This document shows, one piece after another, positions 1-64,000 of a stretch of 64,000 bases of DNA (positions within the stretch are counted from its first letter, which is position 1; the number at the start of each line of letters is the position of its first letter). The stretch comes from Sporolactobacillus kofuensis (GTDB lineage: Bacteria > Bacillota > Bacilli > Bacillales > Sporolactobacillaceae). Location of the stretch: NCBI RefSeq assembly GCF_024125425.1, contig NZ_JAMXWN010000008.1, positions 1 through 64,000 on the forward strand, in the 5' to 3' direction. Position numbers and translations under genes: made by a program. The notes beneath the pieces were generated by a model. It did no database searches. It was not told where the DNA came from and saw only the letters and a program-made list of their open reading frames with translations.

Positions 1-917
1 GCTTGAGCATCTTCTTTTTCTGCTTCAATTAACGCCTCAAGATATGGCATCAATTTCTCAGCAGCTTCATCCTTGACTAACTTTTCTCTGATTTCATCAT
101 AAGTACCTTTTTCTTTCTCTAATTCAAGCATACGTTCAGACTTCGCCTGTTTTTCCTCTTGCAGACTCCAAATCTGTTCGAAGCTCTTTTTTTCTGCCTC
201 GCTTTCTGCTAATTTTGTTCGTAATCTATGAAGATCACGCTCAATCTGCTCACAACTTGCTTTTGCTTGGTTGACTGCATCCTCAGACGCATCACCAAGG
301 AGCGCTTGCTTCTCTGAGATAATCGTCAGTTGTTGTTTACGCGCCTCGGATGCCTGCTTTAATCGAGCAGTTAATTCATCACCATATTTCTCGAGGTGGA
401 AGAGACGCTGAAGCATTTTCCGTCGCTCATTGCCTTTCAACGTCAGAAATTCCGCAAATTTTCCTTGAGGAAGTACAACTGCTCGGGTAAAATCGTCATG
501 GGTTAATCCTAGAATTTCTTGGACACCTTTTGTAAGATCACGCTCTTTATCAGCCAGTACTTCATTAACTTTACCTTGTTTTATTAACCGACAACTTGCA
601 AGACGCAAGCCTCCATCCTTTGTTCGCTTATAACTTCGTTCCGCGCGGTAACGTGAGGTTTGTTCCCCGGTTAATTCAAATGTAAACCCAACGGCCATCT
701 GCTTTTCCAGCTGGTTCAGTATCCCGGATGTATTGTTTGCCGCTCGTTCGACTGTCCCATACAGTGCAAGTGTAATCCCATCCAAAATTGTGGATTTACC
801 ACTCCCTGTTGGGCCGAAAATACCGAACAGGCCATCCGCACATAAAGTTTCAAAATCAATATGCTGTTCCTCGCGGAAACTATTCAGTCCTTGAATCGTC
901 AGTTCAATCGGTTTCAT
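1..917 (-). CDS. sbcC: Exonuclease subunit SbcC, N-terminal part (cut by window edge)
   Basis: ATPase subunit of the SbcCD (Rad50-Mre11-like) nuclease, which opens hairpins and processes DNA ends and stalled forks. I translated the minus strand directly: it begins MKPIELTIQGLNSF and carries the Walker A motif GPTGSGKS at about residues 36-43, followed by the FTRAVVLPQGKFAEFL segment typical of SbcC and then a Glu/Lys-rich stretch that starts the long coiled coil. Only about 305 of roughly 1,000 or more residues lie in the window; the C-terminal ATPase half is beyond base 1. Its ATG (915-917) lies inside the end of sbcD (overlap 14 nt), so the pair is almost certainly translationally coupled as the last gene of addB-addA-sbcD-sbcC. 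Confidence 0.95.
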   Translation of the reverse strand, partial: MKPIELTIQGLNSFREEQHIDFETLCADGLFGIFGPTGSGKSTILDGITLALYGTVERAANNTSGILNQLEKQMAVGFTFELTGEQTSRYRAERSYKRTKDGGLRLASCRLIKQGKVNEVLADKERDLTKGVQEILGLTHDDFTRAVVLPQGKFAEFLTLKGNERRKMLQRLFHLEKYGDELTARLKQASEARKQQLTIISEKQALLGDASEDAVNQAKASCEQIERDLHRLRTKLAESEAEKKSFEQIWSLQEEKQAKSERMLELEKEKGTYDEIREKLVKDEAAEKLMPYLEALIEAEKEDAQ

Positions 918-2109
918 TAGGCTCACTCCCTGCTGCGACTTCGCGCTGAGCATCCTCTGCCTCAATCAGCTGCATAAATAATTGAATGAGCGCGTCTCCT
1001 GGTTCTGCTCCATCCATTTGATTTTTATAAAATCTGATAAATAATTCATCGATAGGCAGACGGGATCGATTCTGCTCATGAACGAGCAGACTACTTTCTT
1101 TGTAGAGCGGACGAATGTTCACGATTCTTGGATATGCTTTTCGCAAGCTCTGAATTTCATGCATACTCATTGCTTCATCAAGCCGGATTTCCAAATCAAT
1201 CCACGCTTCAGCATCTCGTCCCTCCTCAATCCATTGACGAACCTCAGTCAGACCATTTTCAGCATGCCAACGTGTTAATGGACGCCCTGATGTCAATTCA
1301 ACTGTTTCCGACTTGGCACATTCACCAGGTGCAACATCGATAATTGTCACCGACTTCGGCTGGCCGGATTCCGAAAAACTATAAGCAAGCGGTGAGCCAG
1401 CATATCGGATCGGCACCTGTGAGCCAGACAATGTTTGTGGTCGGTGCAAGTGACCAAGCGCCACGTACTGGGCAGATTTTGGAAAAGCAGAAGGATGTAC
1501 TGTGTATGCACCGCCAACTTGAATCGGACGCTCGGAATCCGATTCTTTGCCGCCTGCCGCAAAAAGATGCGTCATGACAATGTTCACTGCATCCTTTCGG
1601 AAAAACTGTGCATGTTGTTTGAAAAGTTCAGTAAGACGCTCATTGTACGCTTGCTTGATGATTTCTTCATCATTGATGGAACTTAAGACTTCATTAAGTC
1701 GTGACTCCGAGGGATAGGGGACGCTGGAAAGGATCAAATCCTCATTCGTCTTTACTATTGGGAACGTTCGTGGATGTAGTATCGGTTTCCCGACAATAGT
1801 AATCCCTTGTCTTCCGGCAAGCGGGCGCGAAGCTTCCAGTCGCTCAGGGCTGTCATGATTTCCAGCAATAATGAATACAGGACGGCTACCGCCCTTGGAG
1901 AGCTTTTGCGCTGTTTCATAAAATAGAGCTTCACTCGTCGCAGGAGGGTTTACCGTGTCGAATACGTCACCTGCCATGAGCACTGCATCCACTTTTTGAT
2001 CTTCTGCGATCAAGCAAATCTCTTCCATGACGTGTTCCTGTTCCTCCTCTCGTGACCGTCCTTCAAGTGTCCGTCCAAGGTGCCAATCAGCGGTATGCAG
2101 TAGTCTCAT
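904..2109 (-). CDS. sbcD: Exonuclease subunit SbcD (Mre11-like nuclease)
   Basis: Metal-dependent phosphoesterase/nuclease partner of SbcC. The 401-residue length fits the family. Metallophosphoesterase motifs are visible in order: D-x-H in HTADWHLGR (residues 5-13), GDVFD (about 47-51), GNHD (about 83-86), MTHLF (about 179-183) and ALGHLHRPQ (about 216-224). The C-terminal third is the SbcD capping domain. The ATG at 2109 follows GGAGG with good spacing. The start overlaps the addA stop by 4 nt and the 3-prime end overlaps sbcC by 14 nt, so it lies in a tight operon with addBA. Confidence 0.97.
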   Translation of the reverse strand: MRLLHTADWHLGRTLEGRSREEEQEHVMEEICLIAEDQKVDAVLMAGDVFDTVNPPATSEALFYETAQKLSKGGSRPVFIIAGNHDSPERLEASRPLAGRQGITIVGKPILHPRTFPIVKTNEDLILSSVPYPSESRLNEVLSSINDEEIIKQAYNERLTELFKQHAQFFRKDAVNIVMTHLFAAGGKESDSERPIQVGGAYTVHPSAFPKSAQYVALGHLHRPQTLSGSQVPIRYAGSPLAYSFSESGQPKSVTIIDVAPGECAKSETVELTSGRPLTRWHAENGLTEVRQWIEEGRDAEAWIDLEIRLDEAMSMHEIQSLRKAYPRIVNIRPLYKESSLLVHEQNRSRLPIDELFIRFYKNQMDGAEPGDALIQLFMQLIEAEDAQREVAAGSEPNETD

Positions 2110-5100
2110 AGACGTTCCTCCCCATGGGTCAAATCAACAAAGTAACCGCCGTCGAAAGCGTACAGGCCAACCTTGGAAACCTTTTTCTTCCAGATCTGTT
2201 CAATCGCACGACGATACAGCTGCAGTTGGACATGATAACGACGTCTTAGTTCGTGAACGGCTGCATCATGTGTGGCGAACTGCGAGAGATGATCGGTTTT
2301 ATAATCGAGTAAAATGAGTCCTTGCTCATCTTCAATAATACAGTCAATGACACCTTGAACCAGAACAGGTTCCTGATCACTTGTCCCTTTCCAAGTCTTA
2401 TAGACTTCAGTTGTTGGCAAGACAAGGCTAAATGGACATTCACGGATAATCTTACCGGCAGCCACCATTTTCTTCCCTATTGGTGACTGAAAGAATCGAT
2501 CTACTGCCTCATAGTCAAAGCTTTGTTCCTGCACATCAGTGATCACTTCTTTAGTTACAAGTGATTGACCTTGTTCCTTAATCTGATCTATTGTCCCAAC
2601 ATGAGAGAGATCAAGATGCTGCATCAACAGGTGCAATGCAGTGCCACGTTCAGCAGCAGATAATTTCGATTTCTGCAGAAACTGGGGGCGATCTCTGCTT
2701 ATAGACGAGAATCGGTTTTGGTCAAGCAACAGCTGGTCATCCGTTCCGCTACTAAAGTAATCTTGCTGAGCCTTGATTTCCGTAACCGTTTGTTTCGCCA
2801 TTGAGGTCGTTGCGACAAGTTCAGGATACGTCCACTCAAGCCGTGCTGCGACTTCATCCTGTAATCCGGAATGAGAAACCACTGCCTTTCCCTGTTCAAT
2901 CCTTTTCAATTGTTCCTGACTGATTTGCTGTTGATTCTTTTGTTCATTGGATAATCCTGATGCAGAAATAACTTGAACGATCCATGAGGATGGATCGGTA
3001 GATACCGCTGTCTTATCCGGCTGATCATCTATCAATTGATGCAGCGCATCTGCTGAATAATGGCGTGCAACTGCAGGGAGCACCCAATCAAAGAAATTTG
3101 ATGCAGTTGCGCGTGCATCTACTGGAAGCAGCCATTCATGACGACGCAATGCCGATCTGTATTTTAAGGCTTGCTTTTGGACATCTTTCTGCGTACCAAG
3201 TAGGATCAACTTTTCCTTTGCGCGCGTGACAGCAACATATAAAATACGTAATTCCTCTGCGACTGCATCAGCTCTCATCCGTTCCTTGATTGCCAAATAA
3301 GGTAGAGTCGGAATACTTGTACGCAGATCAGAATTGATCCATTTCGTACCAAAGCCTAAATCTTTGTGCAGCAATGCCATCTCTGCTGTATCGCGCATAT
3401 TAAATCGTTTGTTCATCCCGGCGACAAAGACCACCGGAAATTCCAGTCCTTTACTTTTATGAATGGTCATAATACGAATGACATCTTCCTGATCGCTCAA
3501 CGCTCGCGCTTCGCCAAGGTCTCCACCGTTCTCTCTCATTCGCTCGATAAAACGAAGAAAACGGAACAGTCCACGAAATGTTGTTTTTTCATATTGACGC
3601 GCCCGGTCATAGAAAGCTTTTAGATTAGCCTGGCGTTGGGTTCCCCCGATTAATCCACCCGCATAATCGTAATAACCGGTATCTCGATAGATTTGCCAAA
3701 TTAATTCGGACACCGAATGGTTCTTTGAGAAATCACGCCATTCTTGTACTTTATCCAGAAATTCCGTAAGTTTTTTTGCAAAACCATATTTGTTTTCCTT
3801 TGTGCTGCGTTTTACAGCTTGATAGAAACCGGAACCACGATCAGCCATCCGAATCGCTGCAAGCTCGTCTCCATTTAATCCAATGATTGGTGAACGAAGG
3901 ACAGCTGCAAGCGGAATGTCTTGATCCGGATTATCAATCACTTGCAAGATAGAGAGCATGACCGTTACTTCGACCGTGTCAAAGTAACCCTTAGATAATT
4001 CCGCATATGCGGGAATACCCTGGCGGTCAAGAATGTCTTTCATAACAGCAGCTGAAGTACTTGCCGATCGGAGTAAGATTGCAATATCTCGATAGCGTAT
4101 CGACCTCATTTGCCCGATTGAACGATCAAACACGTGAAAGGCAGGTGAGGATCCATCACCGATCATCGCTTTAATGCGGTCACTAATAGCCATAGCTTCC
4201 AACTCTGACCCATCCATGTCATTCTGATCCTCAGCGTCCCCATCGTTTGTAGCCTGGTCAATAATTTCCAGTTCAACCGGTCGATCCTCCGACGGATAAC
4301 TCGCTGCGCATCGAAGTTCTGCCGCATCGTCATAGATAACTCCACCGACTGCTTCATCCATCGTTTGTCGGAATAAAAAGTTCGCACCATCAATGATTTC
4401 CTGCCTGCTACGGAAGTTACTTGATAGATCAATCACTTGTCCATCTGTTTCAGGTTGTGAGAATTTCTTGTATTTTTCAATGAAGAGACCTGGTTCGGCC
4501 AATCGGAACCCATAGATGCTCTGCTTCACGTCACCAACCATGAACAAATTACCTTGATGGTTACTGTCTCTGGTAATCAGTTGAATAATCGATTCCTGTA
4601 CACGATTCGTATCCTGATATTCATCAATCATCACTTCGTTAAAATGTGCACGAAATTGTTCAGCAACGACTGATGGCTGTTCATGGTCCGGAGTAGAATC
4701 CTTGCCACGCAAAACAGCAAGACATTCATGCTCTAAGTCGGAAAAGTCGAGAACGGCTTTACTTCTTTTTTCTTTTTTATAGTCTTTGGTAAAGGCTTTA
4801 ATGAGTTCAATAATGAGATCAACAGAGGGGGCCATTTCTAATAAATCATCAAGACATTCCTCTGAAGCGCGTGAAAACCATTGCTGTTGAAACTCGTTAA
4901 TTTTTGTTTTTATTTTCTCGCGTATCTTCTTGACCTGTTCCTTTTTCACTTCATCGACATCTTTGGCACGAATAGCCTTCAGCTTCCCAAAGGACAAGGA
5001 CAGAATTGACGTACGTATTGTTTCCCAACTTGATTTGGAGAGTGATTGCAGATTACGCAATCGACGAAGATCTTCGGATAATGCTTCTGCATAAGCAGCT

Positions 5101-5846
5101 GGACCTCCGGGTTCATTGCATTGTTGGACCGCATCCTCTAATACATGGATCGCCTCAGTAATGTACTGAAAAAGAGCCTTCTTTAAGTCGTTAACCCAGC
5201 TAAAGTGATCAATCGTATCGTGACCATTGATACGATAAGCATCAGCTATTTGATCAAGCCAGTGTTCCGGCCATGGATGACTCATCGAAAATTCATAAAT
5301 ACGCAAGAGCATTTGGTTAAGCGCGTCATCGCTGCGATCACTTGAATAGCGATCGACTAAACGATAAAATTCAGGGTCATCCTTAGCATAATACTTTTCT
5401 AACAGATCGCTCAGTACTTCTTCGCGCATCAGCATCGCTTCTGTTTCATCGAGCAATCTAAATCCAGGGTCCAAATCAAGAAAGTAATAATAGTGTTTTA
5501 CTACCGACATACAGAAAGCGTGTAAAGTCATAATTGATGCTTTTCCAAGCAGACTTTGTTGTCGACGTAGAAAAAGATTTTCAGGTTCTTCGATCAAACG
5601 CTGATCCAGAGCTTTACCAATACGTTCTCTCATTTCCGAAGCAGCCGCTTTTGTGAATGTGACAATGAGCAGGTCGTCAATATTTACAGGTTGATCCTGA
5701 TTCGTCATTTTTCGAATAATACGTTCAACAAGGACAGCTGTTTTTCCCGATCCTGCAGCAGCGGCAACGAGCAAATCATGCCCATGTTCTGTGATCGCAC
5801 GCCATTGTGCATCGGTCCATTGTGTTCCTTTTGGTTTATTGATCAT
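2106..5846 (-). CDS. addA: ATP-dependent helicase/nuclease subunit AddA
   Basis: Helicase-nuclease subunit of AddAB, the Gram-positive functional counterpart of RecBCD: resects double-strand breaks and responds to Chi to prepare ends for RecA. At 1,246 residues it matches AddA. A UvrD-type Walker A (AGSGKTA, about residues 31-37), the helicase motif with DEYQDTN (about 410-416), motif III/IV segments (GDVKQSIYGFR) and motif V/VI (VTRAKEKL, about 870) are all visible. The C-terminal RecB-type nuclease motif LLDYKTD is intact near residue 1180. It overlaps addB by 11 nt and sbcD by 4 nt. Confidence 0.97.
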   Translation of the reverse strand: MINKPKGTQWTDAQWRAITEHGHDLLVAAAAGSGKTAVLVERIIRKMTNQDQPVNIDDLLIVTFTKAAASEMRERIGKALDQRLIEEPENLFLRRQQSLLGKASIMTLHAFCMSVVKHYYYFLDLDPGFRLLDETEAMLMREEVLSDLLEKYYAKDDPEFYRLVDRYSSDRSDDALNQMLLRIYEFSMSHPWPEHWLDQIADAYRINGHDTIDHFSWVNDLKKALFQYITEAIHVLEDAVQQCNEPGGPAAYAEALSEDLRRLRNLQSLSKSSWETIRTSILSLSFGKLKAIRAKDVDEVKKEQVKKIREKIKTKINEFQQQWFSRASEECLDDLLEMAPSVDLIIELIKAFTKDYKKEKRSKAVLDFSDLEHECLAVLRGKDSTPDHEQPSVVAEQFRAHFNEVMIDEYQDTNRVQESIIQLITRDSNHQGNLFMVGDVKQSIYGFRLAEPGLFIEKYKKFSQPETDGQVIDLSSNFRSRQEIIDGANFLFRQTMDEAVGGVIYDDAAELRCAASYPSEDRPVELEIIDQATNDGDAEDQNDMDGSELEAMAISDRIKAMIGDGSSPAFHVFDRSIGQMRSIRYRDIAILLRSASTSAAVMKDILDRQGIPAYAELSKGYFDTVEVTVMLSILQVIDNPDQDIPLAAVLRSPIIGLNGDELAAIRMADRGSGFYQAVKRSTKENKYGFAKKLTEFLDKVQEWRDFSKNHSVSELIWQIYRDTGYYDYAGGLIGGTQRQANLKAFYDRARQYEKTTFRGLFRFLRFIERMRENGGDLGEARALSDQEDVIRIMTIHKSKGLEFPVVFVAGMNKRFNMRDTAEMALLHKDLGFGTKWINSDLRTSIPTLPYLAIKERMRADAVAEELRILYVAVTRAKEKLILLGTQKDVQKQALKYRSALRRHEWLLPVDARATASNFFDWVLPAVARHYSADALHQLIDDQPDKTAVSTDPSSWIVQVISASGLSNEQKNQQQISQEQLKRIEQGKAVVSHSGLQDEVAARLEWTYPELVATTSMAKQTVTEIKAQQDYFSSGTDDQLLLDQNRFSSISRDRPQFLQKSKLSAAERGTALHLLMQHLDLSHVGTIDQIKEQGQSLVTKEVITDVQEQSFDYEAVDRFFQSPIGKKMVAAGKIIRECPFSLVLPTTEVYKTWKGTSDQEPVLVQGVIDCIIEDEQGLILLDYKTDHLSQFATHDAAVHELRRRYHVQLQLYRRAIEQIWKKKVSKVGLYAFDGGYFVDLTHGEERL

Positions 5847-8800
5847 CTGATTTCAGCTCCAGATCCGTTAATTTCTGAAAAACGGCGTTATCCGGCATTT
5901 TCTTCAATATGCGGAATTGATTTCCAGGTTGTGACTGATCAAAGCGGCAAACCGGTCGGAACGCACAATGCGTGCATGGCACTTGTCCATTCATTTTAAA
6001 AGGTGCAATGGAAACATCACCATCGATAATTTTGCATCCGACATCAGTCATGACGTGACGCGTATAACTTCTTAATGTCTTAAATTCTTTTTCTCCTGCA
6101 ATCGAAGAGCTTTTATAAAATTCTCCGTTCTTTTTAAAGCCAAACGGTGCAATATCTGAAAGCTTACCCATCGCCGATTCATCGGTTAACATAAGGGCTT
6201 CTTTGTCTTCAAGCAATAAACCTTTCATTTTAAAATGCTTATAGAGCTCGCGTTCTAACTGATCTTCAGGAAGCTTTTCATCCAAATTAAGTACCGGATT
6301 ATGCATATGAAAATAAAGGACACCGGCAGGATCTGCTTGTGTACCGAGCCATTGCTTCGAATAAGTAATAATGACATCTAAATAAGTCAGCATTTGGAGT
6401 GCAAGCCCATAATAAACTTCTGATAAATCGAGATTTTTTGCACTGGATTTATAATCAACGATCCGAAGCAGCAACCTGCCTTGGTCATCATGTGCCTGAT
6501 CCACTCGATCAATTCTGCCAACAACCTCCATACGAGCCCCATTTTTTAATGGAAAACTCAATGGAGGCAACGGACGACCCGGTCCAAATGGAAGCTCAAG
6601 ACTCACTGGTGAAAAACCACTCGCCATTGCATGACGACGTAGCACGCGCGCTACTCGGGCAACAACCTGTGCCAACTTATGTTGCAAATAACGATATCGG
6701 TTTGAGCTCGTCAATATTTGACGTTGCAAATTTGGTGCAAGTTCACGCACCGTGTTAGAAGCTAATTGATCACATTCTTCTGGAGAAAGATCTTTCCAGC
6801 TTCGATGGCTTTGCATGATCTGAACGGTCATTTGCTTAATTGCCAAGTGGAACAGCTGACCAATATCCGGGGCTGCTAATTGGAAAACCTCTCGTTCTTT
6901 CAATTTAAGGCCATAGGAAGCAAATTGTGCAAATGGACAGGCATTGAACTTTTCCATACGTGAAACACTTGTTTGAATGGTCTGTCCGTAGAGATCACGA
7001 GCGATTTCATGAGTTAAGTGCTCATCATTCTTCGCAAATAAACCGGAGAGTGCCATTTTCGCAGCGCTTCCCCATTCACGGTGAACCGTAAACCAGTTAT
7101 AGGCATCCCACCATAGTTCTGCAATCGGATAACCATTCTTCCATTCTCGAATTTGAGCAGCAAGTATACTCACGGTCTTCCGTGGGGTATTAATAAAAGA
7201 AATCTGATCCGAAATGCTTAGCGTTCTTGGCTCTGCAGGGGCTAATTTTAACGGTAAAGCAGGGAAGAATCTTTGCAAGCGCGCGATAAGTGGTGATTGA
7301 CGAAGCGTTTCGCCATCCTCAGAGGCGAGAGGATAGGAGATGAAGAGCCTGTTCTTCGGCAGTGTTAATGCACGATAGATGAGCTCGTTTTCTCCGGCCA
7401 TTTGCTCTGATTCCCCGTCCCCTACAGCCATTCCTTCATCTTGCAGGAGTTCACGATCGACGCCGGAGAAAAGGCCCTGCTCTGCCGGCTTGGCAGGTAA
7501 AATTCCTTCATTCACTCCGAGAAGAAAGACATCTTTCATCTCAGATGACCGCATTCGATCAAGACTTCCTACCAGAATTTGATCAATTGCAGGTGGTACC
7601 ATCGCAAATTCTAATGCGTCTAACCCGGTATCAACAATTTTGATAAATAGATCAAGAGACATCTTTTCGTCTCCTGCTGTCTCCACACATTGGTCAAGCA
7701 TATCAATAACTGCTTTCCATGCCTGTCCATGCGCCTTTGATTCGGATAGTTTTTGTCGTTGTTTCGCCGTAATTGTCATTCGTTCTAACTTTTCCGGAAC
7801 CGTTAAGTCAATCAGAAACTGATAGAGAACCTCACATCGGTCAGCAACGGTTGTAGCCGCATGAAGTTTATTGTCTAAATCCTCAAGTGGACGTGCCACG
7901 AGTGATCGGTATTGATTAATGGTCTGTTCCATTTCTTGCTCTTCTTCTGATAACTGTCGGGTTTCTTCTTCAAGTCCACGATAAATCCGATAACGCCACG
8001 GTTCTTTATCCACCCATTTTTTCCCATAATAGCCATGTGAAATCACATAGTTTTCCAATTGATCCATACCTTCGCGTGCTTCACTGACATCGTAATCATA
8101 TGGAATTAAAAAGTCTGTTTTTACACATCGGAAAATAGGTTCATAACGCCAATTCTTCTGAATCGCTTCTAGTGCAGAACGGATAAACTCAATCAATGGG
8201 TGATGCTTCATTGGACTTTTCTGGTCGATAAATACCGGTATCTTGTAATCAGCAAAAATTGTTTCAATGAGATCGCGATAATCTGAGAGATTCCGAACAA
8301 GAACAGTCATATCCCGATAGCGATCTCCATGACTACGCGCACAGCTGATGATGTTTCGCGCGACTTGTTCGACTTCTTCTCGACGATTTGCGGCTTCAGT
8401 CATGATTATCCCATCAATGTCGGTACTCTCTTGAGACGGATAGTGTCCAAAGTGCAAGTTGAGATTCTTGAGTGCACCTGTTTCTGCCCGAAGCACCTTA
8501 CGCTTTAGAATAATCGGTTCGAGAGTCTGCTGATGCAATTCCGCCCGTTCCTTTAATTGCAAGTAAAGAAGAGCCGGATGTCGAAATGAGGAAAATTCAT
8601 CCGGCGCTCTGTCATAAATGCGATCCGTACCTAATGCGATTGTCACACGTTTACACGTCGTCATCAGTTTTTCAACAACCATAATTTCCTGTGGCGTCAT
8701 CGTCTGGAAGCCGTCGATCCAGACTTCTGCTTGTTTCAGAAAAGTCGTTTCATCCATTCGCTCAACCATTAATTTCAGATAATCTTCGCTATCAATATAT

Positions 8801-9333
8801 TTTCCTTGCAAAGCATGACTAAAGGAGTGATAGATTAAGGACAAATCATGGAGTTTGTCCTTTAAGAGAAGCTGATCGGCACTGTCGCCTTCAATCTGTT
8901 CAGCTTTGGTAGCAATTTGTTCAGGTTCCAAACAGAAACGCTTAAACTCAATCAAGGTATCACTCAGCAACTCATAAAATCCGCTTTGCTCAGATGCTTT
9001 GCGGAACAAGTGCAGTTCATTTTTACTTTGTTCGACAATCTTACGCAAGAGCATGGAGACACCCGTCGCATTCAAATGACGTCTTGTCGCACCACCCGAT
9101 TGCTGAAGTACGCGAAGAGCAAGACGAGGCATACTATACACGTTCAACCTGGTCATCCCGCCTAGTCCTGACGTAGATGCCAAAAGGTATTCCATACTGA
9201 ACGTCATGTGTTCAGGTACCAGGTAAATCAGTGGTGTGCCATTCGGGCGTTCGTGCAATTTTGCGCGCATTTCGTCTAAGCAATCTGCAGTTTTTCCTGT
9301 TCCCGGCCGGCCTAAAATAAAACGCACAGACAT
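5836..9333 (-). CDS. addB: ATP-dependent helicase/deoxyribonuclease subunit AddB
   Basis: Second subunit of AddAB. It has 1,165 residues, the usual AddB length. The N-terminal Walker A is GRPGTGKTA (residues 8-16). The C-terminal nuclease domain carries the VDYKSS motif (about residue 985). The four iron-sulfur cysteines expected in AddB are present: one in NACPFAQF (about 800) and three in PCTHCAFRPVC (about 1120-1130). So a 4Fe-4S cluster is inferred. The ATG at 9333 is preceded by GGGGAG with good spacing. First gene of the leftward operon; an upstream LexA-like box suggests SOS control. Confidence 0.97.
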   Translation of the reverse strand: MSVRFILGRPGTGKTADCLDEMRAKLHERPNGTPLIYLVPEHMTFSMEYLLASTSGLGGMTRLNVYSMPRLALRVLQQSGGATRRHLNATGVSMLLRKIVEQSKNELHLFRKASEQSGFYELLSDTLIEFKRFCLEPEQIATKAEQIEGDSADQLLLKDKLHDLSLIYHSFSHALQGKYIDSEDYLKLMVERMDETTFLKQAEVWIDGFQTMTPQEIMVVEKLMTTCKRVTIALGTDRIYDRAPDEFSSFRHPALLYLQLKERAELHQQTLEPIILKRKVLRAETGALKNLNLHFGHYPSQESTDIDGIIMTEAANRREEVEQVARNIISCARSHGDRYRDMTVLVRNLSDYRDLIETIFADYKIPVFIDQKSPMKHHPLIEFIRSALEAIQKNWRYEPIFRCVKTDFLIPYDYDVSEAREGMDQLENYVISHGYYGKKWVDKEPWRYRIYRGLEEETRQLSEEEQEMEQTINQYRSLVARPLEDLDNKLHAATTVADRCEVLYQFLIDLTVPEKLERMTITAKQRQKLSESKAHGQAWKAVIDMLDQCVETAGDEKMSLDLFIKIVDTGLDALEFAMVPPAIDQILVGSLDRMRSSEMKDVFLLGVNEGILPAKPAEQGLFSGVDRELLQDEGMAVGDGESEQMAGENELIYRALTLPKNRLFISYPLASEDGETLRQSPLIARLQRFFPALPLKLAPAEPRTLSISDQISFINTPRKTVSILAAQIREWKNGYPIAELWWDAYNWFTVHREWGSAAKMALSGLFAKNDEHLTHEIARDLYGQTIQTSVSRMEKFNACPFAQFASYGLKLKEREVFQLAAPDIGQLFHLAIKQMTVQIMQSHRSWKDLSPEECDQLASNTVRELAPNLQRQILTSSNRYRYLQHKLAQVVARVARVLRRHAMASGFSPVSLELPFGPGRPLPPLSFPLKNGARMEVVGRIDRVDQAHDDQGRLLLRIVDYKSSAKNLDLSEVYYGLALQMLTYLDVIITYSKQWLGTQADPAGVLYFHMHNPVLNLDEKLPEDQLERELYKHFKMKGLLLEDKEALMLTDESAMGKLSDIAPFGFKKNGEFYKSSSIAGEKEFKTLRSYTRHVMTDVGCKIIDGDVSIAPFKMNGQVPCTHCAFRPVCRFDQSQPGNQFRILKKMPDNAVFQKLTDLELKSDDQ

Positions 9334-9373
9334 CTCGTTCTCCCCTTGTTCTTGAGCATATATAGAAAAATTC

Positions 9374-9392
9374 GTAAATGATTCTCATTAAT
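9374..9392. promoter_or_regulatory. Fur-box-like sequence in the addB leader
   Basis: On the minus strand the sequence reads ATTAATGAGAATCATTTAC. It agrees at about 14 of 19 positions with the classical Fur box and has the inverted core AATGA-GAA-TCATT. It lies near the predicted addB transcription start, downstream of the -10 element. Binding by Fur or another regulator is only an inference from similarity; an AT-rich chance match is quite possible. Confidence 0.25.
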
Positions 9393-9403
9393 TTAATATA
9401 GTA

Positions 9404-9431
9404 ATTATAGCATACAGGGAACATTCGTTCC
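9404..9431 (-). promoter_or_regulatory. addB promoter with LexA (SOS) box
   Basis: On the minus strand an extended -10, TGCTATAAT (hexamer at 9404-9409), lies 70 bp before the addB start. Just upstream, at 9418-9431, is GGAACGAATGTTCC. It fits the B. subtilis LexA consensus CGAACRNRYGTTYG at every position except the two outermost bases, and its GAAC-N4-GTTC core is perfect. The box covers the -35 region, where no good -35 hexamer is seen, so bound LexA would occlude polymerase. Confidence 0.6.
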
Positions 9432-9456
9432 TTTACGCATTCTTAGATTTTCAAAG

Positions 9457-9485
9457 AAAAAACCACAGGTACATCGCCCTGTGGT
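9457..9485 (-). terminator. Terminator of the thiamine-binding protein gene
   Basis: On the minus strand ACCACAGG and CCTGTGGT form an 8-bp stem around an 8-nt loop, followed directly by a run of T. It ends the ppiB/thiamine-binding unit just before the addB promoter. Confidence 0.85.
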
Positions 9486-9512
9486 CAACAGTTACCCATT
9501 GATTTTGTTTGA

Positions 9513-9803
9513 TTATTTCCGGTATTTTCCTACTTTTTCTTCAATCGAAGTCCCTTGCGGACGGAAGTGGATTTTCACTTCTGCTGCGACTTCATCTGCT
9601 CCTGCTTCACACGTCGCATACACTGTTTTCTTCACGACTTCTAGAAGTTCGTCAAGTTCACCTTCCAGAATCGTTTCGAGTGCGGTCACTTCGTAGTTCA
9701 CTCCGGATTGTTGAATGACTTTAATCGCCTCGTCCACCAATCCATAAGTATCCTTATCTTTCGAAAAAGGCAGAATTTGTAAACCAACATTACAAATTGG
9801 CAT
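9513..9803 (-). CDS. Thiamine-binding protein, MTH1187/YqgV family
   Basis: A 96-residue protein resembling the MTH1187/YqgV (formerly DUF77) family of small ferredoxin-like proteins reported to bind thiamine. The N terminus MPICNVGLQILPF, the central YEVTALETILEG and the C-terminal VKIHFRP are typical of this family. No signal peptide or membrane segment. Good RBS (AGGAGG, 6 nt before the ATG at 9803). It follows ppiB by 15 nt and has its own terminator, so the two are probably cotranscribed. The cellular role is inferred only from the family. Confidence 0.8.
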   Translation of the reverse strand: MPICNVGLQILPFSKDKDTYGLVDEAIKVIQQSGVNYEVTALETILEGELDELLEVVKKTVYATCEAGADEVAAEVKIHFRPQGTSIEEKVGKYRK

Positions 9804-9818
9804 AATGAACCTCCTGAA

Positions 9819-10262
9819 TTAGTTCGTCTCTTCGTCCCAAACTTTCACCGTCTTCATCACGTCGCCGTTTGTCATGGAAAGCACGGTGTCCATTCCGCTC
9901 GTCACTTGTCCGAAAACTGTATGAACGCCATCCAGATGAGGTTGTGGTTCATGCACAATGAAAAACTGACAAGAGCCCGTATCTCGTCCGGCATGTGCCA
10001 TCGACAATGCGCCAGCAACATGTTTATGCGGATTACCATCCGTTTCACACTTAATCGTGTACCCTGCATCGCCCATTCCAGTTCCTGTCGGATCGCCACC
10101 CTGGCTGACAAAACCGGGAATTACGCGGTGAAAAGTCACTCCATCATAAAATCCTGAATTCGCCAATTTTTCAAAGTTTGCCACTGTATTTGGTGCAGCC
10201 TCAGGAAAGAAATCAATGGCGATGACTTCACCATTTTCCATTGTAATTGAACCTTTTTTCAT
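9819..10262 (-). CDS. ppiB: Peptidyl-prolyl cis-trans isomerase, cyclophilin type
   Basis: Cytoplasmic cyclophilin that speeds proline isomerisation during protein folding. Its 147 residues match the short bacterial PpiB form without a signal peptide. Visible cyclophilin motifs: [15 protein letters not shown] (about 27-41), [19 protein letters not shown] (about 44-62) with the catalytic Arg, and the GSCQFFI block (about 96-102). ATG at 10262 follows GGAGG. No unusual feature. Confidence 0.95.
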
Positions 10263-10306
10263 CGATAAATCCTCCGTCTTTCGCCTTCATCAGGCGTCAT
10301 TTTATC

Positions 10307-10948
10307 TCAACGTTTTCTATTATATACAAAAATGAGGACAACTGCTGATATCCCGACCAAAAATCCCCCTGCACAATATCCGGCTAGAATATCCGTAAAG
10401 TAATGCACCCGTAAGAAGGGTCGGCTGAATCCAATCAACAAGATCATAGCCATTCCCAAAACCGCCCAAGCAATGCGCAACCCCTTTGATTTTATCAACG
10501 GAACAACCAACAAAATTAGCAAACCAAAAACTGTTGCTGCATTCATGGCATGTCCACTCGGAAAGCTGTATCCCCTTGCATGAACCAAATGGTGGAAGGG
10601 TGGCCGCTCCCGCATCACCCAACTTTTCAATAATTCATTCATTGGACGTTCCGCTAAAAAGGCAATCGGAAGTAAAATTGCTGATAAGAAATGTTTTCGA
10701 AAGAGAAAATAGACGATAAAAAGAATCATGATGTTGATCAGCACACGGCTTGATCCGAGATCGGTAACCTTGGAAAAGAATGCAACAGCACCCGGCGCTC
10801 TCAGTGGATCAAGAATTTGAACGAGCCTGAGATCCAGTGCCTGAACTCCAGGTTGACGAATGGCGATCACCAGCAGTAGAAAAAACAAAACACAGAACAA
10901 CACTACCCACAACCAAGGCTTATAGGCTAATCGATGATCGTGCTGCAT
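10307..10948 (-). CDS. PAP2-family membrane phosphatase
   Basis: Integral membrane type 2 phosphatidic-acid phosphatase superfamily protein, 213 residues with about six hydrophobic segments. The three active-site motifs are complete: K-x6-RP in KSWVMRERPP (about 108-117), PSGH (about 129-132) and SRPFLRVHYFTD (about 175-186). Family members act on undecaprenyl pyrophosphate or phosphatidylglycerol phosphate; sequence alone does not decide which. RBS GGGGGGAG precedes the ATG. It lies divergently from the OsmC gene. Confidence 0.88.
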   Translation of the reverse strand: MQHDHRLAYKPWLWVVLFCVLFFLLLVIAIRQPGVQALDLRLVQILDPLRAPGAVAFFSKVTDLGSSRVLINIMILFIVYFLFRKHFLSAILLPIAFLAERPMNELLKSWVMRERPPFHHLVHARGYSFPSGHAMNAATVFGLLILLVVPLIKSKGLRIAWAVLGMAMILLIGFSRPFLRVHYFTDILAGYCAGGFLVGISAVVLIFVYNRKR

Positions 10949-11064
10949 TTTTCACTCCCCCCTTAGATAACCCCTATTGGATTGCGCTTCACATAAATTA
11001 TGCTACGATAATTTTAAAGGAACGCAAGTCCTTTTTTCCTATATATACCTAAGTGGGTGACATT

Positions 11065-11511
11065 ATGACGGATTATCATTTTGAATTAAACGGTGACTGG
11101 GAAGGCTCTTGGGATGGGGAAGGAAAAGTTGAAACCAACGGACTGAGCACAACAATTTCCGTGGATACCTCTATGTCAGGCAAAGGTGTCGGCACAAATC
11201 CGGATGAATTATTAATCAGTGCGCTTGCCTCTTGCTATTTGATCACACTGGGCATTCGTCTGAAAAAAGAAGCAATCGGTTATGACCATATCGAAATTCG
11301 AACAAAGGCGGTCGTGACGAAAAAAGGTGGCCTTCATTTTGAAAAAGTCACCCATTTTCCGATCATCTATTTAGCTGATCCGCTAACAGAACCATTAGAA
11401 AGAAAACTCTTAACCTGCATTACGCTTGCAGAGAGAGACTGTGTCATTGCTAAAGCTGTCAAAGGAAATGTACAGGTAACTGTAAATCCAAAGTTTGTTA
11501 CGAACGATTAA
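11065..11511 (+). CDS. OsmC family peroxiredoxin-like protein
   Basis: OsmC/Ohr-fold protein that in this family reduces organic hydroperoxides with paired cysteines. About 148 residues. The two conserved cysteines are present: one in ALASCYLITL (about 54) and one in ERDCVIAKAV (about 126). The start is taken at the ATG at 11065, 4-5 nt after an SD-like AAGTGGGTGA; an in-frame GTG at 11053 has no RBS. Its last 4 nt overlap the convergent DUF948-type gene. Closest to the general OsmC subgroup rather than Ohr; substrate unknown. Confidence 0.88.
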   Translation: MTDYHFELNGDWEGSWDGEGKVETNGLSTTISVDTSMSGKGVGTNPDELLISALASCYLITLGIRLKKEAIGYDHIEIRTKAVVTKKGGLHFEKVTHFPIIYLADPLTEPLERKLLTCITLAERDCVIAKAVKGNVQVTVNPKFVTND

Positions 11512-11825
11512 TCCGTTTGTCTTTTGAAAATTGCTTTTCCCTTGTACCATGCAACTTGAGCATGCAAAGCCGAATCATTGACTTCACGGATGGTTTCTTG
11601 AATCGTATCTTTTTTCTTGGTCATGTCCTGCTGGATCATGGTGAGATTACGCGTCAATTCATCCTTTTCATGCATGATTTTTTTTGATTGACGCGTCATT
11701 GTTGCACTGGTTTTCGAAATTTTTGCTAATGACCCATTCATAAGTTTTAACGTATTCCTAACGGAAGCTGCAAATGCAACCAAAGAAATCACAACAAGAA
11801 CGAAACTTAAATAGACAATGATCAT
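11508..11825 (-). CDS. DUF948-like membrane-anchored coiled-coil protein
   Basis: About 105 residues: one N-terminal membrane segment (about 2-22, hydrophobic IVYLSFVLVVISLVAFAA), then a polar helical stretch rich in Lys, Thr and Met with coiled-coil character (about 30-85). This layout matches DUF948 (YtxG/YoxC-like) general-stress membrane proteins of Bacilli. The ATG at 11825 follows GGGAGTG; the longer reading begins with TTG and lacks an RBS. Convergent 4-nt overlap with the OsmC gene. Molecular function unknown. Confidence 0.6.
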   Translation of the reverse strand: MIIVYLSFVLVVISLVAFAASVRNTLKLMNGSLAKISKTSATMTRQSKKIMHEKDELTRNLTMIQQDMTKKKDTIQETIREVNDSALHAQVAWYKGKAIFKRQTD

Positions 11826-11924
11826 GGGACACACTCCCTTCAATTGAAAAGCTTTATTAAATTATCTTACCCTATTTTACCCAAAAGATCATCGAATCAA
11901 CGCCAAGCCTTTCGTTTGCTTTTC

Positions 11925-11963
11925 TTGTCATTTTTTTGAACATTTTGCTATACTGAGTTCAGT
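11925..11963 (+). promoter_or_regulatory. fabL promoter with overlapping inverted repeat
   Basis: TTGTCA (11925-11930), an 18-nt spacer and an extended -10 TGCTATACT (hexamer 11949-11954). A perfect inverted repeat ACTGA-GT-TCAGT (11952-11963) overlaps the -10 and start site, placed like a repressor operator. It does not match the FapR consensus well, so the regulator is unknown. Confidence 0.45.
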
Positions 11964-11995
11964 TTGTCTTTACTATCGGAATCTGCACTTATTAA

Positions 11996-12763
<768 letters not shown>

Positions 12764-12783
12764 GTCAAAATTCCTTTAAATTA

Positions 12784-12828
12784 AAAATCGCCGGAGGACA
12801 TGATCTGAACCATGTGCTCCGGCTTTTT
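12784..12828. terminator. Bidirectional terminator between fabL and sodC
   Basis: GCCGGAG-g-ACATG pairs with CATGT-g-CTCCGGC, followed by TTTTT on the plus strand and preceded by AAAAA, so it can serve both convergent genes. Confidence 0.85.
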
Positions 12829-12834
12829 GTATGT

Positions 12835-13389
12835 TTATTTTATGACACCGCAGAGGATACGTTCTCCGGATTGGCCGGATGGATCCGTCATCTGATCATC
12901 CCCTTTTTCATGGATGATCAGTGCAGAGCCGTCCGCGTCCCGAAGCGAATTCGCTTTTCCTTCTTGAAGGGTAACCAGCGGATCAAAGATTATCGTCTTC
13001 ACATGCCCGTGACTATCCGCAAAAATATTGGGCATATCACCTGCATGCGGACCCTGCGGATTTTTTAATCCGTGATGCTTGTGCTCCGGATTGAAGTGCG
13101 CGCCAGCCGACATAAAGTCAGGCGGTGTGCAGACCCCGTATTCATGAAAGTGAATGGCATGAATCCCTGGCTTCAGACCTTCCGCCTCCAATTCAATCCG
13201 CACACCTCTTGGTGTTTCTGTTAACACCGCAGTACCCATCTCTTCGTTTTTAGCATTAATCAATGAAACAATCAGTCGCTCGCTCTTACTATCCTTGGCG
13301 CGTACACTCATCTCAGGATGGTGTACATAGGTCACCATAGCCAGCACAAGTATTCCGCAGATAAGGTAGATCAGTTTTCCATTTTTCAA
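12835..13389 (-). CDS. sodC: Superoxide dismutase [Cu-Zn], exported
   Basis: Converts superoxide to hydrogen peroxide and oxygen outside the membrane. The mature domain keeps the metal ligands: HFHEYGVC (Cu His pair and the disulfide Cys), HFNPEHKHHG and HAGDMPN (bridging and Zn ligands), a late His in ALIIHEKGDD, and the active-site Arg in GERILCG. The N terminus has a hydrophobic segment (LIYLICGILVLAMV) that serves as signal or anchor; no lipobox Cys follows it. I choose TTG at 13389 because AGGAGG lies 9 nt before it; the longer reading (from 13440) also starts with TTG but lacks an RBS. Length about 184 residues. Confidence 0.9.
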   Translation of the reverse strand: MKNGKLIYLICGILVLAMVTYVHHPEMSVRAKDSKSERLIVSLINAKNEEMGTAVLTETPRGVRIELEAEGLKPGIHAIHFHEYGVCTPPDFMSAGAHFNPEHKHHGLKNPQGPHAGDMPNIFADSHGHVKTIIFDPLVTLQEGKANSLRDADGSALIIHEKGDDQMTDPSGQSGERILCGVIK

Positions 13390-13530
13390 CCGAATCATCC
13401 TCCTAACCATAGGATGTACCGAATGTTTTTTTTTACTCAAATCGTTTGGCTAATCATTCTGCCTTTAAAAAATTAGTCGAAAATGCTAATATTTTTATTA
13501 GTCATAATCATGATGAGTAGGAGGATGCTC

Positions 13531-13998
13531 GTGAAAACAGTCAACGAATTTAAAAAGTTTCTTGCCCGCGGAAATGTGATTGATCTTGCCATAGCGGTCA
13601 TCATTGGCGCAGCGTTCGGACAAATCGTCAATTCTCTGGTCAAGGATATTATCATGCCGCCGATCGGCTTAATTCTTGGACAAGTTGATTTCAGCAATCT
13701 TTACTTAAATTTATCAGGGCATGACTACAGCAGTTTAAGCGCCGCACAAAAAGCAGGTGCACCAACCATCAATTACGGCCTCTTTATTAATTACATCATC
13801 AATTTTCTGATCATTTCCATTGTCATTTTCTTTGCCGTTAAAGCATTGAATAGGATAACACCAAGAAAAGCGGATGCGCCTTCAACAAAGACTTGTCCCT
13901 ATTGTTTGTCTTCAATACCGATTAACGCCACCAAATGCGCACACTGTACCTCAGATCTTCCTGATGCAGAACAACAAAAACCTGTGCATGCACACTAA
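13531..13998 (+). CDS. mscL: Large-conductance mechanosensitive channel MscL with zinc-ribbon tail
   Basis: Pentameric channel that opens under membrane tension and releases solutes on osmotic downshock. The N-terminal helix and first membrane segment ([20 protein letters not shown], about 1-20, and [20 protein letters not shown]) are canonical, with the second membrane segment at about 90-110. Unusually, the cytoplasmic end carries CPYC (about 130-133) and CAHC (about 145-148), a two-knuckle zinc-ribbon motif absent from the E. coli protein. GTG start at 13531, spaced 6 nt from AGGAGG. Own terminator downstream. About 155 residues. Confidence 0.93.
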
Positions 13999-14000
13999 TC

Positions 14001-14036
14001 AAAAAGCTCACGACAAATTGTGTCGCGAGCTTTTTT
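14001..14036 (+). terminator. mscL terminator
   Basis: AAAAAGCTC-a-CGACA pairs with TGTCG-c-GAGCTTTTTT, giving a strong stem with a T-run on the plus strand. Confidence 0.88.
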
Positions 14037-14135
14037 CGTCACCCATGTACTAAATATTTTGGCGATTCACCACTTTTGATTTCACTTATGTATAATGAAG
14101 AATGTGCTTGATCAAAGAAAGGTTGATGTACATCT

Positions 14136-14408
14136 ATGCATCTGTGGACTATTTTAGGTAGTTTTTTGTTTGTATGCGGATTTATTCTGATCTTGTTAAG
14201 TAAAAAGTTGTTGTTATTGAAAATCGCGCACTATATAAAGCGTCCCCAACGTTTTTTGATTGCATTAGGTATTATGTTCTTATTTGCAGGCGTGTATTCT
14301 TTTTTAGCACCTATGCTAACCGTAATGATGGGAGCAGATTTTATGATCCTCTATTATCTGGGCATTGTTGCCTGTCTGATGCTTTTGATTTTGTTTCTTC
14401 TCCCTTAA
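14136..14408 (+). CDS. Small three-pass membrane protein, unknown function
   Basis: I do not recognise this 90-residue protein. It has three hydrophobic segments (about 4-22, 40-60 and 68-89), the last at the very C terminus, with a basic loop KIAHYIKRPQR between the first two. ATG at 14136 is preceded by AAAGGTTGATGTACATCT, a weak RBS. The end overlaps the convergent Nudix gene by 4 nt. Being a clean ORF with consistent membrane topology and its own upstream space, it is probably real. Confidence 0.6.
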   Translation: MHLWTILGSFLFVCGFILILLSKKLLLLKIAHYIKRPQRFLIALGIMFLFAGVYSFLAPMLTVMMGADFMILYYLGIVACLMLLILFLLP

Positions 14409-14899
14409 CGCAGGATGTACTCAGGTATCCGACGCATTTCCGTATGGATCAAACGTTCGCCGTCGAATACGCAGTGATAGTCAGCAGGATCAGCAGTCAA
14501 ATTTTCAATCGCATCCTTCATAAAAATGCGCAAAGTAGGCACCGTTCCATAATTTTCTTCAGCAAGAATCCAAGAAATTTCTTTAAGCGCTAGAATTCCT
14601 TCACGTGTTTCCCTAGGTAAATTGATCAGATCCTCAGATTGTAAGTTTGCGACATAAAGATACATTCCTTGAATGGGTTCTCGATCCGAATTCCATGTAA
14701 CAATCCCTCGAAATAGCGGACGTTCCAATCGAATTCCAGTTTCCTCCCAAATCTCGCGAATCACACATTCTTTTGGTGATTCATCTATTTCAAGTTTACC
14801 ACCGACACCGTTCCATGCACCTTGCCAAGGCGATTTTTGACGATTAATCATCAGGATTTTATGACCGTATCTTAATAAAGCTAACGTATACTTAAGCAT
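14405..14899 (-). CDS. Nudix hydrolase (MutT-like)
   Basis: Hydrolyses a nucleoside diphosphate linked to another moiety, possibly oxidised nucleotides. The Nudix box is complete: G-x5-E-x7-REVWEE-like, seen as GKLEIDESPKECVIREIWEETG (written in parts: GKLEIDES, then REIWEETG), about residues 33-54. The N terminus MLKYTLALLRYG and GAWNGVGG match 8-oxo-dGTP diphosphatases. About 164 residues. ATG at 14899 follows GAGGTGGGG; the longer frame start lacks an RBS. Substrate not determinable. Confidence 0.85.
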   Translation of the reverse strand: MLKYTLALLRYGHKILMINRQKSPWQGAWNGVGGKLEIDESPKECVIREIWEETGIRLERPLFRGIVTWNSDREPIQGMYLYVANLQSEDLINLPRETREGILALKEISWILAEENYGTVPTLRIFMKDAIENLTADPADYHCVFDGERLIHTEMRRIPEYILR

Positions 14900-14967
14900 A
14901 TTCCCCACCTCGTCGAACATCTGTTAAGTTTGTACTTAGAAAGTATAGCAAATTTGTGACTATTGGG

Positions 14968-15032
14968 TATGTGTTAACCTTTTCGCGGTTGGGGGTTTTT
15001 GACGTTCACTTGCCATGGGCGATCTGTGAGCC
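14968..15032. ncRNA. Copy A of a 65-nt structured repeat (candidate RNA or dispersed element)
   Basis: The gap between the Nudix gene and the YdbC-like gene holds a block that recurs in inverted orientation at 47309-47373. Read on the plus strand: a TATGTG box, a hairpin AACC-TTTTCGC-GGTT (14976-14990), GGGGGTTTTT, then a second hairpin GTTCAC/GTGAGC (15004-15009 with 15026-15031) around the conserved CTTGCCATGGGCG. In the other copy the first hairpin is CACT/AGTG with nearly the same loop, so pairing is kept while sequence changes. Just beyond, GCCTGCG (15030-15036) and CGCAGGC (15082-15088) form another long-range pair. Which strand is transcribed is unknown. Confidence 0.5.
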
Positions 15033-15213
15033 TGCGCATACAAGCGAGTATCTGTGGGATCGCAATCATCAGGTACAGTCTCGCAGGCGTCTCGAACTAC
15101 ACATTCTCAATCTATTCTGTCGTTCAGAATATCATCCACTCGAGAAACTTTTTACACAGACAACGATTTGGGAGCAATAGTCTTTTGTACTCAGTCATTT
15201 ATCAATCCAAGTA

Positions 15214-15262
15214 TTGACAGAACGTTTGTTTGCTTATAAACTATTATCAGAACATTTGTTCA
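15214..15262 (+). promoter_or_regulatory. Promoter with two LexA (SOS) boxes before the YdbC-like gene
   Basis: TTGACA at 15214-15219 with AT-rich -10 candidates (TATAAA at 15235-15240). Two LexA-like boxes follow: AGAACGTTTGTTTG (15219-15232), between -35 and -10, and AGAACATTTGTTCA (15249-15262), near the start site. Both keep the GAAC-N4-GTT core of the Bacillus consensus CGAACRNRYGTTYG, with 2-3 mismatches elsewhere. The 30-nt centre spacing puts them on about the same helix face. Confidence 0.6.
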
Positions 15263-15288
15263 AATAAAATACTTGAGGTGATCTATGT

Positions 15289-15564
15289 ATGGCAGATTCT
15301 CATTCAGACGTAAGTTTTAACATTGTCGAGCATTTTGGTGTACTCGCAACCGAGAATAGTGGCTGGACTAAAGAACTTAATCTTGTCAGTTGGAATGCTC
15401 GCGAAGCAAAGTATGATATTCGAAGCTGGGCTCCTGATAAGAAGAAGATGGGACGCGGAATTACTCTCACGGGCACAGAATGTCATACTCTGAGGAGTTT
15501 ATTGAATACGCGATTCCCTCAATCTTCTTCTGCGATCAACGAAAATCAACAAACCGTTCAATAA
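15289..15564 (+). CDS. PC4/YdbC-family ssDNA-binding protein
   Basis: A 91-residue protein of the YdbC family, whose structurally studied Lactococcus member has the eukaryotic PC4 coactivator fold and binds single-stranded DNA. Family-like features: FNIVEHFGVLA near the start, the WTKELNLVSWN segment, YDIRSWAPD and the GRGITLTGTEC turn (about 56-66). The ATG at 15289 has GAGGTG 8 nt upstream. The Gln/Ser-rich C-terminal tail (about 75-91) may be disordered. Two LexA-like boxes precede it, so induction on DNA damage is inferred. No partner gene in the same orientation. Confidence 0.8.
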   Translation: MADSHSDVSFNIVEHFGVLATENSGWTKELNLVSWNAREAKYDIRSWAPDKKKMGRGITLTGTECHTLRSLLNTRFPQSSSAINENQQTVQ

Positions 15565-15690
15565 CCCCCGCAAAAAAGCAACGTTCATTACTGCATCTTC
15601 CATACACTCATTCCCCCTTATTGAATCCCAGATTAAAATCCCATAATAATACCTTCAAGTTCTTTAATTACATTTACCAATTAGATTTTA
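15565..15690. other. AT-rich gap after the YdbC-like gene
   Basis: About 125 bp with no ORF and no clear hairpin terminator. The menA promoter begins at its right end. Confidence 0.5.
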
Positions 15691-15719
15691 TTGACACAGG
15701 AACATGAATTCCATACACT
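15691..15719 (+). promoter_or_regulatory. Putative menA promoter
   Basis: TTGACA (15691-15696), a 17-nt spacer and TACACT (15714-15719). It would give a menA leader of about 300 nt, unusually long, containing the structured segment at 15788-15914. Confidence 0.55.
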
Positions 15720-15787
15720 GAGAATGAAAATCATGTCGAATTCATGACAATTGTTCTTGTAAAATCTAGGCTCTGATTAAATTTAAT

Positions 15788-15914
15788 GGTGTTTGTTTTT
15801 CTGACCAAATGGCAATGTGTGCGCCTGCAGAACCGTTCCTGTTGATTGGTTCCAGCGAGACTCCGTAGATCTTAACTTGTATGAAGAGGCTCGGTGCGCG
15901 CGTCAAGCAACACC
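15788..15914 (+). ncRNA. Structured leader segment upstream of menA (copy of the 30965-31112 family)
   Basis: An outer pair GGTGTT/AACACC (15788-15793 with 15909-15914) encloses two hairpins. The first is CTG-ca-GAACC with GGTTCCAG (15825-15834/15848-15855). The second is CGAG-A-CTC with GAG-G-CTCG (15856-15863/15886-15893), with one internal mismatch. The 23-nt core at 15825-15847 agrees at 21 positions with the minus-strand element at 31087-31108, and looser similarity continues for about 60 nt. It lies in the inferred menA leader. It matches no riboswitch class I recognise. Confidence 0.4.
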
Positions 15915-16022
15915 TGGTAAGAAACAATGGAAAAAAAACAGCAGATTTTAACAAAACAAAATCTAAGAAACTATGATTTTGAACAAGTTCTTCAGCATAT
16001 TTTGAAATGGGAGAGAGATAAA

Positions 16023-16937
16023 ATGGGGGAAATAAAACCAGAAAAAAATACTGGTCTGATGAAGTGGTGGAAGATGATGCGCCCACACACACTTTCTGCA
16101 TCTTTTGTGCCGGTGGCACTGGGTACTGCACTTGTTTTACCACTAAAAACACCTAATGTCACGTTATTCGCCGCAATGATGATCGCGTCGATGCTCATCC
16201 AAATTGCCACCAATTTATTCAATGAGTACTTTGACTTTAAAAGAGGACTTGATAATCAAGATTCCATAGGAATTGGCGGAAGTATTGTTCGGGATGGCTT
16301 TCATCCGAAAACGATCCTTCGTCTAGCCTTTGCGCTCTGTTTTGCAGCGATGCTCATCGGTGTATACATCTGTGCAATCAGCAGCTGGTGGATTGCTCTT
16401 GCCGGACTGATTTGTATTCTCACCGGCTATCTTTATTCCGGCGGTCCGTACCCGATTGCCTACACACCTTTTGGCGAATTGGTTTCGGGTTTATTCATGG
16501 GTGTATTCATTATTTGGATCTCATTCTATATCCAAACCGAGACACTGAGTTTGAACTGTATACTCATCTCTATTCCAATTGGTTTATTGGTTGGCGGCAT
16601 TAATATGGCCAATAATATTCGTGATTTAACCGGTGATAAGGAAAAAGGTCGCCGTACTTTACCGATCTTGCTTGGACGTCCAAAGTCTATTATTCTACTT
16701 GCCGGAATTTTCGCCTTCTCCTATGTTTGGATAATTGCTCTGATGCTGTTTGGTGTTGAATCCGCATGGCTTCTGATCGTCTTTGCCAGTTTACCTAAAG
16801 CCATTCAAGCAACTAAATTATTTCGAAATAAAACAAAAGCCATTCAACTCATGCCGGCTATGAAAGCAACAGCACAGCTGCAAACATTATTTGGTATCCT
16901 TTTATCGCTAGGGTTGGTACTTGATTATTTCATTTAA
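16023..16937 (+). CDS. menA: 1,4-dihydroxy-2-naphthoate polyprenyltransferase (UbiA superfamily)
   Basis: Membrane prenyltransferase that joins a polyprenyl chain to 1,4-dihydroxy-2-naphthoate in menaquinone synthesis. About 304 residues with eight or nine hydrophobic segments. The first Asp-rich motif appears as NLFNEYFDFKRGLD (N-x3-D type, about residues 64-77) and the second as NIRDLTGDKEKGRRT (about 201-215). The start chosen is ATG 16023, preceded by GGGAGAG; an upstream in-frame ATG at 15927 would add 32 poorly hydrophobic residues and lacks an RBS. The quinone fits the type II NADH dehydrogenase at 36 kb. A related UbiA enzyme is possible but less likely. Confidence 0.88.
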   Translation: MGEIKPEKNTGLMKWWKMMRPHTLSASFVPVALGTALVLPLKTPNVTLFAAMMIASMLIQIATNLFNEYFDFKRGLDNQDSIGIGGSIVRDGFHPKTILRLAFALCFAAMLIGVYICAISSWWIALAGLICILTGYLYSGGPYPIAYTPFGELVSGLFMGVFIIWISFYIQTETLSLNCILISIPIGLLVGGINMANNIRDLTGDKEKGRRTLPILLGRPKSIILLAGIFAFSYVWIIALMLFGVESAWLLIVFASLPKAIQATKLFRNKTKAIQLMPAMKATAQLQTLFGILLSLGLVLDYFI

Positions 16938-16963
16938 TTATGTTCGATAATGAAGTTAAAATG

Positions 16964-16992
16964 TTGTTGTGTTCTTTAAATTGTTATATAAT
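16964..16992 (+). promoter_or_regulatory. Promoter of the ribU unit
   Basis: TTGTTG (16964-16969), a 17-nt spacer and a perfect TATAAT (16987-16992), about 20 nt before the FMN aptamer. Confidence 0.75.
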
Positions 16993-17013
16993 GACTTTGT
17001 CAATTGAATATGA

Positions 17014-17141
17014 AGTTCCTTCAGGGCAGGGTGAAATTCCCGACCGGCGGTATTGGTTAGATTGTTACCAGAGTCCGCAAGCCGAAAGGCAGATCCGGTG
17101 AGAAACCGGAACCGACAGTAAAGTCTGGATGGAAGAAGGAT
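17014..17141 (+). promoter_or_regulatory. FMN riboswitch (RFN element)
   Basis: The conserved RFN blocks appear in order: CTTCAGGGCAGGGTGAAATTCCC, here seen as TTCAGGGCAGG then GTGAAATTCCCGACCGGCGGT; then GAGTCCGCAAGCC, ATCCGGTGAGAAACCGGA and ACCGACAGTAAAGTCTGGATG followed by GAAGAAGG. FMN binding should favour the downstream terminator at 17204-17233 and so shut off ribU when flavin is plentiful. Confidence 0.98.
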
Positions 17142-17203
17142 GATGTATTAGCGTCTATTTTTTCTGCGCATAGTTTTCATTGCGCTATTATTGCGCTGAT
17201 TTT

Positions 17204-17233
17204 AGCCCAAAGGAACGCTCCTTTGGGCTTTTT
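17204..17233 (+). terminator. Riboswitch-controlled terminator before ribU
   Basis: AGCCCAAAGGA pairs with TCCTTTGGGCT (11 bp, 4-nt loop) followed by TTTTT, 60 nt after the FMN aptamer and well before the ribU start. It is the expression platform. Confidence 0.93.
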
Positions 17234-17359
17234 GATGTCCGATGAAAATAATGTCCATTATGTGCATGAAGTGATGTCTGTATCACAATTTTATGACTCA
17301 AGTCACTTTAAAACGCTGTACATGATCCCCAATACTATATATCTTATGGGGGTAATTGT

Positions 17360-17965
17360 TTGAAGACTTTATCATTAAAGAAATTGGTTTTGATCTCGTT
17401 GCTTTCTACTCTTGGTTTCTTGATTATGTTAATTGCATTTCCAATTCCGATGTTTCCGGTCTTTCTAACCATGGATTTCAGTGATTTACCGGCAATTATC
17501 GGCGCACTCATTCTTGGACCAGGTGCCGGCATTGCTATTGAAGCGATTAAAAACATTCTGCATGTCTTGCTTTCTGGTTCGCTTACCGTTGTGCCTATCG
17601 GTGAATTGGCTAACTTTACAGCAGGTTCAATTTTTATTCTCGTCACTTGGGGATTCTATAGAAGAAAATCGTCTATTCGTTCACTAGTAACGGGTATGGT
17701 GACCGCTACAGTGATCATGACACTAATTATGTCAGTGGTGAACTACTACTTGATCTTCCCAGGATATGCATTATTTCTGGGCCTGAGCGTAAATACGGCT
17801 GTTGGCATCGCGCAATCTGCAAATCATAGTATCCATAGTTTATTGACACTAATCGTCTATGGAATCATGCCTTTTAACCTGCTTAAAGGTGTGGCGCTAA
17901 CATTGATCATGATTCCGGTAAGTACTCGACTCAAACAGTTTATCCAAAGACGCTTGGTTGCTTGA
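17360..17965 (+). CDS. ribU: Riboflavin transporter RibU (ECF S component)
   Basis: Substrate-binding membrane subunit of an energy-coupling-factor importer for riboflavin. 201 residues with about six hydrophobic segments. The FPIPMFPVFLTMDFSDLP region (about 27-44) and the GPGAGIAIEAIKNILHV segment (about 53-69) are characteristic of RibU. It starts with TTG at 17360 after GGGGGT. The ATPase and T subunits are not in this window and are normally shared. Regulated by the FMN riboswitch in front of it. Confidence 0.95.
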   Translation: MKTLSLKKLVLISLLSTLGFLIMLIAFPIPMFPVFLTMDFSDLPAIIGALILGPGAGIAIEAIKNILHVLLSGSLTVVPIGELANFTAGSIFILVTWGFYRRKSSIRSLVTGMVTATVIMTLIMSVVNYYLIFPGYALFLGLSVNTAVGIAQSANHSIHSLLTLIVYGIMPFNLLKGVALTLIMIPVSTRLKQFIQRRLVA

Positions 17966-17995
17966 TTCGCACCACTGACAAATAAATAACTATAA

Positions 17996-18027
17996 AAACA
18001 CCTGCAGGTTAAGCCTGCAGGTGTTTT
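17996..18027 (+). terminator. ribU terminator
   Basis: AAACACCTGCAGG and CCTGCAGGTGTTTTT form a 12-13 bp stem around TTAAG; it can also act for the minus strand. Confidence 0.9.
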
Positions 18028-18061
18028 TGTGTTCAATCATGCGAAGCATGTGTCTCACTTA

Positions 18062-18157
18062 TTAATAGCAGAAGGCAGTGCCCACAATAATCAATAAAAT
18101 GAACAGAACAACGATTAACGCAAAGTTATTGTTCAATCCGTCGTGAGGTGCACCCAT
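18062..18157 (-). CDS. YjcZ-family sporulation peptide
   Basis: A 31-residue peptide, MGAPHDGLNNN followed by one hydrophobic helix (FALIVVLFILLIIVG) and ending TAFCY. This matches the YjcZ/YhzA-type small membrane peptides that are abundant in spore formers and made during sporulation. An RBS-like AGAGGAAG lies upstream, spaced a little far from the ATG. It lies alone between ribU and the thioesterase. Function in the family is unknown; membrane location is inferred from the single helix. Confidence 0.85.
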   Translation of the reverse strand: MGAPHDGLNNNFALIVVLFILLIIVGTAFCY

Positions 18158-18262
18158 GTCGTCACTCTTCCTCTCACATGTCGTTTTTTTGAGTCATGGA
18201 ACCCTGGACCCAACACTACATGTTATGCACATTCATGTGATTTGTGTGGACACTGGGCACGA

Positions 18263-18775
18263 TTATTCCCACGGCTTTGCTAAGGTCAAATGACTTGTAA
18301 AGTTCTTTGTTTCTTGCCTTCTTAACTTTCGGTTCAAATAGCGTTTTTCTGCACTTCCGAAAAGCAAATGTTCTTCTTCACTTTCCGGTATCACCTTTGG
18401 AACGGGGATCGGTTTACCCTTTTCATCAATCGCAACAAAAGTTAGGAAACAAGTGGTACACAAGTCTCGTTTTCCTGTTATCAGATGTTCATTAATGATT
18501 TTAACAAAAACCTCCATAGAAGTATGATGGCTCCATGTAACAAAAGCCTCAAGACATACGGATGATCCAGCGTAAATGGGTTGTAGGAAATCAACAGAAT
18601 CAATCGAAGCAGTAACAACCAAGCTTCGTGAATGCCTAGTTGCCGCTATGGCAGCAATATTGTCAACATACATCATTAACTTTCCACCAAAAAACGTTCC
18701 GTGATTATTTGTATCATTCGGCAGTACATGAACAGATGTTATCGAAAGCGATTCCTTAGCCCTCTTTGATTCCAT
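18263..18775 (-). CDS. Acyl-CoA thioesterase, hotdog fold (YkhA-like)
   Basis: Hydrolyses acyl-CoA to free acid and CoA. The 170-residue protein has a single hotdog domain: VLPNDTNNHGTFFGGKLMMYVD (parts: N22-H-G-x-x-F-G-G motif, about 21-35), where the Asp/Asn region forms the active site, and the conserved ASIDSVDFLQPIYAG strand (about 57-71). This matches the YkhA/BFIT acyl-CoA hydrolase group. The C-terminal tail is basic. Divergent from the 3D-domain gene, with a 470-bp gap between. Confidence 0.9.
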   Translation of the reverse strand: MESKRAKESLSITSVHVLPNDTNNHGTFFGGKLMMYVDNIAAIAATRHSRSLVVTASIDSVDFLQPIYAGSSVCLEAFVTWSHHTSMEVFVKIINEHLITGKRDLCTTCFLTFVAIDEKGKPIPVPKVIPESEEEHLLFGSAEKRYLNRKLRRQETKNFTSHLTLAKPWE

Positions 18776-19127
18776 GATTACTCCTCATTCCCTTTTGGGT
18801 TCTATTTTCATTGTAAAAATTGTCTATGAATGACCCGTTCGTGAAAACCAATCAAAAATGTATGAATCACACTTCCCACACATCTCGGATAATAGTGATT
18901 CAATTTACCTTTGATTCACTTCATTTTTTCACTTTTTCATTCACTAGTTAGTATAAATGAAAAGAGATACTGTCGCAAAATCTGTGGTTAAAAACGTATT
19001 GAGACAAGTTTCTTCGTTTTTTGCATAGGCATCTTTATTTTTTAATGGTTTTTCCATTAAGAACCATAAAAAAAAATAAGAAAACTAGCGAAAATTGTAT
19101 TGACAAATTCTAAAATATTGATCTCAT
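18776..19127. other. Noncoding gap with inverted repeats
   Basis: No ORF supported. It holds a perfect 7-bp inverted repeat GAATCAC/GTGATTC (about 18864-18901) with a 23-nt loop, and a hairpin TTAATGG-TTTTT-CCATTAA (19042-19060) whose first arm can alternatively pair as ATGGTT with AACCAT (19062-19067). Neither has a T-run, so they are not terminators. Role unknown. Confidence 0.5.
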
Positions 19128-19144
19128 GTTACACAACTGTAATA
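19128..19144 (+). promoter_or_regulatory. WalR (YycF) binding box
   Basis: TGTTAC-N5-TGTAAT fits the published WalR consensus TGTWAH-N5-TGTWAH exactly. It lies about 100 bp before a 3D-domain cell-wall gene, the kind of gene WalRK controls in B. subtilis (yocH). TTGACA at 19101-19106 is nearby, as is TTGATC-N16-TAATAT (19119-19146). Confidence 0.65.
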
Positions 19145-19245
19145 TTGCTAAAACATGTATGAGATATTCAACCCTTAGAATAATCCTTGGATGTTAGCCA
19201 TGATGATGTTCATGGCTGGATCACCTAAGGAGGTTTTTTTACTTA

Positions 19246-20202
19246 ATGAATATCATTAAAAGGCTGACGGCAATGACGAGCTTGACCGTATGTCTTGGTG
19301 TCCTGGCACCAACGACGATCGTATTCGCCAAAACGAACAGTACAAATGATAATCACATCATGAATAGTGAAAATCCTGTACGCACAACTCATGCCATTGG
19401 ATTTGCAGCAAATGCTCCATCCGATCAAGCTGATAACCAGAATGTCACTATTATATTCGGAAATAGTTTGCTTCAAAAAGGCGATTCAGGACCGGTGGTT
19501 GCGAAACTGCAAGATAAGCTTCAAAAATTAGGTTACCTCGATGGGCAGCACAACGGCATCATCGATGAACAAACATTTGAAGCAATTGATGCATTCCAAT
19601 CGGACAAACAGGATTTCGACAACGGCATTATTGGCGCAGATACGAAGACTGCTCTCTACACAGTCTATCGCAACACAAAAGAAGCAAAGGATTACCAAGA
19701 AAAAGCGGTTGAAATTAAGGTTCAGGAAAAGAAAGAAGCAGAAGAAAAAGCACGTCAAGCTGCTGAGGCGAAAAAAAGAGCTAAAGAGGCTGCACAAAAA
19801 GCGGCAAAAGCAGCCGAGAAGAAAGCTGCAGAACGTGCTAAAGAAAATGCATCGAAGCCTAAAGTACAGAATACTTCATATCAACCAAAAGAAGAAAAAA
19901 AGCAATCAGCGCCGGCTGGTCAATCTGGACAGTCTATTACAGTTGAAGCTACGAGTTATTCACTCAGCGGGCGAACAGCAACGGGTATTGACTTCAGCAG
20001 TAACCCAAACGCTAAAGTGATTGCCGTTGATCCGGCAGTTATTCCACTGGGTTCGCGGGTAATGATTCCAGGTTATGGCGTGTACCTTGCTGCTGATACC
20101 GGTGGTGCTATCAAAGGAAATCGAATTGATGTTCATCTTCCATCGAAAAATCAAGCACTAAACTTTGGGCGCAAAACAATCACGATTAAAATTCTTCATT
20201 AA
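19246..20202 (+). CDS. Secreted 3D-domain cell-wall protein with peptidoglycan-binding domain (YocH-like)
   Basis: Likely exported peptidoglycan-degrading or binding enzyme. The 318 residues comprise a signal peptide (about 1-29, ending VFAKT), a PG_binding_1 domain (about 83-140: LQKGDSGPVVAKLQDKL, then LGYLDG), a highly charged Lys/Glu/Ala coiled coil (about 145-205), and a C-terminal 3D domain (about 232-318) with its conserved Asp residues in VIAVDPAVIPLGS, AADTGGAIKG and RIDVHLPS. AAGGAGGT lies 11 nt before the ATG. A WalR box upstream supports a role in wall turnover. The coiled coil resembles NlpC/P60 hydrolases. Confidence 0.88.
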   Translation: MNIIKRLTAMTSLTVCLGVLAPTTIVFAKTNSTNDNHIMNSENPVRTTHAIGFAANAPSDQADNQNVTIIFGNSLLQKGDSGPVVAKLQDKLQKLGYLDGQHNGIIDEQTFEAIDAFQSDKQDFDNGIIGADTKTALYTVYRNTKEAKDYQEKAVEIKVQEKKEAEEKARQAAEAKKRAKEAAQKAAKAAEKKAAERAKENASKPKVQNTSYQPKEEKKQSAPAGQSGQSITVEATSYSLSGRTATGIDFSSNPNAKVIAVDPAVIPLGSRVMIPGYGVYLAADTGGAIKGNRIDVHLPSKNQALNFGRKTITIKILH

Positions 20203-20230
20203 TAGAGCAATGAACGAATAATTATATAAG

Positions 20231-20266
20231 AAAGCACCGATGACCAACGTCATCGGTGCTTTTTTT
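20231..20266 (+). terminator. Terminator of the 3D-domain gene
   Basis: AAAGCACCGATGAC and GTCATCGGTGCTTT form a 14-bp stem around CAAC, followed by a T-run. Confidence 0.92.
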
Positions 20267-20361
20267 AGTCAAAGAAGAAAGAATTGAGCATTAGTCATCT
20301 AGTCCGGATGTGATGCTCACAATCCACCTATGCAGACAAGTACTTCTATATTTTTCCTTAA

Positions 20362-21462
20362 TTAGCCGTCGATTCGATAATGGATCTGTTGCTTTTCAGC
20401 ATGTTTTTGCAAACCAAGATTGATCAATTTCTCGATCAGTTTTTGATAAGGCAAACCCGTATGCTGCCAGAGCAAAGGGAACATGCTAAATTGGGTAAAT
20501 CCCGGCATCGTATTCACTTCATTAACGAGGATACGTTGATCCCCTTCTCGAACGAACACGTCAACGCGCGCAAGTCCGGAGAGATTCAGTGCAGTGAAGG
20601 CACGTTTTGCGACTTGTTCCAATTCTGCCTTTACTTTGTCAGGAAGGTCTGCCGGAATAACCAAAGTACTCTCACCTTCCTGATATTTTGATTGGTAATC
20701 ATAGAATGCGGCATTCTTAGTGATAATTTCACCGGGCACAGAAACAGATAGTTCATGGTTTCCGACTACTCCGATTTCGACTTCTCGGCCATTTACACCT
20801 TCTTCAATGATCACTTTCGTATCATAGAGTAATGCTTCTGTCACAGCAGCCGATAATTCAGTTTCGCTCACACATTTACTGATTCCAACACTTGAACCGC
20901 CATTTGCCGGTTTAACAAAGCAAGGATATCCAATAGCATTCTTCACTTTGAGAATCATTGCAGGTGCTTCATTTTCCCATTCAAAGCGCGACATCGATAC
21001 ATAATGAGGCTCTGGGATGTTATGTGCTGCAAAGACATCCTTCATCAAAACTTTATCCATACCTACGCTTGAACCAGCAACACCTGATCCAACATACGCA
21101 ATATTCAGAAGTTCAAACAAACCTTGTACAGTACCATCCTCACCATTTGGTCCGTGAAGTAATGGAAAAATGATGTCCGGTCTCGTCTCCGTACTTGAAG
21201 ATGCTGATGGTGCGAGCCAATGCTCTGCGATCTCTTCCGCACTGCTGTCTTCCTTAAGCAACAACTGATCTTTATACGTCAGTTTTCCTTTAATCTCTTC
21301 TCCTGCAATCCAACGGCCATCCTGCTGAATGTACACAGGAAGTACTCGATATTTCTCCAAATCCATTGCATTGATCACTGAATATGCAGTGAGTAATGAA
21401 ATTTCATATTCTGTGGATTTTCCGCCGTATAATACAGCGACCGTTTTCTTTTCATTCGCCAT
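20362..21462 (-). CDS. ddl: D-alanine--D-alanine ligase
   Basis: ATP-grasp ligase that makes the D-Ala-D-Ala end of peptidoglycan precursors. About 366 residues. N-terminal AVLYGGKSTEYEISLLTA (Ddl signature), LHGPNGEDGTVQG (about 97-109), the FYDYQSKY omega-loop segment (about 255) and NEVNTMPGFT (about 327-336). The Tyr in SKY is the form seen in D-Ala-D-Ala ligases; D-Ala-D-Lac ligases of vancomycin-resistant lactobacilli have Phe there, so an ordinary dipeptide product is inferred. The ATG at 21462 with GAGG 8 nt before it is preferred over an upstream ATG lacking an RBS. Confidence 0.95.
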   Translation of the reverse strand: MANEKKTVAVLYGGKSTEYEISLLTAYSVINAMDLEKYRVLPVYIQQDGRWIAGEEIKGKLTYKDQLLLKEDSSAEEIAEHWLAPSASSSTETRPDIIFPLLHGPNGEDGTVQGLFELLNIAYVGSGVAGSSVGMDKVLMKDVFAAHNIPEPHYVSMSRFEWENEAPAMILKVKNAIGYPCFVKPANGGSSVGISKCVSETELSAAVTEALLYDTKVIIEEGVNGREVEIGVVGNHELSVSVPGEIITKNAAFYDYQSKYQEGESTLVIPADLPDKVKAELEQVAKRAFTALNLSGLARVDVFVREGDQRILVNEVNTMPGFTQFSMFPLLWQHTGLPYQKLIEKLINLGLQKHAEKQQIHYRIDG

Positions 21463-21607
21463 TATAAATGCCTCAATTCTATTCTGTGATTGGAAAGCCA
21501 TGTATCACTGCTCATGACGCTGCCTTTCAACATTTACTTAGTTTAGCATAATCCGTCGAGGAGAACGCCTTCTTCTAAAAAAAATCATTATTTTTAATGA
21601 AATAATC

Positions 21608-22870
21608 TTATTTTTCAAGTTTCACATGTTCCAAATAGTTAATCCGGTCAAGCATTGTCGGATGATCATACTGGATCCACTTCACTAATGCAGGTGGATT
21701 CATTTCACCTAGACTAGAAGCGGACAACTTTTGAAAGGAAGAAATTGCTGCTTGCTTATTCTGAGTCATCTGAATAGCATATTGATCTGCTTGATGTTCA
21801 AAGTGTCTGGAGACCGTATTCTGGACAGGTTCACCCAAAAATGAAAGTAGCGATAGAACTAAGAGAAGCATAGGTAACGCTGAAAGGTCCCCGGGATGTG
21901 TCAGATTCATTCGTGTGCCCCATTTTATCGTCAACCAGAGGTGAACTTTCGCAGCGATCCACAGCGTGAAGAGCAAACCGAGCAGAGCTGCTGCTGTTCC
22001 CCAGAGAATATGATGCATGACATAATGACCCATCTCGTGAGCCATGACAAAAAGAACCTGCTCATGACTAAGGCGCTTGACTGTTGTATCCCACAAAACG
22101 ATGCGCAGATGGGACCCTATGCCATTAACGTAAGCATTCATGGCGTTGGTTTCTTTGGACATATCTACTTCATAGACATTATGAGCAGGGATACCTGCAT
22201 GTGATGCCAATTGTAAGATTTCCTGTTTTAATTCTCCATCTTGAAGGCTTTGAAAATGATTATACAGTGGATCGATCACAACCGGCTGTAGGTACATCAT
22301 AAACAAAACAAACGGAATCGACAGCAGCCATGCTGGAAACCACCAGTTTTTCGGATATCTGCGAATCAGAGCGAAAACCGTAGTGAGCGCAATAAAGCCG
22401 ATCAGTGTACTAATTGCCGTACTCAGCGCTTGATCTTTCAACCACTCGGAAATCGGCTGCACGCTTATTCCATAATGTACAGACAATTGATAGGAGGCAA
22501 AATCGACCGGCAAAAAAATCAAGGCAAGAATCAAAGCAATCGCAACGTAGCTAATCAGCATCTGTATGATAAAGAAAGGCGAAATACGCTCCGACCAACG
22601 CTTAAGCCAATGCGAAATCCCGGCTATCAACACGAAAAGATAAATGCCCCATTCCAATGGAATCTCGGCGAAAGAGAGAAAATGACGCCAAGCATTGAAC
22701 ACGCCGCTTTCTGCTAACTGCTGTTTGCTCATAAACAGTGCTGGATCGGCTGCAGTGCCTTTCATATCAACAGGTAGTGTAGACTTCGACCAAACAAAAA
22801 AATAGGCTGCCATGGTTATGAGATAGATAGCATACAATGCGATAAACCACCACATCGTCTTCTTCTTCAC
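21608..22870 (-). CDS. M48 family membrane zinc metallopeptidase (Ste24/YhfN-like)
   Basis: Integral membrane protease related to yeast CAAX protease Ste24 and B. subtilis YhfN. 420 residues with about seven hydrophobic segments. The zinc motif HEMGH lies in VMAHEMGHYVMHH (about residue 275), and the third-ligand region follows as HFEHQADQYAI (about 360). The conserved DPLYNHF segment (about 197) is present. Role in the family: membrane-protein quality control or peptide cleavage; substrate unknown. Stands alone, with no obvious operon partner. Confidence 0.88.
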   Translation of the reverse strand: MKKKTMWWFIALYAIYLITMAAYFFVWSKSTLPVDMKGTAADPALFMSKQQLAESGVFNAWRHFLSFAEIPLEWGIYLFVLIAGISHWLKRWSERISPFFIIQMLISYVAIALILALIFLPVDFASYQLSVHYGISVQPISEWLKDQALSTAISTLIGFIALTTVFALIRRYPKNWWFPAWLLSIPFVLFMMYLQPVVIDPLYNHFQSLQDGELKQEILQLASHAGIPAHNVYEVDMSKETNAMNAYVNGIGSHLRIVLWDTTVKRLSHEQVLFVMAHEMGHYVMHHILWGTAAALLGLLFTLWIAAKVHLWLTIKWGTRMNLTHPGDLSALPMLLLVLSLLSFLGEPVQNTVSRHFEHQADQYAIQMTQNKQAAISSFQKLSASSLGEMNPPALVKWIQYDHPTMLDRINYLEHVKLEK

Positions 22871-22997
22871 ATAAGACCCTCCTCAGAAACATTACGTGAA
22901 CTTGTCAGCCATCACCTTCATATGGACGGCCTATTATCAATTTAGTCCTGCTACCCTGTGTTTAGAACAAGCTTCCTGAATGATGCTTTGGAGCGTA

Positions 22998-23987
22998 TTA
23001 AATAAATGTGGATAATAGCTCTTCTTCGCTGATTTTCCCAAAATAATAGTGACAATCCAATGCTTTGAGTTTTTCAACAAGTGCGTTCTGTTCATATTTT
23101 GTCCCAATCATTCGTTTTTCAAATTCTCGAACATCTCCAACACCGAAGAAGTCACCAAAGATAAACATTTGTTCGATAAATCCTTTTTTCACATTTAATC
23201 GAAGATCAATCCGTCCACCTTGGAACCGACGTGCTCTACGCACATTAAATTCAGGAGATTTTCCATAGACCCAATCCCAGTTACGATATCTTCTCTTAGC
23301 AATATTTATGATGTTGATCCAATCTTCATCGGTGAATTGGTATTCAGGGATCTGATTTTCTCCTTCAAAAATATATCGAAGCAACTGTTCTTTAAACTGA
23401 TGAATGTTCATGTCTTCCGCCAAATGCTCGCGGATATTCGTAACACGGCTACGCACGGATTTTATTCCTTTAGATTCAAACTTTGCTGCGTCAGGATGCA
23501 GTGCACTGGACACATTGTCCAAATTCACATCAAAAAGCAAAGTCCCATGGCTAAAAATACGGCCTTGAGTGACAAATTGGGCATTCCCGGAAATTTTCTT
23601 ACCCCCTACGGTCAGATCATTACGTCCTTCAAGCGTTGCATCGACCCCCATATGATGCAACGCACGAATCACAGGTTCTGTAAATTTCTTATAGTTATTA
23701 AAACTATCTCCATCATCTTTAGCAATAAAGCTGAAGCTCAGATTTCCCGGATCATTATAGACTGCTCCGCCTCCGGATAATCGTCGTGTGACCGTGATCT
23801 CTTGTTTTGAAATGTACTCCATATTCAACTCTTCAATCGTATTCTGATTGCGTCCAACAATTACAGTCGGTGCCATTCGATAGAACATGACATAGGTTTC
23901 ATTGATATCCAGATGTTTCAATGCGTATTCTTCAATTGCAAAATTAAGCGTTTGATCTAATAGATCACGATTATTAATATAAATCAT
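22998..23987 (-). CDS. lplJ: Lipoate--protein ligase
   Basis: Activates free lipoate with ATP and attaches it to E2 and GcvH proteins. 329 residues, the LplA/LplJ size with the C-terminal accessory domain. The signature RRLSGGGAVYNDPGNLSFSF (about 72-91) is complete, the catalytic Lys sits in GKKISGNAQ (about 138), and the adjacent GRIFSHGTLLFD (about 152-163) fits. AAGGG precedes the ATG at 23987. GcvH at 62 kb is a likely substrate. lipA is not seen in its usual syntenic place, which would make salvage important. Confidence 0.93.
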   Translation of the reverse strand: MIYINNRDLLDQTLNFAIEEYALKHLDINETYVMFYRMAPTVIVGRNQNTIEELNMEYISKQEITVTRRLSGGGAVYNDPGNLSFSFIAKDDGDSFNNYKKFTEPVIRALHHMGVDATLEGRNDLTVGGKKISGNAQFVTQGRIFSHGTLLFDVNLDNVSSALHPDAAKFESKGIKSVRSRVTNIREHLAEDMNIHQFKEQLLRYIFEGENQIPEYQFTDEDWINIINIAKRRYRNWDWVYGKSPEFNVRRARRFQGGRIDLRLNVKKGFIEQMFIFGDFFGVGDVREFEKRMIGTKYEQNALVEKLKALDCHYYFGKISEEELLSTFI

Positions 23988-24204
23988 TAGTTTCCCTTCT
24001 TTCTCTTTATTCGGGTATTCTTCTTAATAGTAATGCGCATTTGAGCTGTCGTCTAGACGCAGTTATGCTACAAATAGCTCTTTAACTTTCTTTGACATTT
24101 TCCTTGATCACTTTACTTTTATAGTTAAATTACGCTACCCTTAAGTAGATTGTATACGAAGAACGGCAATGATGATTTTTAACTTATTCATTGGGAGGAT
24201 TCAT

Positions 24205-24855
24205 ATGAAGACCATTTATTTTGTAAGACATGGACGGACACTCTTCAATCAGTACTGCAAAATGTCAGGTATTTCTGATTCGCCGCTAACAGATATTGGC
24301 GAACAAAAGGCCGCTGACTTAGGTGCGGTCTTTAAAGCGCAAAATATATCTTTTGATATCGCGTACAGTAGCGACTTAGGCAGAACGCGGCGTACTGCTC
24401 GACTTCTCCTCGACCATTCCGTAAATCCTGATCTCACACCGATTGAATCAACAGACTTACGTGAAGTCAGTTTCGGAATGTTTGAAGGCGATATCAATGA
24501 CCCAACTTGGGAACGCGCAGGGAAGCAAATTGAATCCCCTGAAGTTCGTGGTGATTCACCAGATGAGTTAAAAATACATGCTTTAACCGGATTGAAACAA
24601 TTGGATACTTCTGGTCTTGCTGAAGATTACGAAGATGTCAAAGATCGAATCCGTGCCATTCTTAGCACATTTGCTCATTCTGAGGAAGAAACGATCCTTG
24701 CAGTGAGTCACGGTCTTTACATCAACTGCCTGATCTACATGTTATCCGATGAAAAAATTCATGTTTCAACAATCGAGAATACCAGTGTTACGAAAATTAT
24801 ATTCGAAAACGGTGTATTTAAAATTGCTTATATCGGGCGTACTGAAAATTTATAA
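24205..24855 (+). CDS. Histidine phosphatase family protein
   Basis: Phosphoglycerate-mutase-like phosphatase. The RHG motif FVRHGRTLFNQ (about residues 6-16) supplies the catalytic His; SSDLGRTRRTA (about 59-69) and the Glu in REVSFGMFEGD (about 90-100) are present, and the second His is in AVSHGLYINC (about 180). About 216 residues. ATG 24205 follows GGGAGG with 6 nt spacing, preferred over an upstream in-frame ATG. Resembles the PhoE/GpmB-like group; substrate not determinable. Confidence 0.88.
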   Translation: MKTIYFVRHGRTLFNQYCKMSGISDSPLTDIGEQKAADLGAVFKAQNISFDIAYSSDLGRTRRTARLLLDHSVNPDLTPIESTDLREVSFGMFEGDINDPTWERAGKQIESPEVRGDSPDELKIHALTGLKQLDTSGLAEDYEDVKDRIRAILSTFAHSEEETILAVSHGLYINCLIYMLSDEKIHVSTIENTSVTKIIFENGVFKIAYIGRTENL

Positions 24856-24966
24856 GTGATTACGGGCTCATTGCCTATGATCAACAAGTGTCGCCACGAC
24901 TATACTGCCCGAACACAATGCTACATAAAGACTCTCTTCTTTCGTTTCTAAATTTCAATTATAGTT

Positions 24967-25000
24967 AAAAACCAGACTGGGTAACGCCAGTCTGGTTTTT
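24967..25000. terminator. Bidirectional terminator
   Basis: AAAAACCAGACTGG and CCAGTCTGGTTTTT form a perfect 14-bp stem between the convergent phosphatase and ferrochelatase genes. Confidence 0.92.
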
Positions 25001-25027
25001 CTGATCATTTCATTATAATTGTAGATT

Positions 25028-25978
25028 TCATCTACCTTCAGCACGTTCAATTTTGCTTGCACGTACTACTGAAGCGGCTAATGCGTCAATAAAATCTGGT
25101 GCCGTATCAGGCATCGTCGGTCGGTGGTAGGTAGCACCAAGTGATTCAACAAGTTTGCGGCATTGCTGATCATTGTCATACAATACTTCCAAATGCTCCG
25201 CAACAAAACCAATCGGGCAAAAAACAAAATGACGGTAACGCTTCTGTTGATGAAGGCTGCGAATCTGATCAAGGACATCAGGACCGAGCCAAGGATCCTT
25301 GGTTTTACCTGCACTCTGCCAAGCTTGCGCATAATGTGCGATTTCTGCTTTAGCAGCAATTGCATCAGCTGTTTCTCGCACTTGTTCAGGATAGGGATCA
25401 CCATTAGTCAAGATCTTCTCAGGGAGACTGTGTGCAGTAAATAGAACAACGGTCTCCTCCCATTCACGTTCAGGAATTTCAGCGAACGCCTTTTTCAATG
25501 CATGTGACCAATAGTCAATAAAACCTTGTTCCTTATACCAACTACTAATCGATGTTATGGTCATACCGCCTACTTTTTGAGCAGCGGCTTGGACACGATC
25601 TATGTAAGACTGGACGCTAAATTGTGAATAGTGAGGGGCCAATGCGATCGATACCGCTTCCTCTATGCCTTCTTCGCTCATGGTTTGAACAGCATCTTCA
25701 ATAAATGGATGAATATACTTTAAACCAAGAAAAGCTTTGAATTCACGATCGGATTGTAAATCATTTAACCGTTTTTCCAATGCATCAGCCTGCGCTTGTG
25801 TCCATTGCGCTAATGGTGACAACCCTCCAATCGCTTCATAGCGACGTGTCAGATCCTCGATCTGTTGTTCACTTGGCCGGTGCCCGTGACGGATTGCCGT
25901 ATAGTACGGAATAATATCTTCTTTTTGATAAGGGGTGCCATATGCCATGACCACCAGCCCTGTCTTTTTCTTACTCAA
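25028..25978 (-). CDS. cpfC: Coproporphyrin III ferrochelatase
   Basis: Inserts ferrous iron into coproporphyrin III in the Gram-positive haem pathway (old name hemH). About 316 residues, collinear with B. subtilis HemH. GLVVMAYGTPY near the start, GLKYIHPFIEDAV (about 85-97), the metal-binding His in FTAHSLPEKI (about 182-191) and the Glu in GFVAEHLEVLYDND (about 260-273). TTG at 25978 is chosen because AAGGTG lies 6 nt upstream and the protein then starts MSKKKTG, like the B. subtilis enzyme. hemE and hemY are not adjacent. Confidence 0.95.
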   Translation of the reverse strand: MSKKKTGLVVMAYGTPYQKEDIIPYYTAIRHGHRPSEQQIEDLTRRYEAIGGLSPLAQWTQAQADALEKRLNDLQSDREFKAFLGLKYIHPFIEDAVQTMSEEGIEEAVSIALAPHYSQFSVQSYIDRVQAAAQKVGGMTITSISSWYKEQGFIDYWSHALKKAFAEIPEREWEETVVLFTAHSLPEKILTNGDPYPEQVRETADAIAAKAEIAHYAQAWQSAGKTKDPWLGPDVLDQIRSLHQQKRYRHFVFCPIGFVAEHLEVLYDNDQQCRKLVESLGATYHRPTMPDTAPDFIDALAASVVRASKIERAEGR

Positions 25979-26129
25979 TTTCAACACCTTCTACTCGCAT
26001 CAAATTTTACAATAAACCATCATCATTCATCACATAGAACTCGTCCGGAAAAATGATCCGAATCACGCATATTCTATTTTAGCCCTTTTCACGTATGCTG
26101 ACGAGCGTGCACAATCCGTTAGATGTTGA

Positions 26130-28280
26130 TTAAAGTTTGGAGAACCAGTTTGCCTCAACCGAAGGCGATGCTTGCCCGGTCTTCCCCGTTTGCGAATTAT
26201 AAGGAACCACATAATAGGTTTCTTTACTCATCGGATTAACAAAATCAATTCGGTACGTATTTTTTCCTTTGACCTCACCTTTAAGTGTTCGTTTGCCATC
26301 TACTTCAGCATACACACGGTAAATGACTCGTCGATCTCTAGATTCGTTCCAAGTAAGCTCTAATGCCGGCAATGCATACTTACCGAGTACCCCCCTTGCT
26401 TCTAACCGTGTCACGCCGGCGAGTCGAATCGGTTCATCAAGATCTGTGATGCCCTCAGGTTTCTCAAAAGCCAATGCTTTTTCCTTAGGCATACTGTTCA
26501 CGACAGACTTAAACAAACGAACAGCATCATTGCTGGAGCCGGTTACGTATTGATCTTTATTTGTTTGATCATAACCAATCCAAACCGCTCCCACCGCATC
26601 CGGCGTATACCCAACAAACCAAGCATCACGTAATCCTTCTTTGGTAAATGCATTTGATCCCGTTTTCCCAGCGATCGCAACTTGACTGTATCCGGCCTGT
26701 CCCGTACCATTTCTCATTACGGATTGTAACATGCGCGTCATGTACCAAGCCGTTTGTTTTGAAAATATTTTCTTAGTTGCTGGATGCGCTTCGCCAATTT
26801 TCTTTCCTTGATGGTCATAAATAGCTTGAATAAAAAATGGCTTTGTTTGTTCACCTTCATTGTCGAAGGAAGTGTATGCAGATGCCATTTGCAAAGGGGA
26901 TACGCCTTTACTTAGACCACCTAAAGCAATGGCTAATCCTTTATCAGATAAATGAATGCCCATTTTTGATAAATAAGCTTTACTTTTTGAAATGCCAATT
27001 TGATTCAGAAGCCAAACGGCAGGAGCATTTTGAGAAATTGTAATTGCATCATACATCGTCATCTCACCGGTATATTGCCCACTATAATTGGTTGGCTTGT
27101 AATTTCCATAGGACACGTTCTTATCTTGAAGAAGCGAATAGGGCTGATAACGCCCGAGATCAAGTGCCGGTCCATAAACGGCCAAAGGCTTAAATGAAGA
27201 ACCCGGCTGTCTTTTCACATTGACTCGGTTATAGCTGCCAAGTACATAATTACGTCCACCTTGTGCGGCGAGCACACCGCCGTTTTTATTCATCAGAACA
27301 AATGCGCCTTCTGGAGATTGCTTTGGATTGCTCCCATGAAAATAGACATTATTTTTAAAAGCCGAGTAGGAAGCTGCTTGCGCTTGTCGATTAATAGGAA
27401 CGACAATCTTATAACCTCCTCGAATCAGCTCATCATTGCCAATATGATAGTCCTTTTCTGCTTCTTGTTTAACAAGATCAATGTAGGAATCAAATTCTGG
27501 GTGCGTTTGTATTTTGTGTACATTAAGGCCCAGCGTCATTCCTTTTAACCGTACCGATTCCTCTGCGGAAATATAGCCGTTTTTCTGCAACAGAGACAGG
27601 ACAACATTACGTCTTTCCAAGGCTTTTTGCGGATGAAGAATTGGTGAATAGCCGTTTGGGCCTTTGGGAAGTGCTGCGAGCAGTGCACCTTCATCCTCGG
27701 TTAACTCGCTCACGTCTTTATTAAAGAAGAATTGTGAAGCCATCTGTACACCATAGATTCCATGTCCAAAGTAGAGCTGATTTAAATACATATCCAGAAT
27801 CTGTTTTTTGCTGTACCTTCGTTCAAGACTAACAGCAATTGCGGCCTCTTTAAATTTTCGAAACCAGGTCTTCTCATTTGAGAGATATGCATTTCTCGCC
27901 AACTGCTGCGTTATGGTGCTCGCTCCTTCAGCTTTTCCTCCGACCATGATATCTGCTACAAGTGCGCGTGCCACCCCGCGTAAGTCAATTCCTGAATGCT
28001 TATAGAAACGTTGATCTTCAGTTGCAATGAAAGCATCTTGAACATGCTTGGGTATTTTTTTCAAAGCAACCGGATCACGATTTTCTGCATAGAGTCTAGA
28101 AATTTCATGCCCTTGTTCATCAACAACAACTGAGGTTCTACTCATTACCAATTTTTCATCATCCGTGTAATGATTGCCGATCAGAAGAACAATAAAATAG
28201 ACAAATAGGCCAACAATGGCTGCGCCAATGATAAAATAGGCAACTTGGAACAACCGTGTGTAGAGCTTGCTTTTATCCAT
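26130..28280 (-). CDS. Class A penicillin-binding protein (PBP1A family)
   Basis: Bifunctional glycosyltransferase/transpeptidase. 716 residues: a short cytoplasmic N terminus, a membrane segment (about 14-35), a GT51 domain with EDQRFYKHSGID (about 87-98), GASTITQQLARN and RKFKEAAIAV (about 119-150), then a transpeptidase domain with SSFK (about 356-359), SQN (about 414-416) and KTGS (about 545-548). A fibronectin type III-like stretch (about 635-710) closes the protein. The pattern is close to Bacillus PbpF/PbpG/PonA-type proteins; which paralog cannot be told. Leftward and alone. Confidence 0.93.
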   Translation of the reverse strand: MDKSKLYTRLFQVAYFIIGAAIVGLFVYFIVLLIGNHYTDDEKLVMSRTSVVVDEQGHEISRLYAENRDPVALKKIPKHVQDAFIATEDQRFYKHSGIDLRGVARALVADIMVGGKAEGASTITQQLARNAYLSNEKTWFRKFKEAAIAVSLERRYSKKQILDMYLNQLYFGHGIYGVQMASQFFFNKDVSELTEDEGALLAALPKGPNGYSPILHPQKALERRNVVLSLLQKNGYISAEESVRLKGMTLGLNVHKIQTHPEFDSYIDLVKQEAEKDYHIGNDELIRGGYKIVVPINRQAQAASYSAFKNNVYFHGSNPKQSPEGAFVLMNKNGGVLAAQGGRNYVLGSYNRVNVKRQPGSSFKPLAVYGPALDLGRYQPYSLLQDKNVSYGNYKPTNYSGQYTGEMTMYDAITISQNAPAVWLLNQIGISKSKAYLSKMGIHLSDKGLAIALGGLSKGVSPLQMASAYTSFDNEGEQTKPFFIQAIYDHQGKKIGEAHPATKKIFSKQTAWYMTRMLQSVMRNGTGQAGYSQVAIAGKTGSNAFTKEGLRDAWFVGYTPDAVGAVWIGYDQTNKDQYVTGSSNDAVRLFKSVVNSMPKEKALAFEKPEGITDLDEPIRLAGVTRLEARGVLGKYALPALELTWNESRDRRVIYRVYAEVDGKRTLKGEVKGKNTYRIDFVNPMSKETYYVVPYNSQTGKTGQASPSVEANWFSKL

Positions 28281-28424
28281 ATGTCCTCCCCACCTTTCAA
28301 ATAGCCATTTATAGCTTATTATGTAGTCTTTACAATATCTCTTTACACATTAGCAAAAAATAAGTTTCATGCAACAGTTTATGAAAATTTTTGACAAGAA
28401 CAGACAATAAATGAGTCATAACCA

Positions 28425-28461
28425 CAAAAAAACAGCCTGAATCCAATATGGAAACAGGCTG
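28425..28461 (-). terminator. Terminator of the amino-acid permease
   Basis: On the minus strand CAGCCTG and CAGGCTG pair, followed by TTTTTTT. It ends the permease gene. Confidence 0.85.
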
Positions 28462-28483
28462 CTGGTTTCAATAAATAAGTCAA

Positions 28484-29892
28484 TTACTGGTTTTGTTGTC
28501 CAGATTGTGTTGATTGATACAGCGCACTATGACGGCGTCCATATGTGAAGCATACAATCATACCGATAATGAACCAAATAACAAAGCGCCATAAGGTAGC
28601 TGTTTGCAAATGAATAATTAAATAACCGCAAGACAGAACGGCAAGAATTGGTACAAGCGGTACGAGAGGCGTTCTAAAACCTCTCTTCAATTCTGGTTTT
28701 TTCTTACGGAGAACGATAATGCCAATCGCAACAATAACAAATGCGAACAAAGTACCAATATTTGCGAGTTCCGCCACAATACCAATAGGTAAAAATCCTG
28801 CTACAATAATGGTCACAATGCCAACAAGGATTGTCGATGTTACAGGTGTTTGGCGCGTTTCACTTACCTTACCGAACACCTTAGGAATAAGACCATCACG
28901 TGCCATTGCAAAGAATACACGTGTCTGGCCATAAGTAATCACAAGCAGTACGGATGTAATACCACAAATAGCACCTACAGATACTAATGCGGATCCCCAA
29001 TTGATACCGATTTGTTGAAGTGCAAAAGCAACCGGAGCTGAAGTATGTTTAAATGCAGAGTATTTAACAACGCCAGTCAGAATACCCGACACCACAATAT
29101 AAAGAGCGGTACAGATCAACAAAGAGTAAAGAATACCTTTCGGCAGATTCTTCTGAGGATTCCTTGTCTCTTCTGCTGCAGTAGATACAGCATCAAAACC
29201 AATATACGCAAAGAAAATAACTGCCGCACCGGAAACAACACCATTAAAACCAAACGGCATAAATGGATGCCAGTTCGCAGGTTTCACATGCCATACCGCA
29301 AGAATAATAAACAAAGCAATGACAATTAATTTGATTGCTACAATGAGACCGTTAAATTTCGAAGTTTGACGAATACCAGAGATCAACAACCAGCAAATTA
29401 AGGCGATAATGATCATCGCCGGCAAGTTCACAACCCCACCATCAAGTGGTGCAGCGGTAATTGCTTTTGGAAGGTCAAGACCCATACTGCTGAGCAAAGT
29501 CACTGCATAACCAGACCAGCCAATAGCCACTGCACTGATTGCAACCGCATATTCAAGAATGAGATCCCATCCAATAATCCAAGCCCAAACTTCGCCAAGC
29601 GCAGCATAGCTGTATGTATACGCACTACCAGCAACAGGAACGGTTGATGCAAACTCCGCGTAACAAAGTGCAGCAAAAAAGCAAGCCAACCCAGATAAAA
29701 TAAATGAGATAATCAATGCCGGCCAGAGTAATTGGCTGCTGCGACACCTGTTAGTACGAAAATGCCTGTACCAATGACCGCACCAATACCAAGCATCGTC
29801 AAGTCAACCGCACCAAGCGCCTTTTTCAAACCTTGCTTGCCTTCTGTTTCAGCAATTAAGCTGGCAATCGGCTTCGTGTTAAAAATACTCAC
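28484..29892 (-). pseudogene. Amino-acid permease (APC family, YfnA-like) with a frameshift
   Basis: Two reading frames encode one APC-superfamily transporter. The N-terminal piece (29713-29892) starts at a GTG preceded by AAGGAGT and ends VLTGVAAANYSG before going out of frame. The rest (28484-29716) continues with IISFILSGLACFFAALCYAEF and eleven further membrane segments. Restoring one C in the GGCCGG at 29719-29724 (giving GGCCCGG, Gly-Pro-Ala) reconnects them into about 470 residues, the normal YfnA/CAT length. All other parts look intact, so this is a recent inactivation, or a sequencing error in a C run. Substrate probably cationic or branched amino acids, unproven. Confidence 0.85.
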
Positions 29893-30124
29893 TGCTAACG
29901 ACTCCTTTTTAAATTGTATAAGAAAATTATTTCGCAAAATTAGAAGATTATGCATCAAACTAATTTCATACTATTATGACACAAAATAATCAGATTATCA
30001 CTATTTTTTCAAAAAAATGTTTCTTTTTAATTGACAGTTAATAATAATTTTTGGTAAAATTTATAAATTTCTTTTTAGTATGATTTTTTTGGATTTTATC
30101 AATTTTAATGAATGCGTATTATTC

Positions 30125-30153
30125 TTGACTGGAAATTTCTTGAGCAGTATAAT
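30125..30153 (+). promoter_or_regulatory. tRNA-Ala promoter
   Basis: TTGACT (30125-30130), a 17-nt spacer and TATAAT (30148-30153), placing the start about 10 nt before the tRNA. A second possible promoter, TTGACA-N18-TAAAAT, lies about 90 nt upstream. Confidence 0.8.
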
Positions 30154-30170
30154 CTCTATCGGATACTTTT

Positions 30171-30243
30171 GGGGCATTAGCTCAGCTGGGAGAGCGTTGC
30201 CTTCGCATGGCAGAGGTCAGGGGTTCAATCCCCCTATGCTCCA
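30171..30243 (+). tRNA. tRNA-Ala, anticodon CGC
   Basis: A 73-nt cloverleaf: acceptor GGGGCAT/ATGCTCC, D stem GCTC/GAGC, anticodon stem TTGCC/GGCAG with loop TTCGCAT (anticodon CGC, reading GCG), T arm AGGGG-TTCAATC-CCCCT, discriminator A. CCA is not encoded. The anticodon-stem base pairs are complete (one G-U). It stands alone, with its own promoter and terminator. Confidence 0.95.
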
Positions 30244-30250
30244 CTAAATT

Positions 30251-30285
30251 AAGCAGCTGCATTGACTGATCATGCGGCTGCTTTT
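30251..30285 (+). terminator. tRNA-Ala terminator
   Basis: AAGCAGCTGCAT pairs with ATGCGGCTGCTT (one G-T pair) followed by TTTT, directly after the tRNA. Confidence 0.85.
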
Positions 30286-30420
30286 TCATAATCGGATTAA
30301 TTTCGGAACGTGTTTCTTTTCAAGTATAGTTTAATTACTATTCTTCTCATTCAAAAGGTGGTGTGCTTTCCTTGGATAAAGCAACGATCCAAGTGCGCAT
30401 GACTAGACGAAATCAATGAG

Positions 30421-30452
30421 AAAAACGGACCCCACTATTTAGAGGTCCGTCT
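30421..30452 (-). terminator. yggT terminator
   Basis: On the minus strand ACGGACC and GGTCCGT pair across a 12-nt loop, followed by TTTTTC; it lies just after the YggT gene. Confidence 0.85.
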
Positions 30453-30471
30453 TGATTTACTTTTTAAGCTT

Positions 30472-30765
30472 TCATTTAACCTTAAGGATGGCTAGAACCT
30501 TCTGGATTCCAAACCCTATAATACTGTATACGATTAATGCGAAGACAGCGGAGAGGTTGAGACTGTGTTCATTAAAGATGATCGGATGAAAAATGCCCTG
30601 AAAGGGTTTCAAAATCGGCTCACTTAAACTGTTGAGCAAATTGACAAAAGGTGTAGCATTCGCACCGAAAAATTGTAGTAGAATATATAAAGCAATCACA
30701 ACCTGAACAAAAGTCAGAAGAATGCTAATTAATTTAGGAAACATGCCTGTTTTTTTTCCTTTCAA
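30472..30765 (-). CDS. YggT family membrane protein
   Basis: A 97-residue protein with two hydrophobic segments (about 12-30 and 68-88) and the family core NSLSEPILKPFQ (about 45-56), matching YggT/YlmG proteins, which are linked to cell division and membrane organisation in several bacteria. The usual neighbours sepF/ylmH are absent here. The start is uncertain: TTG at 30765 has AAAGGA 9 nt before it, and an ATG lies at 30744. Exact role unknown. Confidence 0.8.
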   Translation of the reverse strand: MKGKKTGMFPKLISILLTFVQVVIALYILLQFFGANATPFVNLLNSLSEPILKPFQGIFHPIIFNEHSLNLSAVFALIVYSIIGFGIQKVLAILKVK

Positions 30766-30964
30766 TCGTCTTCTTCCTTTCCCCTTTAACTCTTTTTGAG
30801 CTCGTCTATTCTAGAGCTGCTGCTATTCATGTTAAGGGATAAATTTCTCCCCGTCAAACCTTTGAATGATACAAATCATAGTCAAAGACAATAATGATGA
30901 AGGCACCGTCACCTATGCGCATCTCCGATAATCATTTAAGATTTTATACTTTCCTAATTGTTTT
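30766..30964. other. Noncoding gap upstream of yggT
   Basis: No ORF supported. A weak stem TTTGA-ct-ATGAT/ATCAT-TCAAA can form on the minus strand (about 30872-30897). No clear promoter could be assigned to yggT. Confidence 0.4.
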
Positions 30965-31112
30965 GAAAAACTGTGCAAACTGCCTATCCATAGTTTGCAT
31001 CAGTTAAGCTCCGATTGCTCGATGGACGTTGACGATCCGGGAGCTTCTTTGAACAACCAAAAATATCCAAGCTCTCCCATGGCTCGAATCAACGGAACGG
31101 TTCCGCAGAACC
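30965..31112 (-). ncRNA. Candidate structured RNA with alternative hairpins and terminator
   Basis: On the minus strand, in order: hairpin GGTTC-TGCG-GAACC (31112-31099); a stem between GGGAGAGCTT (31078-31069) and AAGCTCCC (31046-31039); a competing stem between the same AAGCTCC and downstream GGAGCTT (31012-31006); then GCAAACT/AGTTTGC (30998-30975) followed by ACAGTTTTTC, a good intrinsic terminator. The core CTGCGGAACCGTTCCGTTGATT recurs in the menA leader with one substitution and one gap. It lies between the pgi terminator and yggT, with no ORF of its own. No promoter was found with confidence; transcription is unproven. Confidence 0.45.
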
Positions 31113-31165
31113 TCGCAACTTTCCTGGATTTTAAAGTAAAAAGTCGAACACTTTCTAAAAAAAAT

Positions 31166-31200
31166 AAGAAAAGCTCTGCAAAAAGTAGCGGAGCCTTTCT
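31166..31200 (-). terminator. pgi terminator
   Basis: On the minus strand GGCTCCGC pairs with GCAGAGC (one mismatch) across an 8-nt loop, followed by TTTTCTTATTTTTTTT. Confidence 0.8.
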
Positions 31201-31228
31201 CAAATTGATCAAATATTTTGCAGAATCC

Positions 31229-32584
31229 TTAGTGATTGAGTCTTGCTTCAAGCGTTGCTTTTTCGGACTCGTAGCCTGGTTTTCCAAGGAGAGCAAACAT
31301 ATTCTTCTTATAAGCTTCAACACCTGGCTGGTTGAACGGATTGACGCCAAGCAGATAACCGCTGACGGCAACAGCTTTCTCAAAGAAGTAGATGAGGTAG
31401 CCGAAATGATAAGCAGTCAATTCCGGAATCGTCACGACAAGTTGTGGCACTTGACCATCAGTATGGGCGAGACGAACACCTTCGGCAGCTTTCTTATTGA
31501 CAAAGTCCATCGTTTTATCAGCAAGAAAATTAAGATTATCAAGATTTTCCTTTTCCGCTTTAATAGTCACATTTTTTCTTGGTTCTTCAACAAGGACTGC
31601 CGTTTCAAACATAACACGACGGCCTTCCTGAACAAATTGACCGAGAGAATGCAGATCGGTACTAAAATCTGCTGAAGATGGATACAGTCCTTTAAAATCT
31701 TTACCTTCACTTTCACCAAATAGTTGTTTCCACCATTCGGAGAAGTAATGCAGGTGAGGTTCAAAATTGACCAACATTTCAACGGTCTTGCCTTTGTTGT
31801 ACAACACGTTCCGGACAGCAGCATATTGATAGGCAAGGTTTTTGCTCAATTCCGGTTCGCTGAAGTCATTCTGTGCGTCACGTGCACCGCTCATTAATTC
31901 ATCAATGTTAATTCCGGATACGGCAATCGGGAGAAGACCAACAGCGGTTAGCACAGAAAAACGTCCACCAACATCGTCAGGAATCACAAAGGATTCATAA
32001 CCTTCATTGTCGGCAAGGGTCTTTAGTGCACCTTTTGCTTTATCTGTTGTCGCGTATATTCTACCCTTTGCTTCTTCTTTACCGTACTTATTTTCCAAAA
32101 ATTCACGGAATACCCGGAATGCAATGGCAGGTTCTGTTGTCGTTCCCGATTTAGAAATGACATTGACAGAGACATCCTTATCCTTCAGAACATCAAATAA
32201 TTCATTCAAATAGGTCGCACTAATGCTATTTCCCGCAAAGAATACTTGCGGCGTCTTGCGTTCTTCTTTTGGCAATACATTATAAAATGAGTGATTAAGC
32301 GTCTCAATAGCTGCACGGGCACCTAAATATGAACCTCCGATGCCAATAACAATCAAAACATCCGAATCCGATTTAATTTTCTCAGCAGCTTTATTAATTC
32401 TGGAAAATTCTTCTTTATCATATGCTGTCGGGAGATCTAACCAGCCTAAGAAATCATTGCCTGCACCGGTTTTTTCATGAATTGCCTTATGAGCGGCAGA
32501 AACTTGATCCGTCAAATAATCCAACTCATGTTGTTCAAAAAATGACAAAGCATTGCTGTAATCAAAAGCAACCTTCTTGCCCAT
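31229..32584 (-). CDS. pgi: Glucose-6-phosphate isomerase
   Basis: Interconverts glucose 6-phosphate and fructose 6-phosphate. About 451 residues, the short bacterial form of Bacilli. The sugar-phosphate loop appears in [17 protein letters not shown] (about 145-161), the first signature in [17 protein letters not shown] (about 204-220) and the catalytic Glu and Lys regions in [11 protein letters not shown] (about 289-299) and [12 protein letters not shown] (about 417-428). ATG 32584 follows GGAGG with 8 nt spacing; the longer frame begins with TTG. Monocistronic. Confidence 0.97.
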
Positions 32585-32798
32585 TTCATCGGCCTCCAAT
32601 ATTTATAATCATTCCTATTTAACTGTACAAGACAGCGCTCACAATTTCAAGTCATGTTATGCTTTTCTCTCCGCTTTCCGCAAACGATTTCACAATGATT
32701 TCATTTTTTACAAAAAAAGACAAGAAAATCAAATGCATGTATAGTTGTTGGAAATAAAGGCATGCTATAGTTGCACGCACATAAAAGGAGGTACGATT

Positions 32799-33029
32799 AT
32801 GAGCGGTTTGCAGAAAACATGTCTCGTACTACTTATCATTGGTGGAATTAACTGGGGACTGCTCGGCTTTTTCCGGTTTGATCTTGTGGCCACACTCTTT
32901 GGTGGATCCGGCAGTGCGCTCTCACGCTTGATCTACGGGATTATCGGCATTTGTGCCTTGTATTGCTTGACGATCCTATTCGTTCCAAATGAAGGCGTGG
33001 AGCGTGAAAGAGAAACACAAACCCGTTAA
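32799..33029 (+). CDS. DUF378 family small membrane protein
   Basis: A 76-residue protein with two hydrophobic segments (about 8-24 and 42-62) around the family motif GINWGLLGFFRFDLV (about 15-29), followed by a charged tail. This is the DUF378/YuzA pattern. AAAGGAGGT lies 7 nt before the ATG at 32799. Function unknown. Convergent with asnB across a shared terminator. Confidence 0.85.
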   Translation: MSGLQKTCLVLLIIGGINWGLLGFFRFDLVATLFGGSGSALSRLIYGIIGICALYCLTILFVPNEGVERERETQTR

Positions 33030-33050
33030 GTCATTGGATTGGATGCATTG

Positions 33051-33090
33051 AAAAAGGAATCCTCGCCTACTCAGCGAGGATCCCTTTTTT
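33051..33090. terminator. Bidirectional terminator
   Basis: AAAAAGGAATCCTCGC and GCGAGGATCCCTTTTTT form a long stem serving the DUF378 gene and the convergent asnB. Confidence 0.9.
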
Positions 33091-33109
33091 CATGCTATCA
33101 TCCAAATGC

Positions 33110-34996
33110 TTATACTTGAACAGCCTTCTGTTGCTCCACCTGGATTGTCTTTTCAATATAAATTTGATGCCAGAGCATGAACATTAACACCGTCCATAGT
33201 TTCCGGCTATTATCTATCTTCCCACTGCAGTGATCATCAAGTAGCTTCAGTGCATAGGACTTATTGATATACGCGTCCGTATCACTGTCATGAATAATCT
33301 TAATTGCCCAATCATGCATTTCATTCTTCAGCCAAATGCGGATAGGAACAGGGAATCCAAGCTTCTTCCTAAATAATATTGAATCCGGAACAATACCGCG
33401 CATCGCCTCACGGAAGGCGTATTTTGTTGTACCTTCCCCCGTCTTTAATTCTGCAGGAAGTGTTCTCGCCACATCGAACACTTCCTTATCCAGAAACGGA
33501 ACACGAAGCTCAAGTGAATGGGCCATCGTCATTCGATCAGCCACTACGAGAATATCCCCGCGTAACCAAGTCTCAATATCCACCAACTGCATTTGATCCA
33601 ATTTATTATTTCCATTTGACCGTCTATATATCGGATTTGTGATATCCGTAAACGGTGTTTGATCTGAAAAGTTTTTCAGAACAAATTTCTTTTCTTCTTC
33701 GTTGAATATGAATGCATTACCAACATAGCGCTCAGATAACGGAGTCGTCCCGCGCAACAGGAAGCTACGCCCCTTCATCCCAACCGGTAGTCGCGAAGCA
33801 AGTGCATGCAAAAGTGTTTTCCCAGGTTGTGGAATCGCATCAAATCCCTTTAACGAAAGCGGTTCACGGTAAATATTATAGCCGCCGAACAACTCATCAG
33901 ATCCCTCACCGGAGAGTACCACTTTCACATGTTTTCTTGCTTCTCGAGCCACAAAGTAATTTGGAATGGCTGCAGGATCAGCCACCGGATTATCCATATG
34001 CCAGATGATTCTTGGCATCTCTTCCATGCACATCTCAGGAGTGATTTCAAGCGCATAGTTTTCTACCCCGAGCTTCTCCGCTGAATCTCGAGCAACATCA
34101 ATCTCATTGTAGCCCTTGCTAGCAAAACCGACGGTAAATGTTTTTATATTTTCATTATACCGTTTCGCTAGAGCAACAATCGAGGTTGAATCGATACCGC
34201 TGGATAAGAAAGCACCTACCGGTACATCACTTCTCATGTGCATTTTGACAGAATCAATCAGCACATCCTGAATTTTCTTCTTTGCCTCATCAATCGACTG
34301 ATGGACAGGCGCAAATTCTGGCGTCCAAAAAGCTATGTTTTGGAGTGCTTCTCCATTTTTCTTAAGAAGATAGTGTCCTGGTTCCAAACTTTTAATGTCT
34401 TCCATGAGTGTTCTAGGTTCAGGTACAAATTGAAAGGTTAAGTAATATTGGAGTGCTTTTTTGGAAACGGGATGCTGGTCATCACCTACAAGCAGACTTT
34501 TCATTTCAGAAGCAAAGAAAATGCCATCATCTGTCTCCATATAGTAAAACGGCTTAATTCCAAAATGATCACGAGCTGCAAACAGCGTTCGCTCTTGTTT
34601 ATCCCATATAATAAATCCAAACATACCACGTAAATCGTTCACACAATCAACACCACGATCTGCATAGAGTGCGACGAGGACTTCAGTATCCGAGGACGTT
34701 TCAAAAGTGTACCCTTTCTTAATTAATTCATTCCGTAGTTCCACATAGTTGTAAATTTCACCATTAAAAATAATGTAATAGCGTTCATTCTCATAAGGCA
34801 GTGGCTGATGGCCTCCAGCTAGATCAATAATGCTCAATCTGCGAAAAGCAAGCTGAACTTGGTCGTCTGTATAGTAACCTGCATCATCAGGTCCTCGATG
34901 ATTGATGATCTCCGCACGTGCGGTCATCGCGTTTTGTTCATGATTACCAGATTCTAATTGATTCGTTTTTGCAATGTACCCGCAAAATCCGCACAT
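33110..34996 (-). CDS. asnB: Asparagine synthetase (glutamine-hydrolysing)
   Basis: Makes asparagine from aspartate, glutamine and ATP. 628 residues. The N-terminal class II glutaminase starts MCGFCGY with the catalytic Cys2 and has INHRGPDDAGYY (about 31-42); the synthetase domain shows the pyrophosphate loop SSGIDSTSI (about 263-271) and the GEGSDELFGGY segment (about 361-371). Length and motifs resemble B. subtilis AsnB and AsnO; an amidotransferase modifying cell-wall diaminopimelate (another family member type) cannot be ruled out. Ends at the shared terminator. Confidence 0.92.
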   Translation of the reverse strand: MCGFCGYIAKTNQLESGNHEQNAMTARAEIINHRGPDDAGYYTDDQVQLAFRRLSIIDLAGGHQPLPYENERYYIIFNGEIYNYVELRNELIKKGYTFETSSDTEVLVALYADRGVDCVNDLRGMFGFIIWDKQERTLFAARDHFGIKPFYYMETDDGIFFASEMKSLLVGDDQHPVSKKALQYYLTFQFVPEPRTLMEDIKSLEPGHYLLKKNGEALQNIAFWTPEFAPVHQSIDEAKKKIQDVLIDSVKMHMRSDVPVGAFLSSGIDSTSIVALAKRYNENIKTFTVGFASKGYNEIDVARDSAEKLGVENYALEITPEMCMEEMPRIIWHMDNPVADPAAIPNYFVAREARKHVKVVLSGEGSDELFGGYNIYREPLSLKGFDAIPQPGKTLLHALASRLPVGMKGRSFLLRGTTPLSERYVGNAFIFNEEEKKFVLKNFSDQTPFTDITNPIYRRSNGNNKLDQMQLVDIETWLRGDILVVADRMTMAHSLELRVPFLDKEVFDVARTLPAELKTGEGTTKYAFREAMRGIVPDSILFRKKLGFPVPIRIWLKNEMHDWAIKIIHDSDTDAYINKSYALKLLDDHCSGKIDNSRKLWTVLMFMLWHQIYIEKTIQVEQQKAVQV

Positions 34997-35176
34997 AAAA
35001 AAAGTCTCCCTTCAGAGATGACCGGTGAATTTGCCACACAATTTGCCTTCTCTAATTCATTCACTTTAATTTTGTATCCGATACTCTAGTTTATCATTCA
35101 CTTGGACAAAATCAAAGTGGTGGTAGCGCTTAACCGATTGGGATTTTTCACATCTTTTAATCAATGTTTCTCCGAT

Positions 35177-35395
35177 TCAATGAATAAGATGATCTTGATC
35201 AGAGAAAAAATCTTGAATTGGAACATTGAGGACCGTTGCGACTTTTGCCAGTGTCTCCGCACTGATTTTACTGCGCCCACATTCTAAATAGTAGTAACCA
35301 TTCGCACTTTGATAACCAAGAGAAAACGCCATTTCCTGAAGAGTCATTTTTGATTGTCTGTAGTTCTTTAACTTGTTTAAATCGATAGTTAACAT
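35177..35395 (-). CDS. Small XRE-type helix-turn-helix regulator
   Basis: A 72-residue protein consisting of little more than one lambda-Cro-like HTH: MTLQEMAFSLGYQSANGYYYLECG (helices about 17-40; written here with key residues Q20, S28, Y33), then SAETLAKVATVLNV (about 46-59). ATG at 35395 has GGAGG 8 nt upstream; an earlier ATG lacks an RBS. It is divergent from a second XRE gene, and three TTTGG-type repeats lie between. Likely a repressor of the divergent promoter; target unknown. Confidence 0.75.
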   Translation of the reverse strand: MLTIDLNKLKNYRQSKMTLQEMAFSLGYQSANGYYYLECGRSKISAETLAKVATVLNVPIQDFFSDQDHLIH

Positions 35396-35414
35396 CTGTT
35401 TTCCTCCAGACATT

Positions 35415-35513
35415 TTCCAATTTGGTAACTTCATTAAAATTATATCATCTATTATGTGAATTGAACGCAGGATATTTTCCTATTTGGCAATTACCCTAAT
35501 GACCAAATAAGAA
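35415..35513. promoter_or_regulatory. Repeated operator sequences between two divergent XRE genes
   Basis: Three copies of a common motif: TTTTCCAATTTGGTA (35415-35429), TTTTCCTATTTGGCAA (35475-35490) and the inverted ACCAAATAAGAA (35502-35513). The last two form an inverted pair, CTATTTGG-N14-CCAAATAA. Their placement over the divergent promoter region suggests binding of one or both HTH proteins. Confidence 0.55.
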
Positions 35514-35567
35514 CATGGTAAAATTTGTTTGATTATCGAGCATGTCAGTTTGGGGGAGGTTTTCTGG

Positions 35568-35930
35568 ATGGGGAATACACTAGGGAGCAGAATCCGTTTC
35601 TTACGCGACGAAAAAGAGTTGTCGCAACTTGAAATGGCACGCGAACTAAATATTTCCAATGCCCAGCTTAGCCGTTATGAATCCGGCGCTCGTAAGCCTG
35701 ACCCGGAAATGCTCATACAAATTGCAGATTACTTCCATGTATCCACAGATTACTTACTCGGTCGGGTCGGTTTTGTGAAAGAGGCTTCTTCTGGGTATGA
35801 GCGTTTAGAGGATAAAGATTTGCTCAAAAAAACAAAAAGTATACCAGGACTTGAACAATTAATTGATCAAATGGCGAATGATCCTGATCAAGCGAAGAAA
35901 TTCATTAAAATATGGGACCTGTTGCATTGA
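35568..35930 (+). CDS. XRE family transcriptional regulator
   Basis: A 120-residue DNA-binding protein. HTH at about residues 5-60: RIRFLRDEKELSQLEMAREL, then NISNAQLSRYESGARKPDPEML, a standard SinR/Xre HTH, followed by DYFHVSTDYLLGR. The C-terminal half (about 65-120) is acidic and helical, perhaps for dimerisation or ligand response. ATG 35568 follows GGGGGAGG. No linked phage or toxin genes, so probably a chromosomal regulator. Confidence 0.85.
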   Translation: MGNTLGSRIRFLRDEKELSQLEMARELNISNAQLSRYESGARKPDPEMLIQIADYFHVSTDYLLGRVGFVKEASSGYERLEDKDLLKKTKSIPGLEQLIDQMANDPDQAKKFIKIWDLLH

Positions 35931-35997
35931 ACATCAGTCACATGATTGCTTGAGGCATTACTACTCTGTTGATCATTTGTAAGGACTATTTTATACA

Positions 35998-36036
35998 AAA
36001 AAGATCCGAATCCCAAATGAGGATTCGGATCTTTTA
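35998..36036. terminator. Bidirectional terminator
   Basis: AAAAGATCCGAATCC and GGATTCGGATCTTTT form a 15-bp stem between the convergent XRE gene and the NADH dehydrogenase gene. Confidence 0.93.
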
Positions 36037-36053
36037 TTATTCACATTAAAGAA

Positions 36054-37271
36054 TTAAAGCAAGTTCAGTTTTCCTTTTTTCAGAACTAATGGAACACCGC
36101 CAAGCATGAGCAGATAGCGGTCATCAATAACCTTCTTCATCGCTGCAGCAGGCTTGCCAGTCATTTTGTGATCAAATACCACACCAATGGCTTCCTTTTC
36201 TCCAAGTGAAGCAACCGTACCCTTTGGCTTGTACACAAAAGATTCAGTAGCTTCACCTTTCAGAATATGTTTCATATTCTTAGCGATGTTCTCCGCTGCT
36301 TGAATCGCAATCTGTGCAGTTGGTGGATATGGGCGTTCGGCATTAGGTGGGAAGATCACAGCAACATCACCGACAGCAAATACATGATCATCTTCCGGCG
36401 AGCGGAGATCTGCCGTCACCTGGATCTTGCCACGGTTTGTCTCAAATCCGGAATCCGCTGGAATGTGGTTAGCCTTTACACCACCAGTCCAAACAACTGT
36501 ACCCGCTTGAATTTCTTCCAATTCCTCGCTGTCTTTCTTCTGAACTTTGACACCTTCAGGAGTTGCCTCTTTAATGAAGGTATTCAGTTTGAATTCCACA
36601 CCCTTGCCTTCAAGATATTTCTGGGCATAGTTTGCAAGCTCTCGATCAAACGGAGGCAAGACAAATGGCATGCCTTCAACATCAACAATCCGAACTTTAT
36701 TAGGATCGATATCATATTCTTTGCAAAGTTCCGGAATACGGTCGACTAATTCACCAAGGAATTCAACACCGCTCAATCCGGCACCGCCGACAACAATTGT
36801 CAAATCACTGTCTTTTGCATCCGGATCGCTGTTGTAACTTGCAAATTTATATTCAATATGTTCCCGAATCTTGCGCGCCGTATTGACACTGCGGATTGCA
36901 AAGGCATTTGTATCCAAACCTTTAATGCCGAACGTATTGGACTCGAATCCAAGTGCAATAACAAGGTAGTCATAATCAATTTCACCGTTCTTTAAAGCCA
37001 CTTTGTGGTTCTCACGGTCAATCGACTGTACTGAATCCTGGACAAAGTTCACACGTTTCGTGTTAATAACATTCTTAATCAACATTCTTGTGCGGTCATG
37101 ATGAATAGTACCTGCAGCCGCTTCATGCAACCAGGTTGTCTGGTAGTGGTAATTATGTTTGTTCACCAGCGTAATCTCTGCATCCTCTGCACTTAATTCT
37201 TTTGTGAGGCGTACGGTTGTCATCATTCCACCGTATCCTGCACCCAAAATAACAATTTTTGGCTTACTCAT
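36054..37271 (-). CDS. Type II NADH dehydrogenase (YumB-like)
   Basis: Single-subunit, non-proton-pumping NADH:quinone oxidoreductase attached to the membrane. 405 residues. First dinucleotide fold IVILGAGYGG (about 5-14, FAD), second VVGGAGLSGVE (about 162-172, NADH), FAVGDVA (about 302-308) with the FAD Asp, and the AQIAIQAAENIA helix (about 323-334). Most like B. subtilis YumB (for example the HNYHYQTTWLHEAAAG stretch, about 39-54). Consistent with menaquinone from MenA. Gene order with YuzD downstream fits the yum-yuz-yut region. Confidence 0.92.
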   Translation of the reverse strand: MSKPKIVILGAGYGGMMTTVRLTKELSAEDAEITLVNKHNYHYQTTWLHEAAAGTIHHDRTRMLIKNVINTKRVNFVQDSVQSIDRENHKVALKNGEIDYDYLVIALGFESNTFGIKGLDTNAFAIRSVNTARKIREHIEYKFASYNSDPDAKDSDLTIVVGGAGLSGVEFLGELVDRIPELCKEYDIDPNKVRIVDVEGMPFVLPPFDRELANYAQKYLEGKGVEFKLNTFIKEATPEGVKVQKKDSEELEEIQAGTVVWTGGVKANHIPADSGFETNRGKIQVTADLRSPEDDHVFAVGDVAVIFPPNAERPYPPTAQIAIQAAENIAKNMKHILKGEATESFVYKPKGTVASLGEKEAIGVVFDHKMTGKPAAAMKKVIDDRYLLMLGGVPLVLKKGKLNLL

Positions 37272-37707
37272 GGTTGTTTACAGCCACCTTTGAAATAGAA
37301 ATAGTCATAAAAGATTACTAAAAATCGGTTTACCATTATTAAAAGTACTGCTATTTCAGTATCATGCACCTTTAAGTGATTTAACCACTCCTATTGGTTG
37401 CATGGATTGACATTCACTTGGTATCCTTATTAATAATATGTCTTTTTTGTTAACATATCAAGGAGAAATTGTGTCATACACACTTTTTTAAATCAAATTT
37501 TTTCTACATCTTTCGATTTATTTTATACAAAAACATTGGCTTAATTCTCTGATTTATTATGTCCACAGAATCCATATTTGATTTTACAAGATAATAAGGA
37601 GGCTACCTTTAACACAACGTAAAAACGCTCTATGCGCACATTCGTGACGAATAAATAAAAATTTGCTATATTGATTAGTAAATTCAATGATCCTTGAGGT
37701 GAATCAA
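37272..37707. other. Noncoding gap between yumB and yuzD
   Basis: 436 bp without a convincing ORF. A possible plus-strand promoter TTGACA (37407-37412), N17, TTAATA precedes yuzD by about 270 bp. No clear Rex site was found for the NADH dehydrogenase gene. Confidence 0.45.
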
Positions 37708-38037
37708 TTGGAATTAACTGTATACGGAGCAGAGGCACAATGTGCCAGCTGCGTTCAAGCGCCGCCGGCCAAGGCAACTGCTGAATGGCTTGAGGCTGCA
37801 TTGAAACGCAAGTTCGATGAGAAAATCACTGTACGCTATGTTGATATATACGAGCCGGAGACAGATGCAGATCGGCTATACAGTAAAAAAATCTTGACAG
37901 ATGAGTATTTTTATCCACTCGTTGTTGCCGGCAATGAAGTTCTCGGTGAAGGTTTTATCTCGCTTAAACCGGTGGTTCAGTATTGTAGTCATCTCGGCTT
38001 GACTGATTCGGTTAACGACCGGTCGAACGAAAAATAA
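37708..38037 (+). CDS. yuzD: YuzD family protein (DUF1462)
   Basis: About 109 residues; a small thioredoxin-fold-like protein of Bacilli. The N terminus LTVYGAEAQCASCVQAPPA (about 3-21) contains a C-x2-C pair, CASC, and VRYVDIYEP (about 45-53) follows. TTG at 37708 is chosen since GAGGTG lies 6 nt upstream; the longer frame starts with ATT-like codons without an RBS. In B. subtilis yuzD lies near yutI and yutJ. Function unknown, possibly redox or Fe-S related by fold and setting. Confidence 0.8.
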   Translation: MELTVYGAEAQCASCVQAPPAKATAEWLEAALKRKFDEKITVRYVDIYEPETDADRLYSKKILTDEYFYPLVVAGNEVLGEGFISLKPVVQYCSHLGLTDSVNDRSNEK

Positions 38038-38146
38038 TTTTTTTGACATAGCTCACTTCATCCGAAGTGCAGACATTAATCAATGAACCCTCATCCCGAA
38101 GTGAGGTGGGCAGGCGCTTGTCATCTTATTGCCTAAATTAGTGATT

Positions 38147-38184
38147 AAACCCAAGCTGCAGGCATGTCTGCGACTTGGGTTTTA
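38147..38184. terminator. Bidirectional terminator
   Basis: AACCCAAG and CTTGGGTT form the base of a stem with inner GCTGCAGG-like pairing between yuzD and the convergent glucosidase gene; T-runs on both sides. Confidence 0.75.
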
Positions 38185-38202
38185 CCTTTTTCACTCAGGA
38201 TA

Positions 38203-40599
38203 TCACCAATTGCGTAGTTCAACCGTTAGATCTGCCTGATCATCTACTTCAAAAACCGTTTGATTTTCAAGTCGCTCAAACTGTAAGGATTTCCCGTTCA
38301 TTATGATCTTAGATGGATGACTACCATTCAGTACAAATTTAAACGACTGGTATTCCTTTAAGTAACCTGAATGGGTTTTCTCCATTGCAATATAGAGCGT
38401 ATCATTGTCTTCACGCTTCATGGAAAATGTATACAGATTATACACGCCCGACTGATAATCAAAACTTTCACCGTCATCTTGATAATGTACATAACGACTG
38501 TCCCCGCCTTTATCAAGAGGGTAAATGTCCAAAGTCAGCTGGTTAACCTCTTTTTCCCCCACGTAATTCTGAACCGGATAGAGAGGAAGAATACTTCCTT
38601 CTTTGATAAAAATAGGGCAGACATCAAGCGGTGCCTCTTTGATGATCGACTGACCGCCGTCAAAAACTTGCTTTGTCCAATAATCTATCCACCGGTTCCC
38701 TTTTGGTAAGTAGACAATCCGTGAGGTTTCTCCCTGACCAATCACCGGAGCGACAAGGATATGCTCGCCGCACATGAATTCATCATTGATTTCGTAAGTA
38801 TTCTGATCGTCCTGGTAATGCAGGAGCAATGGGCGAATGATCGGTAATCCTGTTGATTCACCTTTATGGAGAAGATCATAAAGGTATGGAAGCAACTGAT
38901 ATCTAAGTTTTATATAGTTACGGCTTATTTCTTCAGTCTCTTCATTGAAGGCCCATGGTTCCTGATCTCTTGTAAAGATACTTGAATGATTGCGGAACAA
39001 CGGCGTAAAGGTGCCGACCTGCATCCAGCGAGCCAAAAGTTCCGGCGTGCAATCGAATCCAAAACCGCCAACATCCGTTCCGCAAAATGCGATTCCGCTC
39101 AATCCGAGATTCATTAGCATCGGCAAAGACATTCTTAAATGTTCCCACAGGCTCTGGTTGTCTCCGGTCCAAACGGTCGAATACTTTTGAGTACCTGCAT
39201 AGCACGCACGAGTTATCACAAATGGCCGCTTTCCTGTCGCTTTTTTTAGTCCTTCATAAGTTGCTTTGGACATGTAGTGACCGTATACATTGTGAATCTC
39301 ACGATGATCTGTCTGGATCCCATCATTATGAAAAGCAACATCATCAGGAAGCGGACCGTTGAAGCTTGCCGGCTCATTCATGTCATTCCAAATACCGGCT
39401 ACACCGAGATCGGTCATGATTTTTTGATTGCTGGCCCACCATTTTCTGACAGGCTCATTTGAAAAATCAGGATATAGTGAATCTCCTGGCCAAACCTTAT
39501 TCACATAAGGCACACCATCCTTATCCGTTGCAAAATATTGATGGGCCAATCCCTCATCATAAATCGGATAGCCCTTATCTTTTTTAACACCCGGATCGAT
39601 AATCGTGACCACTTTATACCCCTGTTGCTTAAGCTCTTTCAATGTCTGTTCTGGTTTAGGAAATTTTTTCTTGTCCCACGTAAAGACACGAAAGCCATCC
39701 ATGTAATCAATGTCTAAGTGGATGACATCACACGGAATATCTTTTTCTCTGAAGGTATTCGCAAGCTCGCGCATCCGCTTCTCAGGCGTATAAGACCAGC
39801 GACTCTGTTGGTAGCCAAGTGTCCATAATTGAGGAAGCGGTGTTTTACCGGTTAAGTAGGTGTAGCCCCCGACAACGTCCTGAACAGAAGGTCCATAAAT
39901 AAAGTAGTAATCAAGATTTCCATCCACTGCACCAAATGAGAAATAGTCGCTGTTCTCTTTACCAAGATCAAATACGGATTCATAAGTATTGTCGAAAAAG
40001 ATACCATAGGCTACCTTTTCCTTCAGAGCAATTAGGAAAGGAATGGATTTGTACATGGCTTCAAAGCTTTCAACATGCGGACTTGGGTCATCTGTATTCC
40101 ACATTTTATAATGATAACCCTTCTTATTCAGATGACCTGTTTTGTCCCCTAAACCATAAAAATACAAATCACGTTCCATCTTCTTCAGAACCCGAACCTT
40201 TTGACGATTTCGTTCGGCCTCGATCTTGTGTCCTTCTTCAGCAGCCATCTCTAAACCTTCTCCGGATCCTCTTCTTACAAACGGCTGGGCACTTCCTCTG
40301 TAATCTGCACATAATCGTTTTCCATTCGCATCATAAAGATCAACCAAGAATTCATCAGAGATCGTAACCGTCAGTTTTTCAGTCCGAACAGTGAGCTGTG
40401 CATCCGAATAATCGACCGTAAAAGGCGCATGTTCTCTTTGCAAATCTTCAACAGCCTTGGAAATTCGGCGCTCTGAAACCAGCGGTGAAAAGAAGTTGAT
40501 AATGGTCGGCGTGATAACTTCAATGAATCCTTTTCCTTTCTCAAATTCAATACAAACAGTGTGATCCTTTTCCTCGTAGCCCTTTAATTTTCCAAACAT
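38203..40599 (-). CDS. Glycoside hydrolase family 31 alpha-glucosidase
   Basis: Releases glucose from the non-reducing ends of alpha-glucosides, presumably inside the cell (no signal peptide). About 798 residues. The catalytic nucleophile Asp lies in GIWNDMNEPASF (about 410-421) and the acid/base Asp in STVWTGDNQSLWEHL (about 487-501). The WxDMNEP form points to alpha-glucosidase rather than alpha-xylosidase (which has KTDFGE). ATG 40599 follows CGGAGG; the longer reading lacks an RBS. Last gene of the sugar-uptake operon, 80 nt after the YesL-like gene. Confidence 0.92.
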   Translation of the reverse strand: MFGKLKGYEEKDHTVCIEFEKGKGFIEVITPTIINFFSPLVSERRISKAVEDLQREHAPFTVDYSDAQLTVRTEKLTVTISDEFLVDLYDANGKRLCADYRGSAQPFVRRGSGEGLEMAAEEGHKIEAERNRQKVRVLKKMERDLYFYGLGDKTGHLNKKGYHYKMWNTDDPSPHVESFEAMYKSIPFLIALKEKVAYGIFFDNTYESVFDLGKENSDYFSFGAVDGNLDYYFIYGPSVQDVVGGYTYLTGKTPLPQLWTLGYQQSRWSYTPEKRMRELANTFREKDIPCDVIHLDIDYMDGFRVFTWDKKKFPKPEQTLKELKQQGYKVVTIIDPGVKKDKGYPIYDEGLAHQYFATDKDGVPYVNKVWPGDSLYPDFSNEPVRKWWASNQKIMTDLGVAGIWNDMNEPASFNGPLPDDVAFHNDGIQTDHREIHNVYGHYMSKATYEGLKKATGKRPFVITRACYAGTQKYSTVWTGDNQSLWEHLRMSLPMLMNLGLSGIAFCGTDVGGFGFDCTPELLARWMQVGTFTPLFRNHSSIFTRDQEPWAFNEETEEISRNYIKLRYQLLPYLYDLLHKGESTGLPIIRPLLLHYQDDQNTYEINDEFMCGEHILVAPVIGQGETSRIVYLPKGNRWIDYWTKQVFDGGQSIIKEAPLDVCPIFIKEGSILPLYPVQNYVGEKEVNQLTLDIYPLDKGGDSRYVHYQDDGESFDYQSGVYNLYTFSMKREDNDTLYIAMEKTHSGYLKEYQSFKFVLNGSHPSKIIMNGKSLQFERLENQTVFEVDDQADLTVELRNW

Positions 40600-40679
40600 A
40601 TGAATCCTCCGTTCACTTATTTTTTGGATTTTAGTCATTTGCAGCGAAACAGCCAGTCTTATGGAACTGATGGAAGCGT

Positions 40680-41366
40680 TCAAGCACTTGGCTGTTGTTT
40701 TCTAATTTCTGTATCCATACTTTTTTGATAAAAGTGAGTGGTAACCAAAGCAACCAAACCAGGCAAAACGAGAACCAACAGAGGCGGAAATATCTTCCAC
40801 ATCAGGAAAATGGCAACCACGATATCCATAATCATTAGTAATGTGTTTAGCGGATGCTTGAGAGAAAGAAATATAGTATTTGAAAAGTAAGTTTTTAACG
40901 ATAATTGCTGATCGACCAAGAAACTGTACACGAGTAAAAAGAAAAAAGGTGTCACAAAAAGTAGAAGGTAAAAGACAGCGGTTAATAACGAAGAAAGCTC
41001 AGCATAATACCTTGATGCAAAATAGAAAAGAATCAGCATCCCGGTGTTGACTCCTCCCAGAATTATGCTTTTTTTATAGTCTCTTCGATAATAGGACCAA
41101 AAAGATTTTAGAAAAGAAAAAGAACGATCATCCCTTCCATACCTTCTTGCAGTGGCAAGCATAGCGACTAAAGCAGGTATAGCGACAAACGGTAATAACG
41201 CAACACTCGTGATAAAAACTGAATGGACACTGCTTGGATCATGTACCAACAGAAGTACTGCTCCGAGAAAAGCATAAGGGCTATTAAATAGCCACCAAAT
41301 TCCAGTTAGTTTTAAGATAAGATAAACCCATTTAATCAATTGATCGCTGAAATGCATCCAGTTCAT
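40680..41366 (-). CDS. YesL family (DUF624) membrane protein
   Basis: A 228-residue protein with five or six hydrophobic segments. The N-terminal WVYLILKLTGIWWLFNSP is typical of YesL/DUF624 proteins, which occur next to LplB/LplC-type sugar permeases in Bacilli. Function unknown; a helper for the transporter is inferred from constant linkage. GGAGGTG precedes the ATG at 41366. It follows the second permease gene by 29 nt. Confidence 0.85.
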   Translation of the reverse strand: MNWMHFSDQLIKWVYLILKLTGIWWLFNSPYAFLGAVLLLVHDPSSVHSVFITSVALLPFVAIPALVAMLATARRYGRDDRSFSFLKSFWSYYRRDYKKSIILGGVNTGMLILFYFASRYYAELSSLLTAVFYLLLFVTPFFFLLVYSFLVDQQLSLKTYFSNTIFLSLKHPLNTLLMIMDIVVAIFLMWKIFPPLLVLVLPGLVALVTTHFYQKSMDTEIRKQQPSA

Positions 41367-41395
41367 CTTCCATCACCTCCAAAATCAACCCTTGC

Positions 41396-42277
41396 TTATT
41401 CCTTGACCGATCCGATCACCAATCCAGATGTAAAATACTTTTGAAGAAATGGATAGATCAGTAAAACTGGTATAATTGAGACAACAATTTTTGCTGCGTT
41501 CAGTGTTTTGTTTGAAACCGACGCTATTGCTTTTAACTGCGAAGGATCTGTAATTTTCGTGACGTCAACATTTAACTGTTGAATATAGGTTTGCAAAGGA
41601 AAGTTTGCAGAGCTGTTCATATACAGCAAGCCACTAAAATAATCATTCCAGTGTCCTACAATTGAGAACAACCCAATGGTTGCAAGTGCCGGCAATGAAA
41701 TGGGCAAATAGATCTTGAACAAAATTTTTAATTTTGATGCTCCGTCCATAATTGCCGCTTCTTCTAATGAATCAGGAATACTTTTGAAGAAGTTCATCAA
41801 TAAAATAACATTAAAAATAGGTACAGCTCCTGGAAGGATTAGTGACCAAATAGTGTCCATCAATCCAAGGCTTTTCACTACGATGAATAAAGGGATCATC
41901 CCGCCGGAAAAGAGCATAGCAAAGATCATAACGTTCATGTAGATATTACGTGCTCCAAACTGCTTGGTGTTCTTCGATAATGGGTAGGCCATCAAAACCG
42001 TTAACAGTAGGTTTAGTGCAGTACCTAGAACAACTCGCTCTACCGAGATCATAAATGAGCGCCAAAACTGTGCATCTTCCAATAGTAGACGATAGGAATT
42101 GAAGTTAACGTTTACTGGCAACAATCCAACCTGATTGGCTTGAGCCGCCGTACTGTCGCTAAATGAGACAGAAACCATATTCATTAATGGGAGAAAGCAG
42201 AGCGCTGTAAGGAGCAGCAATACGGTCCAAATGATGATATCTGACAAGTAGCTTCCGAATGTTTTCGATTTAATCAT
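41396..42277 (-). CDS. Carbohydrate ABC transporter permease (LplC/YtcP-like)
   Basis: Inner-membrane subunit of a CUT1-type sugar importer. About 293 residues, six membrane segments, and the EAA loop visible as DSLEEAAIMDGASKLKILFKIYLPIS (key residues E-A-A at about 174-176, G at 181, P near the end). It also has the long periplasmic-type segment near residues 35-80 common in LplC. ATG 42277 has GGGAGG 9 nt upstream; a GTG codon sits three codons earlier. Second of two permease genes, separated by 15 nt. Confidence 0.93.
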   Translation of the reverse strand: MIKSKTFGSYLSDIIIWTVLLLLTALCFLPLMNMVSVSFSDSTAAQANQVGLLPVNVNFNSYRLLLEDAQFWRSFMISVERVVLGTALNLLLTVLMAYPLSKNTKQFGARNIYMNVMIFAMLFSGGMIPLFIVVKSLGLMDTIWSLILPGAVPIFNVILLMNFFKSIPDSLEEAAIMDGASKLKILFKIYLPISLPALATIGLFSIVGHWNDYFSGLLYMNSSANFPLQTYIQQLNVDVTKITDPSQLKAIASVSNKTLNAAKIVVSIIPVLLIYPFLQKYFTSGLVIGSVKE

Positions 42278-42292
42278 TTTGCGCACCCTCCC

Positions 42293-43192
42293 TTAAAAGA
42301 TTCTCAAATTTGCAAATTTAATTGACAATTTATTGGCTGCAATAAGCAATGTGAACGATACGACAGACTTTAAAAGACCGATCGCTGTAGCAAAACTATA
42401 TTGCTGACCTAAAAGACCAACACGATAAACGTAAGTATCAATAACATCACCGGTCTCATAGACAATAGGGTTATACAACGCGTAAATCTGATCAAATCCG
42501 GCATTTAATATATTTCCAAGATTAAGTGCAGAAATCAACATGATTGTCGGTAAAATCCCAGGAAAGGTAACATGTAGCAATTGCTGAAAGCGATTCGCCC
42601 CATCAATGGATGAGGCTTCATAAAGTCCCGGATCAATCCCCGTTAAAGCTGCCAAGTAGACAATTGCACCGTAGCCAAAATTTTTCCAGACATCCGATCC
42701 GATAATTACCGTCCTGAACCAGTCGTTGCTGGCCAAGAACATAATGGGTTGATGACCAAATGCCTGCAAGAAGCTGTTAATGGGTCCATGGTAATCAAAG
42801 ACATTGATCACAATAGCGGCCACAACGGCCCACGAAAGAAAATTTGGTAAATAGACAATCGTCTGGATTGATCTTTTTGCCCATTTTAGCCTGATTTCAT
42901 TTAGTAATAGAGCAAAAACGATCGGTACAATCGTTCCAAAAATAATTTTTCCTAATGCAATCAACACTGTATTTCGTAAAATGTTCCAGCTGTCTGGAAT
43001 TTGTAGCATATACTCAAAGTTGGTTAGCCCTACCCATTGCGAGCCTAATATTCCTTTCGCAGGTACATAATCCTGAAATGCCATGACAATTCCGAACATC
43101 GGTACGAAACTAAAAATAATGAGAAAGATCATTCCCGGTGCCATCATGAGATGATAACCCAGTTGGCCAGATCTATACTTTCTTTTCCACAT
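42293..43192 (-). CDS. Carbohydrate ABC transporter permease (LplB/YteP-like)
   Basis: First membrane subunit of the CUT1-type sugar importer. About 299 residues with six membrane segments. The N-terminal LGYHLMMAPGMIFLIIFSFVPM and the EAA loop DPGLYEASSIDGANRFQQLLHVTFP (E-A at about 204-205, G about 210) are typical of LplB. ATG 43192 follows GGGGAGG; an upstream ATG is less likely. Separated from the lipoprotein gene by a hairpin (43226-43256) that may let the binding protein be made in excess. Confidence 0.93.
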   Translation of the reverse strand: MWKRKYRSGQLGYHLMMAPGMIFLIIFSFVPMFGIVMAFQDYVPAKGILGSQWVGLTNFEYMLQIPDSWNILRNTVLIALGKIIFGTIVPIVFALLLNEIRLKWAKRSIQTIVYLPNFLSWAVVAAIVINVFDYHGPINSFLQAFGHQPIMFLASNDWFRTVIIGSDVWKNFGYGAIVYLAALTGIDPGLYEASSIDGANRFQQLLHVTFPGILPTIMLISALNLGNILNAGFDQIYALYNPIVYETGDVIDTYVYRVGLLGQQYSFATAIGLLKSVVSFTLLIAANKLSIKFANLRIF

Positions 43193-43225
43193 GTCCTGTC
43201 CTCCCCATTCGGGAATAAATTTTAA

Positions 43226-43256
43226 ATATGGGTACAAAAGTGAATTGTACCCATAT
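43226..43256 (-). repeat. Intergenic inverted repeat between lipoprotein and permease genes
   Basis: ATATGGGTACAA and TTGTACCCATAT are perfect 12-bp arms around a 7-nt loop. There is no strong T-run on the minus strand, so partial termination or mRNA stabilisation of the upstream lipoprotein message is more likely than full termination. Confidence 0.75.
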
Positions 43257-43261
43257 CTGTA

Positions 43262-44908
43262 TCACTTCTCTTTTATTGCTTGAACAACCTCTTGTGTAAT
43301 CTGAGTCCCACCTGTGCTCTTCCACTGTTTGACGAAAGTACCGAAGTCATTTACGCTTTTTTGACCGGTCACAATCTTCAAGAATGTTTCATCTTCCAAC
43401 TTAACGAGGTTCGCCCACTTGAGCTTCATACTTTTGGTTTGATCGAAGAAAACCGGATTCACTTCTTTAATCGGGGTATTCGCCATTAACTTTCCTGCAA
43501 CAATTCTGGACGTGTAGCCACTCCAAGCATTAGGATCCGGATTTTTAGGATTCTTCAAATAATTTTCAATATTGTTATATGAAGTTGAATCGTCGAGGGA
43601 TAGACTCTTTGGATCTTTTTTGCCATCTACTGTAGCTTTTAAATCTTTGTACATTTGGGCCGTTGCATCATTAAAATTAATCATCACGTTTAATGGTTTC
43701 CCACCGTCGTAACCGCCTCTTACAAAATCAACAACTGGTTTATAATTTTTATCTTCACGAACAAGTTTGTCATTGATAGCGCTTGCAATTTTAGGTAACA
43801 ATTCAGGGTGCTTAAACCCTTTTCGAACCACATAAAATTCAGAAACTGGATTCTGAGTGTAGGCAGTGATTTTGCCATCTCCATTTTTTGAAATGATATA
43901 GGGTTTCCAATTTGCTTTCGGGTTTTTCTTTATCGCAGAGTTCAATGGATAATCTCCGGACCACCATGGGCCAAAGAATGCACCGGCTTGACCGCTGATG
44001 ATCAACGATTCAATGCTGTCACGAACAGCCATTTGAGGATCAATCAACCCTTTCTTATACCAGTCCGCCAATTTACTAAGGCCTTGCTTCGTTTCATTAG
44101 TAGTCGATCCATAGACAACCTTGCCATTTTGTTTAATCCATTGACGTGGAAATGAGTTGTAAGTAGCGAAAATATTATCGGCTACGAAAAGGGACCCATA
44201 ATTGCCACCAACCGATTTAGAAAGTGCCAAGCCTACCGTATTTCCTTTGCCATTGTTCCCTGGATCTTTTTTTACAAAAGCGGTTAACACTTTTTCCATG
44301 TCATCGACAGTTTTTGGTGCTTTTAGCCCAAGCTTATCCAGCCAATCTTGACGGATCCAAAGCATGGTTGGAATATTAGCATTTTGTGTCGATGGTAGTG
44401 CCATTAATTTTCCATCAAATGTAGCCGCCTTCAATGCCCGGCCATTGTATGAATTATATTTTGCTTTTATAAAGTCCGATGCGCTGGATTTATAGACATC
44501 TGTTAAGTCGGCAATACTGTCATTCGCAACTAATTGTCTCAATGTATCTGCATTGACAGCCATTATGTCAGGCAAGTCACCAGAAGCAACGGCCATTGAC
44601 ACCTTCTGGTCATATGGATCTCCAGTTTGCGCTTCAAATTTGTCTTTACTCTGAATATTAAGTGTATCTTTTAAATATTTGGTATAAGCATTGTCTTCAT
44701 AAGTCTGACCTTTTGGAAGTTTTGGGATCCCTGGCGTTGCCTTGCCAATGGTGTACGTGACTGTTTTCTTATATTTTCCGAAAGGCTTTAGTTCTTGAGG
44801 TGATGCAACTGATTTTGAATTGGAACTCTGATTAGACCCCATCTTACATCCTGATAAAACACTGAGAAGCATCAACACTGCAGCAAACAATGTTAAAAAC
44901 TTTTTCAT
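43262..44908 (-). CDS. Sugar ABC transporter substrate-binding lipoprotein (YtcQ/LipO-like)
   Basis: Extracellular solute-binding lipoprotein. 548 residues, the large LipO/YtcQ size. Signal peptide with lipobox LSVLSGC (cleavage before Cys at about residue 21), then a Ser/Asn-rich linker. Its partners are the two CUT1 permeases and probably a shared MsmX-type ATPase, since none is encoded here. Substrate inferred as an alpha-glucoside oligomer from the linked GH31 enzyme. The ATG at 44908 directly follows the stop codon of a 20-codon ORF. A cre-like site at the promoter suggests glucose repression. Confidence 0.92.
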   Translation of the reverse strand: MKKFLTLFAAVLMLLSVLSGCKMGSNQSSNSKSVASPQELKPFGKYKKTVTYTIGKATPGIPKLPKGQTYEDNAYTKYLKDTLNIQSKDKFEAQTGDPYDQKVSMAVASGDLPDIMAVNADTLRQLVANDSIADLTDVYKSSASDFIKAKYNSYNGRALKAATFDGKLMALPSTQNANIPTMLWIRQDWLDKLGLKAPKTVDDMEKVLTAFVKKDPGNNGKGNTVGLALSKSVGGNYGSLFVADNIFATYNSFPRQWIKQNGKVVYGSTTNETKQGLSKLADWYKKGLIDPQMAVRDSIESLIISGQAGAFFGPWWSGDYPLNSAIKKNPKANWKPYIISKNGDGKITAYTQNPVSEFYVVRKGFKHPELLPKIASAINDKLVREDKNYKPVVDFVRGGYDGGKPLNVMINFNDATAQMYKDLKATVDGKKDPKSLSLDDSTSYNNIENYLKNPKNPDPNAWSGYTSRIVAGKLMANTPIKEVNPVFFDQTKSMKLKWANLVKLEDETFLKIVTGQKSVNDFGTFVKQWKSTGGTQITQEVVQAIKEK

Positions 44909-44971
44909 TTATAATTCCCCCTTTGTCTTATCTTTCATGGAAAAATGAATAATCCCAATTTTGTTACTCAT
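44909..44971 (-). CDS. Candidate 20-residue leader peptide before the sugar-binding lipoprotein
   Basis: The reading MSNKIGIIHFSMKDKTKGEL has its own RBS (AGAGGAG, 5 nt before the ATG at 44971), and its TAA stop is immediately followed by the lipoprotein ATG (TAAATG). The lipoprotein RBS GGGGGA lies inside its last codons. This is the layout of a translationally coupled leader ORF. Not known from any family I recognise. It could also be a chance reading. Confidence 0.45.
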   Translation of the reverse strand: MSNKIGIIHFSMKDKTKGEL

Positions 44972-45069
44972 TACGTCTCCTCTCCAACTAAACTTGTGAT
45001 CTGTAATTTCCTGTCTTATTCTAGATAAACATCGGTAAAAGTGTAACGTAACACCTGAATGCATGATTT

Positions 45070-45098
45070 ATATTAACATATAGATAAAGCGCTTACAA
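45070..45098 (-). promoter_or_regulatory. Promoter and cre (CcpA) site of the sugar operon
   Basis: On the minus strand TTGTAA (45093-45098), a 17-nt spacer and TAATAT (45070-45075). The cre-like TTGTAAGCGCTTTAT (45084-45098) overlaps the -35; it matches the WTGNAANCGNWNNCW consensus at all but one position. Catabolite repression by CcpA is inferred. Confidence 0.65.
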
Positions 45099-45521
45099 TA
45101 CAAATTCACAAAATACTTATCGAATTTTTTAACTCTGCGTCTACGTCGTTTCAACCGTTCGATCCTGCCTTACTCTAGTCCGATATTATTGTCTGATCGT
45201 AGCTAATTTTTGACGGAACCGCACAGAGAGAAAAACTATAGGTACTCCCGTTATGAAAACATCTTGATGAACACGACCATCCGAATCATCGCTGTATGTT
45301 CATGAGTAACCTTCATTGCTTATTCAAAAGTTTGTGCTATGCTACTCATAGGATTGTTTACATTGAATTTCCAATTAAAAGATGGTTCGATTAGATCGTC
45401 ATGTAAATCGTGTAAATCGTCGTGAAAAGATACCACTAACTGCTTGCGACTGAGAGAAGTATTCTGTCTGTAATTAAGGATACGTGTATCTCGAGTAACT
45501 TTTATGCGAGGAGGATCACTT
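45099..45521. other. Noncoding gap between sugar operon and small zinc-site gene
   Basis: No ORF supported. A possible plus-strand promoter TTGCTT (45316-45321), N16, extended -10 TGCTATGCT (hexamer 45338-45343) would give a leader of about 170 nt. That leader contains a 9-nt tandem repeat GTAAATCGT and a short palindrome GATAC-GT-GTATC near the RBS. Confidence 0.45.
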
Positions 45522-45752
45522 ATGCTCGATTTTCATCACAGTTGGCCGTACGAACGTGTTGCTGGTGATCTTTATTTTGAGGAGTGTCCATTCTGTCACC
45601 AATCACCAGTATTGCTTACTATAAAGAAGGAAGCCGTTGAGGGTGCTTTTGAAGGGATAAAAACACATATCGTTATGCCTTGCTGCCATGAAAAAATTGT
45701 CATTGAAAGTATGGACAGTGATTATATCTGGGCAGCACAGACATTGAGATAA
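45522..45752 (+). CDS. Small cysteine-rich protein, unknown function
   Basis: I do not recognise this 76-residue protein. It has CPFC (about 22-25) and a CC pair in MPCCHEK (about 53-59), a possible zinc or Fe-S site, within a short beta-rich frame (SPVLLTIKKEA, IKTHIVMP). ATG 45522 follows GAGGAGG with 6 nt spacing. It lies 43 nt before dapF, probably cotranscribed. Not typical of the B. subtilis dapF neighbourhood that I know. Confidence 0.6.
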   Translation: MLDFHHSWPYERVAGDLYFEECPFCHQSPVLLTIKKEAVEGAFEGIKTHIVMPCCHEKIVIESMDSDYIWAAQTLR

Positions 45753-45795
45753 AAGAAATGTAGTTGCCTGTGAATAGAGAACTGGAGCGATGATA

Positions 45796-46665
45796 TTGGA
45801 ACAAAAAATACCATTTACGAAAATGCATGGATTAGGCAATTGTTATATTTATTTGGATGGGATCACAAACAAACTCTCTGTTCCTTCTTTTCCTGATCTT
45901 TCAATGAAGGTCTCAGATCCATATAAAGGGATCGGTTCGGATGGATTGATCTTAATTTTACCATCGGATCAGGCGGATGTTAAAATGCGAATCTTTAATA
46001 AAGATGGATCTGAGGCAATGAATTGTGGAAATGGTTTGCGTTGCGTCGCAAAATACGCCTATGAACATCATCTTGTCCAAGCAGAGCGCTTTTCAATCGA
46101 AACCTTGTCCGGTAACAAACAAGCGCAGGTCCACGTAAAGAATGGTGTTGTCGAACAGGTGACTGTGGATATGGGTGAACCTATTCTGGAAAGGGGTTTA
46201 ATCCCTGTTGCTGGCGGAAATGAAACAGAAAAAGTCATTCGTGAGAAACTAATAGTTGATGGCGTTACGTATACATTCACCGGTGTATCTATGGGTAATC
46301 CACATGCTCTGTTCTTCGTCGATCATATTGACAAAGCACCGATCCACAAATTGGGCGCGAAACTTGCAGACACGGATCCGCTTTTCCCGAACGGTGTCAA
46401 TGTTGGCTTTGTTCAAAAGTTAACAGATCACGAAGTGAATTATCGCGTGTGGGAACGCGGTTCAGGAATTACTCAGGCTTGTGGAACAGGCGCCTGTGCA
46501 TCAGTCGTTGCATCAATTCTAGAGGAAAAAGTAGTCAAAGATGTACCCGTGACTGTTCACCTTGAAGGTGGAGACTTGACCATTGAATGGCGATCAGACA
46601 CCAATCATGTTCTGATGACCGGTGATGCTGAAACGATCTGTGAAGGTTTCTATCTTCAACAGTGA
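45796..46665 (+). CDS. dapF: Diaminopimelate epimerase
   Basis: Converts LL- to meso-diaminopimelate for lysine and peptidoglycan. About 289 residues. Both active-site cysteines are present: NCGNGLRCVAKY (about 75-86) and ACGTGACAS (about 225-233). MHGLGN (about 10-15) and KVSDPYKGIGSDGLIL (about 37-52) fit the family. TTG at 45796 is chosen since GGAG lies 8 nt upstream; the ATG two codons earlier is too close to the RBS. In B. subtilis dapF (yutL) lies next to yutM, as here. Confidence 0.95.
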   Translation: MEQKIPFTKMHGLGNCYIYLDGITNKLSVPSFPDLSMKVSDPYKGIGSDGLILILPSDQADVKMRIFNKDGSEAMNCGNGLRCVAKYAYEHHLVQAERFSIETLSGNKQAQVHVKNGVVEQVTVDMGEPILERGLIPVAGGNETEKVIREKLIVDGVTYTFTGVSMGNPHALFFVDHIDKAPIHKLGAKLADTDPLFPNGVNVGFVQKLTDHEVNYRVWERGSGITQACGTGACASVVASILEEKVVKDVPVTVHLEGGDLTIEWRSDTNHVLMTGDAETICEGFYLQQ

Positions 46666-46738
46666 CAAAGATGTTTGATTGTGATTAAACGCACATCACG
46701 TTATAATGAGATTAACTCAAATAAGGAGCTGAAGGAAA

Positions 46739-47104
46739 ATGAATTTAACATTGACCGATGCAGCAAGCTTTCGCGTCAAGGAAATGATAGAGAACGAACC
46801 GGGAGAAGGCCTATTTCTTCGTGTCGGTGTCGGTGGTGGCGGATGCTCCGGGCTGACTTACGGAATGGGATTCGACGATAAAATGGTTGATGGTGATCAG
46901 GCATTTGACGGCAATGGCTTTAAAGTTGTTGTTGATCAAAACAGTGCACCACTACTAGACGGCGTAACCATTGATTTTAAGCAAAATCTTGATGGCGGCG
47001 GATTTACAATCGATAATCCGAACGCTATTTCAACCTGCGGATGCGGTCACTCATTCAAAACCGAAGGCAACGAAGGCCAACCTGCAAAGCAATGTGATTG
47101 TTAA
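46739..47104 (+). CDS. HesB/IscA-type Fe-S carrier (YutM/ErpA-like)
   Basis: A-type carrier that receives and passes on Fe-S clusters. 121 residues. The three conserved cysteines are in GGGCSGLTY (about Cys36) and STCGCGHSF (about Cys99 and Cys101). An additional QCDC ends the protein (about 118-121), giving two extra cysteines beyond the usual motif. Good RBS (AAGGAG). Neighbours dapF and NifU-like gene match B. subtilis yutL-yutM-yutI order. Works with the SUF system at 54-59 kb. Confidence 0.92.
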   Translation: MNLTLTDAASFRVKEMIENEPGEGLFLRVGVGGGGCSGLTYGMGFDDKMVDGDQAFDGNGFKVVVDQNSAPLLDGVTIDFKQNLDGGGFTIDNPNAISTCGCGHSFKTEGNEGQPAKQCDC

Positions 47105-47151
47105 GGGATTAATGCATTCGTTTTTGAGTGATCAGTAAAAGTCCTTAAACT

Positions 47152-47223
47152 CTCTAACAGAATAAATGAACAGACCTCCTGTGGTCGGACAATATAAAAT
47201 CCAACTTCAGGAGGTTTTATTCT
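47152..47223. repeat. Imperfect inverted repeat, possible terminator or mobile-element trace
   Basis: AACAGAATAAA (47152 on) and TTTATTCTGTT are perfect 11-bp outer arms; within them ACCTCCTG and CAGGAGGT give 8 more pairs, with a 7-nt bulge on the left arm. On the plus strand it ends GGTTTTATT, so it can act as the HesB terminator. The length and end-like arms also resemble insertion-sequence ends; no transposase is present. Confidence 0.6.
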
Positions 47224-47308
47224 GTTATTTTCATCAATGGATCAACGAAACTGGTGAGGCGTATGGATCAAAAAGTTCTCGGAGGTCAAAATGTGCTAAA
47301 CTGAGAAT

Positions 47309-47373
47309 GGTTTGGTGCGATACGCCCACGGCAAGCGAGCACCAAAACCCCCACTGAGAAAAAGTGATCACAT
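47309..47373. ncRNA. Copy B of a 65-nt structured repeat (candidate RNA or dispersed element)
   Basis: Inverted relative to the copy at 14968-15032. Read on the plus strand: stem GGTTTGGTGC/GCACCAAAACC (47309-47318 with 47339-47349) around the conserved CGCCCACGGCAAG, then CCCC, the hairpin CACT-GAGAAAA-AGTG (47352-47366) and CACATA. It precedes the NifU-like gene promoter; the other copy likewise precedes the Nudix gene when read in the same orientation. No coding potential is supported. Confidence 0.5.
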
Positions 47374-47452
47374 ACTGTTGAGGAATAAAAAATAGATTTT
47401 CCTAACTAAAAAAGTTATAATGATGATAAATGTAACAGTGAGGAGTGTGTGT

Positions 47453-47674
47453 ATGTATAATCAAGTCGAAGAAGTGCTGGAAAAGCTGCGTCCTTATTTG
47501 CTACGCGATGGCGGAGATGTTGAGCTGCTAAACGTTGAGGACGGTATTGTGCGCGTTCGTCTGCTCGGCGCTTGTGGCAATTGTCCAAGTTCAACGCTCA
47601 CATTGAAAGCCGGCATCGAACGCGCACTCGTTGAAAATGTTCCCGGAATTAAAGAACTCGAACAAGTCTTTTAA
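47453..47674 (+). CDS. NifU C-terminal-domain Fe-S scaffold (YutI/Nfu)
   Basis: A 73-residue Nfu-type protein that carries Fe-S clusters bound by a C-x2-C pair, GACGNCPSS (about 39-47, Cys41 and Cys44). The N-terminal [22 protein letters not shown] is standard for the family. ATG 47453 follows GAGGAG. Own terminator at 47697-47734. Together with HesB it surrounds copy B of the structured repeat. Acts with SufCDSUB by family knowledge. Confidence 0.93.
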
Positions 47675-47696
47675 ATAATAGAACTGGTGAACACCA

Positions 47697-47734
47697 AGCA
47701 CCGTCTGGCTTTTCTCAAGTCAGACGGTGCTTTT
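47697..47734. terminator. Bidirectional terminator
   Basis: AAGCACCGTCTG and CAGACGGTGCTT form a 12-bp stem with a T-run, between the Nfu gene and convergent yutH. Confidence 0.93.
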
Positions 47735-47746
47735 ATATCTGCTTCA

Positions 47747-48706
47747 TTATTTCTCAAGCAACCACTCCGGTGCCGTGAATTGTCCAGCATAGCGCTTAGC
47801 AAGGATTGAAAGCAGATACTCATAGTCACCGATCTTCTCTTCACATTGACGGAGGAGCACTTCCTGTTCACGTTGCTCACTTGGATTGGACTCAAAGAAA
47901 TAGCGTTCACAACATTCCACATAGGAAAGTGGATATAACAGCCGCGCGTACATCGCGCTCGTCACCTGCTCTGTCAAAGGAAATCGCGATTCATAATCAT
48001 TCAGAAAAGTATTCATCTCCTCTTCAAGCGTTCGCCTCCCCTGCTGCCAGCCGATTACACGAAGTGCCTCTGCAAGATCTCTCGAACGGTCATCCACAAC
48101 CCATTGTCCCGGATTTTCTTCAGCAATTCCGTTGATCATAGAATAACGATAATGACCAAAACAAACAGATTGTTCATTTGGAAAATTAATTGAGCCCTCG
48201 ACCATCATTTGAATGGCATTTTCGGCACAGCCTAAGAAATAAGCAAATCGATTTGAGAATAGCCTCTCGAAAACGGATCGTCGTTCAAGAGAACGATTCG
48301 CAAGTTCCTTCGCTTCTAACACATCAATTCGTTTCTCCCAATCCCTATTTCTTGTCATTAAAGGAGATTCAGGAAATAAGTGAACATCGACCATGGAGGT
48401 CTGAAGATGCAACTCAGCAAGACCTACCCCTGCGCTCATACCCGTGAATTGGCTCATAATCGGCCGACACATCAGCACCCATTCTTCGCCGCCAATTAAA
48501 GTACCCCATTTTCCAGCACGGTTACGGAACATTCTGCTCACGGGCAAGCCCTTTTCAAGATTTAGATAGTCTGCCCACTGTGCAATCGTATCTAACTGTT
48601 GGTGATAAAAAGCACTTACCGGTTGAAAATAAAGTGTAAGCGGATGGTCATTAAGCGACAACTCATACTCACGATCGACGATTGCATGCCAATCCAGCAT
48701 TTTCAC
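47747..48706 (-). CDS. yutH: Spore coat-associated protein YutH
   Basis: YutH-family protein of spore formers, distantly like CotS/CotI with a degenerate kinase-like fold. About 319 residues: MLDWHAIVDREYELSL at the start, WGTLIGGEEWVLMCRPI (about 79-95), DRSRDLAEALRVIGWQ (about 210-225) and SAMYARLLYPLSYVECCERYF (parts, about 258-278). GTG 48706 is chosen (AGGAGG 7 nt before it); an ATG lies two codons later. B. subtilis yutH is sporulation-expressed. It follows the Nfu gene as in B. subtilis yutI-yutH, with the hom-thr genes missing. Confidence 0.85.
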   Translation of the reverse strand: MKMLDWHAIVDREYELSLNDHPLTLYFQPVSAFYHQQLDTIAQWADYLNLEKGLPVSRMFRNRAGKWGTLIGGEEWVLMCRPIMSQFTGMSAGVGLAELHLQTSMVDVHLFPESPLMTRNRDWEKRIDVLEAKELANRSLERRSVFERLFSNRFAYFLGCAENAIQMMVEGSINFPNEQSVCFGHYRYSMINGIAEENPGQWVVDDRSRDLAEALRVIGWQQGRRTLEEEMNTFLNDYESRFPLTEQVTSAMYARLLYPLSYVECCERYFFESNPSEQREQEVLLRQCEEKIGDYEYLLSILAKRYAGQFTAPEWLLEK

Positions 48707-48841
48707 CAATTTTCCTCCTCGCTTTATCAAGTGCACTTCTTTGTACATTCTATCGATCGATCACCCAATTCATGACCACATGGACTGCGTGCACATCCTT
48801 TTTTTTATTGATGCTTTTATTCCCTTTGTAAAATCATGCAC

Positions 48842-48878
48842 AAAAAATCGGCAACATCATAATGATGCCGCCGATAAG
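48842..48878 (-). terminator. yutF terminator
   Basis: On the minus strand ATCGGCGGCATCAT and ATGTTGCCGAT pair with two mismatches, followed by TTTTTTG. Confidence 0.85.
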
Positions 48879-48888
48879 CTCCTTTTGG

Positions 48889-49656
48889 TCAGTTAAAAAT
48901 CCATTCACTTAGGGACTTCAGTGAATAAGTTGGTTGGATTGGTTTTGTCCTCAATGCTTCTTCAGATGTGACACCCGTATGCACGATCAACGTGTCTATA
49001 CCGGAATTTATCCCTGCCATAATGTCGGTATCATAATTATCACCGATCATCAATGTACGTTGCTTCGTCGTACCGATTTTTTGAAGCGCCAGTTCGATAA
49101 TAATCGGTTCAGGTTTTCCGATAAAAACAGGCTGCACACCTGTCGATACGGTAATTACTGACGTCAGTGCGCCGTTTCCTGGTACAAGTCCTTGTTCATT
49201 AGGTAATGCAACATCCGGATTGGTGGAAACGAACTTAGCGCCGGAGCGTATCGCAAGACAAGCTTTACTATATTTTTCATATGTAATCTGTCGATCCATG
49301 CCAAATGCAACATAGTCCGGATTTCTATCTTCATAATGAAGATCCGCTTGTTCCATTGCTTGTTTTAAGCCTTGTTCACCAATATAGAGTACTTTGGCAT
49401 CAGGCTTCTGCGCTTTAATATAACTTGCCGTAGCCATACTCGTCGTCAATACATCATCAGGTGTACACGGAATGCCGAATCCACTTAACTGATCCGCCAC
49501 CGCCTCTTTTGTACGTGTTGAGTTATTCGTCACAAATAAGTAGCGAAGCCCTTTTCTTTTGAGTGTTTTCACAAAAGCGACTGCTTCAGGTATTTCTTCT
49601 TTTCCACGATAAACTGTTCCATCAAGATCAAGTAAAAATGCATCATACTTTTCCAC
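48889..49656 (-). CDS. yutF: HAD-family phosphatase, NagD/YutF type
   Basis: TIGR01457-type HAD phosphatase (YutF). About 255 residues: motif I DLDGTVYRG (Asp nucleophile pair, about 9-17), motif II VTNNSTRT (about 42-49), the cap between, motif III Lys in GKPEP (about 183), motif IV GDNYDTDI (about 205-212). GTG at 49656 follows GGGGG; the longer reading has no RBS. Likely a p-nitrophenyl-phosphatase-like enzyme for sugar or nucleotide phosphates; substrate unknown. Confidence 0.9.
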   Translation of the reverse strand: MEKYDAFLLDLDGTVYRGKEEIPEAVAFVKTLKRKGLRYLFVTNNSTRTKEAVADQLSGFGIPCTPDDVLTTSMATASYIKAQKPDAKVLYIGEQGLKQAMEQADLHYEDRNPDYVAFGMDRQITYEKYSKACLAIRSGAKFVSTNPDVALPNEQGLVPGNGALTSVITVSTGVQPVFIGKPEPIIIELALQKIGTTKQRTLMIGDNYDTDIMAGINSGIDTLIVHTGVTSEEALRTKPIQPTYSLKSLSEWIFN

Positions 49657-49819
49657 GATAAGAACCCCCGTCTTTACTCCACATCTCATAATTAACTGCA
49701 CCAATTAAAAACATTGACATGTAAATATCTGTAACATTTATTATTTTGATGATTTTGAGCAAACTACTTTTTAACATATCAAATTAAATGAAGTAAATCT
49801 GCTCTGAAAATTCTTACGA

Positions 49820-50110
49820 TTATTTGCTGTCGATCTTTTTTAGTACAAAATATGCACAGCCAAAACTGCAATACTCGACAATATAATCAACGAGTGTATT
49901 AATTTTCGTGTCAAACGTCGATTTCGGATTATGGTTTTCATAAAACCCTCGGAGTCTGAGCTGTTCATAGCCCCAATCTCCGACAATATAATCAAATTTG
50001 TTCAGAATATCGCTGTACCGTTTTAAAAAGGCTTCCTCATTCCAGCCGTTCCGAACATTTTCAATCACTTCATAATGATGATGATCCACAGAAACCATTG
50101 AGCTGGTCAA
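49820..50110 (-). CDS. yutD: YutD family protein (DUF1027)
   Basis: A 96-residue soluble protein, close to B. subtilis YutD: YEVIENVRNGWNEEAFLKRYSDIL (parts, about 13-36), FDYIVGDWGYEQLRLRGFY (about 39-57) and the closing CSFGCAYFVLKK. TTG at 50110 with GGGAGG 7 nt upstream. Position between yutF and lytH is as in B. subtilis, but yutC and lipA (yutB) are absent here. Function unknown. Confidence 0.9.
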   Translation of the reverse strand: MTSSMVSVDHHHYEVIENVRNGWNEEAFLKRYSDILNKFDYIVGDWGYEQLRLRGFYENHNPKSTFDTKINTLVDYIVEYCSFGCAYFVLKKIDSK

Positions 50111-50294
50111 CGGGATACCTCCCCTCTAGCTTGCCGTTGGGCATGGCCTTTATAGGCGATGAATAACATGCAAAGCATACCGACAGAAGTGAGATCCTTC
50201 GGCTACTTATACACCATTATAGCAGAACACTTGGGTTCTGAAAAAGGCGCCTGCTTCAGTCTTCACTTAAAAAAGAAAGGACCGTTATGCTAAG

Positions 50295-51293
50295 ATGACT
50301 GCCCGTTTACAATTATCATGTTGTGTATTATTCATCTTGCTCTCTGCCGTCTTTCCAGTATATGGAAAAGACAACGCGAATCTCGACGATCAAAAACGAA
50401 AAAGCTTGTACCTAAAAACAGCGGCGCTCACGGGAATCCAATGGAGCGTACTTGCCGGTTGTGACCAATATGCACACAATATAGCGTCTTTACAGAGTGA
50501 TCGTGTGTCTTCGAAACACGATGAATTAATTAGCATTACGTTCACTAAAAAGCAGTGGGCGGGTCCCTTGAACCCAAATTCGAATGATCATGACCCCAAA
50601 ACCATTTCGCTCTTTGGTGGAATCGGTAAAGATGGCAACGGGGATGGCCGTGCGTCACTTAAGGATGCTGAGGATCGACTCTATAGCTTTGCAGAACAGC
50701 TCACACAGTTTGGACCCGGACGGCAAAATACACGCATTGGTCTTTGGTCGCTCTATCACCGAGGCAAGGCCGTTGATATGATTGAGGATTTCGCGCGTCT
50801 CTACGAGAAGGCAGATGCTACCCACCTCTCGCAACATGCGTTCCCGGTACCGCTGAATTATAATTATGACTACGCATCGACATGGGGAGCCAAGCGCGGC
50901 TGGGGCGGACGACGCATCCATGAAGGCACCGATATCTTTGCGGATTATGGCACACCGGTACGCGCGACAGTCTACGGTGTCATTGAACTAATTGGCTGGA
51001 ATAACTATGGCGGCTGGCGCATCGGTCTTCGGGATATCAAAGGTAATTATCACTATTTTGCTCATCTCAACGGATATGCTCCTGGTCTACATCGCGGTGT
51101 GATTACAAAACCAGGACAAGTCATCGGCTATGTCGGCAGTTCCGGCTATGGACCAAAAGGCACAATGGGAAAATTTCCCCCACATCTTCATTATGGGCTT
51201 TACCGTGACAACGGAAGAACGGAATATTCCGTTGATCCTTATCCCGTTTTGAGAATTTGGGAACGCGAAGATCAGCAAACAACGACACGTTAA
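50295..51293 (+). CDS. lytH: Peptidoglycan L-Ala-D-Glu endopeptidase LytH (YunA), M23 family
   Basis: Sporulation cell-wall peptidase; in B. subtilis LytH cuts L-alanine side chains to produce the cortex. 332 residues: signal peptide (about 1-24, ending VYGKD), a lysozyme-like helical region with WAGPLNPN and LFGGIGKDGNGDGRA (about 86-120), then the M23 domain with HEGTDIFADYGTPV (about 215-228; first zinc His and Asp) and HLHYGL (about 296-301; H-x-H). AAAGGA is 14 nt before the ATG, a weak context; a 3-codon ATG-CTA-AGA-TGA overlaps the start. Convergent with yunB. Confidence 0.93.
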   Translation: MTARLQLSCCVLFILLSAVFPVYGKDNANLDDQKRKSLYLKTAALTGIQWSVLAGCDQYAHNIASLQSDRVSSKHDELISITFTKKQWAGPLNPNSNDHDPKTISLFGGIGKDGNGDGRASLKDAEDRLYSFAEQLTQFGPGRQNTRIGLWSLYHRGKAVDMIEDFARLYEKADATHLSQHAFPVPLNYNYDYASTWGAKRGWGGRRIHEGTDIFADYGTPVRATVYGVIELIGWNNYGGWRIGLRDIKGNYHYFAHLNGYAPGLHRGVITKPGQVIGYVGSSGYGPKGTMGKFPPHLHYGLYRDNGRTEYSVDPYPVLRIWEREDQQTTTR

Positions 51294-51301
51294 TGGCATC
51301 A

Positions 51302-52126
51302 TCATTTCTTGTTACTTGATTGATTTTGGTTTGCGTTTGGTTGCTCAATGGGTACCGATGTTGAAATACCAGAACCATTTGAACTGTAATAATAAGGAAT
51401 ATCTTTTGGTAATAATTTAGAACCAATAGGAATATGTTGCGTAATTGTTTTTGTTTTCATTTCGAAGGGGACAATGACATCAACTTTAACTTTAACATCA
51501 AGATACATGAAAAAAACAATATTATTAATCCCAACATTCTTATACTCCCAATTAATGTCACTTTCTACATTACTGACTACATCCATCTCAACAGGTACTC
51601 TAGGACCATAATTACTGAGTAGAGCATTGTTAAGGATCTGGCCAAGGGGAATATCAGCAACGAGTGCAGCTCCATCATGATGCTTACTATAGTATAGATC
51701 ATCAGCATGCCCATTGGTTAGGGAAATCCTTCCCTTTTCTGCAGCCCGTAGAAACCAAAGAATACGATTAGAAACCAATCCTTTAAGACGGTTCGCTTCT
51801 TCTGTATTTATATCATAGCTGCTGACTTCATTTTGGGCCGTCAGATGTGTAATGATCATTTTATTGGGAATAAATTTTGGAATTTCGTTAGGATCACTCT
51901 TCCCCTGAATGTTACTGAGCACATTTTGCCCAATCCCATAATTCATTGCGTAGTTGGCAATTTGCTCTGTCTGCGTGAGTGCGATGTCCATTACAGCGGG
52001 CTTCATCTTCTCGTTAACTGTCCAAATGGCGATGGATACACAAAGAATAAAAATCAAGAAAGACAGGAAAAGTGCATGTTTGATGGACATGTTCTTTCGT
52101 CTGTAGCGTCTGCTTGGCTTGAACAT
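51302..52126 (-). CDS. yunB: Sporulation protein YunB
   Basis: About 274 residues. A basic N terminus (KPSRRYRRKNMS), one membrane segment (about 15-35), then an extracytoplasmic domain: PAVMDIALTQTEQIANYAMNYG (parts, about 42-63), PLGQILNNALLSNYGPRVPVE (about 165-185) and IPIGSKLLPKDIPYY. This fits YunB, a sporulation-expressed protein homologous to YlaJ/lipoprotein-like proteins in spore formers. ATG 52126 follows GGAGGAGGG. Convergent to lytH with 8 nt between, as in B. subtilis yunA-yunB. Confidence 0.9.
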   Translation of the reverse strand: MFKPSRRYRRKNMSIKHALFLSFLIFILCVSIAIWTVNEKMKPAVMDIALTQTEQIANYAMNYGIGQNVLSNIQGKSDPNEIPKFIPNKMIITHLTAQNEVSSYDINTEEANRLKGLVSNRILWFLRAAEKGRISLTNGHADDLYYSKHHDGAALVADIPLGQILNNALLSNYGPRVPVEMDVVSNVESDINWEYKNVGINNIVFFMYLDVKVKVDVIVPFEMKTKTITQHIPIGSKLLPKDIPYYYSSNGSGISTSVPIEQPNANQNQSSNKK

Positions 52127-52202
52127 GACAACCCTCCTCCACATCATTTATATGCTGGGTGGTGGTTGGTTACATCTTTTTTCTCTCTGATCTGAACGAA
52201 TA

Positions 52203-52249
52203 AAAAGAAAAAAGATTAGTAGAGGCATAGAAGAACCTTTACTAATCTA
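52203..52249 (-). terminator. yunC terminator
   Basis: On the minus strand AGATTAGTA and TACTAATCT pair around a loop with an inner GG/CC, followed by TTTTTTCTTTTT. Confidence 0.88.
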
Positions 52250-52282
52250 AATTGAAATCAAACATTTGATGAATACGATCAA

Positions 52283-52585
52283 TTATGCCATTTTTCTCAG
52301 AGCTTCTCTACCAGTCGTTCCGACATGAATGCCTCGCTTCTCTGCACCAACAGTAACTTCGGCAAGCGGTGCTTCAAGAAGATCATCAATTGTACGTACG
52401 CCAACTGCTTTCCCGGCAACGATATCTCGATCGGCTAATTTATTATTAAGTAACTGCACGTCAAGTGCGCCGCACATAATGTAGCCTGTCTTCCCTGTAA
52501 TGACAATCAGCGTTGTTTTAGGTAAGGATACACTGACTCCTTGATAAAGCGCACCATCAATAGTAATCGGTTGTACATCAATCAT
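52283..52585 (-). CDS. yunC: YunC family protein (DUF1805)
   Basis: A 100-residue protein nearly the same length as B. subtilis YunC: ITIDGALYQGVSVSLPKT (about 6-23), GYIMCGALDVQLLNNKLADR (parts, about 33-52) and VAGKAVGVRTIDDLLEAPL (about 55-73), ending GREALRKM. ATG 52585 with GGGAGG 7 nt upstream. Next gene in line after yunD in the leftward direction, as in B. subtilis. Function unknown. Confidence 0.93.
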   Translation of the reverse strand: MIDVQPITIDGALYQGVSVSLPKTTLIVITGKTGYIMCGALDVQLLNNKLADRDIVAGKAVGVRTIDDLLEAPLAEVTVGAEKRGIHVGTTGREALRKMA

Positions 52586-52648
52586 ATTCAAGCCTCCCTC
52601 CTCATTTATCCTATGGAGAGATGATAAAGGAAGTGACTAATGTCCCAT

Positions 52649-54010
52649 CTATTTCGTGAGTACCCAGCCAAGTAAATCGCGCAATGTTTCCGGTAAATAA
52701 AATCGGTGTTTTGCCTTTACGATCGGTGGAAGTAAAGAACCTAGGGTAAACATATCAATGGTACCAATGCTGTAGTGTTTCTTAAGTTGTATGGGCTGAT
52801 CATTGATTCGCACATTAATCGGTTCCATTCCACTTGTTTCGTAAGTCAAATGACTGAAAATCAATTTCCCAATAAGTTTGCCCCGAAAACCAAAGCCCTT
52901 TAGCTCATAATTTTGGAATGATTTTGATAATCCAATCCGTATCATTTCAATGATTTCCTCACCGGAGATTTCCACTCTACACGGATTGATTGGATGCGGA
53001 CAGATCCGATGAACACTATATTTTGTCACCGGACCTTTGGGTAGACCATCTAAGATCACCCCTGCGTTTACCAGACCAATTTCCGCATCACACCACATCC
53101 TAAGTGCATCGGCCATGAGTGTGTTTAATTCATTCTCTTTAAACCAATCAACCGGTAGTTGATGATCCAGATTAGCGACAACCTTTTGCATATTCGCGAT
53201 GCCTTTTTCAGTGAGCTTCGCCACTTCACGGTCTGCTAACGAATCAGAAGGTTCACGGATCGTTATCAGGTCCGCGCCCTTATGCACAATCCGTTTTGCT
53301 TGTTCATCGTAGTCAACGACAATATGACCGGCATATTTGAGGTATTTTCCTGCTTGCGCAATTAAGGTGTGCCCAACACGCATGCCTTGTTCAAGCACAT
53401 GATGGGTATGTGCGCCGATAATCACATCGATGCCACCAATCTCTTCTGCGACACGCTGATCAAAGGGTAGCCCAACGTGTGATAGCAAAACGAGTACATC
53501 CACATCTGCTCGGATCTGCTCTACTATGCGTTTCAGTTCAGAATATGGATCCTTAATGGTCCATCCTAATTGGCTATAGAATGGAGGAAATGCTGCTGTT
53601 AAGCCAATCATTCCCACCCGAACACCTTGCATTTTATGAATCACATAGGGTCTACACCACTCTGGGCGCTCCCCTGTTCTTTGATCATACAGATTAGCAA
53701 GTACAATTTGAAAATGGCGCATCAGATATGCGGCGCTAATTTGTTCTTTTGTAAACGTAATCCCTTCATTGTTTCCGATTGTGACCACATCATAACCAGC
53801 ATCATTCAGTAATTGAACATTGCCGACACCAAGTAATCCTTCAGTCAACGGGTGAACACGATCCATGTGATCACCAAGATCAACGGTTAAAAAAGGTTCC
53901 CCGATTTCATTAAGATGCTGCCGCTCTTGATTCAGATAACGAACGAGACAGCCCCATGAATGAAGATGGCTGTGAATATCATTAGTATGTAAAAAATGGA
54001 GTGTAATCAA
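52649..54010 (-). CDS. yunD: Metallophosphatase / 5-prime-nucleotidase family (YunD)
   Basis: About 453 residues. Calcineurin-like phosphoesterase half: LHTNDIHSHLHSW (about 6-18), VDLGDHMDR (about 42-50), GNNEG (about 81-85), LLSHVGLPFD (about 169-178) and GAHTHHVLEQG (about 192-202); then a 5-nucleotidase C-terminal domain with NTLMADALRMW and the GSLLPP loop. No signal peptide, so cytoplasmic, as in YunD. TTG at 54010 follows AGGAGG. Physiological substrate unknown. Confidence 0.92.
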   Translation of the reverse strand: MITLHFLHTNDIHSHLHSWGCLVRYLNQERQHLNEIGEPFLTVDLGDHMDRVHPLTEGLLGVGNVQLLNDAGYDVVTIGNNEGITFTKEQISAAYLMRHFQIVLANLYDQRTGERPEWCRPYVIHKMQGVRVGMIGLTAAFPPFYSQLGWTIKDPYSELKRIVEQIRADVDVLVLLSHVGLPFDQRVAEEIGGIDVIIGAHTHHVLEQGMRVGHTLIAQAGKYLKYAGHIVVDYDEQAKRIVHKGADLITIREPSDSLADREVAKLTEKGIANMQKVVANLDHQLPVDWFKENELNTLMADALRMWCDAEIGLVNAGVILDGLPKGPVTKYSVHRICPHPINPCRVEISGEEIIEMIRIGLSKSFQNYELKGFGFRGKLIGKLIFSHLTYETSGMEPINVRINDQPIQLKKHYSIGTIDMFTLGSLLPPIVKAKHRFYLPETLRDLLGWVLTK

Positions 54011-54149
54011 ACTTATGCCTCCTAAATGAAAAAACGAATCCACAACTTCGGTTGCGCATTGTCTATTCTCCGCGCTCCGTATCTATTTTAGTCTTATGCT
54101 CTTGATCTCTGTCAAGTTGTATGCAAAGTCTTTCCTGCCTATTTACGAA

Positions 54150-54194
54150 AAAAAACAAAACCCTCCAACTCGCTTCACAGCGAATTGAAAGGTA
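54150..54194 (-). terminator. suf operon terminator
   Basis: On the minus strand CCTTTCAATTCGCT and AGCGAGTTGGAGGG pair with a few mismatches, followed by TTTTGTTTTTTTT; it lies 20 nt after sufB. Confidence 0.88.
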
Positions 54195-54214
54195 TGCAAG
54201 AAATAGGTTCTTAA

Positions 54215-55621
54215 TCAGCCGATCGAACCTTCCATGTTGTATTTAATGAGACGGTTCATTTCTACGGCGTATTCCATTGGCAGTTCTTTCGTAAAGGGTT
54301 CAATAAAGCCCATGACAATCATTTCCGTCGCTTCTTGTTCTGTCAAACCGCGGCTCATCAAATAGAACAACTGCTCTTCAGAAACTTTAGATACTTTTGC
54401 TTCGTGTTCCATCGAGATGTCTTTATTGAGCACCTCATTGTAAGGAATAGTATCCGAAGTCGATTTGTCATCCATAATTAATGTATCGCACTCAATATGT
54501 GAGCGTGAATTCTTCGCATTAGGCGCAAAGTGTACTTTTCCTCGATAAGTAACGTTACCGCCATTCTTCGCAATCGATTTTGAAATGATGGTGGACGACG
54601 TATTTGGAGCGAGGTGAATCATCTTCGACCCAGAATCTTGATTCTGACCCTTTCCACCAATCGCAATTGTTAACGTACTTCCTCGGGACCCTTCACCTTT
54701 TAATACAACTGAAGGGTATTTCATCGTGACTGCAGAGCCGATGTTGCCATCCACCCACTCCATCGTTGCATGCTCTTCACAAATGGCACGTTGCGTAACC
54801 AAATTATAGACATTATTTGCCCAGTTCTGAATCGTCGTATAGCGACAATAAGCATCTTTGCACACATAGATCTCAACGATCCCGCTGTGCAATGAACTGC
54901 TGGAGTATACAGGCGCTGTACAACCTTCTACATAATGAACAGACGCACCTTGGTCAACAATAATTAACGTACGTTCAAACTGTCCCATGCTTTCTGAGTT
55001 AATACGGAAATACGCTTGAAGCGGTGTCTTGCAAACAACCCCTTTTGGAATGTAAACAAAGGAGCCGCCGGACCAACATGCAGCGTTTAGGGCCGAGAAC
55101 TTATTATCGGCAAATGAAATGACTTTACCAAAATATTGCTTAAAGAGTTCTTCATGCTTTTGCAGGGCTGTATCCGTATCAAGGAAAATAACCCCATCTT
55201 TTTCAAGCTCTTCTTTCATGCTATGGTAGACAACTTCGGATTCATATTGGGCAGAAACACCAGCCAAATATTTACGTTCAGCTTCAGGAATACCTAATTT
55301 ATCAAAGGTATCCTTGATTTCGCTTGGTACCTCTTCCCATGAACGCCCTTGATTCTCAACCGGCTTAACATAGTAAGTCAGATCGTCGAAATTCAAGCCG
55401 CTCAGATCAGCACCCCATTGTGGCATTGGTCTTTTATAAAAGTGATGAAGCCCTTTAAGGCGATAATTCAACATCCATTCCGGTTCATTTTTCTTCTTGG
55501 AAATTTCGCGCACAATATCTTCGGTCAGACCACGCTTTGTACGGAACACAGAGACATCTTTTTCCCGGAAACCATACTTGTATTCTTCAATTTCAGGCAA
55601 TTTTTGTTGTTCTGTTGCCAT
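54215..55621 (-). CDS. sufB: Fe-S cluster assembly protein SufB
   Basis: Core scaffold of the SUF system, with SufC and SufD. 468 residues, collinear with Bacillus Suf[20 protein letters not shown] near the start, [18 protein letters not shown] (about 183-200), [20 protein letters not shown] (about 233-252, with the conserved Cys), and the C-terminal [20 protein letters not shown] (about 424-443). ATG 55621 follows AAAGGAGG; a GTG precedes it. Last gene of sufC-sufD-sufS-sufU-sufB. Confidence 0.97.
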
Positions 55622-55759
55622 CACCGGATTCCTCCTTTTTCATTACAGAATTGTGCGATGTTTTGCTCATCGCCATATATCACGGGATCATACCGTTTCA
55701 TTCAAAAGTCAGGATCATGGTTACAAAACAAGTGTACCACAATTCACAAAATTGTTGGA

Positions 55760-58732
<2,973 letters not shown>

Positions 58733-58758
58733 AGTCAACCCTCCTTCACATTTATTTA

Positions 58759-59541
58759 TTAGGCTTCAACCGTTTCATCATCAGTAATGCCAAGCTCAGC
58801 CTTCATACCGTCATAGCCCTCTTTTTCCAGTTGCAAAGCAAGTTCAGGGCCACCGGTTTTTACAATCCGGCCTTGCATCATGATGTGTACCTTATCTGGC
58901 TTAATATAGTTCAGGAGTCGTTGATAGTGTGTAATGATCAAGCATCCGAAATTTTCTGAGCGCATTGAATTGACACCTTTTGCTACCCATTTCAAGGCAT
59001 CAATATCCAATCCGGAATCAATTTCATCGAGAATTGCAAATTTCGGTTCCAACATCATTAATTGAAGAATCTCGTTACGCTTTTTCTCACCGCCAGAGAA
59101 ACCTTCATTCACATAGCGTTCAGCAAATGCCTGATCCATTTCCAACATTTGCATCTTCTTATCAAGGGTTTTAATGAATTTCATCAGTGGAATTTCATTG
59201 CCTTCTCCACGTCTGCCGTTGATTGCTGTTCTAAGAAAATCAGCATTGGTAACGCCACTCACTTCACTTGGATACTGCATTGCAAGAAACATACCCGCGC
59301 GGGCGCGTTCATCTACCGACATGTCAAGAAGATTTTCTCCATCAAGTAGTGCTTGCCCTGAAGTTACACTATATTTTGGGTGCCCCATAAGTGCAGAGGC
59401 AACAGTTGATTTACCTGTTCCGTTTGGACCCATCAGGGCATGGATTTCTCCGCCCTTCATATTAAGATCAAAACCTTTAACAATGGATTTGCCTTCAACA
59501 GAAACGTGAAGGTCGTTTATTTTCAATTCCGGTACAGTCAT
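58759..59541 (-). CDS. sufC: Fe-S cluster assembly ATPase SufC
   Basis: ABC-type ATPase energising the SufBCD scaffold; soluble, without membrane segments. 260 residues. Walker A GPNGTGKST (about 38-46), signature GFSGGEKKRNE (about 147-157), Walker B FAILDEIDSGLDID (about 167-180). ATG 59541 follows TGGAGG. First gene of the leftward suf operon, whose promoter region lies at 59595-59639. Confidence 0.97.
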   Translation of the reverse strand: MTVPELKINDLHVSVEGKSIVKGFDLNMKGGEIHALMGPNGTGKSTVASALMGHPKYSVTSGQALLDGENLLDMSVDERARAGMFLAMQYPSEVSGVTNADFLRTAINGRRGEGNEIPLMKFIKTLDKKMQMLEMDQAFAERYVNEGFSGGEKKRNEILQLMMLEPKFAILDEIDSGLDIDALKWVAKGVNSMRSENFGCLIITHYQRLLNYIKPDKVHIMMQGRIVKTGGPELALQLEKEGYDGMKAELGITDDETVEA

Positions 59542-59594
59542 TTTAAAACCTCCAGTACTTTATGGTCTTATGCGGATTGAAAGTCGTTCTCAAT

Positions 59595-59639
59595 CTATTC
59601 TCATTATCATATTATATCAGATGTAAATAGATAGCAACA
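59595..59639 (-). promoter_or_regulatory. suf operon promoter with Fur-like half site
   Basis: On the minus strand TGTTGC (59634-59639), a 17-nt spacer and TATAAT (59611-59616). Immediately downstream TGATAATGAGAATAG (59595-59609) has a perfect left half of the Fur 7-1-7 consensus TGATAATNATTATCA and a degenerate right half. Iron control is possible but weakly supported. Confidence 0.5.
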
Positions 59640-59768
59640 CATAGAAATCCGCATGATTTAGCGCAAAGGTATGTATCCGTATTATACCGCTGTTTTCAAT
59701 AAACATAAAAAGAACGAAAAAAATATGTCACGAGCATTTATGTTCCTTATTATAATCAATTGCTAAAA

Positions 59769-59802
59769 TTAAAATCGCCCGGCAAAATGCTGAGCGATTC
59801 TC
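59769..59802 (-). terminator. Terminator after the metQ remnant
   Basis: On the minus strand AATCGC-t-C and GGGCGATT pair around a GCATTTTGC centre, followed by TTTAATTTT. It fits the former metQ terminator. Confidence 0.75.
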
Positions 59803-59815
59803 ATCTTTTAATCAT

Positions 59816-60060
59816 TTATTCAGAGACCGGCAGTACCGCTCCTTTATAATGTTTGGTGATGAAGTCTTGAATTGTTTTTGAGTGAAGGACTTGAACTAAA
59901 TCCTTGATGGCTTTCTTATTTTGATCGCCTTTACGTACAGCGATAATATTCGCGTAAGGAGAAGATGCACCTTCAAGAATTAATGCATCCTTCTTTGGAT
60001 CCAGATGTGCCTGAAGTGCAAAATTCGTATTGATGGCAAAAAGATCAATGACTTCGACTG
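59816..60060 (-). pseudogene. metQ remnant: C-terminal end of a methionine-binding lipoprotein
   Basis: The last 75-80 residues match the C-terminal lobe of MetQ/NlpA-type methionine-binding lipoproteins: LFAINTNFALQAHLDP, SSPYANIIAVRKGD, LVQVLHSKTIQDFITKHYKGAVLPV. The signal peptide and first 70% are missing; the frame continues upstream as unrelated sequence up to 60163 and has no RBS. metN and metP are absent too. In B. subtilis metQ lies directly upstream of sufC, as here, so this is a deletion scar in conserved gene order, followed by sigI-rsgI. Confidence 0.85.
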
Positions 60061-60081
60061 GAAATGAACAGCGCCAACAAC

Positions 60082-60116
60082 AAGAACCCAAGCGAAACGT
60101 TCTCGTTTGGGTTCTT
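60082..60116 (-). terminator. rsgI terminator
   Basis: AAGAACCCAA and TTGGGTTCTT form a 10-bp stem, continued inside by CGA/TCG-type pairs with a few mismatches. It lies between rsgI and the metQ remnant. Confidence 0.85.
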
Positions 60117-60162
60117 CTATCATTGGAATGGGACAGATCCATTGCGCCTTGGAATGAACTCA

Positions 60163-61116
60163 TTACGCATAACCTGCTGTCGGGCTCGCAGGATATAGAT
60201 AACTGCTTGTGTCTTGTTCTTTGATTTGACCATCACGAAGCGATGAGTCTTGGAATACAGGTTCGACGTATTTCATCTTATAAGACGCTTTCTCAATTGG
60301 TGCTTGGTGTTCCTGAATACGGTCATTTTGCCTGATTAACGTGCTCCAAGGCAACGAAATGGTCGTAGACATCTGTTGCATTTGCGCCGCGGATAAGCGC
60401 CGTGCATCATCAATGGTCAATGTTTTTCCATAAGCGTTAGCCTTAAGATAAAGTAAATATTTACCTACGGATAAGCCACGTGCTTCGGCATCTTTTTTAC
60501 GCTCAACAGTTGTATGGAGCCATTCGATTCCAGAGTTGTTTGCCTGAGTTAACTCTTGTGCCCCAGTATTAAATGTTGTAACCAATCGATGAGCAAATAA
60601 TGACTGTTGAGGATGACTGACTTGATCTGTCAAGACCGTCGTAATTAACCAGAGTGAACGATTCTTCTTATGTTCCCCACTCCTCAGTGTTGAAAAGAGA
60701 GCAGTACTAAATTTCTGGAAGGACATATTCTGGGTCACCGGTAATTCTCTAAGGAGTTGCACACCCTCATCATTTAAAGGTTGCACGGATATAATCTGCA
60801 TATCTCGATTCACGCTTGCTTCTACACTCGCTTTTAAATCAAAATAGATGTATGCTGCCACCGGTCCTGGTGGTGCATAAGTGCTATGAGAAAGAGGCAG
60901 AAAACATAGGATGGACAATCCTAGCGCGATCACCGGTGTCAGAATAGAATGGGGAAAAAGATGAAATTGAACAAGGTGTTTGGGCAAAACAGTCTGTCCA
61001 ACCGAAAGGTTCACCGAACGTCGCAGTCTAACCGCTCTAAAGTCGCCGTCGTTAGTCAGAACAACTGCGCGCCGTCCCTTTTTAGACACGAGCACACCCT
61101 GATTGATCAGTTTCAC
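60163..61116 (-). CDS. rsgI: Anti-sigma-I factor RsgI
   Basis: Membrane anti-sigma factor holding SigI. 317 residues: an N-terminal RsgI_N domain (about 1-52; GVLVSKKGRRAVVLTNDGDFRAV), one membrane helix (about 55-77; ILTPVIALGLSILCFLPL), an extracellular region with YIYFDLKASVEASVNRDMQI (about 89-108) as in Bacillus RsgI, and a polar, low-complexity C terminus without a recognisable carbohydrate-binding or hydrolase module. GTG start at 61116 directly after AAAGGTGGGG. Follows sigI by 16 nt, the conserved pair. Confidence 0.88.
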   Translation of the reverse strand: MKLINQGVLVSKKGRRAVVLTNDGDFRAVRLRRSVNLSVGQTVLPKHLVQFHLFPHSILTPVIALGLSILCFLPLSHSTYAPPGPVAAYIYFDLKASVEASVNRDMQIISVQPLNDEGVQLLRELPVTQNMSFQKFSTALFSTLRSGEHKKNRSLWLITTVLTDQVSHPQQSLFAHRLVTTFNTGAQELTQANNSGIEWLHTTVERKKDAEARGLSVGKYLLYLKANAYGKTLTIDDARRLSAAQMQQMSTTISLPWSTLIRQNDRIQEHQAPIEKASYKMKYVEPVFQDSSLRDGQIKEQDTSSYLYPASPTAGYA

Positions 61117-61132
61117 TCCCCACCTTTCTCAG

Positions 61133-61891
61133 TCAATGAACCGATTCAAGCTCCGGCTCAATATATGACTTTAATGCACTGAATCCGCCGATATAAATCA
61201 ACGATAATGCTATTATATACTTTCGATTCCTTTCAATGGTTTTGCGGCTACATGAAACAAATTGCAACAAATCTTTTATCGGTAATTGTTTTTTCTTTTT
61301 TAAATAGTTCACCAATTCCGTGTGCTCGACAAGCCGTTTTGCCGAGACTTTAGCATTTTCACGAGCATCCGCATGTTTCGGACAGTGCTTGCTCAGCACG
61401 TCAAAAGTAATCCCGTAATCCAGCAAAAGCGTCTGATAGCTCTCAATTTGTTCTAAGCGTTCATTCATGCGGCACTCTTCTTCATAATAGTCTATTGCTG
61501 CCTGTTGCTCAATAAAGCTCTCCTCCATGGCATTCTCATCAGTAGGCTTTGTTTGTTCGAGATATATATGACGAACTTGTCTTGATTCTTTGCGAATAAA
61601 GTCGATAATTCTACGACGTATAACCATATCTGCAAAAGTCAGAAATTTACTTCCCTGCCCTTTTTGATACTGATTAATGGCTTCGTTAAAAGCAACAAGG
61701 CCGATGCTGAATTCATCCATTGTCTGATCAATAAATCGATTGCATACTTTAGAAACAACCTTTTTTATAAAAGGCTGGTAAGATTCAATAATTGAGTTTC
61801 TCAGGGTTTCATCACCCTGTTGTACCTGATATATATTCGTTTCAAGCGAAATATTAAACGCTCCGCCTAAAGTAAGCTGGTTTGCGCTCAT
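61133..61891 (-). CDS. sigI: RNA polymerase sigma factor SigI
   Basis: Sigma-70-family factor for heat/envelope stress genes in Bacillus. About 252 residues. Region 2: YQPFIKKVVSKVCNRF and SIGLVAFNEAINQYQKGQGSKFLTFA (parts, about 38-88), RRRIIDFIRKESRQ (about 92-105), then a specific middle part and a C-terminal HTH (KKKQLPIKDLLQFVSCSRKTIERNRKYI, parts, about 203-230). ATG 61891 with AGGTG 9 nt upstream; GTG four codons earlier is an alternative. No convincing SigI-type promoter was identified by eye. Confidence 0.92.
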   Translation of the reverse strand: MSANQLTLGGAFNISLETNIYQVQQGDETLRNSIIESYQPFIKKVVSKVCNRFIDQTMDEFSIGLVAFNEAINQYQKGQGSKFLTFADMVIRRRIIDFIRKESRQVRHIYLEQTKPTDENAMEESFIEQQAAIDYYEEECRMNERLEQIESYQTLLLDYGITFDVLSKHCPKHADARENAKVSAKRLVEHTELVNYLKKKKQLPIKDLLQFVSCSRKTIERNRKYIIALSLIYIGGFSALKSYIEPELESVH

Positions 61892-62122
61892 CAAAATAGT
61901 CACCTCTCGCTTTGATCTCTAGAGTTTAGTCATAAGGGAGGACAAAGGGGGCTGATAAGGTCAAAGAAATAAGTTGACGAAAAGAGTCGACAACGATTCC
62001 CCCCGGACTTTTGAATATCCATCCATCTTTTCCCTAACATAACATGTCCAAACTACAGGAATAACTATTGTCAAAAACTTTTGTTAATGTCTGATCGTAT
62101 GAATTTTGTCGAAAACAGGAAA
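61892..62122. other. Upstream region of sigI
   Basis: No ORF supported. On the minus strand TTGACA lies near 62060-62080 without a matching -10; runs of C (GCCCCC, about 61948) may relate to a sigma-I -35 but no CGAA-type -10 at suitable spacing was confirmed. Confidence 0.35.
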
Positions 62123-62199
62123 AACCCTTGTCTCTTTTATACCATGGCTTCCTGTCGAATTGAAAGCGACAATCTGGTAACAAAAAGATGACAAGGGTT
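62123..62199 (-). repeat. Long inverted repeat between gcvH and sigI
   Basis: AACCCTTGTC (62123-62132) and GACAAGGGTT (62190-62199) are perfect 10-bp arms; pairing continues inward as TCTTTT/AAAAAGA and TACC/GGTA, and an inner TGTCG/CGACA stem lies in the loop. On the minus strand the second arm is followed by TTTTTCC, so it may be the gcvH terminator; the length (77 nt) is unusual for that. Confidence 0.65.
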
Positions 62200-62274
62200 G
62201 TTAAGTTTTATGAGCGAATCATAATATTAAGGAGAAACCAGTTAAACTGGCACGCATTGGTGCAATCTCTCGGA

Positions 62275-62655
62275 TCAGCCGATCAGCTTTTCATAAGCTT
62301 CAGCATCAAGAAGATCATCAAATGCCGATTCGTCTACTGAGTCAAGTTCAATCATCCAAGCTTTTTCATAAGGCGATTCATTTACGAATTCGGGTGAATC
62401 CTCCAAGTCTTCGTTAACTTCAGTAACCGTACCGCTGACGGGTGCATAGAGTTCGGAAACGGTTTTTACAGATTCAACACTACCAAATGAATCGCCAGCA
62501 TTGAGTTCTGCACCTATTTCAGGTAGTTCAACAAAGACAATGTCTCCAAGTTCTTTTTGAGCAAATTCTGTAATCCCAATCCGGACTTTCCCGTCCGCTT
62601 CTTTCTTAACCCATTCGTGATCTTTGGAATAAAACAATTCTTTAGGTACACTCAT
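62275..62655 (-). CDS. gcvH: Glycine cleavage system H protein
   Basis: Lipoyl carrier of the glycine cleavage system and, in Bacillus, the hub for lipoate transfer. 126 residues. The lipoylated Lys lies in [18 protein letters not shown] (about Lys63). [13 protein letters not shown] (about 38-50) and [11 protein letters not shown] (about 97-107) are standard. ATG 62655 follows GGAGG. It stands alone, as in B. subtilis (yusH), near the ArsC-like gene (yusI). Confidence 0.96.
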
Positions 62656-62771
62656 TATTCTGCCTCCGTTTTCAGTGATCAGCCATAATTTCAAGTCTTT
62701 CAAAGTGGATATGTCCTCTTTATTATAGCGTAAAAAGAGATGGAAAAAACGATTGTTTTTCTCTTATTCGA

Positions 62772-63134
62772 TTACTGATTATTTCCCCATTCCTTTTCAA
62801 ACAGCGCTTCACTAAACCCAACAGTCGTTTTTTCTCCATCTGAAAGGATCGGCCGTTTAATTAACATGCCATCAGCGGCTAGCCAATCGAGCCAATTCTC
62901 TTCCGGTTCAACTTTTTTCTTTTCTTTAATGCCGAGTTCACGATAACGTTTACCGCTTATATTGAAAAATTTGCCGATGGGTTGACCACTCTGCCGGATG
63001 AAGCGATGAAGCGCTTCCCGATTCGGTGGATCTAGAGAAATGTTGATTTCATGATAGGCAATCGCGTGATCGTTCAGCCACTTCTTTGCCTTACGACACG
63101 TACCACAAGTTGGATAACTGTACATCGTCAGCAA
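62772..63134 (-). CDS. ArsC/Spx-family thioredoxin-like protein (YusI-like)
   Basis: About 120 residues with the ArsC/Spx fold. Redox pair C-x2-C in YPTCGTCRKAKKWL (about Cys10 and Cys13). DGMLIKRPILSDGEKTTVGF (about 88-107) closes the fold. It is closest to B. subtilis YusI, which precedes gcvH (yusH) there too. It lacks evidence for arsenate linkage or RNA polymerase binding. TTG at 63134 has a GGGTGG 6 nt upstream; an ATG two codons later is an alternative. Confidence 0.85.
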   Translation of the reverse strand: MLTMYSYPTCGTCRKAKKWLNDHAIAYHEINISLDPPNREALHRFIRQSGQPIGKFFNISGKRYRELGIKEKKKVEPEENWLDWLAADGMLIKRPILSDGEKTTVGFSEALFEKEWGNNQ

Positions 63135-63312
63135 GATCATCCACCCTTTCTTCTTTTTTGCTTAATTAATTATACCTACTCAACCATGATATTCAAAAAT
63201 CTTTTCATCATATTGACAAATCGTCATGCGTACTTTCAATTTTTTCACAACACAAAGGACATAATAAGAACGAGCACCGCCACCATACAAATATTAGGAG
63301 TGTGAACATCAC

Positions 63313-63591
63313 ATGAATATGCAGCAACAGAGCGGGCAGTCTCCAATGAATTTTGCACAACCGCCGGCTTTCTTGTCGACCAAGGATTTTGCGTACATTG
63401 AAGATATGCTTTCGTGGAATCTTGAAATAATAAAAAAAGCCCATGCCTATGCTTCAATGTGTCAAGATCAAGATGTCATTCAAGCAATGAATCGGACCTG
63501 TCAGCTTCACATCCGCCACTATCAGTCAATCCTTAACCACCTTGGCAAGCATGCCCAAGCAACACAAATGGCAGGAGGCGTGATGCAATAA
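63313..63591 (+). CDS. CotF-like spore coat protein (first of two)
   Basis: A 92-residue helical protein with a Gln/Met/Pro-rich N terminus (about 1-20), then LSTKDFAYIEDMLSWNLEIIKKAHAY (parts, about 21-46) and CQLHIRHYQSILNHLGKHA (about 63-81). This is the ferritin-like layout of CotF/YusN-type coat proteins. TTAGGAG lies 10 nt before the ATG. Its TAA overlaps the next gene start by 1 nt (TAATG), so the pair is translationally coupled. Sporulation role inferred. Confidence 0.8.
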   Translation: MNMQQQSGQSPMNFAQPPAFLSTKDFAYIEDMLSWNLEIIKKAHAYASMCQDQDVIQAMNRTCQLHIRHYQSILNHLGKHAQATQMAGGVMQ

Positions 63592-63926
63592 TGGAAAAAC
63601 AGCCGGTTCAATCCATGATGATCCAGAATAAAGAAACCCAAATTCAAAAAACAGTACAAATGAATGATCGTGATTATCTAAATGATGTACTGCTTAGTGA
63701 AAAGTATTTGGGTACTTCTTATGTACATGCCCTTCAGGAAGCCAGCCACCAAGAGCTGTACCAAGATATTAAGTCTGTGTTTGATCAAACATCCGAGTAT
63801 CAACGAGACCTCTATAATCTGATGTTCAACAAGGGCTGGTATAAGTTTGAATCCCAGGATCCTCAAAAGATACAACAGACACAGCAGCAATTCACCCAAT
63901 ACGCACAACAACAATTTCCTAAATAA
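63591..63926 (+). CDS. CotF-family spore coat protein (second of two)
   Basis: A 111-residue protein with a CotF core: MNDRDYLNDVLLSEKYLGTSYVHAL (parts, about 24-48), ASHQELYQDIKSVFDQTSEYQRDLYNLMFNKGWYKFE (parts, about 51-87), then a Gln-rich tail (about 92-111). The GWYKFE segment is typical of CotF-type coat proteins (YusN in B. subtilis, near gcvH/yusI). GGAGG lies 11 nt upstream inside the previous gene. No cysteine, no membrane segment. Confidence 0.88.
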   Translation: MEKQPVQSMMIQNKETQIQKTVQMNDRDYLNDVLLSEKYLGTSYVHALQEASHQELYQDIKSVFDQTSEYQRDLYNLMFNKGWYKFESQDPQKIQQTQQQFTQYAQQQFPK

Positions 63927-63946
63927 GCCCCTTTAGCCCTACTTTT

Positions 63947-63976
63947 GCATCATTCTCAATGGAGAATGGTGCTTTT
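63947..63976 (+). terminator. Terminator of the coat gene pair
   Basis: GCA-t-CATTCTC and GAGAATG-g-TGC pair around AATG, followed by TTTTTA. Confidence 0.88.
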
Positions 63977-64000
63977 TATTTTTTATAATAATCGACAAAT

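Follow-up and report, generated by a model that had tools for sequence, protein, structure and literature searches.

The 64,000-nt stretch of Sporolactobacillus kofuensis DNA analysed here (the window; contig NZ_JAMXWN010000008.1) carries three diverged copies of a short hairpin-forming sequence that recurs across the genome and across the order to which this bacterium belongs. We hold it probable, at roughly three chances in four, that these copies belong to a high-copy, non-coding and non-autonomous mobile hairpin family of the Bacillales, in which a common core is carried in several vehicles with different ends and most copies are decaying. A covariance model of the core, R1, finds at least 149 places in the 2.96-Mb genome (E ≤ 1), three of them in the window. 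An earlier note on this DNA, made from the letters of the window, had proposed a dispersed intergenic family with one intact small-RNA copy; the dispersed family is borne out, structured and in many places arranged in tandem, and the single intact small-RNA copy is not.

Central to that proposal was the likeness of two short strings, CTGCAGAACCGTTCCTGTTGATT at 15825-15847 (plus strand) and CTGCGGAACCGTTCCGTTGATT at 31087-31108 (minus strand), which lie where the note had placed them and differ, as it said, by one substitution and one gap. Its judgement that chance is an unlikely source also holds, as the window has four matches to the pattern GGAACCGTTCC with at most one mismatch where 0.59 are expected, and none of 100 shuffles reached that number. 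A search of the whole genome with an 18-nt core pattern, allowing up to two mismatches, was among the checks that it proposed and returned only four matches; the near-identity of the two strings therefore reflects a shared subfamily insert, CGTTCCTGnTGAT, within a larger and more variable element. The sequence around two of the four genome places revealed this much larger shared element, and the 22-23-nt "core" of the earlier note, its 22 nt consisting of the insert and its left neighbour, is an island inside a structured element of about 105 nt. The note had seen the similarity continue downstream, and R1 extends the match both ways. The differently composed hairpin that the note saw at the same place in both copies agrees with the variable hairpin, P3, of the core.

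BLAST with the larger element gave 61 places in the genome, and R1 was built from an alignment (A1) of 27 own-genome copies, which includes the 15.8-kb and 31-kb copies of the window and excludes the third. The layout of the core, over some 105-115 nt, is GATGCGAGACGCCTGCGGG(A), then CGTTCCTGnTGAT in some copies, CGCGAGCCAAGTGAGACCCCGCAG, a variable hairpin and CGAGGAGGCTCACGGATCGCCCGCGGCAAGCGAGCAATCGAAGC. The best-scoring window copy is the terminator-docked form, type A, at 31008-31120 on the minus strand (84.5 bits, E 1.7e-17), followed by the core inside a MITE at 15815-15920 on the plus strand, with a decayed P2 helix (56.8 bits, E 3.2e-11), and by a copy with type B flanks at 14995-15099 on the minus strand (54.8 bits). 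The last of these had escaped the earlier note. Its whole element spans about 14968-15164, the part of the window matched in BLAST by C10:2674-2881, and sits between divergent genes, a NUDIX-like gene at 14405-14920 (minus) and another at 15289-15564 (plus). In pairwise local alignment the 15.8-kb and 31-kb copies score 35 against a shuffle maximum of 27 (n=2000); the two other pairings score lower, 27 and 16, each against a shuffle maximum of 26. Clear pairwise likeness among the three diverged copies is limited to the 15.8-kb/31-kb pair, and because its own pairwise matches are weak the third copy is assigned to the family on the R1 profile.

Among the copies listed, the flanks of the core sort into several types with different ends, for which we use our own labels A-E. 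The 149 copies merge into 127 clusters, and tandem arrays with a period of about 165-265 nt are common, nine clusters holding two copies, five holding three and one holding four. Type B copies (such as C40:122310, C23:32215 and the window copy at 14995) have long inverted arms, TGTGTAAAAAGTTTCTCGGAGGAATG and CTCATTCCGAGAAAAGCTTGACACATA, and several of them are found in gaps between divergent genes, not behind a terminator. One hybrid copy (C40:28835), type A on its 5' side and type B on its 3' side, hints at recombination between types.

Order-wide covariation supports a fold of the core into a single long, imperfect hairpin in which internal loops are conserved. Sixty-four cores from named Bacillales records were aligned, of which 55 remained below 93% identity, and the strongest covarying column pairs among these 55 include a nested set comprising the outer arms P0a and P0b, P1' (CTGCGGG/CCCGCGG), P2 and P3; correlation between neighbouring columns also lifts the pairs adjacent to the true ones to high ranks. 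Covarying helices are likewise present within the genome itself, where P2 (GCGAGCC..GTGAG with CTCAC..GGATCGC) together with P1 has 27 cells changed on both sides; shuffles give 7.6 and slid controls no more than 8. For the A1 copies alone, RNAalifold finds a weak structure and the nested pairing CTGCGGG/CCCGCGG does no better than shuffles. A pseudoknot, CTGCGGG/CCCGCAG, was considered for the same segment and set aside: it pairs in 88.9% of cells in A1, with two compensatory pairs, but is absent from the top covarying pairs order-wide, where the nested pairing has compensated changes. The mismatches left in the helices are nearly balanced, G-U to A-C being 39:39 order-wide, 28:19 for stricter pairs (a ratio of 1.0-1.5) and 63:50 in P2 of the genome's own copies, whereas FMN riboswitches of the same order under the same treatment give 21:7 (a ratio of 3.0; 27 loci long enough). 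The signature of folding on one strand, in which G-U is tolerated and A-C is not, is thus missing from the core, and we read this balance as pairing kept at the DNA level or lost through decay, which is no proof against an RNA.

The core is widespread, and its copy number varies greatly. R1 matches (E ≤ 0.001) occur in 42 of the 58 genomes searched, the present one included, with 0 to at least 64 copies per genome and 1 to at least 64 within the genus, several related genomes having none or only 1-2. An order-wide pattern of the core has at least 120 matching stretches, in Sporosarcina, Rossellomorea, Sutcliffiella, Oceanobacillus and others, Planococcus, Bhargavaea, Evansella and Psychrobacillus being also among the matches listed. 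The core pattern also matches Sporolactobacillus spathodeae NZ_JAFBEV010000033.1 (L261), whose element and leader are identical to those at G001:C33 where compared. The own-genome form of the core has no match in the plasmid and phage records searched, and with a generic form no phage record matches and 17 plasmid records do, among them records of Priestia, Peribacillus and Paenibacillus. The Bacillales repeat also turns up, at 57.5 bits, in NZ_JADHDX010000001.1 (L249), a record under the name Arthrobacter beigongshangensis, which may be mislabelled or contain a foreign contig.

Judged from its sequence, the 15.8-kb copy is an IS1595-derived MITE, with terminal inverted repeats (TIRs) shared with such elements and an 8-bp target-site duplication (TSD). 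This type E element of 189 bp, at 15769-15957 on the plus strand, holds the hairpin core and has no transposase open reading frame. Its ends are TIRs of about 23 nt, the left one GGCTCTGATTAAATTTAATGGTG at 15769-15791 (plus), with two mismatches to the genus-wide pattern, and the right one, imperfect, at 15935-15957 (minus), placed by end-to-end alignment, for which 14 copies of a relative (G001) were aligned with the window MITE, and by the flanking repeats. An exact repeat, AAAATCTA, stands on either side at 15761-15768 and 15958-15965. Exact flanking repeats of 8-9 bp are present at 13 of the 15 type E copies, the window copy among them, and absent at two. Of 15 genomes in the genus, 12 contain the TIR pattern; G001 has 98 such ends and G009 has 84, and the present genome has the pattern at six places. 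A likely partner is at hand: G006 has a pair of these ends, separated by 1.1 kb, with an IS1595 transposase of 328 aa between them and TTTAGAAT flanking the pair on both sides, and G001 has a 91% identical transposase copy with like ends and the TSD TTTAATTA on either side, while the genome under study has no IS1595 transposase at E ≤ 1e-20. A transposase like the one intact in these two relatives may have moved the 15.8-kb MITE in trans, and its source element would since have been lost from this genome. ISL3 was rejected as a type E mobiliser, PF01610 being without a match in this genome and in G001 and the ends of ISL3-type loci in relatives being different. Eighteen further MITEs were compared, nine of which hold the core (at least 69 bits) and are 180-218 bp long. 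Short MITEs of 76-98 bp consist of the hairpin arms only, and several of them have 8-bp repeats, so the core is dispensable for MITE transposition; we infer that they lost it by deletion of the hairpin tip.

This MITE entered the leader of menA. The names menA, pgi and NUDIX come from our reading of translations, the open reading frames being called with a simple script and no gene finder. Compared by eye, relatives share a promoter-like TTGACA..CATAAACT, the leader (T)GTCGAATT..TGACA and then GGGAGAGA before the menA ATG; R1 has no match in the menA/NUDIX region, which holds the other two window sites, at any of 11 relative loci. The MITE sits between the menA promoter and its ribosome-binding site, the menA ATG being at 16023. 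The earlier note had described this copy as joined to menA, and it does adjoin the gene, as a MITE inserted in the leader instead of a small RNA fused to it. Several further observations concern the same region. An in-frame ATG at 15927, supplied by the MITE, adds 32 codons to the menA open frame (15927-16022), and automatic annotation could pick it; the start in relatives is the ATG corresponding to 16023. At about 15710-15760 a conserved promoter-like TTGACA..CATACACT is followed by TGTCGAATTCATGACA, a near-palindrome common to relatives that looks like a candidate menA operator. An FMN riboswitch lies at 17013-17144 (116 bits).

The 31-kb copy has a different character. Type A is absent at the pgi site in most relatives, stands behind the terminators of genes that run in the same direction and often has a terminator-like hairpin of its own. 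In the window it lies immediately behind the terminator of a pgi-like gene (31229-32599, minus) and is co-oriented with it; by sequence reading, this terminator, AGAAAGGCTC..GAGCTTTTCT followed by a T tract, occupies 31157-31200 (minus), directly upstream of the element. At the far end, at 30966-30999 (minus), the terminator-like hairpin announced by the earlier note is indeed there, as TGCAAACT..AGTTTGCA plus the T tract CAGTTTTT. At the pgi locus of 11 relatives R1 matches weakly in three (G004, G009 and G001; 18-21 bits, E 0.005-0.02), which, compared by eye, we read as separate insertions or remnants of other types, the one in G009 running in the opposite direction. The other eight have no R1 match, one of them (G007) ending at a contig edge. 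The pgi locus of G003 shows by eye a short remnant-like stretch without an R1 match.

The placement at pgi is repeated throughout the genome. At 103 of the 127 clusters the element and the gene upstream of it share a strand, at 21 they are on opposite strands and at three the upstream gene is undefined, and in gaps between co-directional genes 71 elements run with the genes and four against them (71/75; p 7e-17). A terminator precedes 70 of the 103 same-strand clusters against 3 of the 21 opposite-strand ones and 13 of 48 element-free gene ends (p 3e-6 for 13/48 against 70/103); control counts are 29/127 on the antisense strand and 2.0 in shuffles. Of 76 T tracts, 32 end at a distance of 35-50 nt ahead of the core. 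The bias in orientation weakens beyond the genus, to 21 against 8, in a sample of 58 non-Sporolactobacillus copies of which one lies inside an open reading frame. Type A would have inserted, or survived, preferentially behind terminators, perhaps because transcription and coding are undisturbed there, and single copies would then decay.

The 31-kb copy has no IS1595-type ends, and no consistent direct repeat was found around the 163 copies tested (those of this genome and 14 of G001). An 8-mer repeat does occur at 80 of the 163, against a shuffled mean of 60.6, an excess that on inspection comes largely from tandem arrays and shared terminator sequence. With no type A target duplication, the case for mobility of the 31-kb form is its presence and absence between species and its copy number. 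G001 has the most near-identical copies and the strongest expansion, and it contains no match to the IS200/605 Y1 transposase (PF01797) or the group II maturase (PF08388), which leaves type A with no known mobiliser. A REP/RAYT (IS200/605) repeat was discarded on the missing Y1 transposase in this expanding genome, and a group II intron derivative on the missing PF08388 and on the lack of any Rfam intron model matching the core. In the present genome, a group II intron start (RF02001, 44.3 bits) was seen at L024:3052-3106 (G000:C12, about 255.4 kb), with a group II maturase match at C12:256683 and a Y1 transposase match at C12:258085 nearby.

Other explanations were weighed against that of a decaying mobile family. 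The conserved internal loops and the order-wide covariation would also be compatible with a function as RNA, and a small-RNA or structured-RNA gene family, duplicated many times and acting as RNA, could further draw on the terminator-like hairpin found by a strict finder in 36 of the 127 clusters and on a TATAAA-like sequence in the type A leader. The expected position of the -35 box falls, by our reading, within the host terminator, so there is no conserved self-contained promoter; the G-U to A-C ratio is 1.0-1.5, against 3.0 in FMN riboswitches, so that selection as RNA is not apparent in most copies; and relatives differ widely in copy number, with 0 to at least 64. No Rfam family reaches its gathering score with the window element or 10 named loci, and 12 own-genome loci give no convincing match up to E = 1. 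We therefore regard an RNA gene family as quite unlikely, and the small-RNA reading of the earlier note finds no support in view of the at least 149 copies, the lack of an Rfam match and the absence of a one-strand G-U bias. Selection could instead act on the copies as cis elements, be they back-up terminators, stabilisers of mRNA 3' ends or chromosome-folding sites, so that placement would reflect function and no preference of insertion, as the very strong bias in orientation and terminators and the conservation of the fold across an order would suggest. Against this, the sites vary by species (R1 is missing at 8 of 11 pgi loci and at all 11 for the other two window sites), several relatives carry at most two copies or lack the core altogether, and pairing decays symmetrically, as in unselected copies; such selection is, in our view, unlikely.

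The remaining alternatives concern the route of spread. Class C group II introns insert behind terminators, and their machinery, if it served an RNA copy in trans, is an example of a terminator-targeting route by which type A might have spread. The 5' ends just behind T tracts and the lack of a target duplication agree with such a route, as do the two group II maturase matches and the intron fragment match in this genome; the absence of a maturase match from G001, where expansion is strongest, and of a group II model match to the core at gathering score make it very unlikely. More speculatively, though a possibility we would keep in view, the core could be an independent selfish module of the Bacillales, present in hundreds of copies and switching vehicles, riding in IS1595-type MITEs and, as a second form, docking behind terminators along the direction of transcription, with a terminator of its own, by an undescribed route that leaves no TSD. 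If true, it would be a parasite adapted to the sole intergenic niche where it is harmless.

By analogy, the mobile hairpin family would work like ERIC, bcr1 and other MITE-type repeats, with the 31-kb copy standing apart from IS1595 MITEs. The 15.8-kb copy shares with IS1595-family MITEs its TIRs, the 8-bp TSD, the want of an open reading frame and an intact IS1595 match in the genus; it differs in having an order-wide structured core that is dispensable and is also found outside this vehicle. ERIC of the Enterobacteriaceae, an intergenic imperfect hairpin of about 100-130 bp with tens to hundreds of copies varying by taxon (PMC10969869), resembles the family by description in size, in its intergenic imperfect hairpin and in variable copy number, but belongs to another order and, as far as described, is unrelated in sequence, and type A adds strong terminator docking and tandem arrays. 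Nearer home, bcr1-bcr18 of the Bacillus cereus group, of which bcr1-3 are MITE-like, and Bhal-1 (74 bp, 36 copies) and Bhal-2 (76 bp, 50 copies) of B. halodurans are likewise intergenic, structured and dispersed repeats of the Bacillales (PMC3446304, PMC2267715); compared by description only, Bhal-1 and Bhal-2 could be the same core. BOX, RUP and SPRITE of Streptococcus pneumoniae are small repeats that cluster and insert into each other, SPRITE being terminator-like (PMC10969869), and differ, again by description, in belonging to another order. In the portions of the literature available to us, PMC3733652 and PMC4666352 among them, no order-wide family is described, and six core-fragment strings returned 0 papers in a weak search of open-access text that yielded no name for the core sequence.

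Overall, a structured repeat that occurs at least 149 times in a genome of 3 Mb and has matches in 42 of the 58 genomes of the order searched has so far no Rfam entry and no name that we could find, and it enters gene leaders such as that of menA and forms tandem arrays. For the MITE form, the IS1595 partner opens mobility to direct testing. The terminator-docked form, in turn, offers a view of how a non-coding parasite may fill a genome harmlessly.
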